A program made the translations under genes and the position numbers. A model generated the notes under the pieces. That model made no database searches. It was given only the letters and a program-made list of their open reading frames with translations, and was not told where the DNA came from. This document shows positions 1 through 64,000 of a DNA stretch of 64,000 nt, piece after piece (within the stretch, counting starts at the first letter, position 1; every line of letters begins with the position of its first letter). The stretch covers positions 1,488,001 to 1,552,000 of the forward strand of contig NZ_CP142208.1 of NCBI RefSeq assembly GCF_036865545.1. The letters run 5' to 3'. The DNA comes from Erwinia sp. E_sp_B01_1 (GTDB lineage: Bacteria > Pseudomonadota > Gammaproteobacteria > Enterobacterales > Enterobacteriaceae).

Positions 1-1
1 C

Positions 2-322
2 TACAGCGAAACGGCGGTGGATGTGGTCACGGGGCTGCGTCTGAACTATGCCGGCCAGCACGGCTGGGGTGCCCATGCAACGCTGGAAGCGGGGCCAAAC
101 CTGAGCTTCAGCCAGAGCGGACGCCAGGCGAGCCTTGAAGGGCTGCAGGGACAAAAATTCAACGTGGAGAGCGGTAAAAAAAGCGGCAGCCTGAATGGCC
201 AGGCGCTTCTGGGCGTGAACTATCAGGCCGGTAACGTCACCTTTGGCATGAACGCTTATCACTGGAAAGAGGACGGGGCGTCAGACCGGGGCTTCCTGCT
301 TAATCTTGAGCGGAGTTTTTAA
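2..322 (+). CDS. Autotransporter outer-membrane beta-barrel, C-terminal end (partial)
   Basis: The frame is open from the left edge, so only the last ~106 residues are visible. The segment alternates polar and hydrophobic residues as amphipathic beta strands do (for example VTGLRLNYAG, NGQALLGVNYQ, FGMNAYHW) and ends in LERSF with a terminal Phe, the usual BAM-recognised last strand of an outer-membrane barrel. The Gly/Asn/Gln-rich turns and the short 'KKSGSLNGQ' hairpin fit the translocator domain of a type V autotransporter. The passenger lies outside the window, so substrate and adhesin type cannot be judged. A different outer-membrane barrel is possible but less likely. A lipoprotein gene follows 56 bp downstream. 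Confidence 0.7.
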   Translation, partial: YSETAVDVVTGLRLNYAGQHGWGAHATLEAGPNLSFSQSGRQASLEGLQGQKFNVESGKKSGSLNGQALLGVNYQAGNVTFGMNAYHWKEDGASDRGFLLNLERSF

Positions 323-378
323 GTGAGGTAAAACCTGCGCGGGAGCCGGGAGGGCTTCCGCGTAAAAGGAGCAGTAAT

Positions 379-912
379 ATGAAAAGGAAAAGTCTGCACT
401 GGCTGTTGCCAGTGTTGCTGACAGGCCTGATAACGGGCTGCAGGGATCAGGGAGAAAAAGCAGGAATGATTAAATATGCCAGTATTGAACAGGTAGTTGT
501 GCAGTCAGGGCTTCGCGAGCAGGAGCAGGCTCACCTGATGCAGGTCAAGGCCGCGCTGGACAAAGGCATGGCACTGGCCCAGGCGCGTTACAAAGAGCTG
601 CCGCAGGAAAAGGTCGTTCAGGCCAGCCAGGCCGATCAACAGATCCTTCAGGTGCAGTGGCAGGCTGAGCAAAACAAGGCTCGTGAGGCAGTGCAAAACG
701 TATTGCTTGTTGAGTCTGAAAAACTGCGCAAGGAAAAAAATCTGCAGGCCATCATGCCTCTTCACACCGCACTGGCTGTCGCCCCTGAAATGAGGCTCAC
801 GGAAGCGCTGGCAGAGCGCCTGAAAAAAACTAAGGTAACCTTCGGTGAAGTGCCGGAGATTACCCTCAAGGCTGAAGCAGAACCTGCTATCCGGGAGAAA
901 GCCGTTAAGTAA
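379..912 (+). CDS. Predicted helical lipoprotein of unknown function
   Basis: 177 residues. Residues 1-21 form a lipoprotein signal (KRK basic start, hydrophobic LLPVLLTG core, lipobox ITGC with Cys21), so the mature protein should be lipid-anchored; Arg at +2 after the Cys does not signal inner-membrane retention, so the outer membrane is likely. The remainder is highly charged, Glu/Gln/Ala/Lys-rich and predicted almost wholly helical, possibly coiled coil, at about residues 45-150. I do not recognise a family. A good Shine-Dalgarno (AAGGAG) lies before the ATG. Its position 56 bp after the autotransporter end, same strand, suggests co-transcription and perhaps an accessory role in autotransporter secretion or anchoring; that is inference from position only. 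Confidence 0.75.
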   Translation: MKRKSLHWLLPVLLTGLITGCRDQGEKAGMIKYASIEQVVVQSGLREQEQAHLMQVKAALDKGMALAQARYKELPQEKVVQASQADQQILQVQWQAEQNKAREAVQNVLLVESEKLRKEKNLQAIMPLHTALAVAPEMRLTEALAERLKKTKVTFGEVPEITLKAEAEPAIREKAVK

Positions 913-917
913 TCAGT

Positions 918-959
918 GGCCGCCAGACCCTGCACTTTTTATCTGAGGGGCTGGCGGCC
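918..959. terminator. Inverted repeat between convergent genes, possible terminator
   Basis: A perfect 9-bp inverted repeat (GGCCGCCAG / CTGGCGGCC) with a 24-nt loop lies between the lipoprotein stop and the convergent chemoreceptor stop. No clear U-tract follows on either strand, so a terminator role is only suggested by position. Confidence 0.35.
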
Positions 960-971
960 TCTGCTTTCGGC

Positions 972-2912
972 TTATGCCGCATCCAGCCTGAACAGTTGCA
1001 CCGTCTGCGCCAGCTGCTGCGCCTGGTCTTCCAGCGAAGCGGCAGCGGCGGACATCTGTTGCACCAGCGCGGAGTTTTGCTGCGTGGCGCCATCCATCTG
1101 ATTCACTGCCACGGTCACCTGGCCAATCCCCTGAGACTGTTCATCGGAGGCATGGACAATCTCGCCAATAATGGTTTTCACCGAATTCACCGCCGTGGTC
1201 ATCTCCTGCATGGTTTTTCCGGCATCCTGCACCAGAGAAACCCCCAGGTTTACCCGTTGGGTGGATTCGCCGATCAGCGCAGAAATATCTTTCACTGCAT
1301 TGGCGCTGCGCTGGGCAAGGCTGCGAACCTCAGCCGCCACCACCGCAAAACCCCGACCCTGTTCACCGGCACGGGCGGCTTCTACCGCCGCATTCAGCGC
1401 CAGAATATTGGTCTGGAAAGCAATGCCATTAATGATGCTGGTGATCGCGCCGATCTTGCGGGAACTCTCGTCAATCTGCTGCATAATCTGCACAACCTGC
1501 TGCACCAGATGTTCACCCCGGCTGGCGATGTCCGTGGCGTTTTCCGTCAGTGCCGTCGCCTGATGCGCATTGTCGGCATTGTGTTTTACCGTGGCGGTAA
1601 GCTGCTCCATACTGGCGGCGGTCTCTTCCAGCGCCGCCGCCTGTTGTTCAGTGCGGGAAGCTAAATCAAGGTTACCGGAAGCGATTTCCCCGGCCCCCTG
1701 ACGGACAGACTCGCTGGCAGAGATAATCTCTCCGACCATATTGCGTAACTGCTGCTGCATGGTGTGCATGGCATAGAAGATGCTCTGACTATCCTGAGCC
1801 GCCACCGGGATCCCGGCGGTCAAATCGCCTTTTGCCACGCCCAGAGCAATTTCTGCCGCCTGAGAAGGCTCGCCACCGATAGGGCGGGCGACTTTACGGC
1901 TGAACATCACGCCCAGCACGGTACAGACAATAATGATGCTCAACACCATCATCATCAGGGCATAGGTCAACTGACGGTTGGCCTCTGCCATCACCGCGCT
2001 CACCGGGGTAACAATGCCCAGATACCAGGGCAAATCGCTGTTGCCGACGGTCACCGGACGCCAGGTGACCAGGGCATCTTCACCGAGCACGCTGTCAAAA
2101 TGCTCCACGATCCCGGTGGTAAATTGGTGGGTCTCGCCTTTATAAGGCTTACCCGCCAGCGCTTTCTCCGGGCTGGAGACCACCAGGCCTTTGTGTGAAA
2201 GCAACAGGGCATAGCCCACGCCTTGCCAGGGCTTGATGGCACCCACATTTTTTTGCAGGCTGGCCAGTGAGATATCAGAAGTGACCACCGCTTTGAGCTG
2301 GCTATCGTCGACCACCACCGCAGCCACGGAAGTCAGCAGGGTATCCACCCCGTTATAGGCATAGCTGTAAGGCTCAATAAGCATATCTTTCTGCGACTTT
2401 TGCGGCAGCAGATAGTAGTCGCCCTGACCAGGCTTGAAGATAGAATCCAGATTGTGCAGCTTAAAATTACCTGCGCTGTCACGATCGACAAAACGTGCAA
2501 ACCGGCCTTGCGGTGCGGAATCAGCCTGCTGAGCAAAGTCGGCATCGCGGCCATCAAAGGCATTTTTTTCGAAGATCACTGACATGGAAAGATAGTCGGG
2601 GTTTTGCTTCAGAGAATACTTCATCAGCTCTTCGCCGACTTTGCGATCGGTGATGCCGGTAGCGGGCAGGGCAATCAGGCTTTGTCCCAGGTTCCGCGCC
2701 ACGGTTCGGGCATAATCAAGGTCATTCTGCACCTTCAGCGCGTTGCTTTCGGCGATCTGGCCCAGGTAATCGCCAGCCAGCTTGCGTTGCTGCTGGCTGG
2801 ATTGCCAGCTCAGTAAACCTATGGTGATGGTGAAACCCAGCGTGATGGTCATGGCTCCCGTCAGGAGCATAAGCGTGCGGGTACTCATTTTCCGCTTAGC
2901 AGGATTAGACAT
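972..2912 (-). CDS. Methyl-accepting chemotaxis protein (dCache-type sensor)
   Basis: 646-residue inner-membrane chemoreceptor. A basic N-terminus is followed by TM1 (about residues 14-34), a ~280-residue periplasmic region compatible with a double Cache ligand domain, TM2 (about 315-338), a HAMP linker (about 340-395) and a cytoplasmic signalling domain. The signalling tip contains the highly conserved [21 protein letters not shown] and [19 protein letters not shown] stretches that contact CheA and CheW. No C-terminal NWETF-like CheR tether is seen; the protein ends LFRLDAA. The ligand cannot be read from sequence. A consensus-like sigma28 promoter lies about 70-96 bp upstream, tying expression to the flagellar regulon. 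Convergent with the lipoprotein gene; divergent from ybhL. Confidence 0.93.
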
Positions 2913-2981
2913 GGAAGATTCCCCGGTGTAAGAGATGAAGCGTTTATTGACTTCCTGTTGGTAAATCTCCCTGTGCTTAAT

Positions 2982-3008
2982 CTATCGGCGAAAACTGGAC
3001 AAACTTTA
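2982..3008 (-). promoter_or_regulatory. Sigma28 (FliA) promoter of the chemoreceptor gene
   Basis: Read on the minus strand: -35 TAAAGTTT (perfect match to the enterobacterial FliA element), an 11-nt spacer, then -10 GCCGATAG (7 of 8 to GCCGATAA). It points toward the chemoreceptor start about 70 bp away. Confidence 0.8.
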
Positions 3009-3177
3009 TGCACGCTGTAGAGCTTTGTGCAATTATTGTTTCAACGCTGGCTACACGCTGACTGAAAAACCCCTGGCAGGGCTGGCTTATCTTCCCCTGC
3101 CTGTGCCAGACTTAACCACGACCAGGGTCTGCATTTCCCTGCGTTCACTTTGTTAATTCAAGAATCAGGAGAGCATC

Positions 3178-3882
3178 ATGGATCGATATCAACGTTCCGA
3201 CAGTCAAATGGTTTCGCAGGCTGGCCTGCAAACCTATATGGCTCAGGTTTATGGCTGGATGACCTGCGGCCTGCTGCTGACGGCCTTCGTTTCATGGTTT
3301 GCTGCTAATACGCCAGCGGTCATGGAGATGGTCTTTGCCAACCGTATCACCTTCTTTGGTTTGATCATTGTGCAGCTCGGTCTGGTGTTCGTGCTGTCTG
3401 GCATGGTGCACAAGCTAAGCGGAGCGGCGGCCACCGCGCTGTTTATGCTCTATTCGGCACTGACCGGGTTAACCCTGGCGAGTATCTTCCTTGTTTACAC
3501 CTACTCCTCAATTGCCAGCACCTTTGTGGTCACCGGCGGCATGTTCGGTGTGATGAGTTTCTGGGGTTACACCACCAAACGCGATCTCAGCAAAATGGGC
3601 AGCCTGCTGTTTATGGGCCTGATTGGTATCGTGCTGGCGTCTCTGGTGAATATCTGGCTGAAAAGCACCGCATTGATGTGGGCTGTGACCTATATCGGCG
3701 TGGTGGTCTTTGTGGGTTTGACCGCGTATGACACGCAGAAGCTGAAAAACATCGGTGAAGGGATCAACGTTGAAGACAAAGAGAATCTGCGTCGTTACTC
3801 CATCATGGGCGCACTGACACTCTATCTGGACTTCATCAACCTGTTCCTGATGCTGTTGCGGATTTTCGGCAACCGCCGTTAA
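3178..3882 (+). CDS. ybhL: BAX-inhibitor-1 family inner-membrane protein YbhL
   Basis: 234 residues, the same length as E. coli YbhL, ending in the same LLRIFGNRR. Seven hydrophobic segments run from about residue 23 to 230, typical of the BI-1/YccA (UPF0005) family of membrane proteins, some of which conduct Ca2+ or modulate FtsH. The characteristic C-terminal half (SALTGLTLASIF, AYDTQKLKNIGEG, GALTLYLDFINLFL) is intact, including the Asp pair proposed as a pH sensor in the family. The cellular role of YbhL is not well defined. SD AGGAGAG sits just before ATG. Monocistronic: a chemoreceptor is divergent upstream and a strong terminator follows. Confidence 0.95.
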   Translation: MDRYQRSDSQMVSQAGLQTYMAQVYGWMTCGLLLTAFVSWFAANTPAVMEMVFANRITFFGLIIVQLGLVFVLSGMVHKLSGAAATALFMLYSALTGLTLASIFLVYTYSSIASTFVVTGGMFGVMSFWGYTTKRDLSKMGSLLFMGLIGIVLASLVNIWLKSTALMWAVTYIGVVVFVGLTAYDTQKLKNIGEGINVEDKENLRRYSIMGALTLYLDFINLFLMLLRIFGNRR

Positions 3883-3883
3883 T

Positions 3884-3917
3884 AAAAAAAGGGGGCGAAT
3901 CATTCGCCCCCTTTTTT
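3884..3917. terminator. Bidirectional rho-independent terminator (ybhL / ybhN)
   Basis: GGGGGCGAAT-C-ATTCGCCCCC hairpin flanked by an A-run on the left and TTTTTT on the right, so it can stop transcription from both convergent genes. Confidence 0.92.
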
Positions 3918-3939
3918 CAAACCCCTTTTGCCCGCGTGG

Positions 3940-4908
3940 CTAAGTCTGCTTTTGCATATCCTGCTGATTCTTCTTCCTCAGCGTTTTTGCCTTGCCCTCA
4001 AGCAACAGATAGAGCACCAGCGCCAGCAGTAGGGGGGCGATAAAGTAGATCACCCGGTAGGCCAGCAGCGCGGCGATGATTGAGCCATGAGAAAGATGCT
4101 CGCCACCCAGTAAAGCCAGGAACACCGCCTCCAGAACACCAATCCCCGCCGGGATATGGATAATCACTCCGGCAATGCTGCTTATCAGCAACACGCCCAG
4201 CACCTGCGGATAATCGACTTTCTGAGCCAGCAGCAGCCAGATAATGGTGCCCATCACCAGCCAGTTTGCACTGGACACGGTAAATTGCAGCAGGGCCATG
4301 CGTAACGACGGCAGCGCCAGCTTATGCCCTTTCACCACCCAGCGGCGGCGTTTAGAGAAAGCACAAAGCGCCAGATAGAGCACCACAAAAGCCAGCAGTG
4401 CCACGCCAATGGTTCTCAGCGTGCCTTCACCGATAAACCAGCCGGAGGGCACCGGTACCATGCCGGAGCTGAACACCACGCCAGCCACAAGCACATAGCC
4501 CAGCCAGTTAGTGGCAATACTCAGCGAGAAAATACGGGTGATGGTGCTGCCTTCCAGGCCCAGCCGGGAATAGAGCCGGTAGCGCATGGCCACGCCGCCT
4601 ACCCAGGTACTCAGCGTTAAATTAAAGGCATAGCAGATAAACGACACCAGCATCACCTGGCGTTTTTGCAGCTTATGGCCACAGTAGGCCTGGCCGATTA
4701 AATCGTACACGCCATAGGTCAGATAGCTGACCACCACCAGCGCCACTGAGGCCAGAATGGCGAACCGGTTATAGTTGGAAATGACCTCCACCACGTCATG
4801 CCAGTTAACCTTGCGGGCATAGATCACCAGCAACACAATCACAGCGATAAAGAACAGCCAGGTGAGGATCTTTTTAACCCACTTCCAGCGGGAATGCGCA
4901 GCAGACAT
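3940..4908 (-). CDS. ybhN: YbhN, lysylphosphatidylglycerol synthase-type membrane protein
   Basis: 322-residue polytopic inner-membrane protein with about eight hydrophobic segments between residues 13 and 305 and a basic C-terminal tail (EGKAKTLRKKNQQ). It belongs to the UPF0104 / LPG-synthase transmembrane-region family; motifs such as NLTLSTWVGGVAMRYRLYSR and GIGVLEAVFLALLGGEH match. Related domains flip or modify phospholipids. It is the last gene of ybhP-clsB-ybhN, starting 21 bp after the clsB stop, and this linkage to a cardiolipin synthase and an EEP phosphodiesterase supports a role in phospholipid metabolism or transport. That role is inferred. Confidence 0.93.
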   Translation of the reverse strand: MSAAHSRWKWVKKILTWLFFIAVIVLLVIYARKVNWHDVVEVISNYNRFAILASVALVVVSYLTYGVYDLIGQAYCGHKLQKRQVMLVSFICYAFNLTLSTWVGGVAMRYRLYSRLGLEGSTITRIFSLSIATNWLGYVLVAGVVFSSGMVPVPSGWFIGEGTLRTIGVALLAFVVLYLALCAFSKRRRWVVKGHKLALPSLRMALLQFTVSSANWLVMGTIIWLLLAQKVDYPQVLGVLLISSIAGVIIHIPAGIGVLEAVFLALLGGEHLSHGSIIAALLAYRVIYFIAPLLLALVLYLLLEGKAKTLRKKNQQDMQKQT

Positions 4909-4929
4909 CAGGATTACACTCGCTCAGTT

Positions 4930-6153
4930 TCAGGGTTCAACACGATCCTGGGTCTCCAGCTCTGGCTGGACAGGAGGCGAAATTTGCGCCAGTTTCGGGG
5001 TGTGAGCAGGCAGCCAGCCCGCAATCGCCGGGAAATGCCGCAGAAAATGGAAGACCACCACGCTTTTACTCAGTTGCCACCAGTTCTGTTTGGGGAGCTG
5101 GCTCTCTTCCACACGCTGGCAATCTTCATTCAGCAGACGGTTGAGGTTACCCCGCACCACCTCGTTAAAGGTACGATCGTGAATGATCAGGTTGGCCTCA
5201 AGGTTCAGCGACAGGCTGAGCGGATCAAGGTTGCTGGACCCCACCGTTGACCAGTAATCGTCCTGCACGGCGATTTTGGCATGCAGGGGGCGACGAATAT
5301 ATTCATAGATCTCCACGCCACCTCCCACCAGATAGTTATAGAGCAACTCCGCGCCGACTTTAACGATAGGCATATCGGGTTCACCCTGCACAATCAGCTT
5401 CACCGAAACGCCCCGCTGCGCGGCACTGCGCATTTCACGCAGCAGACGGTAGCCCGGGAAGAAGTAAGCATTGGCGATGATCACCTCTTTCTTCGCATCC
5501 CGCAGCATATCAATATAGTGCTGCTCGATATCATCGCGATGTTCGTCATTATCCCGCCAGACAAACAGCACCTGGGCATCGCCAGGCGTGGCGTTTTTTG
5601 CCGGACGGTGCGAGCGGCCTCCCCACCAGCGTCGGGTAACATTTTCGCTGTTTATCGCCTGCTGCACGTACTGCGTAATGTCATCAACAATCGGGCCTTT
5701 CACCTCAACGGCGTAATCCTGTTTGGCCTGGGCGCCATAGCTGGAGTTATGTTCCGCGGAATAATTAATGCCGCCAACAAAGGCAATTACGCCATCGCAG
5801 ACCACAATTTTCCGGTGCAGGCGGCGGAAGATATTGGTTCGCATACCTAATACCAGCGGACGGGGATCGTAATACAGAAAACGAACCCCGGCCGAAGTCA
5901 GGCTGTTGACGAACTCCGTGGAGAGGTGGTTAGAGCCATAACCATCCAGCATCATCTCAACTTTCACGCCGCGATTGGCTGCCGCCAGCAGCACTTCATG
6001 CAGCTCGTTACCCACTTCATCTTCAAATAAGATAAAAGTTTCCAGCATGACGCTTTCGCGCGCCCGCCGGATAGCCTCAAACACCCGTGGAAAATACTCT
6101 TCGCCATTTTCCAGCAGGCGCAGGCGGTTACCGTCACGCCATTCCATGTTCAT
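4930..6153 (-). CDS. clsB: Cardiolipin synthase B (phospholipase D family)
   Basis: 407 residues (E. coli ClsB 413). Two complete HKD phospholipase-D motifs are present: H113-K115-D120 in HRKIVVCDG and H291-K293-D298 in HAKIAVQDD, each followed by the conserved G-G/S-x-N (VGGIN, VGSSN). It joins phosphatidyl groups to make cardiolipin or phosphatidylglycerol at the inner membrane. Unlike ClsA it lacks two N-terminal transmembrane helices, as is usual for ClsB. Its start overlaps the ybhP stop by 4 bp (ATGA), indicating translational coupling within ybhP-clsB-ybhN. Confidence 0.95.
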
Positions 6154-6911
6154 AGGTGAATCTCCACTGCCAGCGGGGCATGATCGGAAAGGTGGGACCA
6201 GGGGCGCAGCGGTATGGTCTGCGGATGGCTGATGCCAGCATTTCGCACATAGATGCGGTCAAGCCGCAGCAGTGGAAAACGGGCGGGGAAGGTGCGCGCC
6301 GGGCGGCCAAATTTACGGCTGAAGACCTCTTCCATAGCGGCTCCTTTCTTTAATATGGCATTGGCTTTTTGCTGCCAGTCATTGAAATCACCCGCCACAA
6401 CTACAGGTGCGCCTGCGGGCAGACTGTTGACCAGGTCGCACAGCAAATTTAACTGAGCACGTCGGTGGGCATCTTTTAAGCCAAGATGCACGCATATAGC
6501 GTGAACGGTCTGATCCTGATGGGGGATTTTCACCTGGCAATGCAGCAGCCCCCGTTTCTCCGTGCCCTCCACGGAGATATCCAGGTTTTCAAATTCCACG
6601 ATCGGGAAGCGGGACATGATGGCATTACCGTGATGCCCTTCCGGGTAAACCGCGTTTCTGCCATAGGCAAAATCGTTCCACATGGTGTCAGCGAGAAATT
6701 CGTAATGAGGTGTTTCCGGCCAGTTCTCAACCTGCTCCTGGTTAACGGCGTGGGTGCCCATCACCTCTTGTAAAAAAACAATATCAGCTGAAGTTGCCCT
6801 GACGGCCTCACGCAGTTCTGGCAGGATAAAACGGCGATTGAAGGCTGCAAAACCCTTGTGCGTATTGATCGTCAGGACTTTTAATGAAAATCCCTGGGAT
6901 TTTTGTGACAT
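6150..6911 (-). CDS. ybhP: YbhP, endonuclease/exonuclease/phosphatase family protein
   Basis: 253 residues. The EEP fold signature residues are all visible: N-terminal TINTHKG, LQEV (metal-binding Glu), GDFNDW (catalytic Asp/Asn) and the C-terminal SDHAPL (Asp-His). The family cleaves phosphodiesters in nucleic acids or phospholipids (sphingomyelinase-like). Being first in an operon with a cardiolipin synthase, a lipid substrate is plausible but not demonstrated here. It has no signal peptide, so it should be cytoplasmic. It overlaps clsB by 4 bp. Confidence 0.93.
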
Positions 6912-7092
6912 ACTGTGCGCGCTCTCCTTTTCACCTGTGAAGAGTAAAGTGTAGTCTTTGTCACAAAAGAGTGCCCTGAAACCGCGTTCTTTAAGGCATT
7001 ATCCGAAAACTAAGTTAGTCTGAGGAAATTCGTTATCACTTACTGTGTTAACAAGGCTGGGCGACCTCTGTTGGGTCTGCCAGGAGAAGAAA

Positions 7093-7482
7093 ATGAAATG
7101 GTCTAACCGTATTCAGATTGTCACCGGACAAACCTGTGTACATATCACGCTCCATCTTCTGCTGATCGCAGGGCTGGTGTGGGGTTGGAAGCACCAGGCA
7201 CTGCTGCAGGTCAGCACGGTTTTACTGGCGATGTATGCCAGCGTGTTTATCGCAATGCTGTTGACTCAGCGGCTGCCACGTCTGCGCCGGGTAGGGGACT
7301 TCCTTGAAGATGCCACCACCACGTACTATTTTGGCGCGGCCATGCTGGTGCTCTTTATGCTCTCCCGCGTGATCCACAACAACCTGCTACTGGGGGTTGT
7401 TGGTGTGCTGATGCTGACCGGACCCTGTGTGGTCTCATTGCTGGCTAAAGAGCCTGTTCCCGCTCGCCAGCGTCACCGCTAA
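7093..7482 (+). CDS. ybhQ: YbhQ, small inner-membrane protein
   Basis: 129 residues when started at the ATG preceded by AGGAG; an upstream in-frame ATG would add 16 residues but has no ribosome site, and the chosen start (MKW...) matches E. coli YbhQ. Four hydrophobic segments (about 12-30, 35-52, 75-92, 98-115) predict a four-TM inner-membrane protein. The stretch TTTYYFGAAMLVLFMLSRVI and GPCVVSLLAKE are family hallmarks. Function is unknown. It is divergent from ybhP and ends in a terminator. Confidence 0.9.
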   Translation: MKWSNRIQIVTGQTCVHITLHLLLIAGLVWGWKHQALLQVSTVLLAMYASVFIAMLLTQRLPRLRRVGDFLEDATTTYYFGAAMLVLFMLSRVIHNNLLLGVVGVLMLTGPCVVSLLAKEPVPARQRHR

Positions 7483-7488
7483 GCACTG

Positions 7489-7516
7489 CAGGCCACGAAA
7501 GTGGCCTGTTCTTTAT
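7489..7516 (+). terminator. Rho-independent terminator of ybhQ
   Basis: CAGGCCAC-GAAA-GTGGCCTG hairpin with a stable GNRA tetraloop, followed by TTCTTTAT. Confidence 0.8.
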
Positions 7517-7574
7517 CCCGCCCCCGCACGATTTTCCCCCTGAAAAGAATATCTCTCTGTGCTGGCGCAACATC

Positions 7575-7583
7575 TGTTATAAT
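7575..7583 (+). promoter_or_regulatory. Extended -10 promoter of rhlE
   Basis: TGTTATAAT is a perfect extended -10 (TGnTATAAT). No good -35 is visible 17 bp upstream, as is common for extended -10 promoters. It would give a leader of roughly 115-120 nt before rhlE; DEAD-box mRNAs in enterobacteria often have long structured leaders. Confidence 0.6.
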
Positions 7584-7707
7584 CCGCCGCTTACGCACCG
7601 TGGTTTGTGCTCCCTTTCAAACGTCAGGCGAAGCCTGGCGTCATATTCTCCCCCTGGAAACTACACCGCTTATTGCGGTCAGGGCGGATCCGGAGTCAGT
7701 CAATTTT

Positions 7708-9159
7708 ATGTCATTTGATTCTCTCGGCCTGAATGCCGATATTTTGCGTGCTGTTGAAGAACAGGGTTATAACGAGCCAACGCCGATCCAGCGTCAGGCC
7801 ATTCCGGTAGTTCTGGCGGGCCGCGACCTGATGGCCAGCGCCCAGACCGGTACCGGTAAAACAGCAGGCTTTACGCTGCCGCTGTTACAGCTGCTGAGCA
7901 GCCACAATCCTCATCCAAAAGGTCGTCGCCCGGTTCGCGCGCTGATCTTAACCCCGACCCGTGAGCTGGCCGCTCAGGTAGGGGAAAACGTCTCTGATTA
8001 CAGTAAGTATCTGGATCTGCGTTCGCTGGTGGTTTTTGGCGGCGTCAGCATCAATCCCCAGATGATGAAACTGCGCGGCGGCGTTGATGTGCTGATCGCC
8101 ACGCCGGGCCGGTTGCTGGATCTGGAACATCAGAACGCACTGGATCTCTCCAAAGTGGAGATTCTGGTGCTGGACGAAGCGGACCGCATGCTGGATATGG
8201 GCTTTATCCATGATATCCGTCGCGTGCTGGCTAAACTGCCTGCCAAACGTCAGAACCTGCTGTTCTCTGCCACCTTCTCTGATGAGATCAAAGGCCTGGC
8301 GGAAAAACTGCTGCACAACCCGGAAGAAGTTTCCGTGGCGCGCCGCAACACCGCCTCTGAGCAGATTACTCAGCACGTCATGTTCGTGGATAAGAAGCGC
8401 AAGCGTGAGCTGCTCTCCTTCCTGATTGGGCGTGACAACTGGCAGCAGGTGCTGGTCTTCACCCGTACCAAGCACGGGGCTAACCATCTTGCTGAACAGC
8501 TGAATAAAGATGGCATCACCGCGGCAGCCATCCACGGCAATAAAAGCCAGGGTGCCCGTACCCGCGCGCTGAGCGATTTCAAAGACGGTAAAATTCGTGT
8601 GCTGGTGGCAACGGATATTGCTGCCCGTGGCATCGACATTTCCGAGCTGCCACACGTAGTCAACTATGAGTTGCCTAACGTGCCGGAAGATTACGTTCAC
8701 CGTATTGGCCGTACTGGTCGTGCGGCTGCAACCGGTGAAGCCCTGTCACTGGTCTGCGTGGACGAGCACAAACTGCTGCGTGATATCGAACGCGTTCTGA
8801 AGCGTGAGATCCCACGAGTGGCTATTGAAGGTTACGAGCCGGACCCGTCAATCAAAGCTGAGCCGATCCAGAACGGTCGCCAGCAGCAGCGTGGCGGTGC
8901 AGGTGGCGGCGGTGGCCGTGGTCGTGGCGCGCCAGGCGGTGGCGGTCGTGGTCAGGGTGGCGGCGGTCGTGGTAACGGCGGCGAGCGCAGCCAGTCTGCA
9001 GGCGGCGAACGTGGCCAGTCTGCGGGTGGCGAACGTAGCCAGGGCAACGGCCAGCGTCGTCAGGCTGCAGGTGCCGGACGCAGCGCCAAGCCGGAAGGCA
9101 GCAGCAGCGGGGCACCACGCGTGAACAAAACCCGTCAGCGCCGTTCCGATCCAGCCTAA
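7708..9159 (+). CDS. rhlE: ATP-dependent RNA helicase RhlE
   Basis: 483 residues from the ATG that gives the family start MSFDSLGL; an upstream GTG in frame would add 69 non-conserved residues and is rejected. All DEAD-box motifs are present: Q motif ([10 protein letters not shown]), motif I AQTGTGKT (45-52), PTRELA, TPGR, DEAD at 156-159, SAT, and the C-terminal RGIDI and HRIGRTGR. The tail from about residue 390 is low-complexity, Gly/Arg/Gln/Ser-rich with GGGGRG and SQSAGGER repeats, which binds RNA. It remodels RNA, notably in ribosome assembly and with the degradosome in the cold. SD GGAG at 7692. Ends in a terminator. Confidence 0.96.
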
Positions 9160-9173
9160 ATAGTTTCTCATCC

Positions 9174-9197
9174 GGGGGATCCTCCGATCCCCCTTTT
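9174..9197 (+). terminator. Rho-independent terminator of rhlE
   Basis: GGGGGATC-CTCC-GATCCCCC stem followed by TTTT. Confidence 0.85.
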
Positions 9198-9220
9198 CAA
9201 CGCTCCGGACAGGTTGTGAC

Positions 9221-10168
9221 ATGCGCGTTTTACTTGCCCCGATGGAGGGCGTGCTGGACTCACTGGTGCGCGAACTGCTCACCGACGTCAACGATTACGA
9301 TCTCTGCATCACGGAATTCCTCCGGGTTGTTGACCAGCTTTTACCGATCAAATCCTTCTATCGCCATTGCCCCGAACTTCACCATGCCAGCCGGACACCT
9401 TCCGGAACGCTCGTGCGCATCCAGCTGCTGGGCCAGTATCCCGAATGGCTGGCTGAAAACGCCGCGCGCGCGGTGGAACTGGGATCCTGGGGCGTGGATC
9501 TCAACTGTGGCTGTCCCTCTAAATCGGTCAACGGCAGCGGCGGCGGTGCCACGCTACTGAAAGATCCCGAGCTGATTTATCGCGGGGCGAAAGCGATGCG
9601 TGAGGCGGTGCCGGATCATCTTCCGGTTACCGTAAAGGTCCGGCTGGGCTGGGAATCGGGTGATAAGAAGTTCGAAATTGCCGATGCGGTTCAGCAGGCT
9701 GGCGCAACCGAACTGGTGGTGCACGGGCGCACCAAGGAAGAGGGCTACCGGGCCGAATGCATCAACTGGCAGGCTATCGGCGAAATCCGTCAACGGCTGG
9801 CTATTCCGGTGATCGCCAACGGCGAAATCTGGGACTGGCAAAGCGCCCAGGCTTGTCTGCAAGCCACCGGTTGTGATGCGGTGATGATTGGCCGTGGCGC
9901 ACTCAACGTGCCGAATCTCAGCAGGGTGATTAAATACAATGAGCCGCGAATGGCGTGGCAGGATGTGGTCACACTGTTGCAAAAATATGTGCAGCTGGAA
10001 AAGCAGGGCGATTCCGGGCTGTATCATGTGGCGCGTATCAAACAGTGGTTAAGCTATCTGCGCAAAGAGTATAACGAAGCTACGGAATTGTTCGTTCATA
10101 TCCGGGCGATGAAAACTTCCGCCGAGATACAGCGTTTTATCACTTACTATCCTGTAACGCAGAGTTAA
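9221..10168 (+). CDS. dusC: tRNA-dihydrouridine(16) synthase DusC
   Basis: 315 residues, equal to E. coli DusC. FMN-dependent TIM-barrel enzyme that reduces U16 of tRNAs. Hallmarks: LLAPMEG N-terminus, NCGCPSK with the catalytic Cys98, [27 protein letters not shown], and FMN-phosphate loop VIANGEIWD ... MIGRGAL. In E. coli this gene lies beside yohF and yohJ in the yoh region; here it directly follows rhlE, marking the left edge of the transplanted yoh-yeh block. Only 61 bp separate it from rhlE, but the rhlE terminator intervenes. Confidence 0.96.
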
Positions 10169-10217
10169 CGTCTTATTTCACTTCTTCGCAGGATATCTTA
10201 GCTTGCTAAGTGTATGA

Positions 10218-10233
10218 TGTGACTTACATCACA
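10218..10233 (+). promoter_or_regulatory. Consensus CRP (cAMP receptor protein) site
   Basis: TGTGA-CTTACA-TCACA, a perfect 5-6-5 CRP half-site arrangement, centred about 27 bp before the ATG of the MFS gene. A -10-like TATGAT (10213-10218) abuts it, so CRP bound here would sit over the start of transcription and would more likely repress than activate this promoter. Confidence 0.6.
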
Positions 10234-10252
10234 CACTTTTTCTGGTCCTGAC

Positions 10253-11449
10253 ATGTCTTCGACCCCGGCATTATCCAACGCACAGCTAAACAAGCGCATC
10301 ATCTCTGTGGTGGTGTTCACCTTCTTTTGTTACCTCTCCATAGGTTTGCCGCTGGCGGTGCTGCCGGGTTATGTCCATAACCAGCTGGGCTACAGCTCGT
10401 TTATGGCCGGATTGATCATCAGCCTGCAATACTTCGCCACGCTGATCAGCCGCCCGCAGTCCGGCCGCTATGCCGATCTGCTCGGCCCCAAAAAAGTGGT
10501 GCTGATGGGACTGGTGCTGTGCGGGGCCAGCGGATTGTTCACCCTGCTGGCGGTGTTTTATGAAGCGAATCCCTTAACCAGCCTGATTTTGCTGGCGGTG
10601 GGACGCATCTTCCTGGGGCTGGGTGAGAGCCTGACTGCCACCGGCTCGATTCTCTGGGGCATCAATATCGTGGGCACCGTACAGAGCGCCCGCGTGATCT
10701 CCTGGAATGGCGTGGCAACCTATCTGGCGATGGCGATAGGGGCGCCGCTGGGCGTGATGCTTAACTCACTGTTTGGCATCCCCGGCTTCGCGGTGTTGAT
10801 TATGCTGATGGCGGTATTTGGCTTCTGGCTGGCGACCAGGCGCGCCGCCGTAGTGGTGGCCGTCGGGCAGCGCATTCCCTTCAGTCAGGTGTTCTCACGC
10901 ATCTGGGTTTACGGCCTCTGTCTGGGGCTGGGCACCGTGGGCTTCGGCACCATCGCCACCTTTATTACTCTCTACTTCTCCAGCCACGGCTGGGAGGGCG
11001 CAGCGTTTTCACTGACGCTGTTCAGCCTGGGCTTTATCGCCATGCGGCTGGTGTTCAGTAACTGCATTGGCCGTTTCGGCGGCATCCGTGTCTCTCTGGT
11101 TTCGTTTGCTATGGAATGCGTGGGGTTGATGATGATCTGGCAGGGCGATTCGTCGCTGATGGTCGATGCGGGTGCCTTCCTGACCGGCTCAGGCTTCTCG
11201 CTGATTTTCCCGGCTATGGGCGTCGAAGCCATTCGTCAGGTGGCACCGCAAAACCAGGGCTCGGCGCTGGGCCTCTATTCCGCCTTCCTGGATTTTGGCC
11301 TGGGGATCACCGGGCCGGTAGCGGGCCTGCTGATTGGGCGCTGGGGGGTGGATTCCATCTATCTGGCGGCGGCAGTGGTGGTGATGTTTGCCTTTGCTCT
11401 GACCCTCAGACTGCAGCTGATGACCCGCAGGCAGGCCGTCACCGAGTGA
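10253..11449 (+). CDS. MFS transporter of the YhhS/YfcJ (UPF0226) type
   Basis: 398 residues with twelve hydrophobic segments and the MFS motif A region between TM2 and TM3 (SRPQSGRYADLLGPKKVVL). The N-terminus SIGLPLAVLPGYVH, the GRIFLGLGESLTATGS helix 4 and the C-terminal GSALGLYSAFLDFGLGITGP segment place it with the YhhS/YfcJ group of drug/arabinose-type exporters. Substrate is unknown. Its promoter region carries a perfect CRP site. Convergent with the PiT gene. No E. coli yoh-region counterpart, so it is an insertion relative to that order. Confidence 0.85.
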   Translation: MSSTPALSNAQLNKRIISVVVFTFFCYLSIGLPLAVLPGYVHNQLGYSSFMAGLIISLQYFATLISRPQSGRYADLLGPKKVVLMGLVLCGASGLFTLLAVFYEANPLTSLILLAVGRIFLGLGESLTATGSILWGINIVGTVQSARVISWNGVATYLAMAIGAPLGVMLNSLFGIPGFAVLIMLMAVFGFWLATRRAAVVVAVGQRIPFSQVFSRIWVYGLCLGLGTVGFGTIATFITLYFSSHGWEGAAFSLTLFSLGFIAMRLVFSNCIGRFGGIRVSLVSFAMECVGLMMIWQGDSSLMVDAGAFLTGSGFSLIFPAMGVEAIRQVAPQNQGSALGLYSAFLDFGLGITGPVAGLLIGRWGVDSIYLAAAVVVMFAFALTLRLQLMTRRQAVTE

Positions 11450-11456
11450 CTTTACC

Positions 11457-11485
11457 GGCCATACAGGCATCATGCCTGCATGGCC
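11457..11485. terminator. Inverted repeat between convergent MFS and PiT genes
   Basis: GGCCAT-CAGGCA / TGCCTG-ATGGCC, 12 paired bases with one bulge position in each arm. No U-tract follows on either strand; probable transcript-end hairpin. Confidence 0.45.
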
Positions 11486-11492
11486 CCTGCGG

Positions 11493-13100
11493 TCAGAAGT
11501 GAGTAAACAGCCAGTACAGCGAGGCTGAAAGCAGGACAGAAACCGGCAGCGTCAGTACCCACGCCATCAACAGATTGCGCAGGGTGGACATTTGCAGGCC
11601 GGAACGGTTGGCGGCCATGGTCCCGGCAACGCCAGAAGAGAGAACGTGCGTGGTGGAGACGGGCAGGCCAAACGCATCCGCCGCGCCAATCGTGGCCATC
11701 GCCACCAGCTCGGCACTGGCACCCTGAGCATAAGTCAGGTGCGTTTTACCAATTTTCTCGCCGACGGTGACCACAATCCGTCGCCAGCCGACCATGGTCC
11801 CCAGACCTAATGCAATCGCCACCACCACTTTCACCCACCAGGGGATATAGCGGGTTGCGTTATCCAGCTCAACTTTCAGCGCATCCAGATCCTGCTGCGT
11901 CTGAGCGGGCAGTTTAAGCTGCTCGTCACTCTTCAGGTGTTTGATGGTTTCAGAAGCCAGGTACATATCGTTTCGGGTATTGGATACCGCCTGGGCCGGG
12001 ATCTTTTCCACCGTGCCGTACTGCCGGATCTGATTGCCGATGTTGCCGGTAATCTGTGCCAGCGCCGGAAGCACGCCCGGATTCAGCGTGCCGGTGCGGA
12101 CATACTCCGTCAGGGTGTTATAGGCGTTGGGTGGAGGGGTAGCTGAAGACGATTCGATCAGTTGCTGTTGAGTTACCGTCGCCAGTGCGGCAACGCGTGG
12201 GCTTTGTTCTGCCGGAATCGACCTGTTCAGCGCATAGGCAATCGGCATGGTGCCGACCAGGATCAGCATAATCAGCCCCATTCCCTTCTGCCCGTCGTTG
12301 GAGCCGTGGGCAAAAGAGACGCCGGTACAGGTGAGGATCAACAGGCCCCGGATCCAGGCCGGCGGTTTTTTATTGCCTCGCGGAGCGCTGTAAAGCTCCG
12401 GCTTTCTGACCAGGCGTTTCATCACCAACAGCAGCACGGCTGCGCAGACAAAGCCAATGACCGGCGAGAACAGCAGCGCATAGCCCACTTTTAACGCCTG
12501 ATCCCAGTCCACGCCGCTGGTACCGGTGCGGCCATGAATCAGCGCATTCGCCACGCCCACACCAATGATCGATCCAATCAGCGTGTGGGAAGAGGAAGCG
12601 GGTAAACCGAACCACCAGGTGCCCAGATTCCAGATGATGGCGGAGAACAGCAGGGCATAGACCATGGCGAAGCCGCTGCCGGTGCCCGCCTGCAAAATCA
12701 GCTCCACCGGCAACAGCGAGATAATACCAAACGCCACTACGCCGCTGGAGAGCAGCACACCCAGAAAGTTAAAGAAGCCGGACCACATCACCGCCACATT
12801 GGGCGTCATCGAGTGGGTATAGATCACGGTCGCTACCGCATTGGCAGTGTCGTGAAAGCCGTTAACGAATTCAAAGCCCAGCGCAATCAGCAACGCCAGC
12901 CCAAGCAGCAGGAAGGGAACATAGCTGGTCACTATGCCCCCGGCGTCACTGACATCGTTGAAGAGATTAACGCCGGCGAAAGCAATCCCGAGGATCACCA
13001 GCAGGATAAACAGCAATACCGAGAAGCGGCTGTTTTTGCCATAGACGGGCAGGCGTCCACTGGCGGACTGGCCCTGCTGAAGCGCACTGTTCTGGCTCAT
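11493..13100 (-). CDS. PiT-family inorganic phosphate transporter
   Basis: 535 residues, about 35 longer than E. coli PitA/PitB. The two PiT signatures are present as the inverted-repeat halves: FEFVNGFHDTANAVATVIYT with SSSHTLIGSIIGVGVANA in the first half, and FAHGSNDGQKGMG with GLPVSTTHVLSSGVAGTM in the second. About ten TM segments flank a ~130-residue cytoplasmic loop (about 300-430). It imports metal-phosphate with protons at low affinity. The N-terminal ~45 residues (Gln/Ser-rich) are extra. I do not assign pitA or pitB. The upstream region contains a weak Pho-box-like array. Confidence 0.93.
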   Translation of the reverse strand: MSQNSALQQGQSASGRLPVYGKNSRFSVLLFILLVILGIAFAGVNLFNDVSDAGGIVTSYVPFLLLGLALLIALGFEFVNGFHDTANAVATVIYTHSMTPNVAVMWSGFFNFLGVLLSSGVVAFGIISLLPVELILQAGTGSGFAMVYALLFSAIIWNLGTWWFGLPASSSHTLIGSIIGVGVANALIHGRTGTSGVDWDQALKVGYALLFSPVIGFVCAAVLLLVMKRLVRKPELYSAPRGNKKPPAWIRGLLILTCTGVSFAHGSNDGQKGMGLIMLILVGTMPIAYALNRSIPAEQSPRVAALATVTQQQLIESSSATPPPNAYNTLTEYVRTGTLNPGVLPALAQITGNIGNQIRQYGTVEKIPAQAVSNTRNDMYLASETIKHLKSDEQLKLPAQTQQDLDALKVELDNATRYIPWWVKVVVAIALGLGTMVGWRRIVVTVGEKIGKTHLTYAQGASAELVAMATIGAADAFGLPVSTTHVLSSGVAGTMAANRSGLQMSTLRNLLMAWVLTLPVSVLLSASLYWLFTHF

Positions 13101-13173
13101 AAACTCTCCTGGACTTTCCGTTAAAGAAAAGTGACCTGTTGATCGGGTGAGAAGGACGTCTCAGTGAGGGTCT

Positions 13174-13202
13174 ACGCAGGTTTTATGACAAAGAGATGAA
13201 GC
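13174..13202 (-). promoter_or_regulatory. Weak Pho-box-like array upstream of the phosphate transporter
   Basis: On the minus strand three 7-mers recur at 11-bp steps: GCTTCAT, TTGTCAT, CCTGCGT, compared with the PhoB half-site CTGTCAT. Only the middle unit is a good match (6 of 7). PhoB control of a PiT gene is known for E. coli pitB, which makes this worth noting, but the match is poor overall. Confidence 0.25.
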
Positions 13203-13285
13203 TGAAAAGTGGCTCAGGCTGGCGGTGGATCTGAAATTGCCGGTGTGGGAGAGATCGTTATGCTTTGGGGAGGGGGAAAAAGCAT

Positions 13286-13310
13286 AAAAAAACGGGCCAT
13301 CAGGCCCGTT
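13286..13310 (-). terminator. Rho-independent terminator of ldtB
   Basis: Minus strand: AACGGGCC-TGAT-GGCCCGTT followed by TTTTT, 18 bp after the ldtB stop. Confidence 0.88.
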
Positions 13311-13328
13311 TCTGAACACGCTATCGGC

Positions 13329-14624
13329 TTAAGACCGGGTGCTGGCAGCAGCCGGAGCAGTAACCGGTGCGGTGGCTTTAGCCGGCACCGGGGCACTTTC
13401 ATAAACCGGGCCTGGCTGTTTAGGCACCACAAAGGTGTTATTTTCCGGCGCAACTGGTGCAGCAGGCGTGGCTGCCTGAGCGTCCGGCGTTGCGGCAGGC
13501 GCCTGCTGAGCAGGTTCACCCGTTTGGGCAGGCGTTACCGGAGCCGCGCTGGCTGGATTGGCAGTCTCCACCGGTGCGGGTGCCGCGTTCGGATCCTGCA
13601 CGTTAGCGCCCTGTGGGGTCGCCGGGGTCATTGGCTGCTCCACCGGCATGGCGGTGTCGTTTTCTGGTACGGCAATCGGCGCTGAAGGGGCGTTATCCGC
13701 AGCACCGTTCACTTTGGTTGGCATCCCGGTACGGGCTTTCAGCGCATTGTCCATTGCGGCGGTATCCACGCTGGCATCGCTGACCACTTTGTTCACCACA
13801 GGCGTGATGGTCAGTGGGACAGGCTCGCGGGAGTTGAACTGCTCTTCGGTCTGGGAAAGTGGGTTATGCACTTCCACCAGGCGGGAACCATCCGGCTCGA
13901 CAGACGCTTTGATCGGCTGATCGATAAACTGCACGCGGGTGCCAACCGGCACGTTGTCATACAGCCATTTGATGTCGTCAGCACGCAGACGCACGCAGCC
14001 GTGGCTCACACGCAGACCGATACCAAAGTTGGCGTTGGTGCCGTGGATGGCATACAGGCGACCGATATAGAGCGCATACAGGCCCATCGGGTTATCCGGA
14101 CCGGCAGGGAAGATGGAGGGCAGAGGTGACCCCGCAGCCACGGACTCTTCGTGCATCTTTTTGGTCGGTGTCCAGGTTGGGCCATCTTTCTTACGCTCAA
14201 CCGCCGTCGTCCAGTTGATTGGGGTATCTTTGCCCAGTTCGCCCACGCCAACCGGCAGCACAACCACGGTTTTGGTGCCTTTCGGATAGTAATAAAGGCG
14301 CATCTCGGCGCTGTTGATCACGATGCCTTCACGCGGGGCGTCTGGCAGGATCAGCTGCTGAGGGATAATCAGCTTAGTGCCGGCTTTCGGCAGGTAGACG
14401 TCAACGCCAGGGTTGGCTTCCAGAATATTGCTCAGGCCCATCTGGTACTGTGCAGCAAAGGCTTCCAGCGGAAGTTTACTGTCCTGAGGCACGGTGATTT
14501 CTAAGTTCTCTCCCAGCAGACGGCTGTTGGCCGCTGGCAGGGAATAAACTACGGCAGAGGCTGACTGGCTGTATGCCGTCACGGCCAGGACTAAAGTGGC
14601 TAACGCGCGAATGCTCTTTTTCAT
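13329..14624 (-). CDS. ldtB: L,D-transpeptidase LdtB (YbiS) with a long Pro/Ala-rich C-terminal tail
   Basis: 431 residues. Signal peptide 1-24 (cleavage after SASA). Residues 25-306 align end to end with E. coli YbiS/LdtB (306 aa): LysM-like segment about 40-92, YkuD catalytic domain about 97-235 with His194 and the SHGC motif (Cys210 nucleophile) in [25 protein letters not shown] context. The enzyme attaches Braun lipoprotein to meso-diaminopimelate of peptidoglycan in the periplasm. Residues 307-431 are an extra tail of 125 residues, rich in Pro, Ala, Thr and Gln, with no counterpart in E. coli; it may act as a periplasmic spacer or wall-binding extension. Own promoter and terminator, so monocistronic. 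Confidence 0.93.
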
Positions 14625-14695
14625 ATTCTTTAAACTGAAGCGCCTGTAAACGGTGGATAAAAATGCCAGTGCCGGTCGGGTCCAACCGGCTGCAC

Positions 14696-14724
14696 ATTAT
14701 ATGGTCATAATGGATCAGGAATAA
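14696..14724 (-). promoter_or_regulatory. Predicted ldtB promoter
   Basis: Perfect -10 TATAAT on the minus strand at 14701-14696 with a weak -35 (TTATTC) 17 bp upstream; about 70 bp before the ldtB start. The leader contains a GCCGGT/ACCGGC hairpin. Confidence 0.45.
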
Positions 14725-14809
14725 ACCAGGATTTGTAACAGTTGAACTAACTTTACGCAAAATGGTCAACGAAACCGGGCCTGGCGGGGCACCAGCCTGC
14801 GATTATCCC

Positions 14810-16624
14810 TCAGGGTTGCCATAAAGGATCCTCGCCACTCAGCTTACGATTGAGGAAAAATGCCGCGCTGATCAGCGCCAGATGGCTTAAAGCCTGCGGC
14901 GTATTGCCCAGCGCATAGCCCTGACGGTCAAACTCTTCGGCATATAATCCCAGCGGATTGGCATAGCGCAGCAGCTTTTCAAACTCGAAATGGGCTTCCT
15001 GCACCCGTCCCGCCCGCGCCAGACACTCAACGTACCAGAAAGAACAGGCGGTAAAGGCCCCTTCATCACCCTCCAGACCGTCGGCGGGCGTCTCCGAAAG
15101 ATTGTAGCGCCGCACCAGTCCATCGCTTACCAGCTTCTCTTTGATCGTATCCAGCGTTGCCAGCCAGTCCGGGTCGGTCGCCCCCACAAAGCGCACCAGC
15201 GGCATCAGAAGCATGGAGGCATCCACAAACTCGCCCTGCCGGGTGGCAACAAAATGGCCGCGCTCTTCATTCCAGAAATTGCTCCAGATGTCTTCGCGGA
15301 TCTCATCCCTGGCCTTACACCAGCGCTCATAGGGGAAAGAGAGCGAGCGCTTCTCGCCAAGGCGCACCGCCCGATCCAGCGCCACCCAGCACATCAGCCT
15401 GGAGTGCAGAAAATGTTGCGGCTCTCCGCGCATTTCCCAGATCCCGGCGTCGGGCTGGTTCCAGTTCTCACTGACAAAATCAATCATCTTGCTGACGTGT
15501 GCCCAGCCGCGATGGGATATCGCCTCGCCATACTTATTGGCTAAATAGACCGCATCCATCAGCTCGCCGTAGATATCCAGCTGCGTTTGCCTCCAGGCAT
15601 CGTTACCTATCCTGACCGGCGTCGAATTGGCATAGCCCGACAGATTCAGCAGCTCGCTTTCGTGCAGTTCAGTGCCGCTGTCCAGCCGGTACATCACCTG
15701 AAGTTTTTCCACGTCGTGATGGCTGTTTTCCACGCAGCGGCCTACCCAGTGGGTAAAGTGTTTGGCCTCCTCAACATAGCCAAGACGCATCAGGGCATAC
15801 ATGCTGAAGGAGGCGTCACGCAGCCAGGAGGCGCGGTAATCCCAGTTACGGCTGCCGCCAGGCTCTTCCGGAAGCCCAAAGGTGGCCGCTGCCGCAATTG
15901 AGCCATGCTTCCAGGAGGTCAGCAGCTTCAACGCCAGCGCGGAACGGTTGACCATCTCCTGCCAGCGGCCGCGATAGTTACTTTTCGCGCTCCAGTGGCG
16001 CCAGTAATTCAGCGTTTGCTGGAAACACTCGCCGCTGCTCTCATCATCAAGGTGCTCATCGTCGGCGCTGCCAAGAATAAATTCGCGGTGTTCGCCCGCC
16101 TTCAGGCTGAAGGAGGACTCCGCCGCGTTTTTATCCAGCCAGAAATCCACTTTGCCGCAAAGGCGCAGTGTCGGCTGACCCTCCGCACTGAACTCCACAG
16201 ACCCCTCTTTCAGGGTGGCACGGGTGTCGGCCCTGGCATAATCATGCACCGGTGAGCAGCGCAGGGCGAAAGTCGCCTGACCATGCACCATCTTCACCCG
16301 GCGGATAACCCGTGGCAGATCCTCCTCCTGGCGGCAAAGAGGCATGTAATCGGTGATTTCCGCCACGCCCTCACTGGCCAGCCAGCGGGTTTGCAGGATA
16401 TTGGTATCGGGCAGATAAATCTGCTGGCGGCGCGCATCCGGCCAGTCCGGCGCGATGCTGAACACGCCCGCTTCATCGCCATCCAGCAGCGCGGTAAAGA
16501 CGGAAGGGCTGTCCAGCTCGGGCCAGCACAGGTAATCCAGCGCGCCATCGCTGGCGATCAATGCGCAGGTGCGGAGATCGCCAATCACACCGTGGTCTTC
16601 TATTTTCCGTTTAACCTGACTCAT
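14810..16624 (-). CDS. Glycoside hydrolase family 15 (glucoamylase/trehalase-like) protein
   Basis: 604 residues. N-terminal beta-sandwich-like domain (about 1-230) begins IEDHGVIGDLRTCALIASDGALDYLCWPELDSP-type, typical of bacterial GH15 proteins, followed by an (alpha/alpha)6 barrel (about 235-600). Catalytic-region motifs are NWDYRASWLRDASF (about 285) and GLEGDEGAFTACSFWYVECL plus GLYAEEFD near the end, where the general acid and base Glu residues lie. No signal peptide, so cytoplasmic. Related enzymes cleave trehalose or alpha-glucans; substrate not assignable. Divergent from yohF; no partner sugar genes beside it. Confidence 0.88.
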   Translation of the reverse strand: MSQVKRKIEDHGVIGDLRTCALIASDGALDYLCWPELDSPSVFTALLDGDEAGVFSIAPDWPDARRQQIYLPDTNILQTRWLASEGVAEITDYMPLCRQEEDLPRVIRRVKMVHGQATFALRCSPVHDYARADTRATLKEGSVEFSAEGQPTLRLCGKVDFWLDKNAAESSFSLKAGEHREFILGSADDEHLDDESSGECFQQTLNYWRHWSAKSNYRGRWQEMVNRSALALKLLTSWKHGSIAAAATFGLPEEPGGSRNWDYRASWLRDASFSMYALMRLGYVEEAKHFTHWVGRCVENSHHDVEKLQVMYRLDSGTELHESELLNLSGYANSTPVRIGNDAWRQTQLDIYGELMDAVYLANKYGEAISHRGWAHVSKMIDFVSENWNQPDAGIWEMRGEPQHFLHSRLMCWVALDRAVRLGEKRSLSFPYERWCKARDEIREDIWSNFWNEERGHFVATRQGEFVDASMLLMPLVRFVGATDPDWLATLDTIKEKLVSDGLVRRYNLSETPADGLEGDEGAFTACSFWYVECLARAGRVQEAHFEFEKLLRYANPLGLYAEEFDRQGYALGNTPQALSHLALISAAFFLNRKLSGEDPLWQP

Positions 16625-16777
16625 ATCGCTCCCGGCGTTAAAAAACCAAACAAACAGGCTTAACTATAGTCACAGAAGAGCAGCGGTGCGGACCGCGACC
16701 ACAACGGCGGGACAACCGGGTTAACATTTCCTCTTCTATACTTGCTGCTGGCTGTCACTCATAACGAGGAGAAAACC

Positions 16778-17554
16778 ATGCGTTCACCCGACAATAAAGT
16801 CGCTATTGTTACCGCTTCAGATTCCGGGATCGGGCAGGCCTGCGCCGTGATGCTGGCAGAGCAGGGGTTTGATATTGGCATTACCTGGCGTTCCGATGAT
16901 AAAGGCGCGCAGGAGACGGCAAAGCAGGTCAGGGAGCTGGGCAGAAGAGCTGAAATTGAACGGCTGGATCTGGCGGATCCGCAGCAGGGCGGGGAGTCTC
17001 TGCAAACGCTGATTGCCAGGCTGGGAAGGGTAGACGTGTTGGTTAACAACGCCGGGACCAACGTCAAGGCGGATTTTCTGGAAACCACCTTTGAAGACTG
17101 GCGAAAAGTGTTCTCGGTAGATGTTGATGGCGCCTTTGTCTGCGGGCAGATTGCCGCACGCCATATGGTTACACAGGGGGAAGGGGGCAGAATTATCAAT
17201 ATCACCTCAGTCCATGAACATACGCCCCTGCCTGGTTCTGTAGCTTACACCGCCGCCAAACATGCGCTCGGCGGGCTGACCAAATCTATGGCGCTGAGCC
17301 TGATGCCGCACAAAATCCTGGTGAACTCGGTTGCACCCGGTGCCATTGCCACACCCATGAACGAGATGAGTAATGAAGATGCCATGACTGTCTCCATGCC
17401 GGAGATCCCGGCGGGGCGCCCTGGCGACACGCGTGAAATTGCCAGCATGGTCGCCTGGCTCTGCTCGCAGTGGTCAACCTATACCACCGGGCAATCCTTT
17501 GTGATTGACGGCGGGTTTACTCTGGCCAATCCGCAATATTTTATGCAGAAATAG
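16778..17554 (+). CDS. yohF: YohF, short-chain dehydrogenase/reductase
   Basis: 258 residues from the ATG with GAGGAG 6 bp upstream; the frame stays open further upstream without a ribosome site. Classical SDR: cofactor motif TASDSGIG (12-19; a TASxSGIG variant of TGxxxGxG, as in E. coli YohF), NNAG at 90-93, catalytic Ser144, Tyr157 and Lys161 (YTAAK). RIINITSVHEHTPLP and GQSFVIDGGFTLANPQ match YohF. Substrate unknown (acetoin-reductase-like in annotation of relatives). In E. coli yohF, yohD, yohC and pbpG are adjacent; the same set lies here in the same order. Confidence 0.92.
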   Translation: MRSPDNKVAIVTASDSGIGQACAVMLAEQGFDIGITWRSDDKGAQETAKQVRELGRRAEIERLDLADPQQGGESLQTLIARLGRVDVLVNNAGTNVKADFLETTFEDWRKVFSVDVDGAFVCGQIAARHMVTQGEGGRIINITSVHEHTPLPGSVAYTAAKHALGGLTKSMALSLMPHKILVNSVAPGAIATPMNEMSNEDAMTVSMPEIPAGRPGDTREIASMVAWLCSQWSTYTTGQSFVIDGGFTLANPQYFMQK

Positions 17555-17578
17555 CACCTTCAGCACTTCACTGGCTAC

Positions 17579-17670
17579 AGAGCCCGATGCCTGGGCTCTG
17601 CGCTGGTGGTTTTCTGCAGGCGTCTTCAGGGCTGACCCGCTACGGGGGAGAGCACAGCACGCTCCCCCGT
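17579..17670. repeat. Two hairpins between convergent yohF and yohD
   Basis: AGAGCCC-N7-GGGCTCT (17579-17599) and ACGGGGGAG-N11-CTCCCCCGT (17642-17670). Neither has a U-tract; probable 3' end structures for the convergent transcripts. Confidence 0.4.
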
Positions 17671-17685
17671 GGCTGTTTGCCCCGG

Positions 17686-18276
17686 CTATTCCCCTTCGGC
17701 TTCAGATTCATCCTTCTCTTTTTCCGAGCGGCGTTTCAGGTAAATCCGCACGCCCCACACCAGCGCCAGAATCAGCACCACAAAGAAAATCTGTTTCAGA
17801 TGGCGGTCGACCGTGTGCAGCCAGGGGGCAATCACCTGGCCACCCAAATAGCCCAGAGAAACGAAAATCGTGGCCCAGAGAATGGCGCCCACGATATTCA
17901 ACAACATAAACTTTTGCGGTTTGAGGTTACTCGCGCCAATGATAATGGGCCCGACAATCCGCAGGCCGTACATAAATCTCACGCCAATCACAAACAGCAC
18001 GGGCCGTTTACGGATCAGCCGGTTGGCTTTCGCAATCTGCTTCTGGTGTTTTTTAAAGCGTTTCAGAATGGTGTTGCCATAGTGACGGCCAATAAAAAAC
18101 AGCGCCGTATCACCCACAATGCCACCCGCCATCGCCACCAGAACGACCCAGCCATAGTGCAATAACCCTTCATGGGCGGCGATCCCCCCCAGAAGCGTGA
18201 ACGTTTCCCCTTCGGCTATGCAGCCAATAAACAGCGCCAGGTAACCGTATTGTGAAATCAGACTGTTTACATCCAT
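17686..18276 (-). CDS. yohD: YohD, DedA/SNARE-associated family membrane protein
   Basis: 196 residues from the ATG preceded by GGGGGAG; longer upstream GTG readings lack support and E. coli YohD starts the same way (MD.N.LISQYGY). DedA-family core: FIGCIAEGETFTLLGG, GGIVGDTALFFIGRHYG, RFMYGLRIVGPIIIGAS with the conserved Arg/Gly re-entrant loop, then two C-terminal TM helices and a charged tail (RSEKEKDESEAEGE). Relatives are lipid scramblases/flippases (for example undecaprenyl phosphate or phosphatidylethanolamine) needed for membrane homeostasis. Specific lipid unknown. Divergent from yohC. Confidence 0.92.
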   Translation of the reverse strand: MDVNSLISQYGYLALFIGCIAEGETFTLLGGIAAHEGLLHYGWVVLVAMAGGIVGDTALFFIGRHYGNTILKRFKKHQKQIAKANRLIRKRPVLFVIGVRFMYGLRIVGPIIIGASNLKPQKFMLLNIVGAILWATIFVSLGYLGGQVIAPWLHTVDRHLKQIFFVVLILALVWGVRIYLKRRSEKEKDESEAEGE

Positions 18277-18491
18277 ATGCAAAATCTCCCCCGGTTGTTG
18301 CGCAGAAAATCCTAAGTCTAACTGCTGTGACGTAAACGGCGATAAAAGTTGTCGGGAAAACAGTTTTTTTTCACAGCAAATAGAAGCGATTAGCACAAAC
18401 CCCTGCGGGATAAAAAACAAACAGAGTGGGACCACTTATACTTGTGATTACCCCGCCCTGGCTGCGGCTTTCCGAGTAAAGGAGTGAAGAT

Positions 18492-19079
18492 ATGAACCAT
18501 GTCTGGGGACTTCTTGCGCATCCTGATCGCGAGATGCGTAATATCAAGCAGGAAAACGAAACGGTTTCCCATCATTACACTCACCATGTCTTACTGATGG
18601 CATTGATCCCGGTACTCAGTGCCTTTATCGGCACCACGCAAATAGGCTGGGATTTAGGCGCTGAGCATAATATCGCTCTGACGCTGATGAATGCCCTGGG
18701 GCTGGCTGTTCTGTTCTATGCGCTGATCCTGGGCGGAGTGGCCGTGATGGGGCGGGTCATTCACTGGATGGCGCGCAATTATCCTCAACGTCCTTCACTG
18801 CAACGCTGTACGGTGTTTGCAGGTTACGTAGCTACACCGCTGTTTCTCAGTGGGCTGGTGGCGCTCTATCCACTGGTCTGGTTGTGCGTACTGACAGGGA
18901 CTCTGGCGCTGGTTTATACCGGCTATCTGCTCTATCTCGGCATTCCTCTGTTCCTGAATATCGACCGGGAAGAGAGCCTGCGCTTCTCCGGCTCAACCCT
19001 TGCTATCGGGGTGCTGGTGCTGGAAGTTCTGCTGGCCATGACCGTCGTGCTCTGGGGCTACGGATACCGACTTTTCTGA
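18492..19079 (+). CDS. yohC: YohC, Yip1-domain inner-membrane protein
   Basis: 195 residues, the same length as E. coli YohC. Five hydrophobic helices (about 34-52, 63-88, 110-133, 137-157, 172-193) preceded by a soluble start MNHVWGLLAHPDREM. The Yip1-like core RPSLQRCTVFAGYVATPLFLSGLVALYP-type segment is intact. Inner-membrane protein of unknown function, described only as a permease-like or trafficking-related fold. SD GGAGTGAAG. Terminated by a hairpin before pbpG. Confidence 0.93.
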   Translation: MNHVWGLLAHPDREMRNIKQENETVSHHYTHHVLLMALIPVLSAFIGTTQIGWDLGAEHNIALTLMNALGLAVLFYALILGGVAVMGRVIHWMARNYPQRPSLQRCTVFAGYVATPLFLSGLVALYPLVWLCVLTGTLALVYTGYLLYLGIPLFLNIDREESLRFSGSTLAIGVLVLEVLLAMTVVLWGYGYRLF

Positions 19080-19086
19080 CGCTTTC

Positions 19087-19113
19087 AGCCGCCGGAACGC
19101 CGGCGGCTTTCCA
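19087..19113 (+). terminator. Terminator of yohC
   Basis: AGCCGCCGG-AACG-CCGGCGGCT stem with a short TTT after it. Confidence 0.65.
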
Positions 19114-19254
19114 TTCATCATCAGAAACAAAATCTCCCAGGAAAAAACTTAACCGCAAGGGTATGATGCGCTGTCAGCCCCCGCGAGGCCTGGTTTTACG
19201 CGGCGGCAACGTGCGGAAATTCCGCACCTGAATCACTTCCCGGTTAAGTTTAAG

Positions 19255-20202
19255 ATGCCCGCAAAAATTCGCTTGTCTCTTCTGAGTTTGGCTTTGCTTT
19301 TCACTGGTCAGGCCTGCCTGCATCAGGCTGTTGCCGCTCCGCGTCTGGCGGATGTTGCCCCTATCGTTCAGCCGCAGATCGCTTCCGGCAGCGCGATGAT
19401 TGTCGATCTGAATACCAATAAAATCCTCTTCGCCAGTCATCCGGACCTGGTGCGCCCTATGGCCTCCATTACCAAACTGATGACGGTGATGGTGACGCTG
19501 GATGCGCACCTGCCAATGGATGAGATGTTGAATGTGGATATCAGCCATACGCCGGAGATGCGTGGCGTCTATTCCCGCGTGCGTCTGAACAGTGAAATCA
19601 GCCGCAAAAATATGATGCTGCTGGCCTTAATGTCTTCCGAAAACCGGGCGGCCGCCAGCCTGGCGCACCACTATCCGGGAGGCTACGATGCGTTTATCCG
19701 CGCGATGAATGCCAAAGCGCGGGCGCTGGGCATGAGCCATACCCACTATGTTGAGCCCACGGGATTATCGACGCAAAACGTCTCCACGGCGCGCGATCTG
19801 ACGAAACTGCTGATTGCCACCAAAAGCTATCCGCTGATCGGCGAGTTGAGCACCACGCATGAAGATATGGCGGTGTTTAAAAGCCCGAACTACACGCTGC
19901 CTTTCCGCAACACTAACCATCTGGTTTACCGGCCTGACTGGAACATCCAGCTAACCAAAACCGGCTTCACCAATGAAGCAGGGCATTGCCTGGTGATGCG
20001 CACGACGATCAAACAGCGTCAGGTCGCTCTGGTCGTTATGGATGCCTTTGGCAAGTACACCCATTTTGCCGATGCCAATCGTCTGCGTAGCTGGATTGAA
20101 ACCGGTAAAATCTCGCCGGTCCCGGCAGCGGCGCTGAGCTATAAAAAGCAGAAAGCGGCTGAGATGGCCAGCACCGGCAGTACCACCGAAATCGTTGAGT
20201 AA
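19255..20202 (+). CDS. pbpG: D-alanyl-D-alanine endopeptidase PbpG (PBP7)
   Basis: 315 residues. Signal peptide about 1-28 (cut after AVAA). Class C low-molecular-weight penicillin-binding protein with SxxK at 71-74 (SITK, Ser71 nucleophile), SxN at 128-130 (SEN) and KTG at 235-237. It cleaves D-Ala-mDAP cross-links in peptidoglycan in the periplasm. [19 protein letters not shown] and the C-terminal [16 protein letters not shown] are typical of PbpG. It follows yohC after a terminator, as in E. coli. Whether it is coupled to the DUF3772 channel gene 98 bp downstream is unclear. Confidence 0.95.
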
Positions 20203-20229
20203 TTATCGTTACTGAATCCTATAGTGTCG

Positions 20230-20277
20230 GGCCGGGCAAACGCTTAGACTTGCGCAGGCTGCCGGAATTGCCCGGCC
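20230..20277 (+). repeat. Inverted repeat between pbpG and the MscS-type gene
   Basis: GGCCGGGCAA / TTGCCCGGCC, ten perfect pairs around a 28-nt loop, just upstream of the channel gene; no U-tract. May be a leader or 3'-end RNA hairpin. Confidence 0.5.
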
Positions 20278-20300
20278 TGGTCTGATACCTGGAAATTTTC

Positions 20301-22736
20301 ATGTCGACGTTATTAACTTTTTTACGCTTCAGCCTCTGCCTGTTCGCCCTCACCCTGTTCTCTCCGGTGATGGCGCAGGCGGCTGACGATAACAGCCAGC
20401 AATCCGCCGACGCGCCCGTTAAGGTCAACGCGGCGGTTGAACTGCCGAAAATGCAGAAAGTGCTGGATAAAATTAAGCAGCAGGTTTCTGGCGAGAGCAA
20501 CGACAGTAAACTCAGCGCCCTGAATGACATGGCGCTTGAGCTCTCGGGCGATGCCGATACCCTGATGCAGGGCATTATCCCGCAACGTGCCCAGCTTCAG
20601 GCCCAGCTGGATGTGCTGGGTCCGGCGCCCAAACCTGAAAGCGGCGTGAAAGAGACCTCAGAAGTCACCAGCAAACGCAAAAATCTGATCAACCAGAAAA
20701 GCAAAATGGACGATCAGGTCAGGCAGGCTGAGGCGATCAAAAGCGGTTCAATCAATCTTTCTGCCCAGATCATCAACCTGCGACGCGACGCGCTTAAAAC
20801 CCAGCTGGCGCTGAATGCCGGCAGTATCTTCGGGCCGCGTTTCTGGGCACCGGTCTTCGATACCCAAAGCGATGACAGCGAAAAAGTCGGTGCCTTTGTG
20901 GATGAACTCAAGGACACCGCAGCGCTCTCCTGGGAGTCTGGCTGGCGCGTGGGCACTATCCTGTGGATTATATCGGCCATTCTGGTCGCCACGCTGGGCC
21001 GTCGCTATCTGGAAGAGTTCCTGGCCTGGGTCGGTATCCATCTGCTGCCGGAAGGGCGTCTGCGCCGTAGTTTCCTGGCGGCAGCTACCGCCGTGACCAC
21101 CCTGGCGGCGGTGGTGGTGGCCTTTAACTTCCTGGATTTAGCCTTCACCCGGCATGACCAGGTGCTGGATGACGTGCGGGATTTCGCCGATAAACTGGTC
21201 GGGCTGAGCGTCCTGTGTGGCCTGATTGCCGGGTTGGGAAGGGCGTTTCTTTCCACCCGTCGTCCTTCCTGGCGCTTACCGAATATTTCTAATGAGGTGG
21301 CTACGGCATTAAAACCCTTCCCGCCCCTGACCGCGGCGCTGGTGTTTGTTTTCCAGACCATTGAAGTCCTCAACAGCAGCGCCAGCACTAGCGTTGGCAC
21401 CACTATCTTCGCCAATGGCATCACCGCGTTGCTGATAGGCATCACCGCCCTGTGCATCAGTTTTCGTACCAACCGCGTTCGCCGCAAAATGATCCTGGAA
21501 GGGGAGCAGCCGGAAGCGAAATCCACCCTGGTAGGCCTGATCCAGATGGCTATCACGCTGATTGGCGTGGCGATTATGATCGCGCTGGTCATAGGTTACG
21601 TAACCCTTGCCCGCTTCCTGAGCTATGAACTGATCTGGATGGGCATCGTCTTTGGCTCCTTCTATATCCTCAGCCAGCTGGTTGTTGACGGTTGTGAAAG
21701 CCTGTTCTCTACCAGCAACAGCTCTGGCAAAGGCATCCAGCGTTCACTGAACATCGATGAGCGCCATCTGTCGCAGGTTGCCGCGCTGCTGGCGGCGATT
21801 GGTAAGACCTTCCTGATTCTGGCCGCCGCGATGGCGCTGTTAAACGGCACCTTCGGAAGCTCGACACCGATCGAACTGGTGCAGAAAGCGATCGAGTTCT
21901 GGGGCGGTAAAGGCCTGGAGTCGATGAACATCGTGCCGGCACATGTGCTGAACGCGCTGATTACCCTGGTGGTTGGCATCTACGTGCTGCGCTCGGTTAA
22001 GCGCTGGCTTGAGCATGACTTCCTGCCGAAAACCACTATGGATGTCGGCATGAGGGTGTCGCTGATCACCCTGTTCAGTAACCTCGGCTATGTGACGGTC
22101 TTCCTGCTGGCGTTGTCGATAATGGGGCTGCAGTGGAACAAACTGGCGTGGATCGTCAGTGCGTTGTCGGTGGGTATCGGTTTTGGTCTGCAGGAGATTG
22201 TGAAGAACTTTATCTCCGGCCTGATCCTGCTGACGGAGCGTCCGGTCAAAGTAGGGGATCTGGTGAGTATCAGTGGTATTGAGGGCGATATCCGCCGGAT
22301 TAACGTGCGCGCCACTGAAATCCAGCTCGGTGACAAATCCACCGTTATTGTGCCGAACTCGCAGCTTATTTCACAGAACGTGCGTAACGCGACGATGGGA
22401 AATGCGCAGGGTGTGGCTACCATCACGCTGACTTTCCCGCTGGATATCGACCCTGAACAGGTTCGCGATCTGCTGCTGGAGGTCTATAACGAAAACGAAC
22501 GTATTCTGGAAACGCCGGAGCCGTCGGTCTCGTTCAAAGATCTGACTCCGGCGGGTATCGTGCTGGCCGTGACCGGCAACGTTGCCAGCCCACGCCAGGT
22601 CTCAGGGGCGAAAAGCGATCTGCTGTTCGATATCCTGACCCGCCTGCGTAAAGAGGGTGTGGTGCTCTCCACGCCACAGACCATGATTGTCGAACAGCGT
22701 AACGGCAATATCGTGGTTAAGGATCCCGAGGCTTAA
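20301..22736 (+). CDS. Large mechanosensitive ion channel, MscS family with DUF3772 N-terminus
   Basis: 811 residues. Signal peptide 1-27 (VMAQA-A), a ~160-residue periplasmic helical domain (DUF3772-like, Lys/Gln-rich with predicted coiled coil about 45-150), about ten TM helices, then the MscS module: pore helix SALSVGIGFGLQEIVKNFISGL, beta domain ERPVKVGDLVSISGIEGDI and DKSTVIVPNSQLISQNVRN, and the C-terminal alpha/beta domain. It should release solutes on hypo-osmotic shock. It is not ybiO, which is at the right edge of this window. Its last 20 bp overlap the convergent dld gene. Confidence 0.92.
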   Translation: MSTLLTFLRFSLCLFALTLFSPVMAQAADDNSQQSADAPVKVNAAVELPKMQKVLDKIKQQVSGESNDSKLSALNDMALELSGDADTLMQGIIPQRAQLQAQLDVLGPAPKPESGVKETSEVTSKRKNLINQKSKMDDQVRQAEAIKSGSINLSAQIINLRRDALKTQLALNAGSIFGPRFWAPVFDTQSDDSEKVGAFVDELKDTAALSWESGWRVGTILWIISAILVATLGRRYLEEFLAWVGIHLLPEGRLRRSFLAAATAVTTLAAVVVAFNFLDLAFTRHDQVLDDVRDFADKLVGLSVLCGLIAGLGRAFLSTRRPSWRLPNISNEVATALKPFPPLTAALVFVFQTIEVLNSSASTSVGTTIFANGITALLIGITALCISFRTNRVRRKMILEGEQPEAKSTLVGLIQMAITLIGVAIMIALVIGYVTLARFLSYELIWMGIVFGSFYILSQLVVDGCESLFSTSNSSGKGIQRSLNIDERHLSQVAALLAAIGKTFLILAAAMALLNGTFGSSTPIELVQKAIEFWGGKGLESMNIVPAHVLNALITLVVGIYVLRSVKRWLEHDFLPKTTMDVGMRVSLITLFSNLGYVTVFLLALSIMGLQWNKLAWIVSALSVGIGFGLQEIVKNFISGLILLTERPVKVGDLVSISGIEGDIRRINVRATEIQLGDKSTVIVPNSQLISQNVRNATMGNAQGVATITLTFPLDIDPEQVRDLLLEVYNENERILETPEPSVSFKDLTPAGIVLAVTGNVASPRQVSGAKSDLLFDILTRLRKEGVVLSTPQTMIVEQRNGNIVVKDPEA

Positions 22737-24486
22737 TCGCCTGCGGTGTGTCGCCGGTCCTGGCCTGTGGCACACCGCTTTCTCCCCAGTGTTTCGCTTT
22801 GGTCGTTTTACCTATCCCCGGATTGAAACTGTTGGTTGGATCGAGCTGCTGGTAGAAGGCTTTTAACTGCGGTTTGGCCTGGTAAAGGTGGCCGACGTTA
22901 TGTTCCGCCGGATATTCCGCTCCCCGATCGGCGAGAATCGCCAGCATCTTCTCTTTTAGTTGATGCACGTCCACCCCCTTTTTCACAATGTAATCCTGAT
23001 GGAATACGTGGCAGAAAAAGTGCCCGTAGTAGAGCCGGTGCACCAGCGCATCATCAAATTCAGCCGGCAGCCGCTCAAACCAGTCGCGGTCATTGCGGCG
23101 CAGAGCGATATCCAGCGCCAGAATATCCTCGACCTCATCATGATGCACAGCCTGATAACGCACCGCGGCACCCGCTGCGGCAAAACGGTGCAGGAAGGCT
23201 TTACTGCCTTCTTCCGGCGTACACTCGAAAAACTCGCCTTCCGCCTGCTGGAAATAGCCGGTCAGGTAGTCGCGGGCTTCGGCAATGCCTTCGCCAGACA
23301 TTTTAATCATCAGATGGTGTTCAAAACGGTCGCGGTACTGCTTGAGGCGTTTTGGCAGATGGGAAGGCAGCACCTTGCTGAATTTTTGCAGCAGCCGATC
23401 GCTGAGGTTGGGCTTCAGGAACGCGGCATTGCTGAACAGCGCATCAGCCCGGCCTTTAAGCGTGAAAAACAAGGGCATTTTGTCAGTGCCCAGCTTGTCA
23501 ATCATCACAAAGGTGTCTTTTCCGTAGACTTCTGCAATATCAAAAATGTCCCGGTGCAGATATTCACCGGCCACCGGTAAATGGGTAAAAGCGCTGAGCA
23601 TATGACGACGTAATTCATCCAGCACGCCGGGATCGTTAGTGCCGAGATAAAATACCTGCTGCTCTTTTTCACTGACAAAAGTGTCGAGGCGCACCGCAAA
23701 TACCGCCAGCTTACCGGCACAGCCAGAGGCTTCGAATAACCGACGCGCATCAGCATTGAAACGGGAAGGGGTGTCGGCTTCAACCTCACGCACGCGGTCA
23801 GCATACTCATGATCGGAGGCCAGACGCTGGTCATATTTCACCTGATTCTGCTGCCAGGTTTCATCATCCAGACGGCCCAGGATTTGCTCCGGCGTGGTGC
23901 CCAAATCTATCCCCAGATGGTTAACCAGCGTCAGCTTGCCGTGGGCATCCACCTGCGCATACAGCGCCATCTCGCTGTAGGCTGGCCCGCGTTTAATCAG
24001 CGACCCCCCGGAATTGTTGCAGACGCCGCCCAGCACCGAGGCGCCAATACAGGATGAGCCAATCACCGAGTGGGGTTCACGTCCCAGCGGCTTAAGGATT
24101 TTCTCCAGCTGATAAAGGGTGCTGCCGGGGAAAGCCAGCACCTGCTTGCCCTGATCGATCAGCTGAATTTTATCCATCCGCAGCGTGCTGATTATCACGA
24201 TCTCCCGGTCGTAATCGTTGCCGTTGGGCGTGGAACCTTCAGTCAGGCCGGTGTTGGCTGCCTGCATCAGCACGATAGCGTCGGCCGCCACGCAGGCTTG
24301 CAGGATCCGCCACTGTTCAACCAGAGTGCCGGGAAAAACCACGGCCAGCGCATCGCCCTGACCGGAGCGGAACCCTGTGCGATATCGCGCCGTTTGCTGA
24401 GGCTCGGTAAGCAGATGGGCGCGGCCAACAATGCGTTGCAGTTCGGTAACCAGCTTCTGGCTACCTGTAGGGGTAGAGTTGTGCAT
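22717..24486 (-). CDS. dld: Quinone-dependent D-lactate dehydrogenase Dld
   Basis: 589 residues from the ATG with AAGGA 8 nt upstream (a GTG 24 bp earlier is less likely); E. coli Dld is 571. FAD-binding PCMH-type fold at the N-terminus (FRSGQGDALAVVFPG, MQAANTGLTEGSTPNG, PHSVIGSSCIGASVLGGVCNNSGGS), then the membrane-binding and C-terminal domains (CTPEEGSKAFLHRFAAAGAAVRYQAVH, YPAEHNVGHLYQA, DPTNSFNPGIGKT). It oxidises D-lactate to pyruvate and reduces quinone as a peripheral inner-membrane enzyme. The C-terminus is about 15 residues longer than in E. coli. In E. coli dld lies between pbpG and bglX, as here. Confidence 0.95.
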   Translation of the reverse strand: MHNSTPTGSQKLVTELQRIVGRAHLLTEPQQTARYRTGFRSGQGDALAVVFPGTLVEQWRILQACVAADAIVLMQAANTGLTEGSTPNGNDYDREIVIISTLRMDKIQLIDQGKQVLAFPGSTLYQLEKILKPLGREPHSVIGSSCIGASVLGGVCNNSGGSLIKRGPAYSEMALYAQVDAHGKLTLVNHLGIDLGTTPEQILGRLDDETWQQNQVKYDQRLASDHEYADRVREVEADTPSRFNADARRLFEASGCAGKLAVFAVRLDTFVSEKEQQVFYLGTNDPGVLDELRRHMLSAFTHLPVAGEYLHRDIFDIAEVYGKDTFVMIDKLGTDKMPLFFTLKGRADALFSNAAFLKPNLSDRLLQKFSKVLPSHLPKRLKQYRDRFEHHLMIKMSGEGIAEARDYLTGYFQQAEGEFFECTPEEGSKAFLHRFAAAGAAVRYQAVHHDEVEDILALDIALRRNDRDWFERLPAEFDDALVHRLYYGHFFCHVFHQDYIVKKGVDVHQLKEKMLAILADRGAEYPAEHNVGHLYQAKPQLKAFYQQLDPTNSFNPGIGKTTKAKHWGESGVPQARTGDTPQAIKPRDP

Positions 24487-24681
24487 ATCCTTTGTCCTTG
24501 TCTGTATCACTCTCTGACTTTAGCACTTACCTGCGGCCTCTGAAGGCGCAAAAATCAGAGGCCGATCGCGCCAGTGCGTTGAAAACTACCTGCTATCCTC
24601 AACTTATGGCACACTGAAAACGTTGTGGCGCCTGTTGCGCATGACCTTCCTGCTCCGCAGATATTAAGAGAAACCAACCTG

Positions 24682-26982
24682 ATGAAATGGATTTACTCTG
24701 TCAGCCTCGCTGCCGCTTTAACCCTGCAGCCGGCTTTTGCTGAAGACCCGTCCGGACAACACCCTTTAACCCCTGAAGCCCGTGATGCATTTGTCACTGA
24801 CTTGCTGAACAAAATGACGCTCGACGAAAAAATCGGGCAGCTCAGGCTGATCACTGTAGGGCCGGATAATCCTAAAGAAGCTATCCGTGAGATGATCAAG
24901 CACGAGCAGGTGGGTGCAATCTTCAACACGGTTACCCGCAAAGATATCCGCGCCATGCAGGACCAGGTGATGCAGCTCAGCCGCCTGAAAATTCCCCTGT
25001 TTTTTGCCTATGACGTGGTACATGGGCAGCGTACGGTCTTCCCCATCCCGTTGGGGCTGGCAGCAAGCTGGGATCTGGATGCGGTAGCCAGCGTGGGCCG
25101 GATTTCCGCTTATGAAGCCGCCGATGATGGCCTGAATATGACCTGGGCGCCGATGGTTGACGTCACGCGTGAACCGCGCTGGGGCAGGGTTTCTGAAGGG
25201 TTTGGAGAAGATACTTTCCTGACCTCCGCCATGGGCCGCACGCTGGTGGAATCGATGCAGGGTAAAAGCCCGGCCGATCGCTACTCGGTAATGACCAGCG
25301 TGAAGCACTTTGCCGCTTACGGCGCAGTGGAAGGCGGCCGCGACTACAACACCGTCGACATGAGCCCACAGCGTCTGGCGCAGGATTATCTTCCTCCGTA
25401 TAAAGCCGCTCTGGATGCCGGAAGCGGCGGGGTCATGGTGGCGCTTAACTCGCTGAACGGCGTGCCTGCCACCGCAGACAGCTGGTTACTGAAAGATGTG
25501 CTGCGTGATGACTGGAAGTTTAAAGGCATCACCATCAGCGACCACGGCGCAATTAAAGAGCTGATTAAACATGGCGTTGCCAGCGATCCGCAGGATGCCG
25601 TGCGCATTGCTATTCAGTCCGGCGTGAACATGAGTATGAGCGATGAGTACTACAGCAAATACCTGCCGGGATTGGTGAAAAGCGGGGCGGTCAGCGAAAA
25701 AGAGATCGATGATGCCACGCGCCATGTGCTGAACGTCAAGTATGACATGGGTCTGTTTAACGACCCTTACAGCCATCTGGGGCCAAAAGAGAGCGACCCG
25801 GAGGATACCAATGCTGAAAGCCGTCTGCACCGGGCGGAAGCGCGGGATGTGGCGCGCAAAAGTATCGTGCTGCTGAAGAACCGTCTTGAGACGCTGCCGC
25901 TGAAGAAGTCCGGCACTATTGCGCTGATTGGCCCGCTGGCCGACAGCAAGCGTGACATCATGGGCAGTTGGTCAGCCGCTGGCAAAGCTGATCAGGCGAT
26001 CACCGTGTTGCAGGGCATGAAAAATGTCCTCGCCGGAAAAGCCACGGTACTGACGGCCAAAGGGGCTAACGTCACCGATAACCAGGGGATTCAGCAGTTC
26101 CTGAATCAGTACGAGAAAAATGGGGTGGTGGTGGATCAGCGCACGCCTCAGCAAATGCTGGATGAGGCCGTAGCTACGGCGAAAAAAGCCGATGTGGTGG
26201 TTGCCGTAGTGGGCGAAGCGCAGGGCATGGCGCATGAGGCCTCCAGCCGCAGCGACATCACCCTTCCGCAAAGCCAGAGAGCGCTGATTGATGCGCTGAA
26301 GGCAACCGGGAAGCCGCTGGTGCTGGTGCTGATGAATGGCCGGCCGCTGACCATAGTGCAGGAGACGGCGCAGTCTGACGCGCTGCTGGAAACCTGGTTC
26401 AGCGGCACCGAGGGTGGAAATGCGATTGCGGATGTGCTGTTTGGCGATTACAACCCGTCAGGCAAGCTGCCCATGTCCTTCCCGCGTTCAGTAGGACAGA
26501 TCCCGATTTACTATAATCATTTGAATACGGGCCGGCCTTATGACGCTGACAGGCCGAACAAATACACTTCGCATTATTACGATGCGGTCAATGGCCCGCT
26601 GTTCCCGTTTGGCTATGGCCTGAGCTACACCACGTTCAAACTGTCACCGGTGAAAATGTCCGCGGCTACCATGCCACGCAACGGCACGGTCAACGCCAGC
26701 GTGACGGTGACCAACACCGGCAGCAGAGAGGGCGCAACCGTGGTGCAGTTGTATCTGCGTGACCAGATGGCAAGCCTCAGCCGTCCGGTGAAAGAACTTA
26801 AAGGCTTTAAGCGAATTATGCTGAAGGCGGGTGAATCACAAACTGTGACCTTCCCGATAGAGGTGAAAGCCCTGAAGTTCTGGAACGCGAAGATGCAGCA
26901 GGTAGCCGAACCGGGTAAATTCAGCGTCATGATCGGGCTGGATTCGGCCCGCACGGTGGATGCAGAGTTTACCTATCTCTGA
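24682..26982 (+). CDS. bglX: Periplasmic beta-glucosidase BglX (GH3)
   Basis: 766 residues from the ATG that starts the signal peptide (1-20, PAFA-E); 19 further upstream codons are open but not conserved. Domain order: GH3 N-terminal TIM barrel (about 40-360) with nucleophile Asp287 in TISDHGAIKEL, GH3 C-terminal alpha/beta domain (about 400-620; VGEAQGMAHEASSR, GTEGGNAIADVLFGDYNPSGKLP), and a fibronectin-III-like domain (about 660-755). It removes terminal beta-glucose from cellobiose and aryl or oligo beta-glucosides in the periplasm. E. coli BglX is 765 aa. Divergent from dld; own terminator. Confidence 0.96.
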   Translation: MKWIYSVSLAAALTLQPAFAEDPSGQHPLTPEARDAFVTDLLNKMTLDEKIGQLRLITVGPDNPKEAIREMIKHEQVGAIFNTVTRKDIRAMQDQVMQLSRLKIPLFFAYDVVHGQRTVFPIPLGLAASWDLDAVASVGRISAYEAADDGLNMTWAPMVDVTREPRWGRVSEGFGEDTFLTSAMGRTLVESMQGKSPADRYSVMTSVKHFAAYGAVEGGRDYNTVDMSPQRLAQDYLPPYKAALDAGSGGVMVALNSLNGVPATADSWLLKDVLRDDWKFKGITISDHGAIKELIKHGVASDPQDAVRIAIQSGVNMSMSDEYYSKYLPGLVKSGAVSEKEIDDATRHVLNVKYDMGLFNDPYSHLGPKESDPEDTNAESRLHRAEARDVARKSIVLLKNRLETLPLKKSGTIALIGPLADSKRDIMGSWSAAGKADQAITVLQGMKNVLAGKATVLTAKGANVTDNQGIQQFLNQYEKNGVVVDQRTPQQMLDEAVATAKKADVVVAVVGEAQGMAHEASSRSDITLPQSQRALIDALKATGKPLVLVLMNGRPLTIVQETAQSDALLETWFSGTEGGNAIADVLFGDYNPSGKLPMSFPRSVGQIPIYYNHLNTGRPYDADRPNKYTSHYYDAVNGPLFPFGYGLSYTTFKLSPVKMSAATMPRNGTVNASVTVTNTGSREGATVVQLYLRDQMASLSRPVKELKGFKRIMLKAGESQTVTFPIEVKALKFWNAKMQQVAEPGKFSVMIGLDSARTVDAEFTYL

Positions 26983-27049
26983 TCCAGGCCAGCAGAAACC
27001 GGCACGGTCGGCTGAAAAAGCGCCGTGACGGGTTTCTGAATTGACTCAG

Positions 27050-27075
27050 GGGACGAAGAGATTTCGTCCCTTTTT
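27050..27075 (+). terminator. Rho-independent terminator of bglX
   Basis: GGGACGAA-GAGAT-TTCGTCCC followed by TTTTT. Confidence 0.9.
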
Positions 27076-27103
27076 GATCGGATGACCCAACCAGGATCCC
27101 TTT

Positions 27104-27976
27104 ATGCCTTCGGTTCGCGACAGAATCCAACAGCAGGTCTTTCGTCTGAATGGGTTGGCGATGAATGATTTTGATCTCTCTAAGCCGGTCGGTGACCCCG
27201 GTCTCTACGGGCCGGACAGCGTAATCTGGCGCGTACACGGCGACTTTTCGTCGATGCTCTGCGGCGGCATATCAGCCTTGCTGATGCAGATGCTCCATCC
27301 ACTGGCGCTGGCTGGCGTGTGGGATCACTCCACGTTTCGTCAGGATATGATGGGACGACTGCGCCGTACCAGCCAGTTTATTGCCGTCACCACCTTCGGC
27401 AACACCGCCGATGCGCAAACCTTGATCGAGCGTGTTAAACGTATTCATCTCCAGGTCAGCGGGGTGGATGCGCAGGGCACGCCATACGCCGCCAGCGATC
27501 CGCGTTTGCTGACCTGGGTGCATGTGGCCGAAACCAGCCGTTTCCTTGCCGCTCACCTGCGCTATAAAAATCCCCGACTCAGCCTTGCGGAACAGGATCG
27601 CTATTACGCCGAAGCCGCCGTGGTGGCCGAAGCGCTCGGCGCTGAAAAGGTGCCCAAAACGGTAAAAGCGATCGACGAGTATCTGCAGGCGATGCGGCCC
27701 GAGTTACGCTGCGATGAACGCACCCGCGAGGTGCTTTCGCTGTTGTTAAATGCCCCCGCGCCCAGCTGGCAGGCTCGTCCCGCCATGAAATCGATGATGA
27801 TGGCAGGGATTGAACTGCTGCCGGAATGGGCTCAGCAGCAGTTTGGCTTCCAGTTTTCACCTTTACGCCGTCGGGCGATTCGCCTGCGGATCACCTTACT
27901 GGCAGCCACCCTGCGCTGGGCGATACGTCGTGGCGCTTATCAGCGGGCAATGCAGCGTATGGGCCGGCCATTTTGA
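27104..27976 (+). CDS. MpaB/DUF2236-like putative heme oxygenase family protein
   Basis: 290 residues with no signal peptide or clear TM helix. Features of the DUF2236 (MpaB, latex-clearing protein relatives) family: WRVHGDFSSMLCGGISALLMQMLHPLALAGVWDHSTFR-type opening, RRTSQFIAVTTFG, LLTWVHVAETSRFL and a basic helical C-terminus. Conserved His in the MLHP and WVHV segments are candidates for heme ligation or catalysis. Members include oxygenases acting on isoprenoid or polyketide substrates; nothing in this locus shows the substrate. The SUFU-like gene begins 89 bp downstream on the same strand and may be co-transcribed. Confidence 0.8.
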   Translation: MPSVRDRIQQQVFRLNGLAMNDFDLSKPVGDPGLYGPDSVIWRVHGDFSSMLCGGISALLMQMLHPLALAGVWDHSTFRQDMMGRLRRTSQFIAVTTFGNTADAQTLIERVKRIHLQVSGVDAQGTPYAASDPRLLTWVHVAETSRFLAAHLRYKNPRLSLAEQDRYYAEAAVVAEALGAEKVPKTVKAIDEYLQAMRPELRCDERTREVLSLLLNAPAPSWQARPAMKSMMMAGIELLPEWAQQQFGFQFSPLRRRAIRLRITLLAATLRWAIRRGAYQRAMQRMGRPF

Positions 27977-28065
27977 GACTTTTACCCTTGCCCTGACGTG
28001 GCACAACGGGACATCCTGCTCTATTCTCCGGGAAATGGATCCCCCACCCCAACCGTCGAGGCTTT

Positions 28066-29175
28066 ATGACACAGTCGTACCGGATTGCTGAAGTCACTAA
28101 TCAGCAACAAACGCTGATCGCCATGGTTGAACAGGATGAGCGTACTGCTTATTTTTACCTCAGGCCTGCCGGACCGTTTCGCGGACAGTACGCCGTGCGG
28201 GGCTGCTGGCTGCGTAATCTCTTACCTGCCCCCGCCCGTGAAGATCGTGAAGCGATGGAGCAGGGGATCCCTCCGCTGCTGAGTGCAGAATTCTGCCGTA
28301 CTTTGGAAGCCGAGCCCATGCTGGATCCGGCCGGATTGCAGATCGTCTGGGAACCGGCCGATGATGGCGCAGCCCTGTGGTATCAGGGGCAGTTGTTAGC
28401 CGTCATTCCTGGCTGGAGCCTCTACCAGGATAAGCAGGTCAGCTTCTCAGCGGCCTGTATCAAAACAAACCGTCTCACTGCACCCCTGGGGTCAGCCTCG
28501 ACCAATGACTATTACGCCAGCGCTGAAAAGCATCGCCATTTCTGGCGTGACTGGCACGATGGCCATCTGTGGGATCCCATGCAGCGTGAGATGATCAAAT
28601 GCTATGAATCTCACTACGGCGAATCGCTGAAATACTATTCCATCGACCAGGGCAACTGGCCGCCGATGGCCATCTCCCAGCATTATCATCAGGGAAACTG
28701 GTATTTCCTGACGCTGGGCATGAGCATTCGGCCAATGCCCTGGGTGGATTTTCTTTATGAAGAGCTGGCCCCGCAGCGCCGCCGTACAGAGCTGGCGATG
28801 GCGATAGATGCCGAAGTGATGACCGAAGAGAACGCCGTGCAGATGGCCAGCGCCTTAGCCAGCTTCGCGCATTTTCCCTGGGCTCGTCTGAGCTGGCTGG
28901 GAGAAGGCCACACGCTGGAATCTGCAGTTGCGCCAGTGGGATTTGAGGGTTTCCTGCTCTCTGGTGAGTTAGGCGGAGAACAGGGGCAGTTCACGCTGCC
29001 AAAGCGTGAAGGCGAGAAGGTAAATCTGCTGTGGGCCACGCCGGTGACCACGGCAGAACGCGAGCTGGCCGAAGCGGAAGAGAGCGGGGGAAATCAGCTG
29101 GTAGAGAAATTACTGCAGGCGGGATGCAACCATATTTTCCGTCCAAGACAGCAGGTTGTTGATTCACAGAGTTAA
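28066..29175 (+). CDS. Protein with a SUFU-like (suppressor of fused) domain
   Basis: 369 residues, soluble, no signal peptide. The C-terminal half resembles bacterial suppressor-of-fused domains: FLTLGMSIRPMP, ELAMAID, ASFAHFPWARLSWLGEGHTL, VGFEGFLLSGELGG, VNLLWATPVTTAERELAEA. The N-terminal ~130 residues, rich in aromatic residues and ending around the PGWSLYQDKQVSFSAACI-type stretch, I do not recognise. Bacterial SUFU-domain proteins are often immunity proteins for polymorphic toxins, but no toxin gene is visible here. Codon use looks ordinary for the window. Function unassigned. Confidence 0.65.
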   Translation: MTQSYRIAEVTNQQQTLIAMVEQDERTAYFYLRPAGPFRGQYAVRGCWLRNLLPAPAREDREAMEQGIPPLLSAEFCRTLEAEPMLDPAGLQIVWEPADDGAALWYQGQLLAVIPGWSLYQDKQVSFSAACIKTNRLTAPLGSASTNDYYASAEKHRHFWRDWHDGHLWDPMQREMIKCYESHYGESLKYYSIDQGNWPPMAISQHYHQGNWYFLTLGMSIRPMPWVDFLYEELAPQRRRTELAMAIDAEVMTEENAVQMASALASFAHFPWARLSWLGEGHTLESAVAPVGFEGFLLSGELGGEQGQFTLPKREGEKVNLLWATPVTTAERELAEAEESGGNQLVEKLLQAGCNHIFRPRQQVVDSQS

Positions 29176-29226
29176 ATTTTGTATCTGTTTTGCGTGATAT
29201 CTCTGCCCTAAACCCGTTTTGCGATA

Positions 29227-29242
29227 TTTGATCAAGATCACA
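29227..29242 (+). promoter_or_regulatory. CRP/FNR-like site before a chemoreceptor promoter
   Basis: TTTGA-TCAAGA-TCACA matches CRP at 9 of 10 half-site bases; the same bases read TTGAT-CAAG-ATCAC match the FNR palindrome TTGAT-N4-ATCAA at 9 of 10. It directly abuts the -35 of the sigma28 promoter. Which protein binds cannot be told from sequence. Confidence 0.45.
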
Positions 29243-29269
29243 TCAAGTTTTCCTTTAACAGGCCGTTAA
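29243..29269 (+). promoter_or_regulatory. Sigma28 (FliA) promoter of the second chemoreceptor
   Basis: TCAAGTTT-N11-GCCGTTAA: 7 of 8 matches in each element to TAAAGTTT and GCCGATAA with the correct 11-nt spacing, about 45 bp before the ATG. Confidence 0.75.
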
Positions 29270-29313
29270 CACGATCAGGCAATTGTGCCTGATTGAGTTG
29301 AGTGGGGCTTTTC

Positions 29314-31209
29314 ATGTTTAAAACAACCCAGGCCAGAATTACCTTGCTGATCGTCGGCTTCTTTATGCTGCTGCTGCTGATCACGGTAGTGGTGATCAAT
29401 ATGTTCGTTGCGCCCCAACTCACGACCAATGAGAGTCGTCTGGTGCGTTATGAAGTGGAATCAATCGGTTCCCGCATTACCGAGATGATGAACCGCATCC
29501 AGGCTCAGCAGCGCAGCATTACCGAATCGGTAGCGGTGCTGGACAGTACCGGCATTAACACCCTGTTACCGGCACTGGTAAACCAGTACCAGGACGTCAA
29601 CGTCTTTGGCGGCGGCATCTGGCCTCTGCCGAAAATGCGCGATCCTGCCGTAGACAAATTCAGCACCTTCTTTGCCCGCGACAGCAGCAACACTTTGCAG
29701 GAGAACACCTTCTGGAACTCGGCTGAAGCGCCTTATTACTACGAGCAATCCTGGTATAAAGATGGACTGGCCGCCGCTAAAGGGCAGTGCGCCTGGGCGA
29801 AAGCCTATCAGGATGCCGCCAGCCCTCAGCCCCGCACTAACTGTGCCATGACCATCTACCGTAACGGCACGGCCTGGGGTGTAGCCACTATTGACGTGAC
29901 GCTGGGCTTCTTCAACCATCTGGCGAAAGAGATGGGCGACGCGGTACAGGGACAGGCGCTGATTGTTGAGGCCGATGGTAAAGTGGTGGGCGATGCCAGC
30001 CTGATTGGTGCGGCACCCAGGTTACGCAATCTGAGTGAAATCACTTCTCCAATGGCCGTCTCGTTGCGTTCAGCGCTGAATACCGCAGGCAGCGGGCCAG
30101 TCCAGAGCACTTACGATGGCGAAGATGGCAACCACACGCTGTTTGTTCAGCAAATCAGCGGCAGCCCGTGGTTCATTGCCAGTGATGTGCCGACAGCCTT
30201 ACTCTCTAAACAAACTCACTCTATTCTGACCCGTCTGGGCCTGGTGCAGATCCCGCTGGCGATCCTGCTGTTACTGGTTCTGCTGGGCTTTATCCGCACC
30301 ATGATGAAACGTCTGGGCGGCCTGAACGAGAATATCCTGGCGCTCTCTACCGGCGGTGCCGATTTGACGCAGCGTCTGCCAGCCAGCAGCAGCCCGGAAT
30401 TTAACGCGGTAGCTGACAGCTTCAACAGCTTTATCGAATATTTGCAGGGGCTGATGCGCCAGGTGGGCGACAGCGCGATGGCGATTACCGCAGCCTCGAA
30501 AGAGATTGCCAGCGGCAACCTTGATCTCTCCGCCAGGACCGAAGAGCAGGCCAGCTCTATCGTTCAGACGGCAGCCTCGATGGAAGAGCTGACAGGCACG
30601 GTGCGCCAGAATGCCGATAATGCCACCCACGCCAATCAGCTGGCGGGTGACGCTTCCCGCGTGGCGGCAAGGGGCTCCAACGTGGTGAAACAGGTTGTGA
30701 ATACCATGGGCGAGATTAATACCTCCTCCCGTAAGGTTGTGGATATTATCAGCGTAATCGACAGCATCGCTTTCCAGACCAACATCCTGGCGCTGAACGC
30801 GGCGGTCGAAGCGGCTCGTGCCGGTGAGCAGGGGCGTGGATTTGCGGTAGTCGCTTCAGAAGTGCGTAACCTGGCGCAACGTTCCGCTAACTCGGCCCGT
30901 GAAATCAAGAAACTGATTGAAGAGTCGGTGGCCAATATCGATCAGGGCAGCCAGCTGGTGCAGGAAGCGGGAAGCACCATGGATGAACTGATGAACGGCG
31001 TCAGCAGCGTCACCACGCTGATGGCCGAAATCATGTCAGCCAGCCGCGAGCAGAGCATGGGCATTGATCAGGTCAACACGGCCATCAACCAGCTCGACAG
31101 CACTACCCAGCAAAACGCCTCGCTGGTGGAGCAGGTTTCGGCTGCCGCGCAGGCGATGGAAGAGCAAAGCGTACAGCTTGAACAGGTGGTCAGCAGCTTC
31201 AAACTGTAG
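29314..31209 (+). CDS. Methyl-accepting chemotaxis protein (second copy, different sensor)
   Basis: 631 residues from the ATG (a GTG four codons earlier is possible). TM1 about 8-32 ([19 protein letters not shown]), a ~270-residue periplasmic Cache-like region with Trp/Tyr-rich segments ([18 protein letters not shown]), TM2 about 305-328, HAMP ([21 protein letters not shown]) and the conserved signalling domain with the [20 protein letters not shown] hairpin. Several Gln/Glu pairs in the methylation helices ([15 protein letters not shown]) are candidates for CheR/CheB. No NWETF tail; ends VVSSFKL. Sensor sequence differs from the receptor at 0.97-2.9 kb, so ligands are expected to differ. Preceded by a sigma28 promoter and followed by a terminator. 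Confidence 0.93.
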
Positions 31210-31215
31210 AAAAAT

Positions 31216-31247
31216 AGCCCGGCGCAGAGGCGTCGGGCTCCCTTTTT
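31216..31247 (+). terminator. Terminator of the second chemoreceptor gene
   Basis: AGCCCGGCG-CAGAGG-CGTCGGGCT (one G-U pair) followed by CCCTTTTT. Confidence 0.8.
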
Positions 31248-31450
31248 GCGATCTGAAATTACACCTGCAGCGCCCGTTTGATCAACGCCTGACATCCTCA
31301 AAAGCCCGCCCGGCAGAACCAGGGCGAAGGGCATCCGTTTTAACCCTGCGTAAAATCTTCCTGAGACAGTCACAAAATCGCACGAATTTATGCCGTCGTC
31401 CTCGCGGATCATGTGCCACAATTACCTGAGATTAGTCCGAAGGAGTCTGC

Positions 31451-31993
31451 ATGTCCGCTATTGAAGTGATTCTGGTTGATCGCCACGATCGTCCCACCGG
31501 TAGAATGGAAAAGCTTGAGGTTCACGAAAAAGGGCTGCTGCATCGCGCGGTAACCGTTTATGTGTTCAACTCTCGCCATCAGCTACTGTTGCAGCAGCGT
31601 GCCAGTGGAAAATACCACTGTGGCGGGCTCTGGAGTAATACCACCTGCGGCCATCCTTATCCTCAGGAGGCGACCAGTACCGCGGCCGAGCGTCGCCTGC
31701 GTGAAGAGATGGGCATGCAGCTGACGCTGCATCCTGTTTTTGAACTCAGCTATAACCTGCCGATGGGCAATGGCCTGACCGAGCATGAATACGGTCACGT
31801 CTATTTTGCCTTCAGCAACGAGCTGCCCGTTCCCAATCCTGAAGAGGCCGATAGCTGGCGTTATGCCTCGCTCAGCGATATTGAGCAGGAGATGGCGCAC
31901 CATCCGGAACGCTTTACCCCCTGGTTCCTGCACACTTTCTCCCGCATTCCGGAAGCCTTCAGAACCTTTTCAGCCCAACAACTGGCGGGCTGA
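31451..31993 (+). CDS. idi: Isopentenyl-diphosphate delta-isomerase (type I)
   Basis: 180 residues (E. coli Idi 182). Nudix-fold enzyme interconverting IPP and DMAPP. Visible active-site residues: His25 and His31 region (VHEKGLLHRAV), Cys66 in SNTTCGHP with His68, the Nudix-like AERRLREEMGM helix and the Glu111/Glu113 pair in TEHEY. It needs Mg/Mn and supplies the isoprenoid pathway. SD AAGGAG before ATG. Monocistronic; in E. coli idi is elsewhere (near lysS-ygf genes), so it is an insertion relative to the yoh-yeh order. Carotenoid-producing Erwinia relatives also carry idi, but no crt gene is seen here. Confidence 0.94.
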   Translation: MSAIEVILVDRHDRPTGRMEKLEVHEKGLLHRAVTVYVFNSRHQLLLQQRASGKYHCGGLWSNTTCGHPYPQEATSTAAERRLREEMGMQLTLHPVFELSYNLPMGNGLTEHEYGHVYFAFSNELPVPNPEEADSWRYASLSDIEQEMAHHPERFTPWFLHTFSRIPEAFRTFSAQQLAG

Positions 31994-32036
31994 ACAGCCC
32001 TTCCATCAATCAATATCGCCATCCAGTCAGCCCGAT

Positions 32037-32083
32037 AAAAAGACTTTTCCAGAAGTCTCCACCGCCAGGAAAGTCCTGGCGGT
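32037..32083 (-). terminator. Tandem hairpin terminator of the MFS gene
   Basis: Minus strand: ACCGCCAGG-ACTTT-CCTGGCGGT, then AGACTT-N6-AAGTCT followed by TTTTAT. Convergent with idi. Confidence 0.7.
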
Positions 32084-32094
32084 TGAGAAAGGAT

Positions 32095-33573
32095 TCAGGG
32101 AATGTCCCGCGCAAAGTCCTCGGCATCCACGTCGTAGCCGGAAGGTTCCCAACGGATGGCGAGCAGGGCAATCAGACCGGCCAGTGGGGCAAGCGCAATC
32201 ACCCAGAAGACGTTGGTGCTCAGCGCCGCAGAGAGCAGCGGGAACAGAAACAGCGAAACGGTGGAGCTGCCGCGCATTAACGTCTGATTAAAGCCCACGC
32301 CCACGCCGCGTAAGGATGTCGGGTAACTCAGGGAAGCAAAGGTCATGGTATGTGAACCCGGACCAAAGCCCTGACCCAGCAGGAACAGCGCCAGCATGGC
32401 AATGGAAACCGCTGCTTCTGCCCCCTCCGTTGGGCGGCCAATCAGCGCCAGCCCAATCAGGGCGACAAACTGGAAGCTGTAACCCAGCGTGGTCATCTTC
32501 CATGCGCCAAATCGCGGCACCAGACGTACGGCCAGAATCCCTCCCACAAAAGCAAACAGCAGATTCAGCGCCAGCGACACCAGAATAGTGGTCAGCATCG
32601 ACTGGGCGAGGAAGCTTGAAATGATCACCGGCAGTCCGAAGGCCACGGCATTATAGGCAAAGGCGGAAGCGATAGCCGTAATGGTAGCCAGCAGGGTCCG
32701 GCGCAGATAAACCCCCTTCAGCAGTTCACCGTAATTACGCCAGCTGGCAGGACGTGTCGGCTTAGCTGGCGTCAGGTCGGCATCCTTTGCCACCTGCGCA
32801 TTGATGCCGTAAGAGTGACGCAAAATAGCGGCGGCACCTTTAAGGTCCCCCTGATTCGCCGCCCATACTGGCGACTCGCTCATGTAACGGCTACGGATAC
32901 AGATAATCAGAATGGCTGGTACCGCGCCAAACCCGAGGATAATGCGCCAGAGCAGGCCTGAATGCGCTTCCGGCAGCACCGAATAGAAGAACAGCACCAG
33001 CAGATAGGAAATCGAGATTGCGGCATACCAGGTCGGGCACCACATCGCAATACTGGCGGCTTTATTGCCACGCCCCTTGAGTTTTGAAAACTCGGCCAGG
33101 AACGCCATCGCTACCGGTAAATCTATTCCCACCCCCAGCCCCATCACAAAACGGGCGGCAGCCAGCACATACTCGTTAGGGGCAAAAGCACAGGCCAGCG
33201 CGGCGAAGACGAAGAAAAACATATCCGCCATAAAAACGCGATAACGGCCAATTTTATCGGTGAGATAGCCGCCAATCAATGCGCCGACAATGGCGCCAAA
33301 AGCGATAGCGGAAGCCACCATTCCCGCGCCGGTCGGCGACAGGCCAAATTCTTTGGTGACATCCTTCATGCCAAACGCCAGCGCGCCCAGATCGTAAGCG
33401 TCCAGAAACACGCCGCCCAGAGCAATGCCAATAACGATGCGGGCGTTACTGCGGGCCTGAGTGCTGGTATTGACCAGATGTGATACGTCGGCTGCCCGAC
33501 GGATAGTGACGGTTTCACCCGTTGGAGGAGCCCCTGCCGTGGCGACATGCGCCGAAGTTGCTAAATCAGTCAT
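32095..33573 (-). CDS. MFS transporter, metabolite:proton symporter type
   Basis: 492 residues with a ~45-residue cytoplasmic N-tail and twelve TM segments. Sugar/organic-acid porter motifs: GALIGGYLTDKIGRYRVFMAD after TM2, RFVMGLGVGIDLPVAMAFLAEF in TM4-5, a central loop (RSRYMSESPVWAANQGDLKGAAAILRHSY) and a second GGILAVRLVPRFGAWK motif. It resembles the YdjE/YdjK and aromatic-acid symporter branch of the MFS; the substrate is not determinable. Gene is monocistronic with its own terminator, convergent with idi and divergent from osmF. Confidence 0.85.
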   Translation of the reverse strand: MTDLATSAHVATAGAPPTGETVTIRRAADVSHLVNTSTQARSNARIVIGIALGGVFLDAYDLGALAFGMKDVTKEFGLSPTGAGMVASAIAFGAIVGALIGGYLTDKIGRYRVFMADMFFFVFAALACAFAPNEYVLAAARFVMGLGVGIDLPVAMAFLAEFSKLKGRGNKAASIAMWCPTWYAAISISYLLVLFFYSVLPEAHSGLLWRIILGFGAVPAILIICIRSRYMSESPVWAANQGDLKGAAAILRHSYGINAQVAKDADLTPAKPTRPASWRNYGELLKGVYLRRTLLATITAIASAFAYNAVAFGLPVIISSFLAQSMLTTILVSLALNLLFAFVGGILAVRLVPRFGAWKMTTLGYSFQFVALIGLALIGRPTEGAEAAVSIAMLALFLLGQGFGPGSHTMTFASLSYPTSLRGVGVGFNQTLMRGSSTVSLFLFPLLSAALSTNVFWVIALAPLAGLIALLAIRWEPSGYDVDAEDFARDIP

Positions 33574-33794
33574 GATGTTATGGTCTTTTTTTCTAAGAAT
33601 AAGCGCAAAGAATACCCCCGGTTGAGCAGGATTTAAATGCCGGCTGGTTATAACTTAAAGCTAAATGCTCGTTGAAAAATGGCCTGACAAAAGGTTCTCT
33701 TGCAGAGGCTTCCACCGGGCTTTTTCGCCGTCTGGCTTTATCCGGGGATTTATTAGGCTACGCTTGTTACTAACCTGACGAAAAGGAACAGAAA

Positions 33795-34712
33795 ATGGCG
33801 AAGAGAACAGGGCTTCAGTCCGCGCTGGCACTGGCCGGATTACTGGCGTTGTCGGCCACGGCCAGCGCAGCAGAACCGGTCAAGGTAGGATCAAAAATAG
33901 ATACTGAGGGATCGTTGCTCGGCAATATTATTCTTCAGGTGCTGGATAAACACGGCGTGAAAACGGTGAATAAAGTGCAGCTTGGCACCACCCAGGTTGT
34001 CCGGGCCGCCATTACCGCCGGGGAGCTGGATATCTACCCGGAGTACACCGGCAACGGCGCTTTCTTCTTTAACGATGAACACGACGCGGCGTGGAAAAAT
34101 GCGCAGGCCGGGTATGAAAAAGTCAAAATGCTGGATCAAAAGAACAAGCTGACCTGGCTGACTCCCGCGCCTGCCAACAACACCTGGACGATTGCGGTGC
34201 GTGGCGATCTGGCGCAGAAAAACAAGTTGAATTCGCTGGACGACCTCAGCGCCTACCTGAAAAAAGGCGGCGACTTCAAGCTTGCGGCTTCTGCCGAATT
34301 TATCGAACGGCCTGACGCTCTGCCTGCCTTCCAGAAAGCCTACGGCTTCACGCTTAAGCAGGATCAGCTGCTGTCGCTGGCCGGGGGAGATACCGCTGTA
34401 ACCATTAAGGCGGCGGCGCAGCAAACCTCCGGCGTGAATGCTGCAATGGCCTATGGCACAGATGGCCCGGTAGCGGCGCTTGGCTTGCAGACCTTAAGCG
34501 ATCCCAAAGGCGTGCAGCCTATTTATGCCCCTGCACCCGTTATCCGGGATGCGGTACTGAAAGCCTATCCACAGATTGCCGATTGGCTGAAGCCGGTCTT
34601 TGCCTCGCTGGATGAAAAAACACTGCAGCAGCTTAACGCCAAAATTGCTGTTGAAGGGCAGGACGCGAAAACAGTAGCCGCGGATTATTTGCAGCAGAAA
34701 CACTTGCTGTAG
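33795..34712 (+). CDS. osmF: OsmF (YehZ), osmoprotectant-type ABC transporter binding protein
   Basis: 305 residues, the same length as E. coli OsmF. Signal peptide about 1-25 (SATASA-A). OpuAC-like periplasmic binding protein: VKVGSKIDTEGSLLGNIILQVL, GELDIYPEYTGNGAFFF, NNTWTIAV, AASAEFIERPDALPAF, GGDTAVTIKAAAQQTSGVNAAMAYGTDG. It is the first gene of osmF-yehYXW, which in E. coli is RpoS-regulated and binds glycine betaine with low affinity. SD AAGGAAC. A CTACGCT element about 30 bp upstream of the ATG could be a sigmaS -10 but is not conclusive. Confidence 0.95.
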   Translation: MAKRTGLQSALALAGLLALSATASAAEPVKVGSKIDTEGSLLGNIILQVLDKHGVKTVNKVQLGTTQVVRAAITAGELDIYPEYTGNGAFFFNDEHDAAWKNAQAGYEKVKMLDQKNKLTWLTPAPANNTWTIAVRGDLAQKNKLNSLDDLSAYLKKGGDFKLAASAEFIERPDALPAFQKAYGFTLKQDQLLSLAGGDTAVTIKAAAQQTSGVNAAMAYGTDGPVAALGLQTLSDPKGVQPIYAPAPVIRDAVLKAYPQIADWLKPVFASLDEKTLQQLNAKIAVEGQDAKTVAADYLQQKHLL

Positions 34713-34720
34713 GATTAGCC

Positions 34721-34741
34721 CGGGCCGGAGAGACCGGCCCG
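34721..34741 (+). repeat. Intercistronic hairpin between osmF and yehY
   Basis: CGGGCCGG-AGAGA-CCGGCCCG, eight GC pairs, no U-tract. Such hairpins between a binding-protein gene and permease genes usually protect the upstream mRNA and lower downstream expression. Confidence 0.55.
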
Positions 34742-34759
34742 CATATCATCAGGAAAATT

Positions 34760-35918
34760 TTGCGCCTAAAAATCCATAATCCTGTGCTGCTGACGCTGTC
34801 CATTCTGTTAGCTGTGGCAGCGGCCACCCTGCCATTCCTTGATTACGCCCCCAACCGGCTGGTATCCGGCCAGCCTTTGCCGTTGCATCAGGTTTTAGAG
34901 GGGGGCTGGTGGCTGGTGGCAGTGCCGCCAGGCATACTGATCCTTCAGGCTTTTCTGCCCGTCACCCGCGGGAATCTGGCGCTGGTGGTGTTGCTCAGCG
35001 AAGGGCTGTTTATTGCCCTGATCGCCCTCAGCGGCCATCAGGCAACACTGCTTTCGCAGCAGGGTAGCGCCCTGGCGAGAACCTCCTGGGGCAGCGGCTT
35101 CTGGCTGGCTGCCGGATTGTGCCTGCTTATGGCAGCAGATGCAGCAGGGCGGCTCAGCAAAAATGCCCTGTGGCGTTTGCTGCTCAATGGCCAAATCTGG
35201 CTACCGGTGATCGTTTTACTGCTCAGCGATCGGCTCGATCAGCTGGCCCTGCTGAAAGAGTATGCCAATCGCCGGGACGTCTTCGATCAGGCTTTGTCGC
35301 AGCATCTGCTACTGCTGGCTGGAACATTGATACCGACATTGCTGATCAGTATTCCGCTGGGCTGGCTGTGCGCCAAAAAAGGCGGTGCAGTCGCCGGTAT
35401 TCGCCGTGCTTAACGTCATTCAAACGGTGCCATCCATCGCGCTGTTCGGCCTGCTGATTGCGCCGCTGGCTGGGCTGGCTCGTGCTTTTCCGGCGTTGGC
35501 AGATCTGGGGATCAGTGGCATTGGCATGGCCCCGGCCCTGATCGCGCTGGTGCTCTATGCGCTGCTGCCGCTGGTGCGCAGCGTGGTCGCCGGGTTGCAA
35601 CAGGTGCCGAAAGAGGTGATCGAAACGGCGGAAGGCATGGGCATGACGCGCGGTCAGATATTCTGGCATGCCGAAGTGCCGCTGGCGCTGCCGGTGTTGC
35701 TGACCGGACTCAGGGTGATTGCCGTGCAGACCGTGGGGATGGCAGTCATTGCCGCCCTGATAGGCGCCGGAGGCTTTGGGACCATCATCTTCCAGGGATT
35801 GCTCAGCAGCGCGCTGGAGCTGGTTCTGCTGGGCGTCATACCGGTGATTGCCCTGGCAGTGATTATTGATGCGCTGTTCAAATTTCTTCTTTCCGTTATT
35901 GAGGCGAAACGCCAATGA
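34760..35918 (+). pseudogene. yehY: YehY permease, frameshifted in this sequence at an A6 run
   Basis: The N-terminal frame (start TTG at 34760, AGGA upstream) encodes 204 residues matching E. coli YehY, then reads out to a stop at 35413 after the A6 tract 35375-35380. The +1 frame continues the homology from [16 protein letters not shown] to the end with the BPD-permease EAA loop ([24 protein letters not shown]) and [14 protein letters not shown]. Removing one A restores a 385-residue protein, exactly the E. coli length. So either a sequencing/assembly error, a recent null mutation, or transcriptional slippage. If intact, it is the inner-membrane permease partner of YehW. Overlaps yehX by 4 bp. 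Confidence 0.88.
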
Positions 35919-36847
35919 TCAACTTCAACCAGGTGAGCAAACACTTTGACGGCAAGGCGGCGGTCAGCGATCTGACGCTGCACATAGCCAAAGGGGAGTT
36001 CACCGTGCTGATCGGCACCTCCGGCTCAGGAAAATCCACCACGCTGAAAATGATCAACCGTCTGATTGAGCACGATCGCGGCACCATTCAGTTTGCCGGT
36101 GAGGAGATCCGCAGCTTTAATCCGCAGGTTCTGCGCCGCCGGATGGGGTATGCAATCCAGTCTATCGGGCTGTTCCCGCACTGGACGGTGGAGAAGAACA
36201 TTGCCACCGTACCCGCTTTGCTGAACTGGCCAAAACAGCGGATTGCGGAGCGGGTAAGTGAATTACTGGCGTTACTCAATCTGGACGAACAGTTCCGTCA
36301 CCGTTTTCCGCATCAGCTTTCCGGTGGCCAGCAGCAGCGCGTGGGTGTCGCCAGGGCTTTAGCGGCAGACCCGGAAGTGCTGTTGATGGATGAACCTTTT
36401 GGCGCGCTGGATCCGGTCACGCGGGGTGCGCTGCAACAGGAAATCGTCCGCATTCACCAGATTTCCGGTCGCACTATCGTGCTGGTTACCCATGACATTG
36501 ATGAAGCGCTGGCGCTGGCCGACAGGCTGGTGCTGATGGATGGCGGCAAAGTGATCCAGCAGGGGACGCCGGTTGAGCTGCTGACCCAGCCGAAAAATGA
36601 TTTTGTACGGGATTTTTTTGGCCGCAGCGAACTGGGCGTGCGCCTGCTTTCACTCGGCAATGCCGGGGCCGCAGCACGGCGTGGGGAGTGGCTGGAAGGC
36701 GAAGCCATACCGGAAGAGATGACGCTCAGAGAGGCCCTGTCACAATTTATCGCCCGCCAGACCGACAGGTTGCCGGTCACAGATAAACAGCAACAGCCGC
36801 TGGGCGTGCTGCACTTTGCCGATCTTCTGCAGCAGAGGAGGACGTAA
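35915..36847 (+). CDS. yehX: YehX, ABC transporter ATP-binding protein
   Basis: 310 residues (E. coli 308). Walker [10 protein letters not shown] beginning at residue 34, Q-loop [19 protein letters not shown], signature [15 protein letters not shown], Walker [13 protein letters not shown] and switch His in LVTHDID. The C-terminal ~70 residues include a CBS-like segment ([35 protein letters not shown]) as in osmoprotectant importers, where such domains sense ionic strength. Energises OsmF-YehYW uptake. Start overlaps the yehY stop (ATGA). Confidence 0.95.
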
Positions 36848-37575
36848 TGATGCGCTGGCTTCGGGATCCTCTGCTGTGGCTGGTGGGGCTGTTTGTGGCA
36901 TTGCTACTGGCTATGCCCTACAGCGGGCCGCTGTTTGCCAGCTGGTTTCCCCAGCTCGACAGGCCGCTCTACCAGCAGGACAGCTTTCTGCAGCTTGCGC
37001 TGGCCCATATTACGCTGGTGGCGATCTCAAGCCTGGTGGCGGTGATTATCGGCATGGGCGCGGGGATCTTTGTTACGCGTCCGGCAGGCAAAGAATTTCG
37101 CTCGCTGGTGGAGACGCTGGTCGCAGCGGGACAGACCTTTCCTCCGGTAGCCGTACTGGCGATTGCCGTGCCGGTGATGGGGTTTGGCGAAAAGCCGGCA
37201 ATCATCGCGCTGCTGCTCTACGGTTTACTGCCCATTCTGCAGGGCACGCTGGCCGGTATTGGCGCGGTGCCTGGCAGCGCGCGGGAAATAGCCGAAGGGG
37301 TGGGGATGAGTGCCTGGCAGATCCTGCGTAAAGTAGAATTGCCTCTGGCCGCGCCGGTGATCCTCGCCGGGATCAGGACGTCGGTGATTATCAATATCGG
37401 GACGGCAGCGATAGCCTCAACGGTGGGTGCGAAAACGCTGGGGTCACCGGTGATCATTGGATTAAGCGGCTTCAATACCGCCTATATCATCCAGGGGGCC
37501 TGCCTGGTGGCGCTGTTGGCCATCGTTACCGACCGCCTGTTTGAGCGCCTGCAACAGCGGCTTACGCGCGGATAA
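36847..37575 (+). CDS. yehW: YehW, ABC transporter permease
   Basis: 242 residues, five to six TM helices and the BPD-permease EAA motif ([33 protein letters not shown]). Pairs with YehY as the heterodimeric membrane domain of the OsmF system. The start ATG shares its A with the yehX stop (TAATG) and follows an AGGAGG ribosome site, so translation is coupled. The last 14 bp overlap a convergent small membrane-protein gene. Confidence 0.95.
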
Positions 37576-37666
37576 GGATGGTGTAACCCGTCAGCATTAC
37601 GCCGCCAATGCCGCCAAGCGCCATCAACAGGAAGATAAAGATTACGCCAATTTTTTGCCAGTTCAT
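37562..37666 (-). CDS. Small single-TM membrane protein (34 aa), unrecognised
   Basis: An ATG-TAA frame of 34 codons reads [19 protein letters not shown] at its start and then [14 protein letters not shown]. It has an amphipathic/basic start (NWQK), one strong hydrophobic helix with a GxxGG patch (about residues 6-31) and a terminal Arg, the typical layout of small enterobacterial membrane proteins. GGGA lies about 10 nt before the ATG. It lies 87 bp downstream of the SDR gene, same strand, and its end overlaps the 3' end of yehW by 14 bp. I do not recognise the family; expression is not shown. Confidence 0.6.
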
Positions 37667-37752
37667 GCCGGTGTGTTCCCAGGTCTGCCGCTGAAAGAGG
37701 GCGAAGTATACCGCTTATCAGCCCGTCGGGTTAAGCCTTTGCTGGCTTTTTG

Positions 37753-38470
37753 TTACCGGGCTATCTGCTGTGTCAACAATCGCTGTAGCGACACGGGCAG
37801 CCGCGACGTCACCCTCAGGATAAAGGAGTAAAGGCGGGGGAAGGCGATCTCCGCTTTGCCTTTGGCGAGCCCTTCACGGATATAACGCGAAGCCTGACCG
37901 ACGCTGACTATCATCGGCATGGCGAAATCATTCCGCCGGGTCATGGGCGTGTCGACAAAGCCCGGCTGCACCAGGGTGATGGCAATTTGCTGGCGTTTCA
38001 GATCCTGCGCCAGACTGCGGGCAAAATAGGCCAGCGCCGCTTTGGCCGCACCATAAGCCTCGGCTCTTGGCATGGGCACCAGGCTGGCTGATGAGCCCAC
38101 CAGCGCAACGCGGCTGCCGGGAGAAAGTTGCGGAAGCATCGCATCCAGGCAATTCACCGCGCCGGTAAAGTTGGCGTCCATCACCCTATGGACTTTTTCC
38201 GCCTCAACCACGCCAGTGATTGAGATATTCACAACTGCCGGCACAAAGAATAACCAGGCGGGCGTTTCTGCCACTCAGGGCCGTGCGCGTTTCACTGAGG
38301 CTGGTGATATCAAATTCACAGAGTGTAATGCTGCTGAATTTCTCACGCAGGGTTTCAAGCTTGCTGCGGTTTCGTCCACAGGCGGTAACATGCCAGCCTT
38401 CAGCGGCATAATCGAGGGCCAGTTGGTAACCAATACCGGAGCTGGCACCGGTGATTAAAACCCGCTTCAT
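37753..38470 (-). pseudogene. Short-chain dehydrogenase/reductase, frameshifted
   Basis: N-terminal frame from ATG 38470 gives MKRVLITGASSGIGYQLALDYAA with the TGxxxGIG cofactor motif and LVILCAGSCEYLNH, then stops. The other frame continues from about 38214 with GVVEAEKVHRVMDANFTGAVNCLDAMLP, the catalytic VGSSAS, Tyr-Lys (YGAAK) and PGFVDTPMT. One extra base near 38215 (minus strand CAC-T-GGC) explains the break; removing it gives a 238-residue SDR. The context is not a homopolymer, so a true mutation is somewhat likelier here than in yehY or dinG. Substrate unknown. It lies 45 bp downstream of mlrA, same strand, likely one transcript. Confidence 0.8.
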
Positions 38471-38515
38471 AGACGTAATCTCTTGATGAACCGAAGGTCG
38501 AAGAGAGGGGGCTCC

Positions 38516-39247
38516 TCAGCTTCCCTGATGGGTGACAGAGAACCCCTGCTCCTGCCAGTGGACCAGCTGCTCCTGCTGCCTGCGGGTAAGAGGTTTGCCG
38601 GTGAACACAAAGAGTTTCTGGCCGGGGAACAGCTCGGGGCGCGGTAACTCTAAAGGTTCTGCCAGCACGTCAATCCGCCATCCCTGTTGAGAGAGACGCC
38701 AGGCTTCTAACCACAAACGGGTACGATCTTCGACAGCCCAGCCGATCAGCAATGCATCCTTGCCGGGCTTTTTACGGGAGCCGGTCAGACAGAAGGCGAC
38801 ATAATCAATTAAAGCCCCATCCAGCAGGCTGCACATGGCGCGGGCGGTATTCTGATCCAGCCCAAGACGTTGACGAATGGGAATGAAAACGTGATCGATC
38901 AGCGCATCAGCCGGGTTTTCCTTGCCGATGGTGGCGATCTTCTGCCTGAGCTTGGCGGGCCTGACATGACGCAGCACGGCCATCATCTCTTCCTGAACGG
39001 TCACCCAGCCATCATGGACGTTAACGCTTTCCCCTTCGAGCAGGGCTTTCACCTTGCCCACAGGCACGCCGCTGTCTATCCAGCGTTTGATCTCTTCAAT
39101 ACGTTGAATATCTTCATCATCAAACTGGCGGTGCCCGCCTTCGGTCCGCTGAGGTTTTAACAACCCGTAACGACGCTGCCAGGCCCGGAGAGTCACCGGA
39201 TTAATCCCGCAGCGTATGGCGACGTCACCAATACTGTACAATGCCAT
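38516..39247 (-). CDS. mlrA: MlrA, MerR-family transcriptional regulator
   Basis: 243 residues from the ATG preceded by AGAGGA, the exact length of E. coli MlrA; 20 more upstream codons are open but not conserved. N-terminal MerR winged helix ([34 protein letters not shown]) then a C-terminal ~170-residue domain of the B12-binding-fold type seen in MlrA/LitR regulators ([18 protein letters not shown]). In E. coli MlrA activates csgD and thus curli/biofilm together with RpoS. The gene closes the yoh-yeh block as in E. coli (next to yehW). Its own upstream region carries MlrA-box-like TGTACA repeats. Confidence 0.94.
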
Positions 39248-39299
39248 GCAATTCCTCTTATCCTTCCAGCACCCGTTAACCGTAGCGGACTCTCCATTG

Positions 39300-39326
39300 T
39301 TGTACAACTAAAATTTATATGTACAA
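39300..39326 (-). promoter_or_regulatory. MlrA-box-like inverted repeat upstream of mlrA
   Basis: TTGTACA-N13-TGTACAA lies 53 bp upstream of the mlrA ATG and surrounds a TATAAA on the minus strand. The E. coli csgD MlrA target is reported as two TTGTACA-type arms 12 bp apart, so this differs only by one spacer base. Suggests autoregulation. Confidence 0.5.
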
Positions 39327-39524
39327 CTTGATCCTGGTCCAGAAAATCGTCCTATTCTGAGAATCCTGATGAGTGTCAGAGGTGAGCGCCTGGCGGAAAT
39401 TAGCCCCTTTTTTCCTGGTCCGGGGTCAGTGCGCGCAGTTAATTGAGGTTGGAGACCTGCGTTAATGAGTGAGACTGATTATCAGATTTTGAGGGCTGAG
39501 CAGGCGATAGACGCTCATTCCGGG

Positions 39525-39557
39525 TTGTACAATGTTTTGCAGGTTGTGTGGTATAAG
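39525..39557 (+). promoter_or_regulatory. Promoter with TGTACA element upstream of the DUF3750 gene
   Basis: Extended -10 TGGTATAAG (39549-39557) preceded by TTGTACAA at 39525-39532, which covers the -35 position. A second arm is poor (TTGTGTGG). Fits a MerR-type activator site and a shared MlrA control. Confidence 0.4.
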
Positions 39558-39651
39558 GTGCAAGTATTAGCTTTATCTCCGAAGATCCGCTGACCTCAAC
39601 CCTTTCTGATGCATGCTTAATACCCGTTTTCCACTGGTGGACGAAGGAACT

Positions 39652-40428
39652 ATGATCTGGTTAAAAGTTTTCAGTATTGGTTTTATCTGCGTGATGCTGC
39701 TTTCATTTGCACAGAGCTATTTTAAAGCTACCCATAATGGTGTGGCCTTGAGTGGGCAGAGCTGGTCAACCGCCCGACGTGACTCCGCTCATCTGGCACC
39801 CGATCCTGTCGCCCTGAAAGACGTGGCCATCGTACAGGTCTATGTTGCACCTGCTTTTAGCTGGCGCGGCCTGCTTGCCGTGCATCCGTGGATCCTGATC
39901 AAAAAGGCGGGCGAAACGGAGTTCAGGCGTTATGAGGTGGTGAGCTGGGGCAGCAGCAATGTTATCCGCGAGAACTTCACCCTTCCTGATGGCTACTGGT
40001 TTGGTGCCAGACCGCAACTTATCACCGACCATCGTGGGGCTTCCGCAGCGGCGATGATCCCAAAGATTGAGGCGGCGATAAAAAGTTATCCCTGGCCTCA
40101 CACCTATCGCGTCTGGCCGGGCCCCAACAGCAACACCTTTCTGGCTCACATAGGCCGCGAAGTGCCCACGCTCAGGCTGGATCTGCCTGCTAATGCCATT
40201 GGCAAAGATTTCCGTGCGCTGACCAATCCCGTAGGCTTACCGCCTTCTGGCCGGGGTCTTCAGCTCTCCCTGCTGGGCGTGCTGGGCGTGACTTTTGGCG
40301 CGGAAGAGGGGCTGGAAGTGAATGTTCTTGGCTTCAATATGGGGGTGGATGTGAAATATCCGGCGCTGCGTTTACCTTTCATTGGGCGTCTGGGGCAAAG
40401 TAAATCAGAGACTGACCCGGCTTCGTAG
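39652..40428 (+). CDS. DUF3750 domain protein
   Basis: 258 residues from the ATG with GAAGGA 4 nt upstream; an ATG 39 bp earlier has no ribosome site. One N-terminal hydrophobic helix (about 2-19) suggests a membrane anchor or uncleaved signal, followed by a soluble domain exported to the periplasm. Conserved-looking blocks: VAIVQVYVAPAFSWRGLLAVHPWILIK, WGSSNVIRENFTLPDGYWFG, PHTYRVWPGPNSNTFLAHIGREVP. This is the DUF3750 family, whose function is unknown. The region 39248-39524 upstream holds no gene I can support, only regulatory repeats. Confidence 0.8.
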   Translation: MIWLKVFSIGFICVMLLSFAQSYFKATHNGVALSGQSWSTARRDSAHLAPDPVALKDVAIVQVYVAPAFSWRGLLAVHPWILIKKAGETEFRRYEVVSWGSSNVIRENFTLPDGYWFGARPQLITDHRGASAAAMIPKIEAAIKSYPWPHTYRVWPGPNSNTFLAHIGREVPTLRLDLPANAIGKDFRALTNPVGLPPSGRGLQLSLLGVLGVTFGAEEGLEVNVLGFNMGVDVKYPALRLPFIGRLGQSKSETDPAS

Positions 40429-40482
40429 TGCCCGTCTTATTCACTTGCAGCGCCGCTACCTGTTCCCGCCTTCAGGCGTGCT

Positions 40483-40513
40483 GTAGCCCACTCTTCTGTG
40501 GGCTACGCTGTTT
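40483..40513 (+). terminator. Terminator after the DUF3750 gene
   Basis: GTAGCCCAC-TCTTCT-GTGGGCTAC hairpin followed by GCTGTTTT; lies between convergent genes. Confidence 0.7.
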
Positions 40514-41599
40514 TCACAGGCTGACGCTGAGCGCCTCCACGCGGGCGATGGCCTGATACAGCAACGCCTCGGTGACAGGTTCTGCCATATTTTCCATATC
40601 CGGTGCATGGACGGACTCACGAACGATCACCGCAAGTTCCTGCTCCGTCAGATCCGCAATGGCCGTCAGGCTGAGCGGCACACCACAGGCTCTGGCCAGC
40701 GCCATCTCCTCCAGCAGCTCCTCATCACTGCGGTTTTCCAGCGCCAGCAGGCAGAGATTGCCATAGCCCACCAGCAAACCATGACCATATTCGCGGGTTT
40801 TGTCGCAGAAGGTAAAGCCTTCATAAATGGCATGGGCCGCCGCCGCATGCGCACCGTTACTCATTAAAGAGGTCAGCCCGGCGAAGGTGAAAATCACATC
40901 CAGCGCCTGATCGAGATGATGATCCGGCAGATTTTTACGCACTGCTTCACAGGCTTTTGGGCCATGCTGCGCAATCACTTCATAGCAAATCAGGCTGTGG
41001 GCCAGCGAGGATTTGGCACTGGCGTCGACCGGCGGATGGCGCTGGCTGACAGCGCGGAACTCATACCATTTGGCCAGGGTATCGCCCAGCCCGGCAGCCA
41101 GCCAGCGCAGCGGGGCTTTGGCCAGGAGTTCGCTGTCGATGATCACTGCCGCAGGTGCCTGAGGAAGCGGAAAGATATCGTGGAAATTGCCGTGGTCATC
41201 ATAGCGGATGCTCAGCGGAGTAACGGCTGAGCAGGTGGCGGCGATGGTTGGAACAGTAATCACCGGAATGTTATGCTCCGCCCCCACCGCTTTGCAGGTA
41301 TCCAGCGATTTCCCGCCGCCGGCGGCAATGATCACCTCAACGTTCAGCGACTTTGCCAGCTCGCCCAGGCGGCTGATTTGCTTCAGGGAAGTTTCGCCAC
41401 CAAACCATTCGCAGCCTGCCAGCTCAACCTCTGCATCGGCAAGCTGTCTCCGGACCTGAGGCTCAACGGCTTTCAGTGCCTGATGCCCGCCAATCAGCAG
41501 GGCGCGCTGCCCCAGTTCGCGACAGATTTCACCGAGCTGATGTATTACGCCTGCGCCACGCAGTATGCGTGCAGGGAAAACCAGATTTTGTTCAGACAT
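40514..41599 (-). CDS. Iron-containing alcohol dehydrogenase / glycerol-dehydrogenase-like oxidoreductase
   Basis: 361 residues from the ATG with AAAGGT upstream (a start 36 bp earlier lacks conservation). Nucleotide-binding AAGGGKSLDTCKA, VPTIAATCSAVTPLSI, metal-site region GLGDTLAKWYE (Asp) and the His residues in AHAIYEGFT and YGHGLLVGYG define the group III (GldA/YbdH-like) family. YbdH/HcxA of E. coli is the same length and acts on hydroxycarboxylates; substrate here is unproven. Divergent from a LysR-type gene that is its likely regulator. Confidence 0.88.
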   Translation of the reverse strand: MSEQNLVFPARILRGAGVIHQLGEICRELGQRALLIGGHQALKAVEPQVRRQLADAEVELAGCEWFGGETSLKQISRLGELAKSLNVEVIIAAGGGKSLDTCKAVGAEHNIPVITVPTIAATCSAVTPLSIRYDDHGNFHDIFPLPQAPAAVIIDSELLAKAPLRWLAAGLGDTLAKWYEFRAVSQRHPPVDASAKSSLAHSLICYEVIAQHGPKACEAVRKNLPDHHLDQALDVIFTFAGLTSLMSNGAHAAAAHAIYEGFTFCDKTREYGHGLLVGYGNLCLLALENRSDEELLEEMALARACGVPLSLTAIADLTEQELAVIVRESVHAPDMENMAEPVTEALLYQAIARVEALSVSL

Positions 41600-41737
41600 G
41601 CCGGACCTTTTAATGTGAGAGACGCTCGGCGCCATCAGTTGTACTTCACTCCGGGCAACACACAGAGCATTTCATAAAGAATATTAGCGGCCAGCTGTGA
41701 GGTGCCATCATCTGTCGGATAAGCTTGTGAAAAAATC

Positions 41738-41808
41738 CCTGACGGCAAATAATCAGTTCAGGAATTTCATAACTAAAAGATCGCTGAGGCGAACCCTTAG
41801 CCGTCAGG
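41738..41808. promoter_or_regulatory. Inverted repeat in the ADH-LysR divergent region
   Basis: Perfect 9-bp arms CCTGACGGC and GCCGTCAGG, 53 bp apart, in the ~300-bp divergent intergenic region. No coding frame of note lies here. Could be a pair of regulator sites or an RNA structure in the leader of the LysR gene. Confidence 0.35.
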
Positions 41809-41903
41809 ATTGCCAGCCAAAAAAATCCCGCAGGCGAGAGTTTTTGCCAGCCCTGAAGGCAGAGTCAGTGAGTGCTATTGCCAGCCACCCCGGAGGAAAT
41901 GTT

Positions 41904-42803
41904 GTGAGCACCAGTCGTCTTCCCAATCTCAAGCTGCTGACCATCTTCGCCACCGTTGCCCGCTGTCAGGGCTACTCCCGTGCGCAGCAGGAACTCAATA
42001 TGACCCTGCCAGCAATAAGCGGCTATATGAGCGAGCTGGAACAGCAGCTCGGCTTCGTGCTCTGCCAGCGCGGACGCGGGGGCTTTTCGCTGACGGCACG
42101 CGGCGAGCAGTATCTTCAGCACAGCCTGCAATTGCTCGGCACGCTTTCTGACTTTGAACGCAAGGTGGAAGGGCTGAAAACGGAGCAGGGCGGCGTTTTC
42201 TCTCTGGGCGTGGTGGACTCCGTTTCCACCGATAATCAGCTGGGGCTGGCAGAAAGTATTAATCAGTTCAGCGAGCGGTTCCCCGGAGTTTACCTCAACC
42301 TCTCGGTGAGAGATCCCAATGAGTTGCAACAGAAAGTGCTGGATAACCGGCTTGATCTGGCGATCGGGCATTTTCCGGTAAACGTCAATAATCTGGTAAC
42401 GGTGCCCTTGCATCATGAGCAGCACTGGCTTTACTGCAGTGACAGCCATCAGCTTTATGCCCGGCCAGAGCCGGAAGCGACAGAATTACATCAGTATGGT
42501 TTTGTCACCCGCAGCTACTGGAACCAGGCTGAGCTGGCACGGCGGGGTTTCAAAGCGAGTGCGGCCTCGGTCGAAAGCATTGAGGCGCAGTTGATTCTGA
42601 TCCTCTCCGGTAACTACATCGGTTATCTGCCGGAGCATTGTGCGCTGCCCTGGGTGGAAAAAGGGCGGTTAAAAAAACTTTCGCCGCACCAGTTCAGCTA
42701 TCAGGCACCTTTTTCGCTGATATTTCGCCGGGGCCGTAGCCGTGAGATGCTGATCAGGGCCTTTCGCGACATGGTGAAACTGCGAGTCGTACCGCTTCAT
42801 TGA
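41904..42803 (+). CDS. LysR-family transcriptional regulator
   Basis: 299 residues from a GTG preceded by GGAGGA; the open frame extends 69 codons upstream without conserved sequence. N-terminal winged HTH (LKLLTIFATVARCQGYSRAQQELNMTLPAISGYMSELEQQLGFVLCQRGRGGFSLT) and a LysR substrate-binding domain (about 95-295). Ligand unknown. It is divergent from the iron-type alcohol dehydrogenase and likely controls it. The C-terminus ends in a basic stretch (RRGRSREMLIRAFRDMVKL). Confidence 0.9.
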   Translation: MSTSRLPNLKLLTIFATVARCQGYSRAQQELNMTLPAISGYMSELEQQLGFVLCQRGRGGFSLTARGEQYLQHSLQLLGTLSDFERKVEGLKTEQGGVFSLGVVDSVSTDNQLGLAESINQFSERFPGVYLNLSVRDPNELQQKVLDNRLDLAIGHFPVNVNNLVTVPLHHEQHWLYCSDSHQLYARPEPEATELHQYGFVTRSYWNQAELARRGFKASAASVESIEAQLILILSGNYIGYLPEHCALPWVEKGRLKKLSPHQFSYQAPFSLIFRRGRSREMLIRAFRDMVKLRVVPLH

Positions 42804-42828
42804 TTCAGCAGGGCTGACGCGAGGCTGA

Positions 42829-42848
42829 TACTGTGTAAAAATACAGGC
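42829..42848 (+). promoter_or_regulatory. LexA (SOS) box of dinG
   Basis: TACTGTGTAAAAATACAGGC: CTG-N10-CAG with 16 of 20 bases matching the LexA consensus, 23 bp before the dinG ATG. E. coli dinG is also an SOS gene. Confidence 0.85.
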
Positions 42849-42871
42849 TCTCCTGGTCATAAGTGGTTGTC

Positions 42872-45033
42872 ATGGCGTTATCTGCCGCGTTGAAAGCGCA
42901 AATTGCCGGATGGTATAAAGCCCTCCAGCAACAAATTCCCGATTTTATTCCCCGCGCCCCGCAACGGCAGATGATTGCTGAAGTGGCAAAAACGCTGTCG
43001 GGCGACGACGGCCGCCATCTGGCGATTGAAGCGCCGACTGGCGTGGGGAAAACACTCTCCTATCTGATCCCCGGCATTGCCGTCAGCCGTGCGGAAGAAA
43101 AGCCGCTGGTGGTCAGTACCGCCAACGTGGCGCTTCAGGATCAGATCTTCAGTAAGGATCTCCCGCTGCTGAAGAAAATTATCCCCGATCTGCAATTTAC
43201 CGCTGCCTTTGGGCGTGGACGTTATGTCTGTCCCCGTAATCTCTCCGCTCTGGCGACTGATGAAGAAAAGCAGGGCGATCTGCTGCTGTTTCTGGATGAG
43301 CAGATGACCGCCAGCAAAGACGAGCGCGCGCTTTGCACCACGCTTGAAAAGAACCTGAACCGCCATCAGTGGGATGGCCTGCGCGATCACTGCGAGGACT
43401 CTATTGAAGATTCGCTGTGGCAGCGTCTGAGCACGGACAAGGCGAACTGCCTGGGCAGCAACTGTCACTGGTTTAAGGAGTGCCCATTTTATGTCGCCCG
43501 CCGCGAGATTGAACACGCGGATGTGGTGGTGGCTAACCATGCCCTGGTGATGGCCGCGCTGGAGACGGAGTCAGTGTTGCCGCCGCCAAAAAATCTGCTG
43601 CTGGTGATGGATGAAGGGCATCATCTGCCGGATGTGGCGCGCGATGCGCTGGAGATGAGCGGGGAAATCACGCCGGGCTGGAATACGCTGCAACTCGATC
43701 TCTTCTGCCGCCTGGTGGAGCAGTGTATGGCGCAGTTCAGGCCGAAAAGGCCGCCGGGGTTGAGCAATCCCGAACGGTTAAAAGCGCACTGTGAGGAGGT
43801 GCGGGAGCAGTTGCAAATGCTCTCGCAGATCCTGAATCAGGTGCTGCTACCGCATAATCAGGAAGGCGAATACCGTTTTGAAATGGGGCTGTTGCCGGAA
43901 GAGGTGCTGACGATCTGCGCCCGCCTGTTCAAATTATCCGATGGCCTGCGCGGGCTGGCAGAAGCGTTACTCAACGATCTCGGTGAAAAAACGGGCCAGT
44001 TTGATGTGGTCAGACTGCACCGCACGCTGATCCAGATGAGCAAAGCGCTGGGCTGGTTTGAAGCGTTCAGCAAACTGTGGCGGCTGGCCGCGATGGAGAA
44101 AGCCTCCAACGCGCCGGTCTCTAAATGGGTGACGCGGGAACTGCGTGAAGGCAATGCTCATCTGCTGCTGCACTGCGCCGGGATCCGCGTCAGCGATCAG
44201 CTGGAAAAACTGATGTGGCGGAAAATCCCGCATGTGGTGGTGACCTCTGCCACGCTGCGATCGCTGAACAGCTTCCAGCGGCTGCAGGAGATGTCCGGCC
44301 TTAGCGAAAAGGTGGGCGATCGGTTCGTCGCGCTGGACTCGCCGTTTAACCATGTTGAGCAGGGCAAACTGATCATCCCGCAAATGCGGCTTGAGCCCAT
44401 GCTGGCAAATGAAGTCGGGCATCTGGCTGAAATGGCGCATTTCTTCCGCGCCCAGATTAAAGAGGGCAAGCACAAAGGTATTCTGGTGCTGTTTGCCAGT
44501 GGCCGGGCGATGAAACAGTTTCTGGCCTACCTGCCGGAGCTGCGGCTGATGATGCTGGTACAGGGTGACAAACCCCGTCCGGCGCTGGTGGCGCTGCACC
44601 GTAAACGGGTCCAGCAGGGCGAAACCAGCGTGCTGGTGGGGCTGCAGAGCTTTGCAGAAGGGCTGGATTTGAAAGGCGATTTGCTGTCACAGGTGCATAT
44701 TCATAAAATTGCTTTCCCCCGGTGGACAGTCCGGTTATTTTGACCGAGGGCGAATGGCTGAAAAGCCTGAAACGCTACCCGTTTGAAGTACAGAGTCTGC
44801 CGAGCGCCTCCTTCAACCTGATCCAGCAGGTAGGCAGGTTGATCCGCAGCCATGACTGTTTTGGCGAAATTGTGATTTATGACCGACGTTTGCTGAGCAA
44901 AAGCTATGGTGCCCGTTTACTGGGCGCGCTCCCGATATTCCCCATCGAGCAGCCGGCTATGCCGGAAGGGGAGTTACCCAAAGCCAGCGCCGCGTTACAG
45001 GAAAAGAGAGCGCCTTCCCGTCGTCGTCGCTAA
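42872..45033 (+). pseudogene. dinG: ATP-dependent DNA helicase DinG, frameshifted at a C5 run
   Basis: XPD-like Fe-S helicase. First frame encodes ~620 residues with Walker A APTGVGKT (54-61), the four Fe-S cysteines C120, C193, C198 and C204, DEGHHLPD (DEAH box variant) and VTSATL. At CCCCC 44716-44720 the frame slips and ends at 44743; homology continues in the next frame as DSPVILTEGEWLKSL, QVGRLIRS (motif VI) to RRRR. Adding one C gives a 720-residue protein (E. coli 716). Without it the helicase motif VI is lost. Unwinds DNA and R-loops. An assembly error at the homopolymer is the simplest explanation. Followed 16 bp later by ybiB, one SOS operon. Confidence 0.9.
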
Positions 45034-45049
45034 CTATTAAGAGCAGAGC

Positions 45050-46021
45050 ATGGAATATAACAAGATCATCAAAGAAGTGGGCCGTGGCAAAAACCATGCC
45101 CGTGATCTCGATTTTGACACCGCCCGCGAGCTCTATCGCGAAATGCTGGCCGGGAAAGTACCGGATCTTGAAATGGGCGGCATCCTGATTGCGCTGCGCA
45201 TCAAAGGCGAAGGCGAAGAGGAGATGCTGGGCTTTTATCAGGCGATGCAGGAGCGGGTGCTGACACTGACTCCGCCAGTAAATTTTGCGATGCCGGTAGT
45301 GATCCCCAGCTACAACGGCGCGCGTAAGCAGGGCAACCTGACGCCTCTGCTGGCGCTGGTTCTGAGCAAGCTTGGCTTCCCGGTGGTGGTGCATGGCGTC
45401 AGTGACGATCCCACCCGCGTCACCAGCGAAGCGGTGTTTCAGGCGCTTGGCGTGCAGGCCGTACAAAGTGCAGAACAGGCGCAGGCGAAGCTTGATCGGG
45501 GTGAGCTGGTCTTTATGACCGTGGCAACGCTGTGTGAGCCACTGGCCGTGCAGCTCTCTCTGCGCTGGAAAATGGGGGTGCGCAACAGCGCGCATACGCT
45601 GGCAAAACTGGCTACGCCCTTTGCGGAAGATGCCGCGCTGCGCCTCTCCAGCGTCTCTCATCCCGAATACATCCCCCGCGTCGGTAAATTCTTCCAGGCC
45701 ATTGGCGGCCGTGCGCTGTTGCTGAACGGCACGGAAGGCGAAGTGTATGCCAATCCGCAACGCCGCCCGGCGATCAGTCTGATTGCCGCCAGCGAGCCGG
45801 AGGTGCTGCTGCCGCGTCAGGATGAGGAGGGAGCCCCAAGGGACACGCTGCCAGAGGCGAAAGATGCGGAGACAACGGCTCTGTGGATCCGCCGTTGTCT
45901 GGATCGGGAGATTACCCTGCCGGACTCGCTGCGCCAGCAAATCGCCTGCTGCTATGTGGCCACCGGAAGGGCAGTAGATCTGCCTGAAGCGCTGGAGCAG
46001 TTGGGTAAAGCCGGCTATTAA
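45050..46021 (+). CDS. ybiB: YbiB, TrpD2 family nucleic-acid-binding protein
   Basis: 323 residues (E. coli YbiB 320). Same fold as anthranilate phosphoribosyltransferase (helical N-domain MEYNKIIKEVGRGKNHARDLDFDTA, then alpha/beta domain with VHGVSDDPTRVTSEAVFQALG), but the TrpD glycine-rich PRPP loop GTGGD is replaced, so it is not a transferase; the family binds nucleic acid with a basic groove. Co-transcribed with dinG under LexA. Its final 4 bp overlap the convergent M20 gene. Confidence 0.93.
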   Translation: MEYNKIIKEVGRGKNHARDLDFDTARELYREMLAGKVPDLEMGGILIALRIKGEGEEEMLGFYQAMQERVLTLTPPVNFAMPVVIPSYNGARKQGNLTPLLALVLSKLGFPVVVHGVSDDPTRVTSEAVFQALGVQAVQSAEQAQAKLDRGELVFMTVATLCEPLAVQLSLRWKMGVRNSAHTLAKLATPFAEDAALRLSSVSHPEYIPRVGKFFQAIGGRALLLNGTEGEVYANPQRRPAISLIAASEPEVLLPRQDEEGAPRDTLPEAKDAETTALWIRRCLDREITLPDSLRQQIACCYVATGRAVDLPEALEQLGKAGY

Positions 46022-47187
46022 AAGTGCGAATGGCTGGGCGGCAACAGTTGCTCAGCCAGCGTCACCCACAGCGCGACGCCCTCCTGAATTATCCCATCGT
46101 TGAAATCGTAATGCGCGTTGTGCAAAGGCCGGGAAGGCGTGTCGCCATCAGCGCCAATCCAGAAATAAGCGCCGGGACAGACATCCAGCATACAGGCGAA
46201 ATCTTCCGAGGCCATAGACGGGTTCACTTCCCAGTGTACCTGCTCTGCTGGCAGCAGCTTCAGTGCGCTGTCGCGGACTTTCAGTGCTTCCTCCGCGTTG
46301 TTCTTTGTGACCGGATAATCCGTCAGATACTCAATGCGACCTTCTATACCCATCGGCGCGGTAAAGGTGGTCACAAAATCGTCAATCATCCTGCGGACCT
46401 GGCTTCTCACTTCGGCCTGCAGGCAGCGTAAAGTGCCGCGCAGGACCACTTCCTCCGGGATCACATTGATCGCTTCACCGCCGTTAATCTGCGTGATGCT
46501 CACCACTGCAGAAGCCAGAGGCGACAGGCGGCGGGAAGGAATGGTTTGCAGCGCGAGGATCAGTTGTGCTGCGGCCACGATAGGGTCCGCCCCGTTCTCC
46601 GGCATTGCCGCGTGGCAACTTCTGCCGCGCAGCCTGATTTCAAAAGCATCCAGCGAAGCCATCATCGCACCGCTGTTCACCGCAACATGCCCGACCGGTA
46701 ACCCTGGCCAGTTGTGCAGGCCATAGATAGCGTCCATCGGGAAAAGGGTAAACAGGCCGTCAGCCACCATTTTGCGCGCGCCGCCCAGGTTCTCTTCGGC
46801 GGGCTGAAAGACAAAATGCACCGTGCCGCTGAACCCCCGGGTTTTACTCAGATGTTTTGCAGCGGCCAGCAGCATGGCGGTGTGGCCATCGTGTCCGCAG
46901 GCGTGCATCACGCCCGGCTGCGTTGAGCGCCACGGCAGTTCACTCAGTTCGGTAATGGGCAGGGCATCCATATCGGCCCGAAAACCTATGGTCGGGCCAG
47001 GGCCATTTTCCAGCGTGCCCACCACGCCGGTACCGGCAAGGCCGGTATGAACCTGTAGGCCAAATGCCCGCAGCTGTTCCGCAACCCTGCGCGAAGTCTG
47101 CTGTTCCTGATAGCCCAGTTCCGGCAGGGCGTGCAACTCTCTGCGCCAGCCGGTGGCTTCTTCAATCAGCGAAACGGGAATTGTCAT
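46018..47187 (-). CDS. M20 family metallo-amidohydrolase
   Basis: 389 residues, no signal peptide. Di-zinc amidohydrolase of the hippurate / N-acyl amino-acid hydrolase type: metal and catalytic residues in MHACGHDGHTAML, AEENLGGARKMVADG, YGLHNWPGLPVG, a dimerisation/lid domain (about 185-295; VVSITQINGGEAINVIPEEVVLRGTLRC) and the final MASEDFACMLDVCPGAYFWIG. It would remove acyl groups from amino acids or related amides in the cytoplasm. Its neighbour hutU lies upstream on the same strand but a hairpin separates them, so membership in the hut operon is doubtful. Confidence 0.9.
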   Translation of the reverse strand: MTIPVSLIEEATGWRRELHALPELGYQEQQTSRRVAEQLRAFGLQVHTGLAGTGVVGTLENGPGPTIGFRADMDALPITELSELPWRSTQPGVMHACGHDGHTAMLLAAAKHLSKTRGFSGTVHFVFQPAEENLGGARKMVADGLFTLFPMDAIYGLHNWPGLPVGHVAVNSGAMMASLDAFEIRLRGRSCHAAMPENGADPIVAAAQLILALQTIPSRRLSPLASAVVSITQINGGEAINVIPEEVVLRGTLRCLQAEVRSQVRRMIDDFVTTFTAPMGIEGRIEYLTDYPVTKNNAEEALKVRDSALKLLPAEQVHWEVNPSMASEDFACMLDVCPGAYFWIGADGDTPSRPLHNAHYDFNDGIIQEGVALWVTLAEQLLPPSHSHF

Positions 47188-47289
47188 AGCGTCCTCTCCT
47201 CACAGGCTCTGCCTGATATCTGGCAGATTTAAGGTAGCATAAAAGCGGCAGGCCAGGCGGTGGGAATCGGAGATGATTCACCTCAAAGA

Positions 47290-47310
47290 GGCCGGGCAGG
47301 GCGCCCGGCC
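47290..47310 (-). terminator. Hairpin after hutU
   Basis: GGCCGGGC-N5-GCCCGGCC stem 8 bp after the hutU stop, followed on the minus strand by TCTTTG; moderate terminator. Confidence 0.6.
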
Positions 47311-47317
47311 AGAAAGG

Positions 47318-49003
47318 TTAACGGATCATTGGCAGGTTCAGTTCATGTTTAGTCGCGCAGCTCTGGGCCAGCTCATACCCCGCGTCAGCATGGCGCATAA
47401 CGCCTGTTGCCGGGTCATTCCACAGTACGCGGCCAAGGCGCTTATCCGCTTCCGGGGTGCCATCACAGACGATCACCACACCTGAATGCTGAGAGAAGCC
47501 CATGCCCACACCGCCGCCGTGATGCAGGCTGACCCAGGTCGCTCCGCCTGCGGTATTCAGCAGGGCATTCAGTAGCGGCCAGTCGGAAACCGCATCGGAG
47601 CCATCTTTCATCGCTTCCGTTTCACGGTTTGGTGAAGCCACAGAACCACAGTCCAGATGGTCACGACCAATCACCACCGGCGCTTTCAGCTCGCCATTGC
47701 GGACCATCTCATTAAACGCCAGACCGGCAAGATGGCGCTCTCCCAGGCCCAGCCAGCAGATACGCGCTGGCAGTCCCTGGAAGGCAATGCGCTCCTGCGC
47801 CATATCCAGCCAGCGATGCAGGTTTTTATGATCCGGGAAGAGCTCTTTAAGTTTGGCATCGGTTTTATAGATATCTTCCGGATCGCCCGACAGCGCCACC
47901 CAGCGGAAAGGCCCTTTGCCTTCGCAGAACAGCGGGCGAATATAGGCCGGAACGAAGCCTGGGAAGTCAAAGGCATTTTTCACCCCTTCCTCCAGCGCCA
48001 CCTGACGAATGTTGTTGCCGTAATCCACCGTTGGCACGCCCATATGACAGAAGTCGAGCATCGCCTGAACATGAACAGCCATAGACGCGCGGGCAGCTTT
48101 TTCCACGGTTTTCGGTTCGGCTTTACGGCTCTGTTCCCAGCGCTCCAGGCTCCAGCCAATCGGCAGGTAGCCATTGATCGGATCGTGAGCCGAAGTCTGA
48201 TCGGTGACAATATCCGGCTTCATTCCTCCCGCGCTGGCGCGCTTCACCATCTCAGGCAGGATTTCGGCGGCATTGCCCAGCAGGCCCACTGAGATGGCGC
48301 GCTTCTCTTTGTTGGCCTTGTCGATCATCTCCAGCGCCTCGTCCAGCGTGGTGGCTTTGTAATCGACATAACGGGTGCGCAGACGGAAATCGATACGCGA
48401 CTCCTGACACTCCACCGCCAGCACTGATGCGCCAGCCAGCACGCCCGCTAAGGTCTGAGCGCCACCCATGCCGCCCAGGCCAGCGGTGAGGATCCATTTG
48501 CCGCTGAGATCGCCGTTATAGTGCTGGCGGCCTGCTTCGGCAAAGGTTTCAAAAGTGCCCTGGACGATGCCCTGCGCACCAATATATATCCAGGACCCGG
48601 CGGTCATCTGGCCATACATCATCAGGCCCAGTTTATCGAGCTCGTGGAAATGATCCCAGGTTGCCCAGTGTGGCACCAGGTTAGAATTGGCAATCAGCAC
48701 GCGTGGGGCATCGGCATGGGTGCGGAACACCCCCACAGGCTTGCCGGACTGCACCAGCAGCGTCTCTTCCGGTTGCAGCGCCTTCAGCGATCGTAAAATT
48801 TGCTCGAAACACTCCCAGTTTCGCGCGGCTTTACCGATGCCGCCGTAGACCACCAGATCTTCAGGACGCTCGGCCACATCCGGATCGAGGTTATTCTGAA
48901 TCATGCGATATGCCGCTTCAATCAGCCAGTTGGCACAGTGAAGTTCGCTGCCATGAGGCGCGCGCACTTCACGGGCCATTGCATTACGTAAATTGTCACT
49001 CAT
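47318..49003 (-). CDS. hutU: Urocanate hydratase HutU
   Basis: 561 residues from the second of two adjacent ATGs (AAGGA 7 nt upstream). Converts urocanate to 4-imidazolone-5-propionate with tightly bound NAD+ as electrophile. Hallmarks: [33 protein letters not shown] loop [41 protein letters not shown] (catalytic Cys) and [20 protein letters not shown]. Second gene of hutHU: its start is 26 bp after the hutH stop. Cytoplasmic. Confidence 0.97.
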
Positions 49004-49029
49004 CATCTGATCCTTAAATTGGGGGTTAC

Positions 49030-50574
49030 TTAACGTGCTGCACTGGGAAAAAGGGCGGCGACGGGCGCAGGCCAGCTGTCGCGGCTTGCCCATAACTGCA
49101 TCTGTTCGATATCCGGGGCCATCAGGCGATCTTTCTCAAGGAAAGCTACCCGCTTGCGCAGGGCGGCCAGTTCACTTTCCAGCAGCGGGGAGCTTTGCAG
49201 CGGACGATTGAAATCAATGCCCTGGGCGGCTGCCATCGCTTCAATGCCCACCACGGCGGCGGTGTTGAAACACATCGCACCCAGACGGCGGGCGGCGTAA
49301 GTGGCCATCGAGACGTGATCTTCCTGATTGGCGGAGGTGGGCAGGCTGTCCACGCTGCCGGGATGTGCCAGCGATTTGTTCTCAGAGGCCAGTGCCGCAG
49401 CGGTAACCTGAGCAATCATAAAGCCGGAGTTTACGCCCCCCTCGTTGACCAGGAAGGGCGGCAGACCGGAAAGGCCGGTATCCAGCAGCAGGGCCATACG
49501 GCGTTCGGAGATGGCACCGATCTCGGCAATCGCCAGCGCGAGAATATCGGCGGCAAAGGCGACGGGTTCGGCATGGAAGTTGCCGCCAGAGATCACGTCG
49601 CCTGTCTCACTGAACACCAGCGGATTATCTGACGCGGCATTGGCCTCAATCTGCAGGATTTTTGCCGCATGGATGAGATTATCCAGGCAGGCTCCCATCA
49701 CCTGAGGCACGCAGCGAATGGAGTAGGGATCCTGTACGCGGCCACAGTCAGCATGCGAGTCCAGAATTTCGCTGCCTTCAAGCAAAGAAGAGACAGCGGC
49801 AGCCACCACAATCTGACCGTGCTGGCCGCGCGCTTCATGAATACGATGATCGTAAGGTTTGATCGAGCCTTTGATCGCTTCCAGCGACAGGGCACCGGCA
49901 ACCAGACCCGCCGCAAAGACCTTTTCACCCTCAAACAGACCCCGGAGCGCCAGTGCGGTAGAGACCTGGGTACCGTTAAGCAGAGCCAGACCCTCTTTGG
50001 GACCGAGCACGAAGGGTGCCAGACCCGCCAGTTTCAGGCCTTCGGTCGCCGGGATACGTTTGCCTTCAACCCGGACATCGCCTTCGCCTAACAGCATCAG
50101 CGACAGGTGCGCCAGAGGAGCCAGGTCGCCAGATGCACCCACCGAACCTTTTTCCGGAATGCAGGGCATAACGCCGGCATTGAACAGCGCCAGCAGGCCA
50201 TCAATCAGTTCGATGCGCACGCCGGAATGACCCCGGGCCAGGCTAATCACTTTGGTGGCAATAATCACCCTGACCACGTCATCAGGAAGCAGTTCGCCGA
50301 TGCCCACGCTGTGCGAAAGCACCAGGTTGCGCTGCAACTCTTCCAGGCGCTGGGCAGGGATAGAGGTTTGAGCCAGCTTGCCAAAGCCGGTATTGATGCC
50401 ATAGGTCACCTTGCCCGCATTGACGATGGCTGCAACGGTGTCCCGCGACTTAAGAACGCCGGCACGAGCGTGTTCATCCAGCGCCAGACGGACCTCTCCG
50501 TGATAAATGCGTTTAAGCATCGCCAGATCCACTTTTCCGGGGACCAGGGTACAAAGTTGCGGGGTGGCTGACAT
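49030..50574 (-). CDS. hutH: Histidine ammonia-lyase HutH
   Basis: 514 residues from the ATG with AGGAG 7 nt upstream. First step: histidine to urocanate plus ammonia. The MIO-forming triad Ala147-Ser148-Gly149 sits in [15 protein letters not shown]. Other HAL active-site residues are present: Tyr in YGINTGFG, His in SHSVGIG, Asn in [14 protein letters not shown] (Gln, Tyr, Arg), the Phe in [10 protein letters not shown] and Glu in NQEDHVSM. A normal, active enzyme is expected, in contrast to the second HutH-like gene at 59.7 kb. First gene of hutHU; repressor operators and a promoter lie just upstream. Confidence 0.97.
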
Positions 50575-50584
50575 GGTATACTCC

Positions 50585-50594
50585 TGTATAGACA
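50585..50594. promoter_or_regulatory. HutC-type operator, hutH leader
   Basis: TGTATAGACA, 9 of 10 to the palindrome TGTATATACA found at other hut promoters of this window; about 11 bp before the hutH ATG and overlapping its ribosome site. Confidence 0.5.
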
Positions 50595-50681
50595 AGTTGG
50601 TAAGTATTCGGCCCTTCTGAGGGCGGCCAGCGCAGTCAATCACCGGCGAATAACAGATAGCTTTCTGCAGTGAAGCAGATG

Positions 50682-50709
50682 TGTATAGTCTTGTCTATAC
50701 AATTAGCAA
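50682..50709 (-). promoter_or_regulatory. Predicted hutH promoter with embedded HutC operator
   Basis: Minus strand -35 TTGCTA (50709-50704), 16-bp spacer, -10 TATACA (50687-50682). The spacer contains TGTATAGACA (50701-50692), a one-mismatch HutC-type operator, so repressor binding would block polymerase. Confidence 0.5.
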
Positions 50710-50715
50710 TGCTTG

Positions 50716-50731
50716 TGCCAGGTCGATCACA
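50716..50731 (-). promoter_or_regulatory. Possible CRP site upstream of hutH promoter
   Basis: Minus strand TGTGA-TCGACC-TGGCA: one perfect half-site, three of five in the other, located just upstream of the -35. Carbon control of hut by CRP is known in enterobacteria. The rest of 50732-50890 holds no gene I can support. Confidence 0.4.
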
Positions 50732-50890
50732 AAACTTTTACCAGACCCTGTTGGCGCATCAGGTACCCGTTTGCGGGACGTTCAGCAGCAAATCTTGTGC
50801 ACCGGGTCTGAGGAATCTGCTGTCGCCTGTTAAAGGCTGCGCCATGCCAGGGCAGAATGCTCAACGGTGGTGCAGTCAACGCCGCCCAGA

Positions 50891-50900
50891 TGTATATACA
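50891..50900. promoter_or_regulatory. HutC-type operator upstream of hutC
   Basis: Perfect palindrome TGTATATACA 55 bp before the hutC ATG; a TTGACA follows 10 bp later. Implies autoregulation. Confidence 0.6.
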
Positions 50901-50955
50901 TTTAGCACCGTTGACAGTAAACTGGTTAAAGTTTTTTCATCAAGGAAGCTTTACT

Positions 50956-51711
50956 ATGGTTGACCAGACTGCCATTTCTCAACTCTCTGCTGCCATGAGC
51001 GATCTCCCGGCGCCCATTTATCAGCGGGTGAAGCAGGCGATTATCAGCCAGATTTCCGAAGGCGTCTGGAAACCCAATCAGCGAGTCCCTTCCGAAAGTG
51101 AGCTGGTGAATGAACTGGGCGTCAGCCGGATGACCATCAACCGCGCATTACGCGAGCTGACCAGTGAAGGGTATCTGCTTCGTATGCAGGGTGTGGGTAC
51201 CTTTGTTGCCGAGTCCAAGGGCTATACGGCGATGCTGGAAGTGCACAATATTGCAGAAGAGATCGCCCAGCGCGGCCATCGTCACAGCTGCAAAGTGGTG
51301 GAGCTTCGCAAAATCAAGGCCGATCCGGAACAGGCAGCCGTGCTGGGGCTAACCACAGGTCACGCCATTTATCATTCAGTCATTGTGCATTTCGAAAATG
51401 ACCTGGCGGTACAGCTTGAAGATCGCCTGGTGAATCCGCTGGTGGCTTCTGACTATCTGGAACAGGATTTTCAGACGCAAACGCCTTATACCTATCTGAT
51501 GCGTGTCGCACCCTTAACGGCGGGAGAGCATATTGTGGAAGCGGTATTGCCGGACCGCCAGCAGTGCGGTGCTCTGGCGATCGAATCCAACGAACCCTGC
51601 CTGCTGATCCGTCGCCAGACCTGGAGCGATGCGAAAATCGTCACCTACGCAAAACTGCTCTATCCGGGGTCGCGCTATAAACTGCTGGGCCGCTTCAAAG
51701 GTCACGGATGA
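50956..51711 (+). CDS. hutC: HutC, GntR-family repressor of histidine utilisation
   Basis: 251 residues from the ATG with AAGGAAG upstream; an earlier ATG in frame is not conserved. N-terminal GntR winged helix (PIYQRVKQAIISQISEGVWKPNQRVPSESELVNELGVSRMTINRALRELTSEGYL-type, about 17-80) and a C-terminal UTRA ligand domain (about 95-245), the HutC subfamily layout. It should repress hut promoters and be released by urocanate. Sits between hutHU and hutFD, both on the other strand. Presumed operators TGTATATACA occur at each hut promoter in this window. Confidence 0.95.
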   Translation: MVDQTAISQLSAAMSDLPAPIYQRVKQAIISQISEGVWKPNQRVPSESELVNELGVSRMTINRALRELTSEGYLLRMQGVGTFVAESKGYTAMLEVHNIAEEIAQRGHRHSCKVVELRKIKADPEQAAVLGLTTGHAIYHSVIVHFENDLAVQLEDRLVNPLVASDYLEQDFQTQTPYTYLMRVAPLTAGEHIVEAVLPDRQQCGALAIESNEPCLLIRRQTWSDAKIVTYAKLLYPGSRYKLLGRFKGHG

Positions 51712-51760
51712 TTGCGGGTTTTCAGGGCCGTAACTGACCCGTTCGTTGCGTAAACGCCCA

Positions 51761-51801
51761 GGCCTGAAGTCAGGCCATGAGGCATCACGGCCGGTGATGC
51801 C
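51761..51801. terminator. Hairpins between convergent hutC and hutD
   Basis: GGCCTGA-AG-TCAGGCC and GGCATCAC-GGCCG-GTGATGCC in tandem; weak T content afterwards (GTTATTT). Likely transcript ends for both genes. Confidence 0.45.
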
Positions 51802-51805
51802 GACG

Positions 51806-52354
51806 TTATTTCTCTCCGATCAGCGCTACCAGCAGCAGCGCTTCCGAAGAAGCCGGATCCAGCGGCTGCCCGTCGCTTTGCCACCATGCCCCCTGACCCT
51901 GTTGCAGCCTGAGGTCGCCGGTAATCCATTCGCCAGCCAGCACGTACACCACCCCTGATGCCGCGCTGTCCGGGGAAAATGCCTCACTGATTACCCCGAC
52001 ATCGGCCCGGTGCGTGTCACGACGGGTCATCACATTAAAGTCACTGCTGACGCCCCCACTGAGCCTTGCATGGATCTGATCTTCACCAGCAAAGGCAAAC
52101 GGCTGATGGCGGAGTAGCTGCTGGCGGTATTTTCCTTCGGCATTCAGTTCCACGCCTTCCCCTTCCAGCAGGGTAATCACCCGGTCGATGCCGTGAAAGC
52201 GGGAAAAGGCGCCGTCTGTGGCCAGGGTCGCTATGCTGATGCGCCAGCTGAAATCGGTGGCCTCAGGCGGAAAACTGATAATTTCGCGGGTTTCTCCCCC
52301 GCCATTCCGCCAGCGGCTGACGGGCAGGGTGTTGCTGTCATAAAAGTGGATCAT
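51806..52354 (-). CDS. hutD: HutD family protein
   Basis: 182 residues, cupin-like all-beta protein of the HutD/Ves family. The signature SRWRNGGGETREII opens the protein, followed by SWRISIATLATDGAFSRFHGIDRVITLLEGEGV. In other bacteria HutD is needed to keep hut flux in bounds (possible N-formylglutamate or formiminoglutamate sensor) rather than for a catalytic step. Start overlaps the hutF stop by 4 bp (ATGA). Operon hutF-hutD. Confidence 0.93.
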   Translation of the reverse strand: MIHFYDSNTLPVSRWRNGGGETREIISFPPEATDFSWRISIATLATDGAFSRFHGIDRVITLLEGEGVELNAEGKYRQQLLRHQPFAFAGEDQIHARLSGGVSSDFNVMTRRDTHRADVGVISEAFSPDSAASGVVYVLAGEWITGDLRLQQGQGAWWQSDGQPLDPASSEALLLVALIGEK

Positions 52355-53709
52355 TTCAGCGCCTCAATGACCGTACGTAAAGCCGCGTCGGCCTGTTGCT
52401 GCATCGGGTGTTTTCCCTGGTAAATAACCTGGCGGCCCGCGACAAATACATCCTGGATCTGTCCGCGCTGCCCGGCAAACAGCCAGCGGTTGAGCAGGGC
52501 GTGGTTTTCGGTGCTTCCCAGCAATGCATCATCTGCCAGCACCAGCCAGTCTGCGCGGTAGCCGATGGCAAGCTGGCCCATCTTCACGCCACAGGCTTGC
52601 GCGCCGCCCTCCAGGGCCTGGCGATAAAGCAGATCGCCCACCGAGGTTTGTTGCCCGCTCACAATCCGGTTGCGGCGACGATCGCGCAGACGCTGACCGT
52701 ACTCCAGCCAGCGCAGCTCTTCCACCACGTCCAGCGACACATGGCTGTCTGAACCAATACCCCAGCGGCCACCCTGAGCGATGTAGTCCGTTGCCGGGAA
52801 AATGCCGTCGCCCAGATTGGCCTCGGTAGTGGGGCAAAGTCCGGCAACAGCGCCACTGGCGGCGAGGCGGGCGACTTCGCCTGGATCGAGGTGCGTGGCG
52901 TGGATCAGGCACCACCGGGCATCCACATTAAAGCGGTTTAACAACCAGCTGACCGGACGTTCACCGCTCCAGGCCAGACTGTCGTTGACCTCTTTTTCCT
53001 GCTCGGCGACATGAATATGTACCGGCAGGGAGGCCGGGGTCGCATCCAGTATTTCACGCATCTGCTGTTCGCTGACCGCGCGAAGCGAGTGGAAGCAGAT
53101 CCCCTGATTGTGCAGCGGCTTGTCGGTAATCAACTCCGCCACCCGTTTCTGCTGGCGCAGATAGCTGGCGCTGTCCTGAATAAAGCGTTTCTGGCCCGGC
53201 TGAGGCGGCTGCGCGCCAAAACCGGCGTAGCTGTAAAGGACGGGAAGCAGCGTCTGACCTGTTCCGGCCCGCTCTGCTGCGGCAATCAACTGCTGCAACA
53301 TGTCATCGTTGGGATAGGGCGTGCCGTCGGTGTCATGATGGAGATAGTGGAATTCAGCAACCTGGGTATAGCCGCCTTTCAGCATATCGATATAGAGATG
53401 CGTGGCGATATCCCCTACCTGCGAGGGCGAAAGGCGTTGCACCATGCGATACATTAAATCCCGCCAGGTCCAGAAGCTGTCCTGCGGATCGCCAGCCATT
53501 TCGGCAAGCCCGGCCATTACCCGTTGAAAAGCGTGGGAATGGAGGTTAGCCATTGCCGGGATTACCGCGCCATTCAGGCGTTGAGCATTATCCGGCGGGG
53601 AATCGGGTGTCAGAGAATGGATAAATCCTGCAGGGTCTACTTCAATCAATACGTTGTGATGCCAACCGTCCACCAGCAGGACGCGAGGCGCAAAATAGCG
53701 AGCCATCAT
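52351..53709 (-). CDS. hutF: Formimidoylglutamate deiminase HutF
   Basis: 452 residues; two adjacent ATGs, the first taken. Amidohydrolase-superfamily metalloenzyme converting N-formimidoyl-glutamate to N-formylglutamate and ammonia. Metal ligands lie in NLHSHAFQR, HIHVAEQEKEV, IHATHLDPGE and GSDSHVSLDVVEELR. With HutG it forms the two-step branch that yields formate rather than formamide. Divergent from hutI, from which it is separated by 73 bp containing a HutC operator. Confidence 0.95.
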   Translation of the reverse strand: MMARYFAPRVLLVDGWHHNVLIEVDPAGFIHSLTPDSPPDNAQRLNGAVIPAMANLHSHAFQRVMAGLAEMAGDPQDSFWTWRDLMYRMVQRLSPSQVGDIATHLYIDMLKGGYTQVAEFHYLHHDTDGTPYPNDDMLQQLIAAAERAGTGQTLLPVLYSYAGFGAQPPQPGQKRFIQDSASYLRQQKRVAELITDKPLHNQGICFHSLRAVSEQQMREILDATPASLPVHIHVAEQEKEVNDSLAWSGERPVSWLLNRFNVDARWCLIHATHLDPGEVARLAASGAVAGLCPTTEANLGDGIFPATDYIAQGGRWGIGSDSHVSLDVVEELRWLEYGQRLRDRRRNRIVSGQQTSVGDLLYRQALEGGAQACGVKMGQLAIGYRADWLVLADDALLGSTENHALLNRWLFAGQRGQIQDVFVAGRQVIYQGKHPMQQQADAALRTVIEALK

Positions 53710-53732
53710 GGTTGCTTCCCAGACAATGTAGT

Positions 53733-53742
53733 TGTATATACA
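53733..53742. promoter_or_regulatory. HutC-type operator in the hutF-hutI divergent region
   Basis: TGTATATACA followed directly by a second overlapping TATACATA repeat (to 53750). One site could control both hutFD and hutIG. Confidence 0.6.
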
Positions 53743-53782
53743 TATACATACTTATGAAACAACAGTAAAGCCGGGAGAGAAG

Positions 53783-55003
53783 ATGAGCGGTGAACTTCGC
53801 TGTGACAGCCTGTGGTACGGTGCCGATATCGTCACAATGCAGGACGGGAAGTATAGCATCATCCAGAACGGGGCTATTGCGGTTCAGCAGGACAGGATTA
53901 TCTGGATTGGGCCCTGGAAAGAAGCGAAACATATCAAAGCGGAGATCCACAATAATCTGGGCGGTGGAATAGTGACTCCAGGGCTGGTGGATTGCCATAC
54001 GCATCTGGTGTTCGGTGGCGATCGCAGCCATGAGTTTGAGCAACGCCTTAATGGTGTCAGCTACAGCGAGATTGCCGCGCAGGGCGGGGGGATTATTTCC
54101 ACCGTTACCGCCACCCGTAAAGCGTCGCTGGAGCAGCTGGTGGCCAGCGGCGGCTGGCGGCTGGAGCGGCTGCTTGCCGAGGGGGTGACCACCGTTGAGA
54201 TTAAATCGGGGTACGGGCTGGATAAAGAGAGCGAACTGCGGATGCTGAAGGCTATCCGTCAGCTGGCGAAACAGCATCCGGTTCAGATCCAGGCAACCTG
54301 TCTGGCCGCCCACGCCACACCCCCTGAATTTAAAAGCGATCCCGATGGCTGGATCACCCTGATTTGTGACGAATTGCTGCCTCAGGTAGCCCACGAAAAA
54401 CTGGCTGACGCCGTGGATGCCTTTTGTGAACATCTGGCTTTTTCACCGGCGCAGGTCACCCGCGTGTTTGAAGCTGCGCAGCGTCTGGGATTGCCGGTGA
54501 AGCTGCATGCGGAACAACTGTCTTCCCTGGGCGGCAGCACCCTTGCAGCAAAATTTCATGCGCTTTCCGCCGATCATCTTGAATACGCTACCGAAGCTGA
54601 TGTGGCGGCGATGGCTGAAAGCGGCACGGTCGCCGTTTTGTTGCCTGGTGCTTTCTATTTACTGCGTGAAAAGCAGGTTCCTCCCGTTGAACTGTTCCGC
54701 AAATACAAGGTGCCGATGGCGCTGGCAAGCGATGCCAATCCGGGCACTTCTCCGGCGTTGTCGCTGCGTCTGATGTTGAATATGGGCTGCACGCTGTTTG
54801 GCATGACGCCGGAAGAAGCGCTGGCTGGCGTTACTCTTCACGGCGCGCAGGCGCTGGGGCTGGGTGAGACGCAGGGATCGCTGGAGACCGGCAAGTATGC
54901 TGATTTCGTCCACTGGCCGCTGCAACGACCGGCCGAGCTGGTTTACTGGCTTGGCGGGCAACTTCCCTGCCAGGTTATTTTCAGAGGAGAGGCAATACGA
55001 TGA
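53783..55003 (+). CDS. hutI: Imidazolonepropionase HutI
   Basis: 406 residues from the ATG with GGGAGA upstream; an earlier ATG overlapping the operator is rejected. Amidohydrolase-fold enzyme opening the imidazolone ring to give N-formimidoyl-glutamate. Zinc ligands His72 and His74 in [13 protein letters not shown], then [31 protein letters not shown] (His) and [14 protein letters not shown] (Asp). First gene of hutIG; its stop overlaps hutG by 4 bp. Confidence 0.96.
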
Positions 55004-55779
55004 AACCGTTTGAGTTTACTCAGGGAACCCTGCCGCTGCTGTTCAGCGCCCCTCATGCCGGCACGGCGCTGACGCCAGAGGTGGAGCAGGGGTTAAGTGA
55101 TGCCGCCAGAGGCTTGCCGGATACCGACTGGCATATCCCACAGCTGTATGATTTTGTGCGAGAAATGGGTGCCAGCGTGCTGGTGGCCAACTATTCCCGT
55201 TTCGTTATCGATCTTAATCGTCCTCCCGATAATCAGGCGTTATATAGCACTGCCACCACCGGTCTTTATCCTGAAACGCTGTTTGATGGCACGCCTACTT
55301 TTAAGCCAGGTATGACGCCAACCGACGCTCAGCGTCAGGGGTATCTGGAGAGGATCTGGACGCCTTATCATCAGCAGATTCAGCAGGAGCTGGCACGCAT
55401 AAAGCAGCAGTTTGGCTATGCGCTGTTGTTTGATGCGCACTCGATTGCTTCGGTGATCCCACGCCTGTTTGACGGAAAACTGCCGGATTTGAATCTGGGC
55501 ACCAACGGTGGGGAGAGCTGTAGCCCGGCTGTTACTTCAGCGCTGACCCATTTATGCGAGTCCCAGTCGGAGTTCAGTTGGGTGGTGAATGGCCGGTTTA
55601 AAGGTGGCTATATCACCCGTGCCTGGGGCAAGCCCGAACAGGATCAGCATGCGGTGCAGCTGGAGCTGGCCCAGTGCAATTATATGGATGAAACGCCGCC
55701 GTTTGGCTGGCGGGGCGACAGAGCCGCTGCTTTGCAGCCGCTGCTGAAAAAGATTATCGCAACGCTGTTGCAGCGCTGA
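55000..55779 (+). CDS. hutG: N-formylglutamate deformylase HutG
   Basis: 259 residues. N-formylglutamate amidohydrolase (FGase) family, not the agmatinase-like formiminoglutamase: [71 protein letters not shown]. It yields glutamate and formate, the last step of the route started by HutF. ATGA overlap with hutI shows translational coupling. A weak AAGCC/GGGCTT hairpin lies at its end, then the repeat region begins. Confidence 0.95.
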
Positions 55780-55810
55780 AGCCTGATGGGCTTTATCGTG
55801 GGAGAGGGGA

Positions 55811-55970
55811 TTGGTGCAGCACACTAATTTGCCTGCATGTTTTCGTGCCTGGTCAGGGAGAGGGGGTTGGTGCAGCTCACTAAGTTGCCTGCATGTTCCA
55901 GTGCCTGGTCAGGGAAAGTGGTTTGGTGCAGCTCACTAAGTTGCTTGCATGTTCCCGTGCCTGGTCAGGG
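55811..55970 (+). repeat. Tandem array of three ~56-bp direct repeats
   Basis: Units begin at 55811, 55867 and 55923 with TTGGTGCAGC-CACTAA-TTGC-TGCATGTT and end GTGCCTGGTCAGGG. The unit contains the small palindrome CCTG-GT-CAGG. Related units flank the second palindrome copy at 61.3 kb. No gene is supported between 55780 and 56632. Confidence 0.85.
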
Positions 55971-56119
55971 AAAGTGGGCTGAACACAAAGACGCAAAAAG
56001 CGTCGTCCCTGACAGCTCGGCTCGCCACGTCCATGTGGCGAGACGCTTTGCTTATCAGCCCACTCTCCCTTCCCGTTAGCTTCAGTTTTGCCTGCCAGGA
56101 TGGGGATACACAGGTCAAA
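55968..56119. repeat. Palindromic repeat element, copy A
   Basis: Terminal inverted repeats GGGAAAGTGGGCTGA (55968-55982) and TCAGCCCACTCTCCC (56055-56069), 14 of 15 paired; inside are AAAGCGTC/GACGCTTT and CTCGCCAC/GTGGCGAG, giving one long nested stem-loop. Bases 55973-56090 are identical to 61370-61487, and similarity runs on beyond 56119. Confidence 0.85.
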
Positions 56120-56406
56120 ATACGTATGGGCTGTGCCAGGGATGCAATGAAATTATTACCGATACCGGTTAACAGCGTGCAGAGGTTTTTTCTGCACTCT
56201 TACAGGGCCGCTATGCACCTGAAAAGCGCAGGTACCTTCCTGAAAGACGTTGTCTGTTCTTAACCTCCGGCATTTTCTCCCAGAGTAGCCCTCATGTAAG
56301 TGGATAAACACCTCTGTTATAAACGGCGCACGCAGCTGAATTTGCCTGCTGATATCAGGTATCCCGCTATACCTGAACCGGATTTTCATAAGCTTCACCC
56401 GGGGGA

Positions 56407-56422
56407 TGGCATAAAAATTGCT
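56407..56422 (+). promoter_or_regulatory. Sigma54 (-24/-12) promoter of the transporter operon
   Basis: TGGCAT-AAAAA-TTGCT, with GG and GC separated by exactly 10 bases; consensus TGGCAC-N5-TTGCW, one mismatch. Predicted start near 56434. Suggests nitrogen control (NtrC) or another enhancer-binding activator; no clear NtrC sites seen. Distance to the binding-protein ATG is about 200 bp. Confidence 0.65.
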
Positions 56423-56427
56423 CTGGT

Positions 56428-56437
56428 TGTATGTACA
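56428..56437. promoter_or_regulatory. HutC-type operator at the sigma54 start site
   Basis: TGTATGTACA, 9 of 10 to TGTATATACA, lying over the predicted start point of the -24/-12 promoter. Confidence 0.45.
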
Positions 56438-56522
56438 AGACATAACAACCTGTGACACAACTTATTAACATAGAGTGCGTCACAGTTTTATCTCTGAGCA
56501 CGGGAAGAGTGAGCTGTTTGGT

Positions 56523-56532
56523 TGTATATACA
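56523..56532. promoter_or_regulatory. HutC-type operator in the transporter leader
   Basis: Perfect TGTATATACA (flanked TTG...CATG) about 100 bp before the binding-protein start. The 853 bp between hutG and this gene hold repeats and regulatory sites only. Confidence 0.6.
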
Positions 56533-56632
56533 TGACATGGCTACTCAGCATCTCTTCTCTTTTAACAGACATTCACCGGTTTCGGGCGGGCGCATTGCCC
56601 TCGTCCGGCCATCATTTCTCCAGGAGCGCTTG

Positions 56633-57490
56633 ATGAAACATCTGTCAGTCCGTCGGGTAGTGCTTACCTCTATTGTTACTTCCGCCCTGCTTTGCGCATT
56701 ACCTTCACAGGCTAAAGAGTGGAAATCGATCACCATTGCCACCGAGGGAAGCTATGAACCCTGGAACCTGACCTTACCCGGCGGCAAGCTCAGCGGTTTT
56801 GAACCGGAACTGATGGCAGATTTATGCCAGCGAATGAAAATCAGCTGCAAGCTGGTGGTGCAGAACTGGGACGGGATGATCGCCGGAATGCAGGCTGGTA
56901 AATACGATGTGATCATGGACGCGATAGTGATCACGCCTGACCGCCGGAAGGTCATTGATTTTACCCTGCCCTATGCCTCCACCCCGGCCAGTTTTATTAC
57001 TACCAAAAGCGGTGGCGTGCTGCCTGCGGGCAGCGGCCCGGAAAAGATCGTCAAACTGCATGACGATCCTAAAGAGATTGAACCGGCAATTGCCAGTCTG
57101 AAAGCGGCGCTCAAGGGTAAAACCATCGGCATCGCCTCGGGCACTGTCTATACGCCTTTCATCGATAAATACTTCAGGGATGTAGCCACCGTGCGTGAAT
57201 ACAACGCCTCGGCGGATGCGATTCTGGATCTCCAGGCTGAGCGAATCGATGCCGTTTTTGATGACGTGACCTTTGCTAACTCGGTGCTGAGTAAGCCTGA
57301 AAACAAAGATTTGCAACTGGCTGGCACCCAGCTTGGCGGGCCGGTTTGGGGCGAGGGCGAAGCCTTGGGCATCCGCAAATCCGATGGCGATCTCAAAGCG
57401 AAACTGGATGAAGCGATCAAAGCCGCGCTGGCCGATGGCACGGTGAAAAAGCTCAGCGAAAAGTGGTTCAAAACTGACGTGACGCCTTAA
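56633..57490 (+). CDS. Periplasmic binding protein, polar amino-acid ABC transporter
   Basis: 285 residues from the ATG with AGGAGCG upstream; 37 earlier in-frame codons begin inside the operator and are rejected. Signal peptide about 1-24 (PSQA-K). SBP family 3: ITIATEGSYEPWNLTLPGGKLSGFEPELMADLC, GMIAGMQAGKYDVIMDAIVITPDRRKVIDFTLPY, GIASGTVYTPFI, LKAKLDEAIKAALADGTVKKLSEKWF. Closest in character to the HisJ/ArgT/octopine group, so histidine, urocanate or another cationic/imidazole compound are candidates. First gene of a five-gene operon ending in the HutH-like gene. Confidence 0.92.
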   Translation: MKHLSVRRVVLTSIVTSALLCALPSQAKEWKSITIATEGSYEPWNLTLPGGKLSGFEPELMADLCQRMKISCKLVVQNWDGMIAGMQAGKYDVIMDAIVITPDRRKVIDFTLPYASTPASFITTKSGGVLPAGSGPEKIVKLHDDPKEIEPAIASLKAALKGKTIGIASGTVYTPFIDKYFRDVATVREYNASADAILDLQAERIDAVFDDVTFANSVLSKPENKDLQLAGTQLGGPVWGEGEALGIRKSDGDLKAKLDEAIKAALADGTVKKLSEKWFKTDVTP

Positions 57491-57504
57491 GCGGGGAGTG
57501 AACA

Positions 57505-58221
57505 ATGGCCATTCTCGGATTTGGTGAAAATGGCTGGGGATCCTTAATCCTCAGCGCGGCGCTGACCACATTGCTGCTCTCGCTGGTGGCGATGATGGTA
57601 GGAGCGGTGGTGGGCAGTGGAGTGGCTGCCGCCAAGCTCTCTCCCCGTCGTCCGGTGCGCTGGCTGGGTGATGGCTATTCAGTGATATTTCGCGGCATAC
57701 CGGAACTGTTGATTATCTATCTGTTTTATTTCGGCGGTTCCGGGCTGATTACGCAGATTGGCCAGCTTTTTGGGGCGGATGGCTTTATAGAGGTGCCGCC
57801 TTTCTTGATTGGTGCGCTGGCGATAGGGCTGATTTCTGCCTCCTATCAGGGAGAGGTTTTCCGTGCGGGCAGGCTGGCGCTGAACGCTGGTGAGGTCGAA
57901 GCGGCGCAGGCTATCGGCATGCCGAAGTGGCGTATTTTGCAGCGCATTATTCTGCCTCAGGTGGTGCGCTATGCCTTGCCGGGGCTGTCGAATGTCTGGC
58001 AGATGAGCCTGAAAGATTCCGCGTTAATCTCGGTCACCGGGATTGTGGAATTGATGCGGGCCAGCCAGGTTGCGGCAGGCTCGACGCGCCAGTATTTCAC
58101 CTTCTATCTGATTGGGGGCATCTGCTATCTGGTGTTGACCCTGCTCTCGAACACGGCATTTAAAAAGGCAGAACAACGCCTTGGCCGCGCCCATCAAAGC
58201 CGCACTGCGGCCCACAGTTAA
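57505..58221 (+). CDS. ABC transporter permease (HisQ-like)
   Basis: 238 residues, five TM helices. His/Glu/Gln/Arg/opine-type permease signature with the EAA loop AGEVEAAQAIGMPKWRILQRIILPQVVRYALPGLSNVW and conserved FRGIPELLIIYLFYFG. Starts 14 bp after the binding-protein stop. It forms a heterodimer with the next permease in the inner membrane. The C-terminus is basic (KKAEQRLGRAHQSR). Confidence 0.93.
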   Translation: MAILGFGENGWGSLILSAALTTLLLSLVAMMVGAVVGSGVAAAKLSPRRPVRWLGDGYSVIFRGIPELLIIYLFYFGGSGLITQIGQLFGADGFIEVPPFLIGALAIGLISASYQGEVFRAGRLALNAGEVEAAQAIGMPKWRILQRIILPQVVRYALPGLSNVWQMSLKDSALISVTGIVELMRASQVAAGSTRQYFTFYLIGGICYLVLTLLSNTAFKKAEQRLGRAHQSRTAAHS

Positions 58222-58232
58222 CAGGCGGTCAG

Positions 58233-58976
58233 ATGATTGATTTTCCTTTCCTGACGGAAACCTTCCTCAAGCTGGCGGCGGCGTTGCCGACTACGCTGGG
58301 GCTGTTTTTCTCCTCCTTTGTGCTGGGCGGGCTGCTGGCGCTGGTTATCCTCGCCTTGAGAATGAGCCGTAATCGCCTGCTGAGTGGTTTTGCACGGCTC
58401 TATATTCTGGTTTTTCGCGGCTCACCGCTGATGATCCAGCTGTTCCTGATCTATTACGGGCTGGGGCAGTTTGAAGTGATCCGTCACAGCTTTGTCTGGC
58501 CGGTGCTGCGCGAGCCGTTTTTCTGCGCGGTGGTGGCGCTGGCCTTGTGTACTGCTTCCTACACAGCAGAGATTTTTCGCGGCGGGTTGCTGGCAATCCC
58601 TTCGGGCCAGATTGAAGCGGGAATGGCCTGTGGCATGTCCCGCTGGCTGCTGCTGCGCCGCATTATCGCGCCAGTGATGTTGCGTTATGCGTTGCCTGCT
58701 TATTCTACCGAGGCGATCCTGCTGGTGAAATCCACCGCCCTCGCCAGTCTGGTTACCGTCTGGGATGTGACCGGAGTAGCTCAGCAAATTATCCAGCGTA
58801 CCTACAGGACGATGGAAGTTTTCGTCTGTGCCGCGCTGATCTACCTGATCCTCAATTTCATTATCGTCCAGATCTACGCCTGGACTGAGCGCAGGCTTTC
58901 ACCTCGTCTGCGCCCGGTGGAGGCCGATTTGCCTCTGCCCGTTCCCCCTGTGATTGCCGGAGATAAACATGAATAA
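58233..58976 (+). CDS. ABC transporter permease (HisM-like)
   Basis: 247 residues, five TM helices; [20 protein letters not shown] and the EAA loop [55 protein letters not shown]. Second membrane subunit of the polar amino-acid importer. Starts 11 bp after the first permease and its last 8 bp overlap the ATPase gene, so the genes are translationally linked. Confidence 0.93.
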
Positions 58977-59745
58977 CCCCGTCACCTTGTCGATGAGCGA
59001 GATCCGCAAGTCCTTCGGCTCGCTGGAGGTGCTGAAAGGCATCTCGCTGGAAGCCAGAAAGGGCGATGTTATTTCGATTCTCGGGGCCAGCGGCTCCGGA
59101 AAAAGTACCTTTCTGCGCTGTATTAATCTGCTGGAGATGCCAGATTCCGGCGTGGTGAGCGTGGCGGGTGAAACCATTGAGATGAAACGCCATGCGCGCG
59201 GTCATCAGATGGCCGCCAGTCACCGGCAGGTGGAGACGCTTCGCTCACGACTGGGGATGGTCTTCCAGAGTTTTAATCTGTGGTCGCATATGACCGTGTT
59301 GCAGAACGTGATTGAAGGGCCGTTGTACGTGCTGAAGCGAAATCGCAAAGAGTGCGTTGAACAGGCCGAGAAGATCCTCGATCGTGTGGGTTTACTGAAT
59401 CGCAAAGAGTTTTACCCGTCACAGCTTTCCGGTGGTCAGCAGCAACGGGTAGCCATTGCACGTGCGCTGGCGATGGAGCCGGAAGTGATGCTGTTTGATG
59501 AACCCACTTCAGCGCTGGATCCGGAGCTGGTGGGCGATGTGCTGAAAGTGATGCGCAGCCTGGCTGATGAGGGACGTACCATGCTGGTGGTCACTCATGA
59601 GATGGGTTTTGCCCGTAACGTTTCTAACCGGGTGGTGTTTATGCATCAGGGAACCATCGACTGTGAAGGGGAGCCGGAAGCGATGTTTGGCGATCGGGGC
59701 TCACCGCGTTTTCAGCAGTTTATTTCCAGTCACCGGGCGGGTTGA
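58969..59745 (+). CDS. ABC transporter ATP-binding protein (HisP-like)
   Basis: 258 residues from the ATG with GGAG upstream, starting inside the end of the preceding permease gene. Walker [11 protein letters not shown]-loop [19 protein letters not shown], signature [15 protein letters not shown], Walker [15 protein letters not shown], switch His in VVTHEMGF. The insertion [21 protein letters not shown] between Walker A and the Q-loop is usual for HisP/octopine-type ATPases. The HutH-like gene begins 1 bp after its stop. Confidence 0.95.
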
Positions 59746-59746
59746 G

Positions 59747-61249
59747 ATGAGCATGACAGAACTGGTGACCTGGGGCGATTCGCGTTTGCACTGGCAGGAT
59801 GTGGTCCACGTGGCGAAGTCATCGGCCAGGCTACAGTTGAGCCTGGCCGCCTGGCAGCGTATTCATACCGCCAGGGAGATTGTTGGCCTGATCGTCAGCG
59901 AAAAGCAGGTAGCTTACGGCATTAATACCGGACTGGGTGCGCTGTGCAATATCACTCTGGAAGAGGATCAGCTCAGTTTACTTTCACGCAATACTTTGTT
60001 GAGCCATGCCTGTGGCGTGGGGCCAAAGCTCACTGACGTTCAGGCCAGAGCGATTATCTGTGCGGCGGTAGCCAATTACAGTCAGGGGAAATCCGGCATT
60101 TCCCCTGGGGTGGTACAGGGATTGATCGCGCTGTTGAATTGCGGCATTACTCCGCAGATCCCTTCGCAGGGATCCGTGGGCTACCTGACCCATATGGCGC
60201 ATGCTGGTCTGGCGCTTATTGGGATTGGCAACGTGAGCTATCGCGGAGAGATTATTCCGGCAGCCGCGGCGCTGGCGGCAGAGGGGTTGCAGTCCTGTAA
60301 GCTGGGGGCAAAAGATGGGTTGAGCCTGGTTAACGGCACGCCGTGTATGACCGGGCTAAGCTGTCTGGCGCTTGAAGGGGCCAGTCGTTTGCTGGCCTGG
60401 GCAGACGTCACCGGTGCGATGAGTTTTGAAGCCTTACGCGGCCAGCAGGAAGCCTTTGATGCTGAAATCCTCGCCCTTAAGGGCAGCATGAATGTGCAGA
60501 TTGTCGGAGAGAGGTTGCGGCAGCTGATTGCGGGCAGCCAGATAGTAGAGGAGAGCAAAGGGATCAGAACGCAGGATGCGCTGAGTTTGCGTTCGATGCC
60601 GCAGATTCATGGTGCCTGTCGCGATCAGTTTGACTATGCCGCCCGGCAGATTGAGACGGAGCTGAATGCTGCCACGGATAATCCGCTGGTGTTAGGCACC
60701 CCGGAAAGCTGGCGGGTGGTTTCTCAGGCTAATCCTCACGGCGAGTCTGTGGCGATGGCGGCGGATGCATTAGCGATTGCTCTGGCGGAGTTAGGCAGCG
60801 TAGCGGAGCGAAGGCTTGATCGGTTGATTAATCCCCTGGTGAGTGGGCTGCCCCCCTTTCTGGTGGCCGAGCCGGGTGTCAATTCCGGCATGATGATTGC
60901 TCAGTATGTGGCCGCGTCGTTGTGCGGTGAGAACCGGCAGCTTGCACAACCGGCAGTGCTGGATAATTTCGTGACTTCTGGTTTGCAGGAAGATCATCTC
61001 AGCATGGGGACCAGCGCGGCACTGAAATTGCTGAAGCTGGCGGAGAATACCGTTCAGATTCTGGCGATCGAATATCTGCTTGCCGCGCAGGCGCTGGATT
61101 TCCATGATGCCGCCAGAGCAGGCGAGGGGACAAAGCGCGCCTGCAAGCTGTTACGGCATGAGGTGGCAACCTGGACAGAAGACCGGTGGTTAGCCCCAGA
61201 GATTGAGAAAGCCGCCGCGCTGATTCGGTCTGTGCATATTGCGGTGTGA
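59747..61249 (+). CDS. HutH-family protein lacking the MIO triad (histidine ammonia-lyase paralogue)
   Basis: 500 residues, aromatic-amino-acid-lyase fold over its full length. At the cofactor site it reads GSVG(142-145)-YLTHMAH where true HutH has [14 protein letters not shown]: the Ala-Ser-Gly that cyclises to MIO is exactly deleted. It also has QDALSLRS for QDPYSIRC (loss of the catalytic Tyr) and ANPHGES for GNFHAEP (loss of Phe). Kept: Tyr in YGINTGLG, His in SHACGVG, Asn in LVNGTP, Glu in LQEDHLSM. It is therefore unlikely to deaminate histidine by the MIO mechanism. Encoded directly behind an amino-acid ABC transporter under HutC-like and sigma54 sites. Start ATG at 59747 or 59753. Confidence 0.9.
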   Translation: MSMTELVTWGDSRLHWQDVVHVAKSSARLQLSLAAWQRIHTAREIVGLIVSEKQVAYGINTGLGALCNITLEEDQLSLLSRNTLLSHACGVGPKLTDVQARAIICAAVANYSQGKSGISPGVVQGLIALLNCGITPQIPSQGSVGYLTHMAHAGLALIGIGNVSYRGEIIPAAAALAAEGLQSCKLGAKDGLSLVNGTPCMTGLSCLALEGASRLLAWADVTGAMSFEALRGQQEAFDAEILALKGSMNVQIVGERLRQLIAGSQIVEESKGIRTQDALSLRSMPQIHGACRDQFDYAARQIETELNAATDNPLVLGTPESWRVVSQANPHGESVAMAADALAIALAELGSVAERRLDRLINPLVSGLPPFLVAEPGVNSGMMIAQYVAASLCGENRQLAQPAVLDNFVTSGLQEDHLSMGTSAALKLLKLAENTVQILAIEYLLAAQALDFHDAARAGEGTKRACKLLRHEVATWTEDRWLAPEIEKAAALIRSVHIAV

Positions 61250-61255
61250 AAGGGG

Positions 61256-61364
61256 TGTTGCCTGGTCAGGGAGCTTGCTAAGTTGCCTGCTTTTTCGATG
61301 CCTGGTCAGGGAGAGTGGATTGGTGCAGCTCACTAAGTTGTCTGCATGTTCCAGTGCCTGGTCA
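61256..61364 (+). repeat. Degenerate 56-bp direct-repeat units
   Basis: Two units like those at 55.8 kb: a degenerate one (TTGCCTGGTCAGGGAGCTTGC onward, shortened) and a good one starting at 61320 (TTGGTGCAGCTCACTAAGTT) and ending GTGCCTGGTCAGGG. They directly follow the HutH-like gene. Confidence 0.75.
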
Positions 61365-61518
61365 GGGAGAGTGGGCTGAACACAAAGACGCAAAAAGCGT
61401 CGTCCCTGACAGCTCGGCTCGCCACGTCCATGTGGCGAGACGCTTTGCTTATCAGCCCACTCTCCCTTCCCGTTAGCTTCAGTTTTGTCTGCCAGGGTGG
61501 GGATACACAGGTCAAAAC
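61365..61518. repeat. Palindromic repeat element, copy B
   Basis: Perfect terminal inverted repeats GGGAGAGTGGGCTGA (61365-61379) and TCAGCCCACTCTCCC (61452-61466), inner stems AAAGCGTC (61394-61401) with GACGCTTT (61439-61446) and CTCGCCAC (61418-61425) with GTGGCGAG (61432-61439). Identical to copy A over 118 bp. Confidence 0.88.
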
Positions 61519-61564
61519 AAACTGAGTTTGTGCCGGGAATGCAATGAAGTCATCATCGATACAA

Positions 61565-61638
61565 CTGCTTATCAGCCCACTCTCCCTTCCCGTTAGCTTC
61601 AGTTTTTTCTGCAGGGATGGGGATGCCCAGGTCAAAAC
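61565..61638 (+). repeat. Partial third copy: right arm of the palindromic element
   Basis: TGCTTATCAGCCCACTCTCC and the following ~55 bp (to CCCAGGTCAAAAC) repeat the right arm and flank of copies A and B, without the left arm. Confidence 0.8.
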
Positions 61639-61697
61639 TCGTACGAAACTGGCTTGTGTATCCACCTGACTGCCCAACCGCACTGAAGTTTTTGGGT

Positions 61698-61806
61698 GGC
61701 GCCCCGGAGCTCGTTAGCCGAGTGTCTACCGCATGGATGCGGCAGCCAAGCCTACATGGATGTATTTACGGCGTCTCGGATAACGAGCTCCGGGGGGACG
61801 CCTTTT
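61698..61806. repeat. Second type of palindromic intergenic element
   Basis: Outer arms GGCGCCCCGGAGCTCGTTA-CCGAG (61698-61722) and CTCGG-TAACGAGCTCCGG-GG-CGCC (61775-61802) pair imperfectly over ~23 bp. Inside are two small hairpins sharing the loop TGGA: CCGCA-TGGA-TGCGG and TACA-TGGA-TGTA. A TTTT follows, so it may also terminate transcription. No gene lies in 61250-61849. Confidence 0.75.
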
Positions 61807-61849
61807 CGCCGCAGCCTGTTTTGAACTTAATCCTTTAGTCCTTTAATTG

Positions 61850-62479
61850 CTACTTCCGGGCATCAGGCCGCACAAGGTCGAATCGTGAAGCTTCTTCAAT
61901 GGCGTAATAAGCACTGGGGCCGCCCGCGCGCAGGATTGGGTTGGCTTTTGCGGTCTGGTAAATGCCCTCTTCCAGCAACGCAGGATCTATATGAATAGCT
62001 ACCACTTCGCCGAACACCATCCATTGTTCCAGCTTCTCGCCGCCGGTGCCTTCCAGCTGTAACACCTGAGTCAGTTTGCATTCGAAATTCACCGGGCTTT
62101 CCGCCACCATGCTTACGTTGACCTGCGTGCCTGGCAACGGTGTCAGACCGGCAAGCGCAAACTCATCTTCGCCTCTGGGGACGGAGGCTGAACTCTCATT
62201 CATCGGCACGGCCAGTTCGCGGGTGGCAAGATTCCAGACGAATTCACCGGTCTCGACAATATTGGCCACGCTGTCTTTCCAGCCCTGGCTCGAAAAACCA
62301 ATGATCGGGGGCTTGTAATTGAAGCAGTTAAAAAAACTGTAAGGGGCGAGATTGCGCTCGCCTTTGGCACTCTGCGAGCTGATCCAGCCAATCGGACGCG
62401 GCCCGATAATAGCGTTAAGCGGATCGTGGGGTAAACCATGGCCAAGACGGGGTTGATAGGAGTAACGGGAGTGGGTCAT
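61850..62479 (-). CDS. Flavin reductase-like domain protein
   Basis: 209 residues from the ATG with AAAGG upstream; the frame is open for 182 more codons but that part lies antisense to rlmF and is rejected. FMN-binding split-barrel of the flavin-reductase / DIM6-NTAB family: RPIGWISSQSAKGERNLAPYSFFN, PPIIGFSSQGWKDSVANIVETGEFVWNL, WMVFGEVVAIHIDPALLEEG. It probably binds FMN and acts as a reductase or flavin-dependent partner; no partner oxygenase is adjacent. Divergent from rlmF. Confidence 0.88.
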   Translation of the reverse strand: MTHSRYSYQPRLGHGLPHDPLNAIIGPRPIGWISSQSAKGERNLAPYSFFNCFNYKPPIIGFSSQGWKDSVANIVETGEFVWNLATRELAVPMNESSASVPRGEDEFALAGLTPLPGTQVNVSMVAESPVNFECKLTQVLQLEGTGGEKLEQWMVFGEVVAIHIDPALLEEGIYQTAKANPILRAGGPSAYYAIEEASRFDLVRPDARK

Positions 62480-62647
62480 CAGAACGCCTTTGTCCTTATC
62501 ATTCAGGAAGTGTCTTACCCGCAATAAGCCGCAGGTAAAGCGGGATTCAATCATAGTAGCTGAAGAGAGTGTGGAAAAAAGCCGGGAATTGTTTACGATC
62601 TTTACCGTAGCAGGTATCTTACGCGCCTTAAGTCCAGAGAGCCGCCC

Positions 62648-63580
62648 ATGAAAACTACCGTCGAAAAAACTCAACTTCATCCCCGTAACCGTCATCGTGA
62701 ACAGTATGATTTCCCCACGCTGATCGAGAGCTATCCGCCACTGAAAGAATTTGTGGCCGTCAACAAGCATGGCGATGAGTCGGTGGATTTTGCCAATCCG
62801 GCGGCTGTCCGGTCGCTGAACCAGGCACTGCTGAAACACTTCTACCAGATTGAAGGCTGGTCTATCCCTGAAGGTTTCCTGTGCCCGCCGGTCCCCGGTC
62901 GCGCTGATTATGTACACCATCTGGCCGATCTGCTGGCTGAAGATAACCGTCGTATTCCGCCGCGTAACCTTACCGTGCTGGATATTGGCTGTGGTGCTAA
63001 CTGCATCTATCCGCTGATTGGCCACCGTGAATATGACTGGCGTTTCACCGGCAGCGAAGTCAATGAAGAAGCGATGAAAGCGGCTAACGCTATCCTTGCA
63101 GCAAATCCTGGCCTGAATCGTGGCGTGCGTTTACGCCGTCAGAAAGACAGTAAAGCTATCTTCACCGGCATCATTCACAAGAGCGATTTTTATCACGCCG
63201 TGATGTGCAATCCTCCCTTCCATGCTTCCGCCAGCGATGCTCAGCAGGGCAGCCAGCGCAAAGTGCGTAACCTGGGCCTGGCGAAAGACTCCCCGCTGAA
63301 CTTTGGGGGACAGCAGGATGAGCTGTGGTGTGAAGGCGGCGAAAAAGGCTTTATTGGCCGCATGATTGAAGAGAGCGTTAACTTCTCACGTCAGTGCGTC
63401 TGGTTCACCTCGCTGGTTTCCCGCAAGGAAAACCTGCCTGACATCTGGCGTGCGCTGGAAGCGGCAGAAGTGACCGCTTACCGCACCATTGAGATGGCCC
63501 AGGGACAAAAGCAGAGCCGTATTATCGCCTGGACCTTTATGGAAAAACCGGTGCGTGAACGTCAGATGAGCCGCATTTAA
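62648..63580 (+). CDS. rlmF: 23S rRNA (adenine-1618-N6)-methyltransferase RlmF
   Basis: 310 residues (E. coli 308). SAM-dependent methyltransferase modifying A1618 of 23S rRNA. N-terminal LHPRNRH and [46 protein letters not shown] motif [16 protein letters not shown], catalytic NPPF and [23 protein letters not shown] are all present. The E. coli neighbour ybiO follows convergently, as in E. coli. The two stops overlap by 4 bp. Confidence 0.96.
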
Positions 63581-64000
63581 TCCGGCGACGGCAATGACTG
63601 AAAGCTGGCAGCGCCCTCAATTTCGCTGCCGGTCTGCATCACCTGAACCGTCTGATGCGGCGCTTTAATGCCCGCCGCATCGAAATGTTTCTTCACCATG
63701 TTGTCCAGCGCGAAGCGAACGGTCCACTGCTTCAGCGGCTGCGTGGTGAAGGAAACGCGCACGGTAAAGCCCTGGTTTGTTAATCCAACCAGCCCGGCAA
63801 ACGAAGGTTCCCCTATCACCATTCCCCGGATGTCGGGATTCTCCATCAACTCCTGTACTGCCGCCTGCAACGTGCTGTTAACCCGATCGCTGTCCTCACG
63901 ACGATCCACATCATAGTTCGCCACAAACGAGCCGATGCCGCGCACAAAGTTGGCGAAGGTGGTGATCGAAGACCAGGGGATAATATGATACGCGCCGGTA
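63577..64000 (-). CDS. ybiO: YbiO, moderate-conductance MscS-type channel (C-terminal part)
   Basis: Only the last ~140 residues are in the window; the frame is open to the right edge, where it reads [17 protein letters not shown] then [15 protein letters not shown]. This is the MscS beta domain ('P-W-S-x-I-x-x-x-x-N') and the C-terminal alpha/beta domain ([42 protein letters not shown]), as in E. coli YbiO. Inner-membrane channel opened by membrane tension. The Gln/Ser/Pro-rich end ([18 protein letters not shown]) is short. Confidence 0.93.

Follow-up and report, generated by a model that had tools for sequence, protein, structure and literature searches.

The question raised by this locus is what a homologue of histidine ammonia-lyase (HAL) does when it lacks the residues that form the MIO cofactor and stands near a hut cluster whose own hutH still carries them. 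The window analysed is a stretch of 64,000 nucleotides from Erwinia sp. E_sp_B01_1 (GCF_036865545.1, NZ_CP142208.1, positions 1,488,001-1,552,000, forward strand), and all coordinates refer to it (table 1). Alignment of the 500-aa protein P0001 with the HutH of the window confirmed what the first-pass annotation had claimed, that the MIO triad is removed: P0001 reads GSVG-Y-LTHMAH, with a single Tyr in place of ASGD, so that ASG has been lost and Asp changed to Tyr. Its further observations also hold, as the catalytic Tyr and Phe are replaced (QDPYS by QDALS, GNFH by ANPH) and Tyr57 (HAL Y53), His87 (H83), Asn196 (N195) and Glu415 (E414) are retained; Gln276, Arg282 and Met383 are likewise retained in the alignment, with positions mapped by motif. 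The HAL residue numbers and roles used here are those of the P. putida enzyme, to which sites were matched by motif. A displaced triad was ruled out, since none of the x-S-G triplets of P0001 (KSG, VSG, NSG and TSG) lies at the MIO position. A pseudogene or frame slip was also ruled out: the frame is open without internal stops and the homologues listed show 70-99% identity across 96% or more of the query. P0001 is a full-length protein of predicted HAL fold, and structure comparison places its model nearest to HAL structures. Membership of the aromatic amino acid lyase family is indicated by PF00221 on P0001 homologues (precomputed), by matches to NCBIfam HAL-family models and by the HAL-like predicted fold. 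The match to PRK09367 (histidine ammonia-lyase) reaches 541 bits, over the cut-off of 524, and that to the stricter hutH equivalog falls under its cut-off (526.2 vs 539.15).

Table 1. Features of the window discussed in the text, with strand and basis of assignment.
Feature	Position	Strand	Basis
hutU, urocanase	47318..49018	-	name from annotated relatives L006, L010
hutH, MIO-bearing (ASGD)	49030..50574	-	profile match, alignment
TTGTCTATACAA palindrome between hutH and hutC	50691..50702		motif scan
hutC, histidine utilization repressor	50857..51711	+	open-frame limits, start provisional
hutD	51806..52354	-	homology to annotated HutD of L010
hutF, formimidoylglutamate deiminase	52351..53709	-	homology to annotated genes of L006, L010
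TTGTATATACAT palindrome between hutF and hutI	53732..53743		motif scan
hutI, imidazolonepropionase	53783..55003	+	homology to annotated hutI of L010
hutG, N-formylglutamate deformylase	55000..55779	+	homology to annotated hutG of L010
TTGTATGTACAA palindrome, HutC-operator-like, upstream of transport-lyase operon	56427..56438		motif scan
TTGTATATACAT palindrome, HutC-operator-like, upstream of transport-lyase operon	56522..56533		motif scan
Periplasmic binding protein SBP_bac_3	56633..57490	+	Pfam; nearest solved relatives nopaline-/octopine-binding proteins
ABC permease 1 (BPD_transp_1)	57505..58221	+	Pfam
ABC permease 2	58233..58976	+	conserved beside Y-form genes
ABC transporter ATPase	58954..59745	+	Pfam
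P0001, MIO-free HAL homologue (Y-form lyase), proposed hercynine trimethylamine-lyase	59747..61249	+	alignment, tree, fold prediction
GSVGY: single Tyr146 replacing Ala-Ser-Gly-Asp of MIO site	60170..60184	+	alignment
QDALS: Leu279 replacing HAL Tyr280	60572..60586	+	alignment
ANPH: Pro330 replacing HAL Phe329	60728..60739	+	alignment
Tyr387 (ergothionase chain Lys383 and HutH Val at same position)	60905..60907	+	alignment

As judged from alignment and tree, the triad-less HAL homologues are a conserved clade, here termed the Y-form. GSVGY is present in all 121 proteins P0001-P0121 (P0001 and the best 120 homologues listed), and the GSxGY form in all of the best 120 homologues listed for a Pseudomonas-like member. 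Among 206 HAL-family proteins from fetched loci, 137 are Y-form, 66 carry ASGD and three are ergothionase-type, a tally in which overlapping loci cause some genes to be counted more than once; L138 and L139, from which no protein could be extracted, were left unclassified. Removal of near-copies kept 101 of 298 sequences for the residue alignment (75 Y-form, 23 MIO and three ergothionase-lineage). The MIO triad, Tyr280 and Phe329 of histidine ammonia-lyase (EC 4.3.1.3) are absent from P0001 and from all 75 non-redundant Y-forms, which have Tyr for ASGD (75/75), Leu at Tyr280 (75/75) and Ala, Pro or Gly at Phe329 (75/75). HAL Tyr53, His83, Gln277, Arg283 and Glu414 are retained in 75/75, and Asn195 and Met382 in 74/75. 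Asn195 is missing in L006 and L169, so their substrate may differ. Branch supports in the tree are 100/100 for the ergothionase lineage, 88/84 for the Y-form and 100/100 for HutH; the first two join weakly (89/80, not starred), as separate branches with deletions of one and three residues, respectively. In another tree, of 101 rows without outgroup, 6S7J, L006, L162 and L164 lie on long branches and are placed unsurely.

To our knowledge, ergothionase is the sole characterised MIO-free relative of these proteins. A passage of PMC13405746 describes it as resembling HAL, PAL and TAL, without MIO, and as converting ergothioneine to trimethylamine and thiourocanate; together with structure 6S7J, this contradicts the first-pass statement that all characterised HAL/PAL/TAL lyases need MIO. 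The Treponema denticola enzyme (PDB 6S7J) shares with P0001 the HAL fold, the lack of MIO and Leu at HAL Tyr280, and like the Y-form it retains HAL Arg283, Tyr53 and Glu414. It is about 30% identical to P0001, with a TM score of 0.89 to the P0001 model. In contrast, its MIO site is shorter by one residue and that of the Y-form by three, it keeps Phe329, which the Y-form does not, and it loses Asn195 and Met382. Two lysines are essential in ergothionase. Those of 6S7J (chain positions 63 and 383) correspond to Cys67 and Tyr387 in P0001, and both are absent from 75/75 Y-forms, which have Cys, Ser, Ala or Val at the first site and Tyr or Leu at the second (Tyr in 74/75). P0001 is a HAL relative without MIO, as ergothionase is, but by its sequence it is probably not an ergothionase, because the lysines are missing and the branches, which join weakly, are separate. 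The likeness to HutH (EC 4.3.1.3) lies in the fold (TM 0.92, 1GKJ vs model), an identity of about 40% and the imidazole- and carboxylate-binding residues; the differences are the missing ASG, Tyr280 and Phe329 and the separate clade.

We give about two chances in three to the reading that P0001 is a cofactor-free trimethylamine-lyase which turns hercynine (histidine betaine) into urocanate, and we infer its substrate, chemistry and residue roles as follows. The ABC transporter of the operon would import hercynine, P0001 would remove the beta proton and expel trimethylamine, and the resulting urocanate would be carried on to glutamate by HutU, HutI, HutF and HutG. HAL has to couple the amine to its MIO group, ammonia being a poor leaving group; trimethylammonium, being quaternary, could leave without attachment to an electrophile, which would make MIO dispensable. 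The loss of MIO, Tyr280 and Phe329 would give space for three methyl groups, and the clade-specific Tyr146 and Tyr387 may point towards the cation. The carboxylate would be held by Arg282 and Asn196 and the imidazole by His87, Met383 and Glu415, with Tyr57 as the base. As the residues with which HAL binds imidazole remain in place, chemistry and alignment suggest that hercynine would fit the site more readily than ergothioneine with its 2-thio ring. This reading is supported by the residue pattern of the 75 Y-forms (75/75) and by the existence of an MIO-free trimethylamine-lyase, ergothionase, which shares the change of Tyr280 to Leu. Among the titles and abstract starts listed from open-licence PubMed Central, none reported a hercynine lyase.

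The P0001 gene is the last of a tight operon that encodes a binding protein, two permeases, an ATPase and the lyase. The binding protein matches nopaline- and octopine-binding proteins at 213 and 210 bits (next 117). The 68 Y-form-linked binding proteins aligned, including that of the window, have Trp45, Asp97, Arg105, Asp211 and Asp212 in common, residues that are compatible with a cationic ligand, although they are not proof of one. A direct repeat of 219 nt (96% identical, 55902-56120 and 61299-61517) brackets the transporter-lyase operon; it belongs to a repeat scattered through the genome, with 46 matches, and mobility of the cassette through it was therefore set aside.

The palindrome TTGTATATACAA, which we take to be the HutC operator, occurs with at most one mismatch four times in the window, against 0.01 expected, and two of these operator-like sites precede the transport-lyase operon, as would befit a member of the hut regulon. 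Allowing at most two mismatches, it was found upstream of 7/67 other SBP_bac_3 operons (1.4 expected). These seven are all the other SBP_bac_3 operons fetched from the window's class, and a hutC-like gene adjoins the operon in the four examined (L003, L155-L157). These shared palindromes point to hercynine; their absence before the other 60 of the 67 operons, all Rhizobium-like, speaks against it.

The wider distribution was surveyed in 398 genomes of the phylum, with the Y-form called at 699 bits or more (next match 478). A Y-form gene was identified in 23 genomes, all with the motif, and HutU is present in 23/23 of them vs 147/398 overall (p = 3e-11 ignoring kinship, and about 1e-3 with each of the seven families counted once). 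HutU lies at most 15 kb from the Y-form gene in 19/23, and exactly one HutU is found in 19/23; the urocanase gene of the window's genome is likewise single at the threshold used. This co-occurrence and the single HutU also point to hercynine. A second HAL-family gene occurs in 23/23, so the Y-form is not required for urocanate as such. The transporters adjoining the Y-form gene are of OpuAC type in ten genomes, SBP_bac_3 in nine, BCCT in two and none of these in two, the labels covering the transporter types used as queries, with Pfam spot checks on some loci. OpuAC is a glycine-betaine family and BCCT a betaine/carnitine/choline family, and the presence of these quaternary-ammonium transporter families beside Y-form genes points in the same direction. 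Pfam confirmed OpuAC in L004, L006, L009, L145 and L154, SBP_bac_3 in the window and L003, and BCCT in L034; the remaining assignments were made by homology to these. Against the hercynine reading, the binding protein is of amino-acid/opine type, not betaine type, in 9/23 Y-form genomes, that of the window among them.

The gene order of the window recurs in an Erwinia plasmid and in Rhizobium. Among 80 Rhizobiales loci, 56 have this order (judged by the binding protein), seven have OpuAC instead and 17 have neither; dipeptide-type binding proteins are among the neighbours in two loci with neither (L093 and L113). In only 33/80 does the fetched stretch include a hut gene, which, with the 17/80 lacking the transporter types searched, also weighs against hercynine. 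The suggestion that the triad-less clade always stands beside ABC transporters stood in part: the clade is conserved and its neighbours are mostly ABC transporters, but this is not universal, given BCCT transporters in L034, L161 and L164 and no searched transporter in those 17 Rhizobiales loci and in 2/23 sampled genomes.

Some relatives are embedded in hut genes. L161 has the order hutU-BCCT-Y-form-hutI-hutG, all in one direction, an operon that points to hercynine as the substrate; in L034 the series runs hutI, a 309-aa frame without label, hutU, BCCT, Y-form, hutH; and on a Priestia plasmid the Y-form accompanies hutU, hutI, a gene of the agmatinase family and two MFS genes. On Klebsiella variicola plasmid p4253-2 (L006:455-10328), hutU, an OpuAC-type ABC transporter, the Y-form, hutD, hutC and hutF lie together, and some HAL-family match, all forms of the family together, was found in 197 Klebsiella plasmid records. 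One hut cluster (L164:583-9000, genome G569) contains both a gene of the ergothionase lineage, accompanied by an OpuAC protein, and a Y-form, accompanied by a BCCT transporter. Other relatives adjoin other pathways, which counts against the hercynine reading. The Y-form of an Agrobacterium plasmid (L004) has as neighbours a HutU homologue (48% identical to the window HutU), a Mo-dependent S/N-oxide reductase and a betaine transporter. On Sodalis praecaptivus plasmid pHS1 (L169:2498-10284), an ABC transporter and the Y-form are followed by CoA transferase, 3-hydroxyacyl-CoA dehydrogenase and enoyl-CoA hydratase genes, as if an acrylate product continued as a CoA ester. The neighbours of L004 and L169 suggest that Y-form enzymes have diversified. 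Rhizobium bangladeshense plasmid p1 (L009:4015-10485) carries an ergothionase-lineage gene (GSIGAADL) with CoA-transferase, SDR, MaoC and glycine-betaine binding protein genes; these neighbours indicate that ergothioneine may not be its substrate.

The Y-forms of L145-L152 are 67-72% identical to P0001. The nearest named proteins of L145 are from Pseudomonas, and its Y-form shares 94% identity with a P. marginalis counterpart. In L145, hutU and hutH are separated by a permease homologue, an OpuAC protein, one more frame and an ATPase, with the Y-form as the fifth. The hut operon of Pseudomonas fluorescens SBW25 contains hutH1, in a module also present in P. aeruginosa, and hutXWV takes part in histidine uptake, as passages of PMC8871633 report; the latter is evidence against a purely hercynine role. 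Since, by our reading, these are the same five genes as in the SBW25 module, hutH1 is very probably the Y-form on grounds of gene order; its locus has an OpuAC-type transporter, whereas the window has SBP_bac_3. We take PA5096 to lie within the P. aeruginosa hut locus, in which PA5093 would be the HAL-like gene. For the betaine-like transporters PA5096 and PA5103, a 2013 Colwellia paper (in a passage of PMC3691474) gives the substrates as not known, and PA5093 is named hutG in a passage of PMC12772324, where the locus tag may be a slip. The Y-form of L145 (L145:9653-11158) lies above the curated NCBIfam hutH equivalog cut-off (544.9 vs 539.15 bits), so automated pipelines will call it histidine ammonia-lyase.

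Alternatively, P0001 could be an ergothionase, removing trimethylamine from ergothioneine or its sulfonate to give thiourocanate or a derivative that proceeds through a HutU homologue. The L004 set of HutU homologue, Mo-enzyme and betaine transporter resembles an ergothioneine-sulfonate route (cited in a passage of PMC13405746), and the one characterised MIO-free relative fits the P0001 model well, as noted above. We nevertheless regard this as unlikely, given the replacement of both lysines throughout the Y-form, the separate tree branches, the two lineages side by side in L164 and the single HutU in the window's genome, which argues against thiourocanate as the product. Action on a different histidine derivative, with a substituted alpha nitrogen or some other leaving group (for example Nalpha,Nalpha-dimethylhistidine or a histidine opine), would agree with a binding protein nearest to nopaline- and octopine-binding proteins. 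It appears improbable, because amines less substituted than trimethylamine would be poorer leaving groups without MIO, betaine-family transporters stand beside 12/23 sampled Y-form genes, and in the linked binding proteins Asp stands at the place of the Ala, Ser or Asn of NocT and OccJ.

The earlier interpretation was of a protein that binds a similar amino acid and performs another reaction, which fits the evidence, or of a sensor or regulator subunit, for which no support was found. Three groups important for HAL catalysis are missing and the gene is near hutH, as might be expected of a non-catalytic sensor, HutH partner subunit or regulator; the substrate-binding residues are however retained in 74-75 of 75 Y-forms, the gene ends a transport operon of its own, and the hut operon of L161 has it between hutU and hutI, together with BCCT, all of which makes such a role very unlikely. 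That P0001 is an ordinary or backup histidase working without MIO is hardly credible, despite the PRK09367 match and the histidine uptake by hutXWV (reported in part of PMC8871633), with MIO, Tyr280 and Phe329 in 0/75 Y-forms and P0001 under the hutH equivalog cut-off.

A broader and decidedly tentative view, which we hold to be rather doubtful, is that the MIO-free HAL homologues are a wide family of cofactor-free betaine-lyases, in which an ancestral loss of MIO gave rise to trimethylamine-lyases for various amino-acid betaines. Hercynine would be the substrate for the window, Pseudomonas hutH1, Rhizobium and Priestia, ergothioneine for 6S7J and perhaps its sulfonate for L004; L169 and L009 would take other aromatic amino-acid betaines, the acrylates continuing as CoA esters. 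If so, many genes named histidine ammonia-lyase would encode trimethylamine-releasing enzymes. The hercynine reading of P0001 would itself account for the puzzling second "histidase" gene that many bacteria of soil and plants carry; it also points to a possible source of trimethylamine and is a warning on database names. According to a passage of PMC4595634, histidine betaine is depleted in biocrust soil water and used by none of the tested isolates, which implies that a degrading route exists in nature; a hercynine lyase would offer a candidate enzyme for this loss of histidine betaine from biocrust water.
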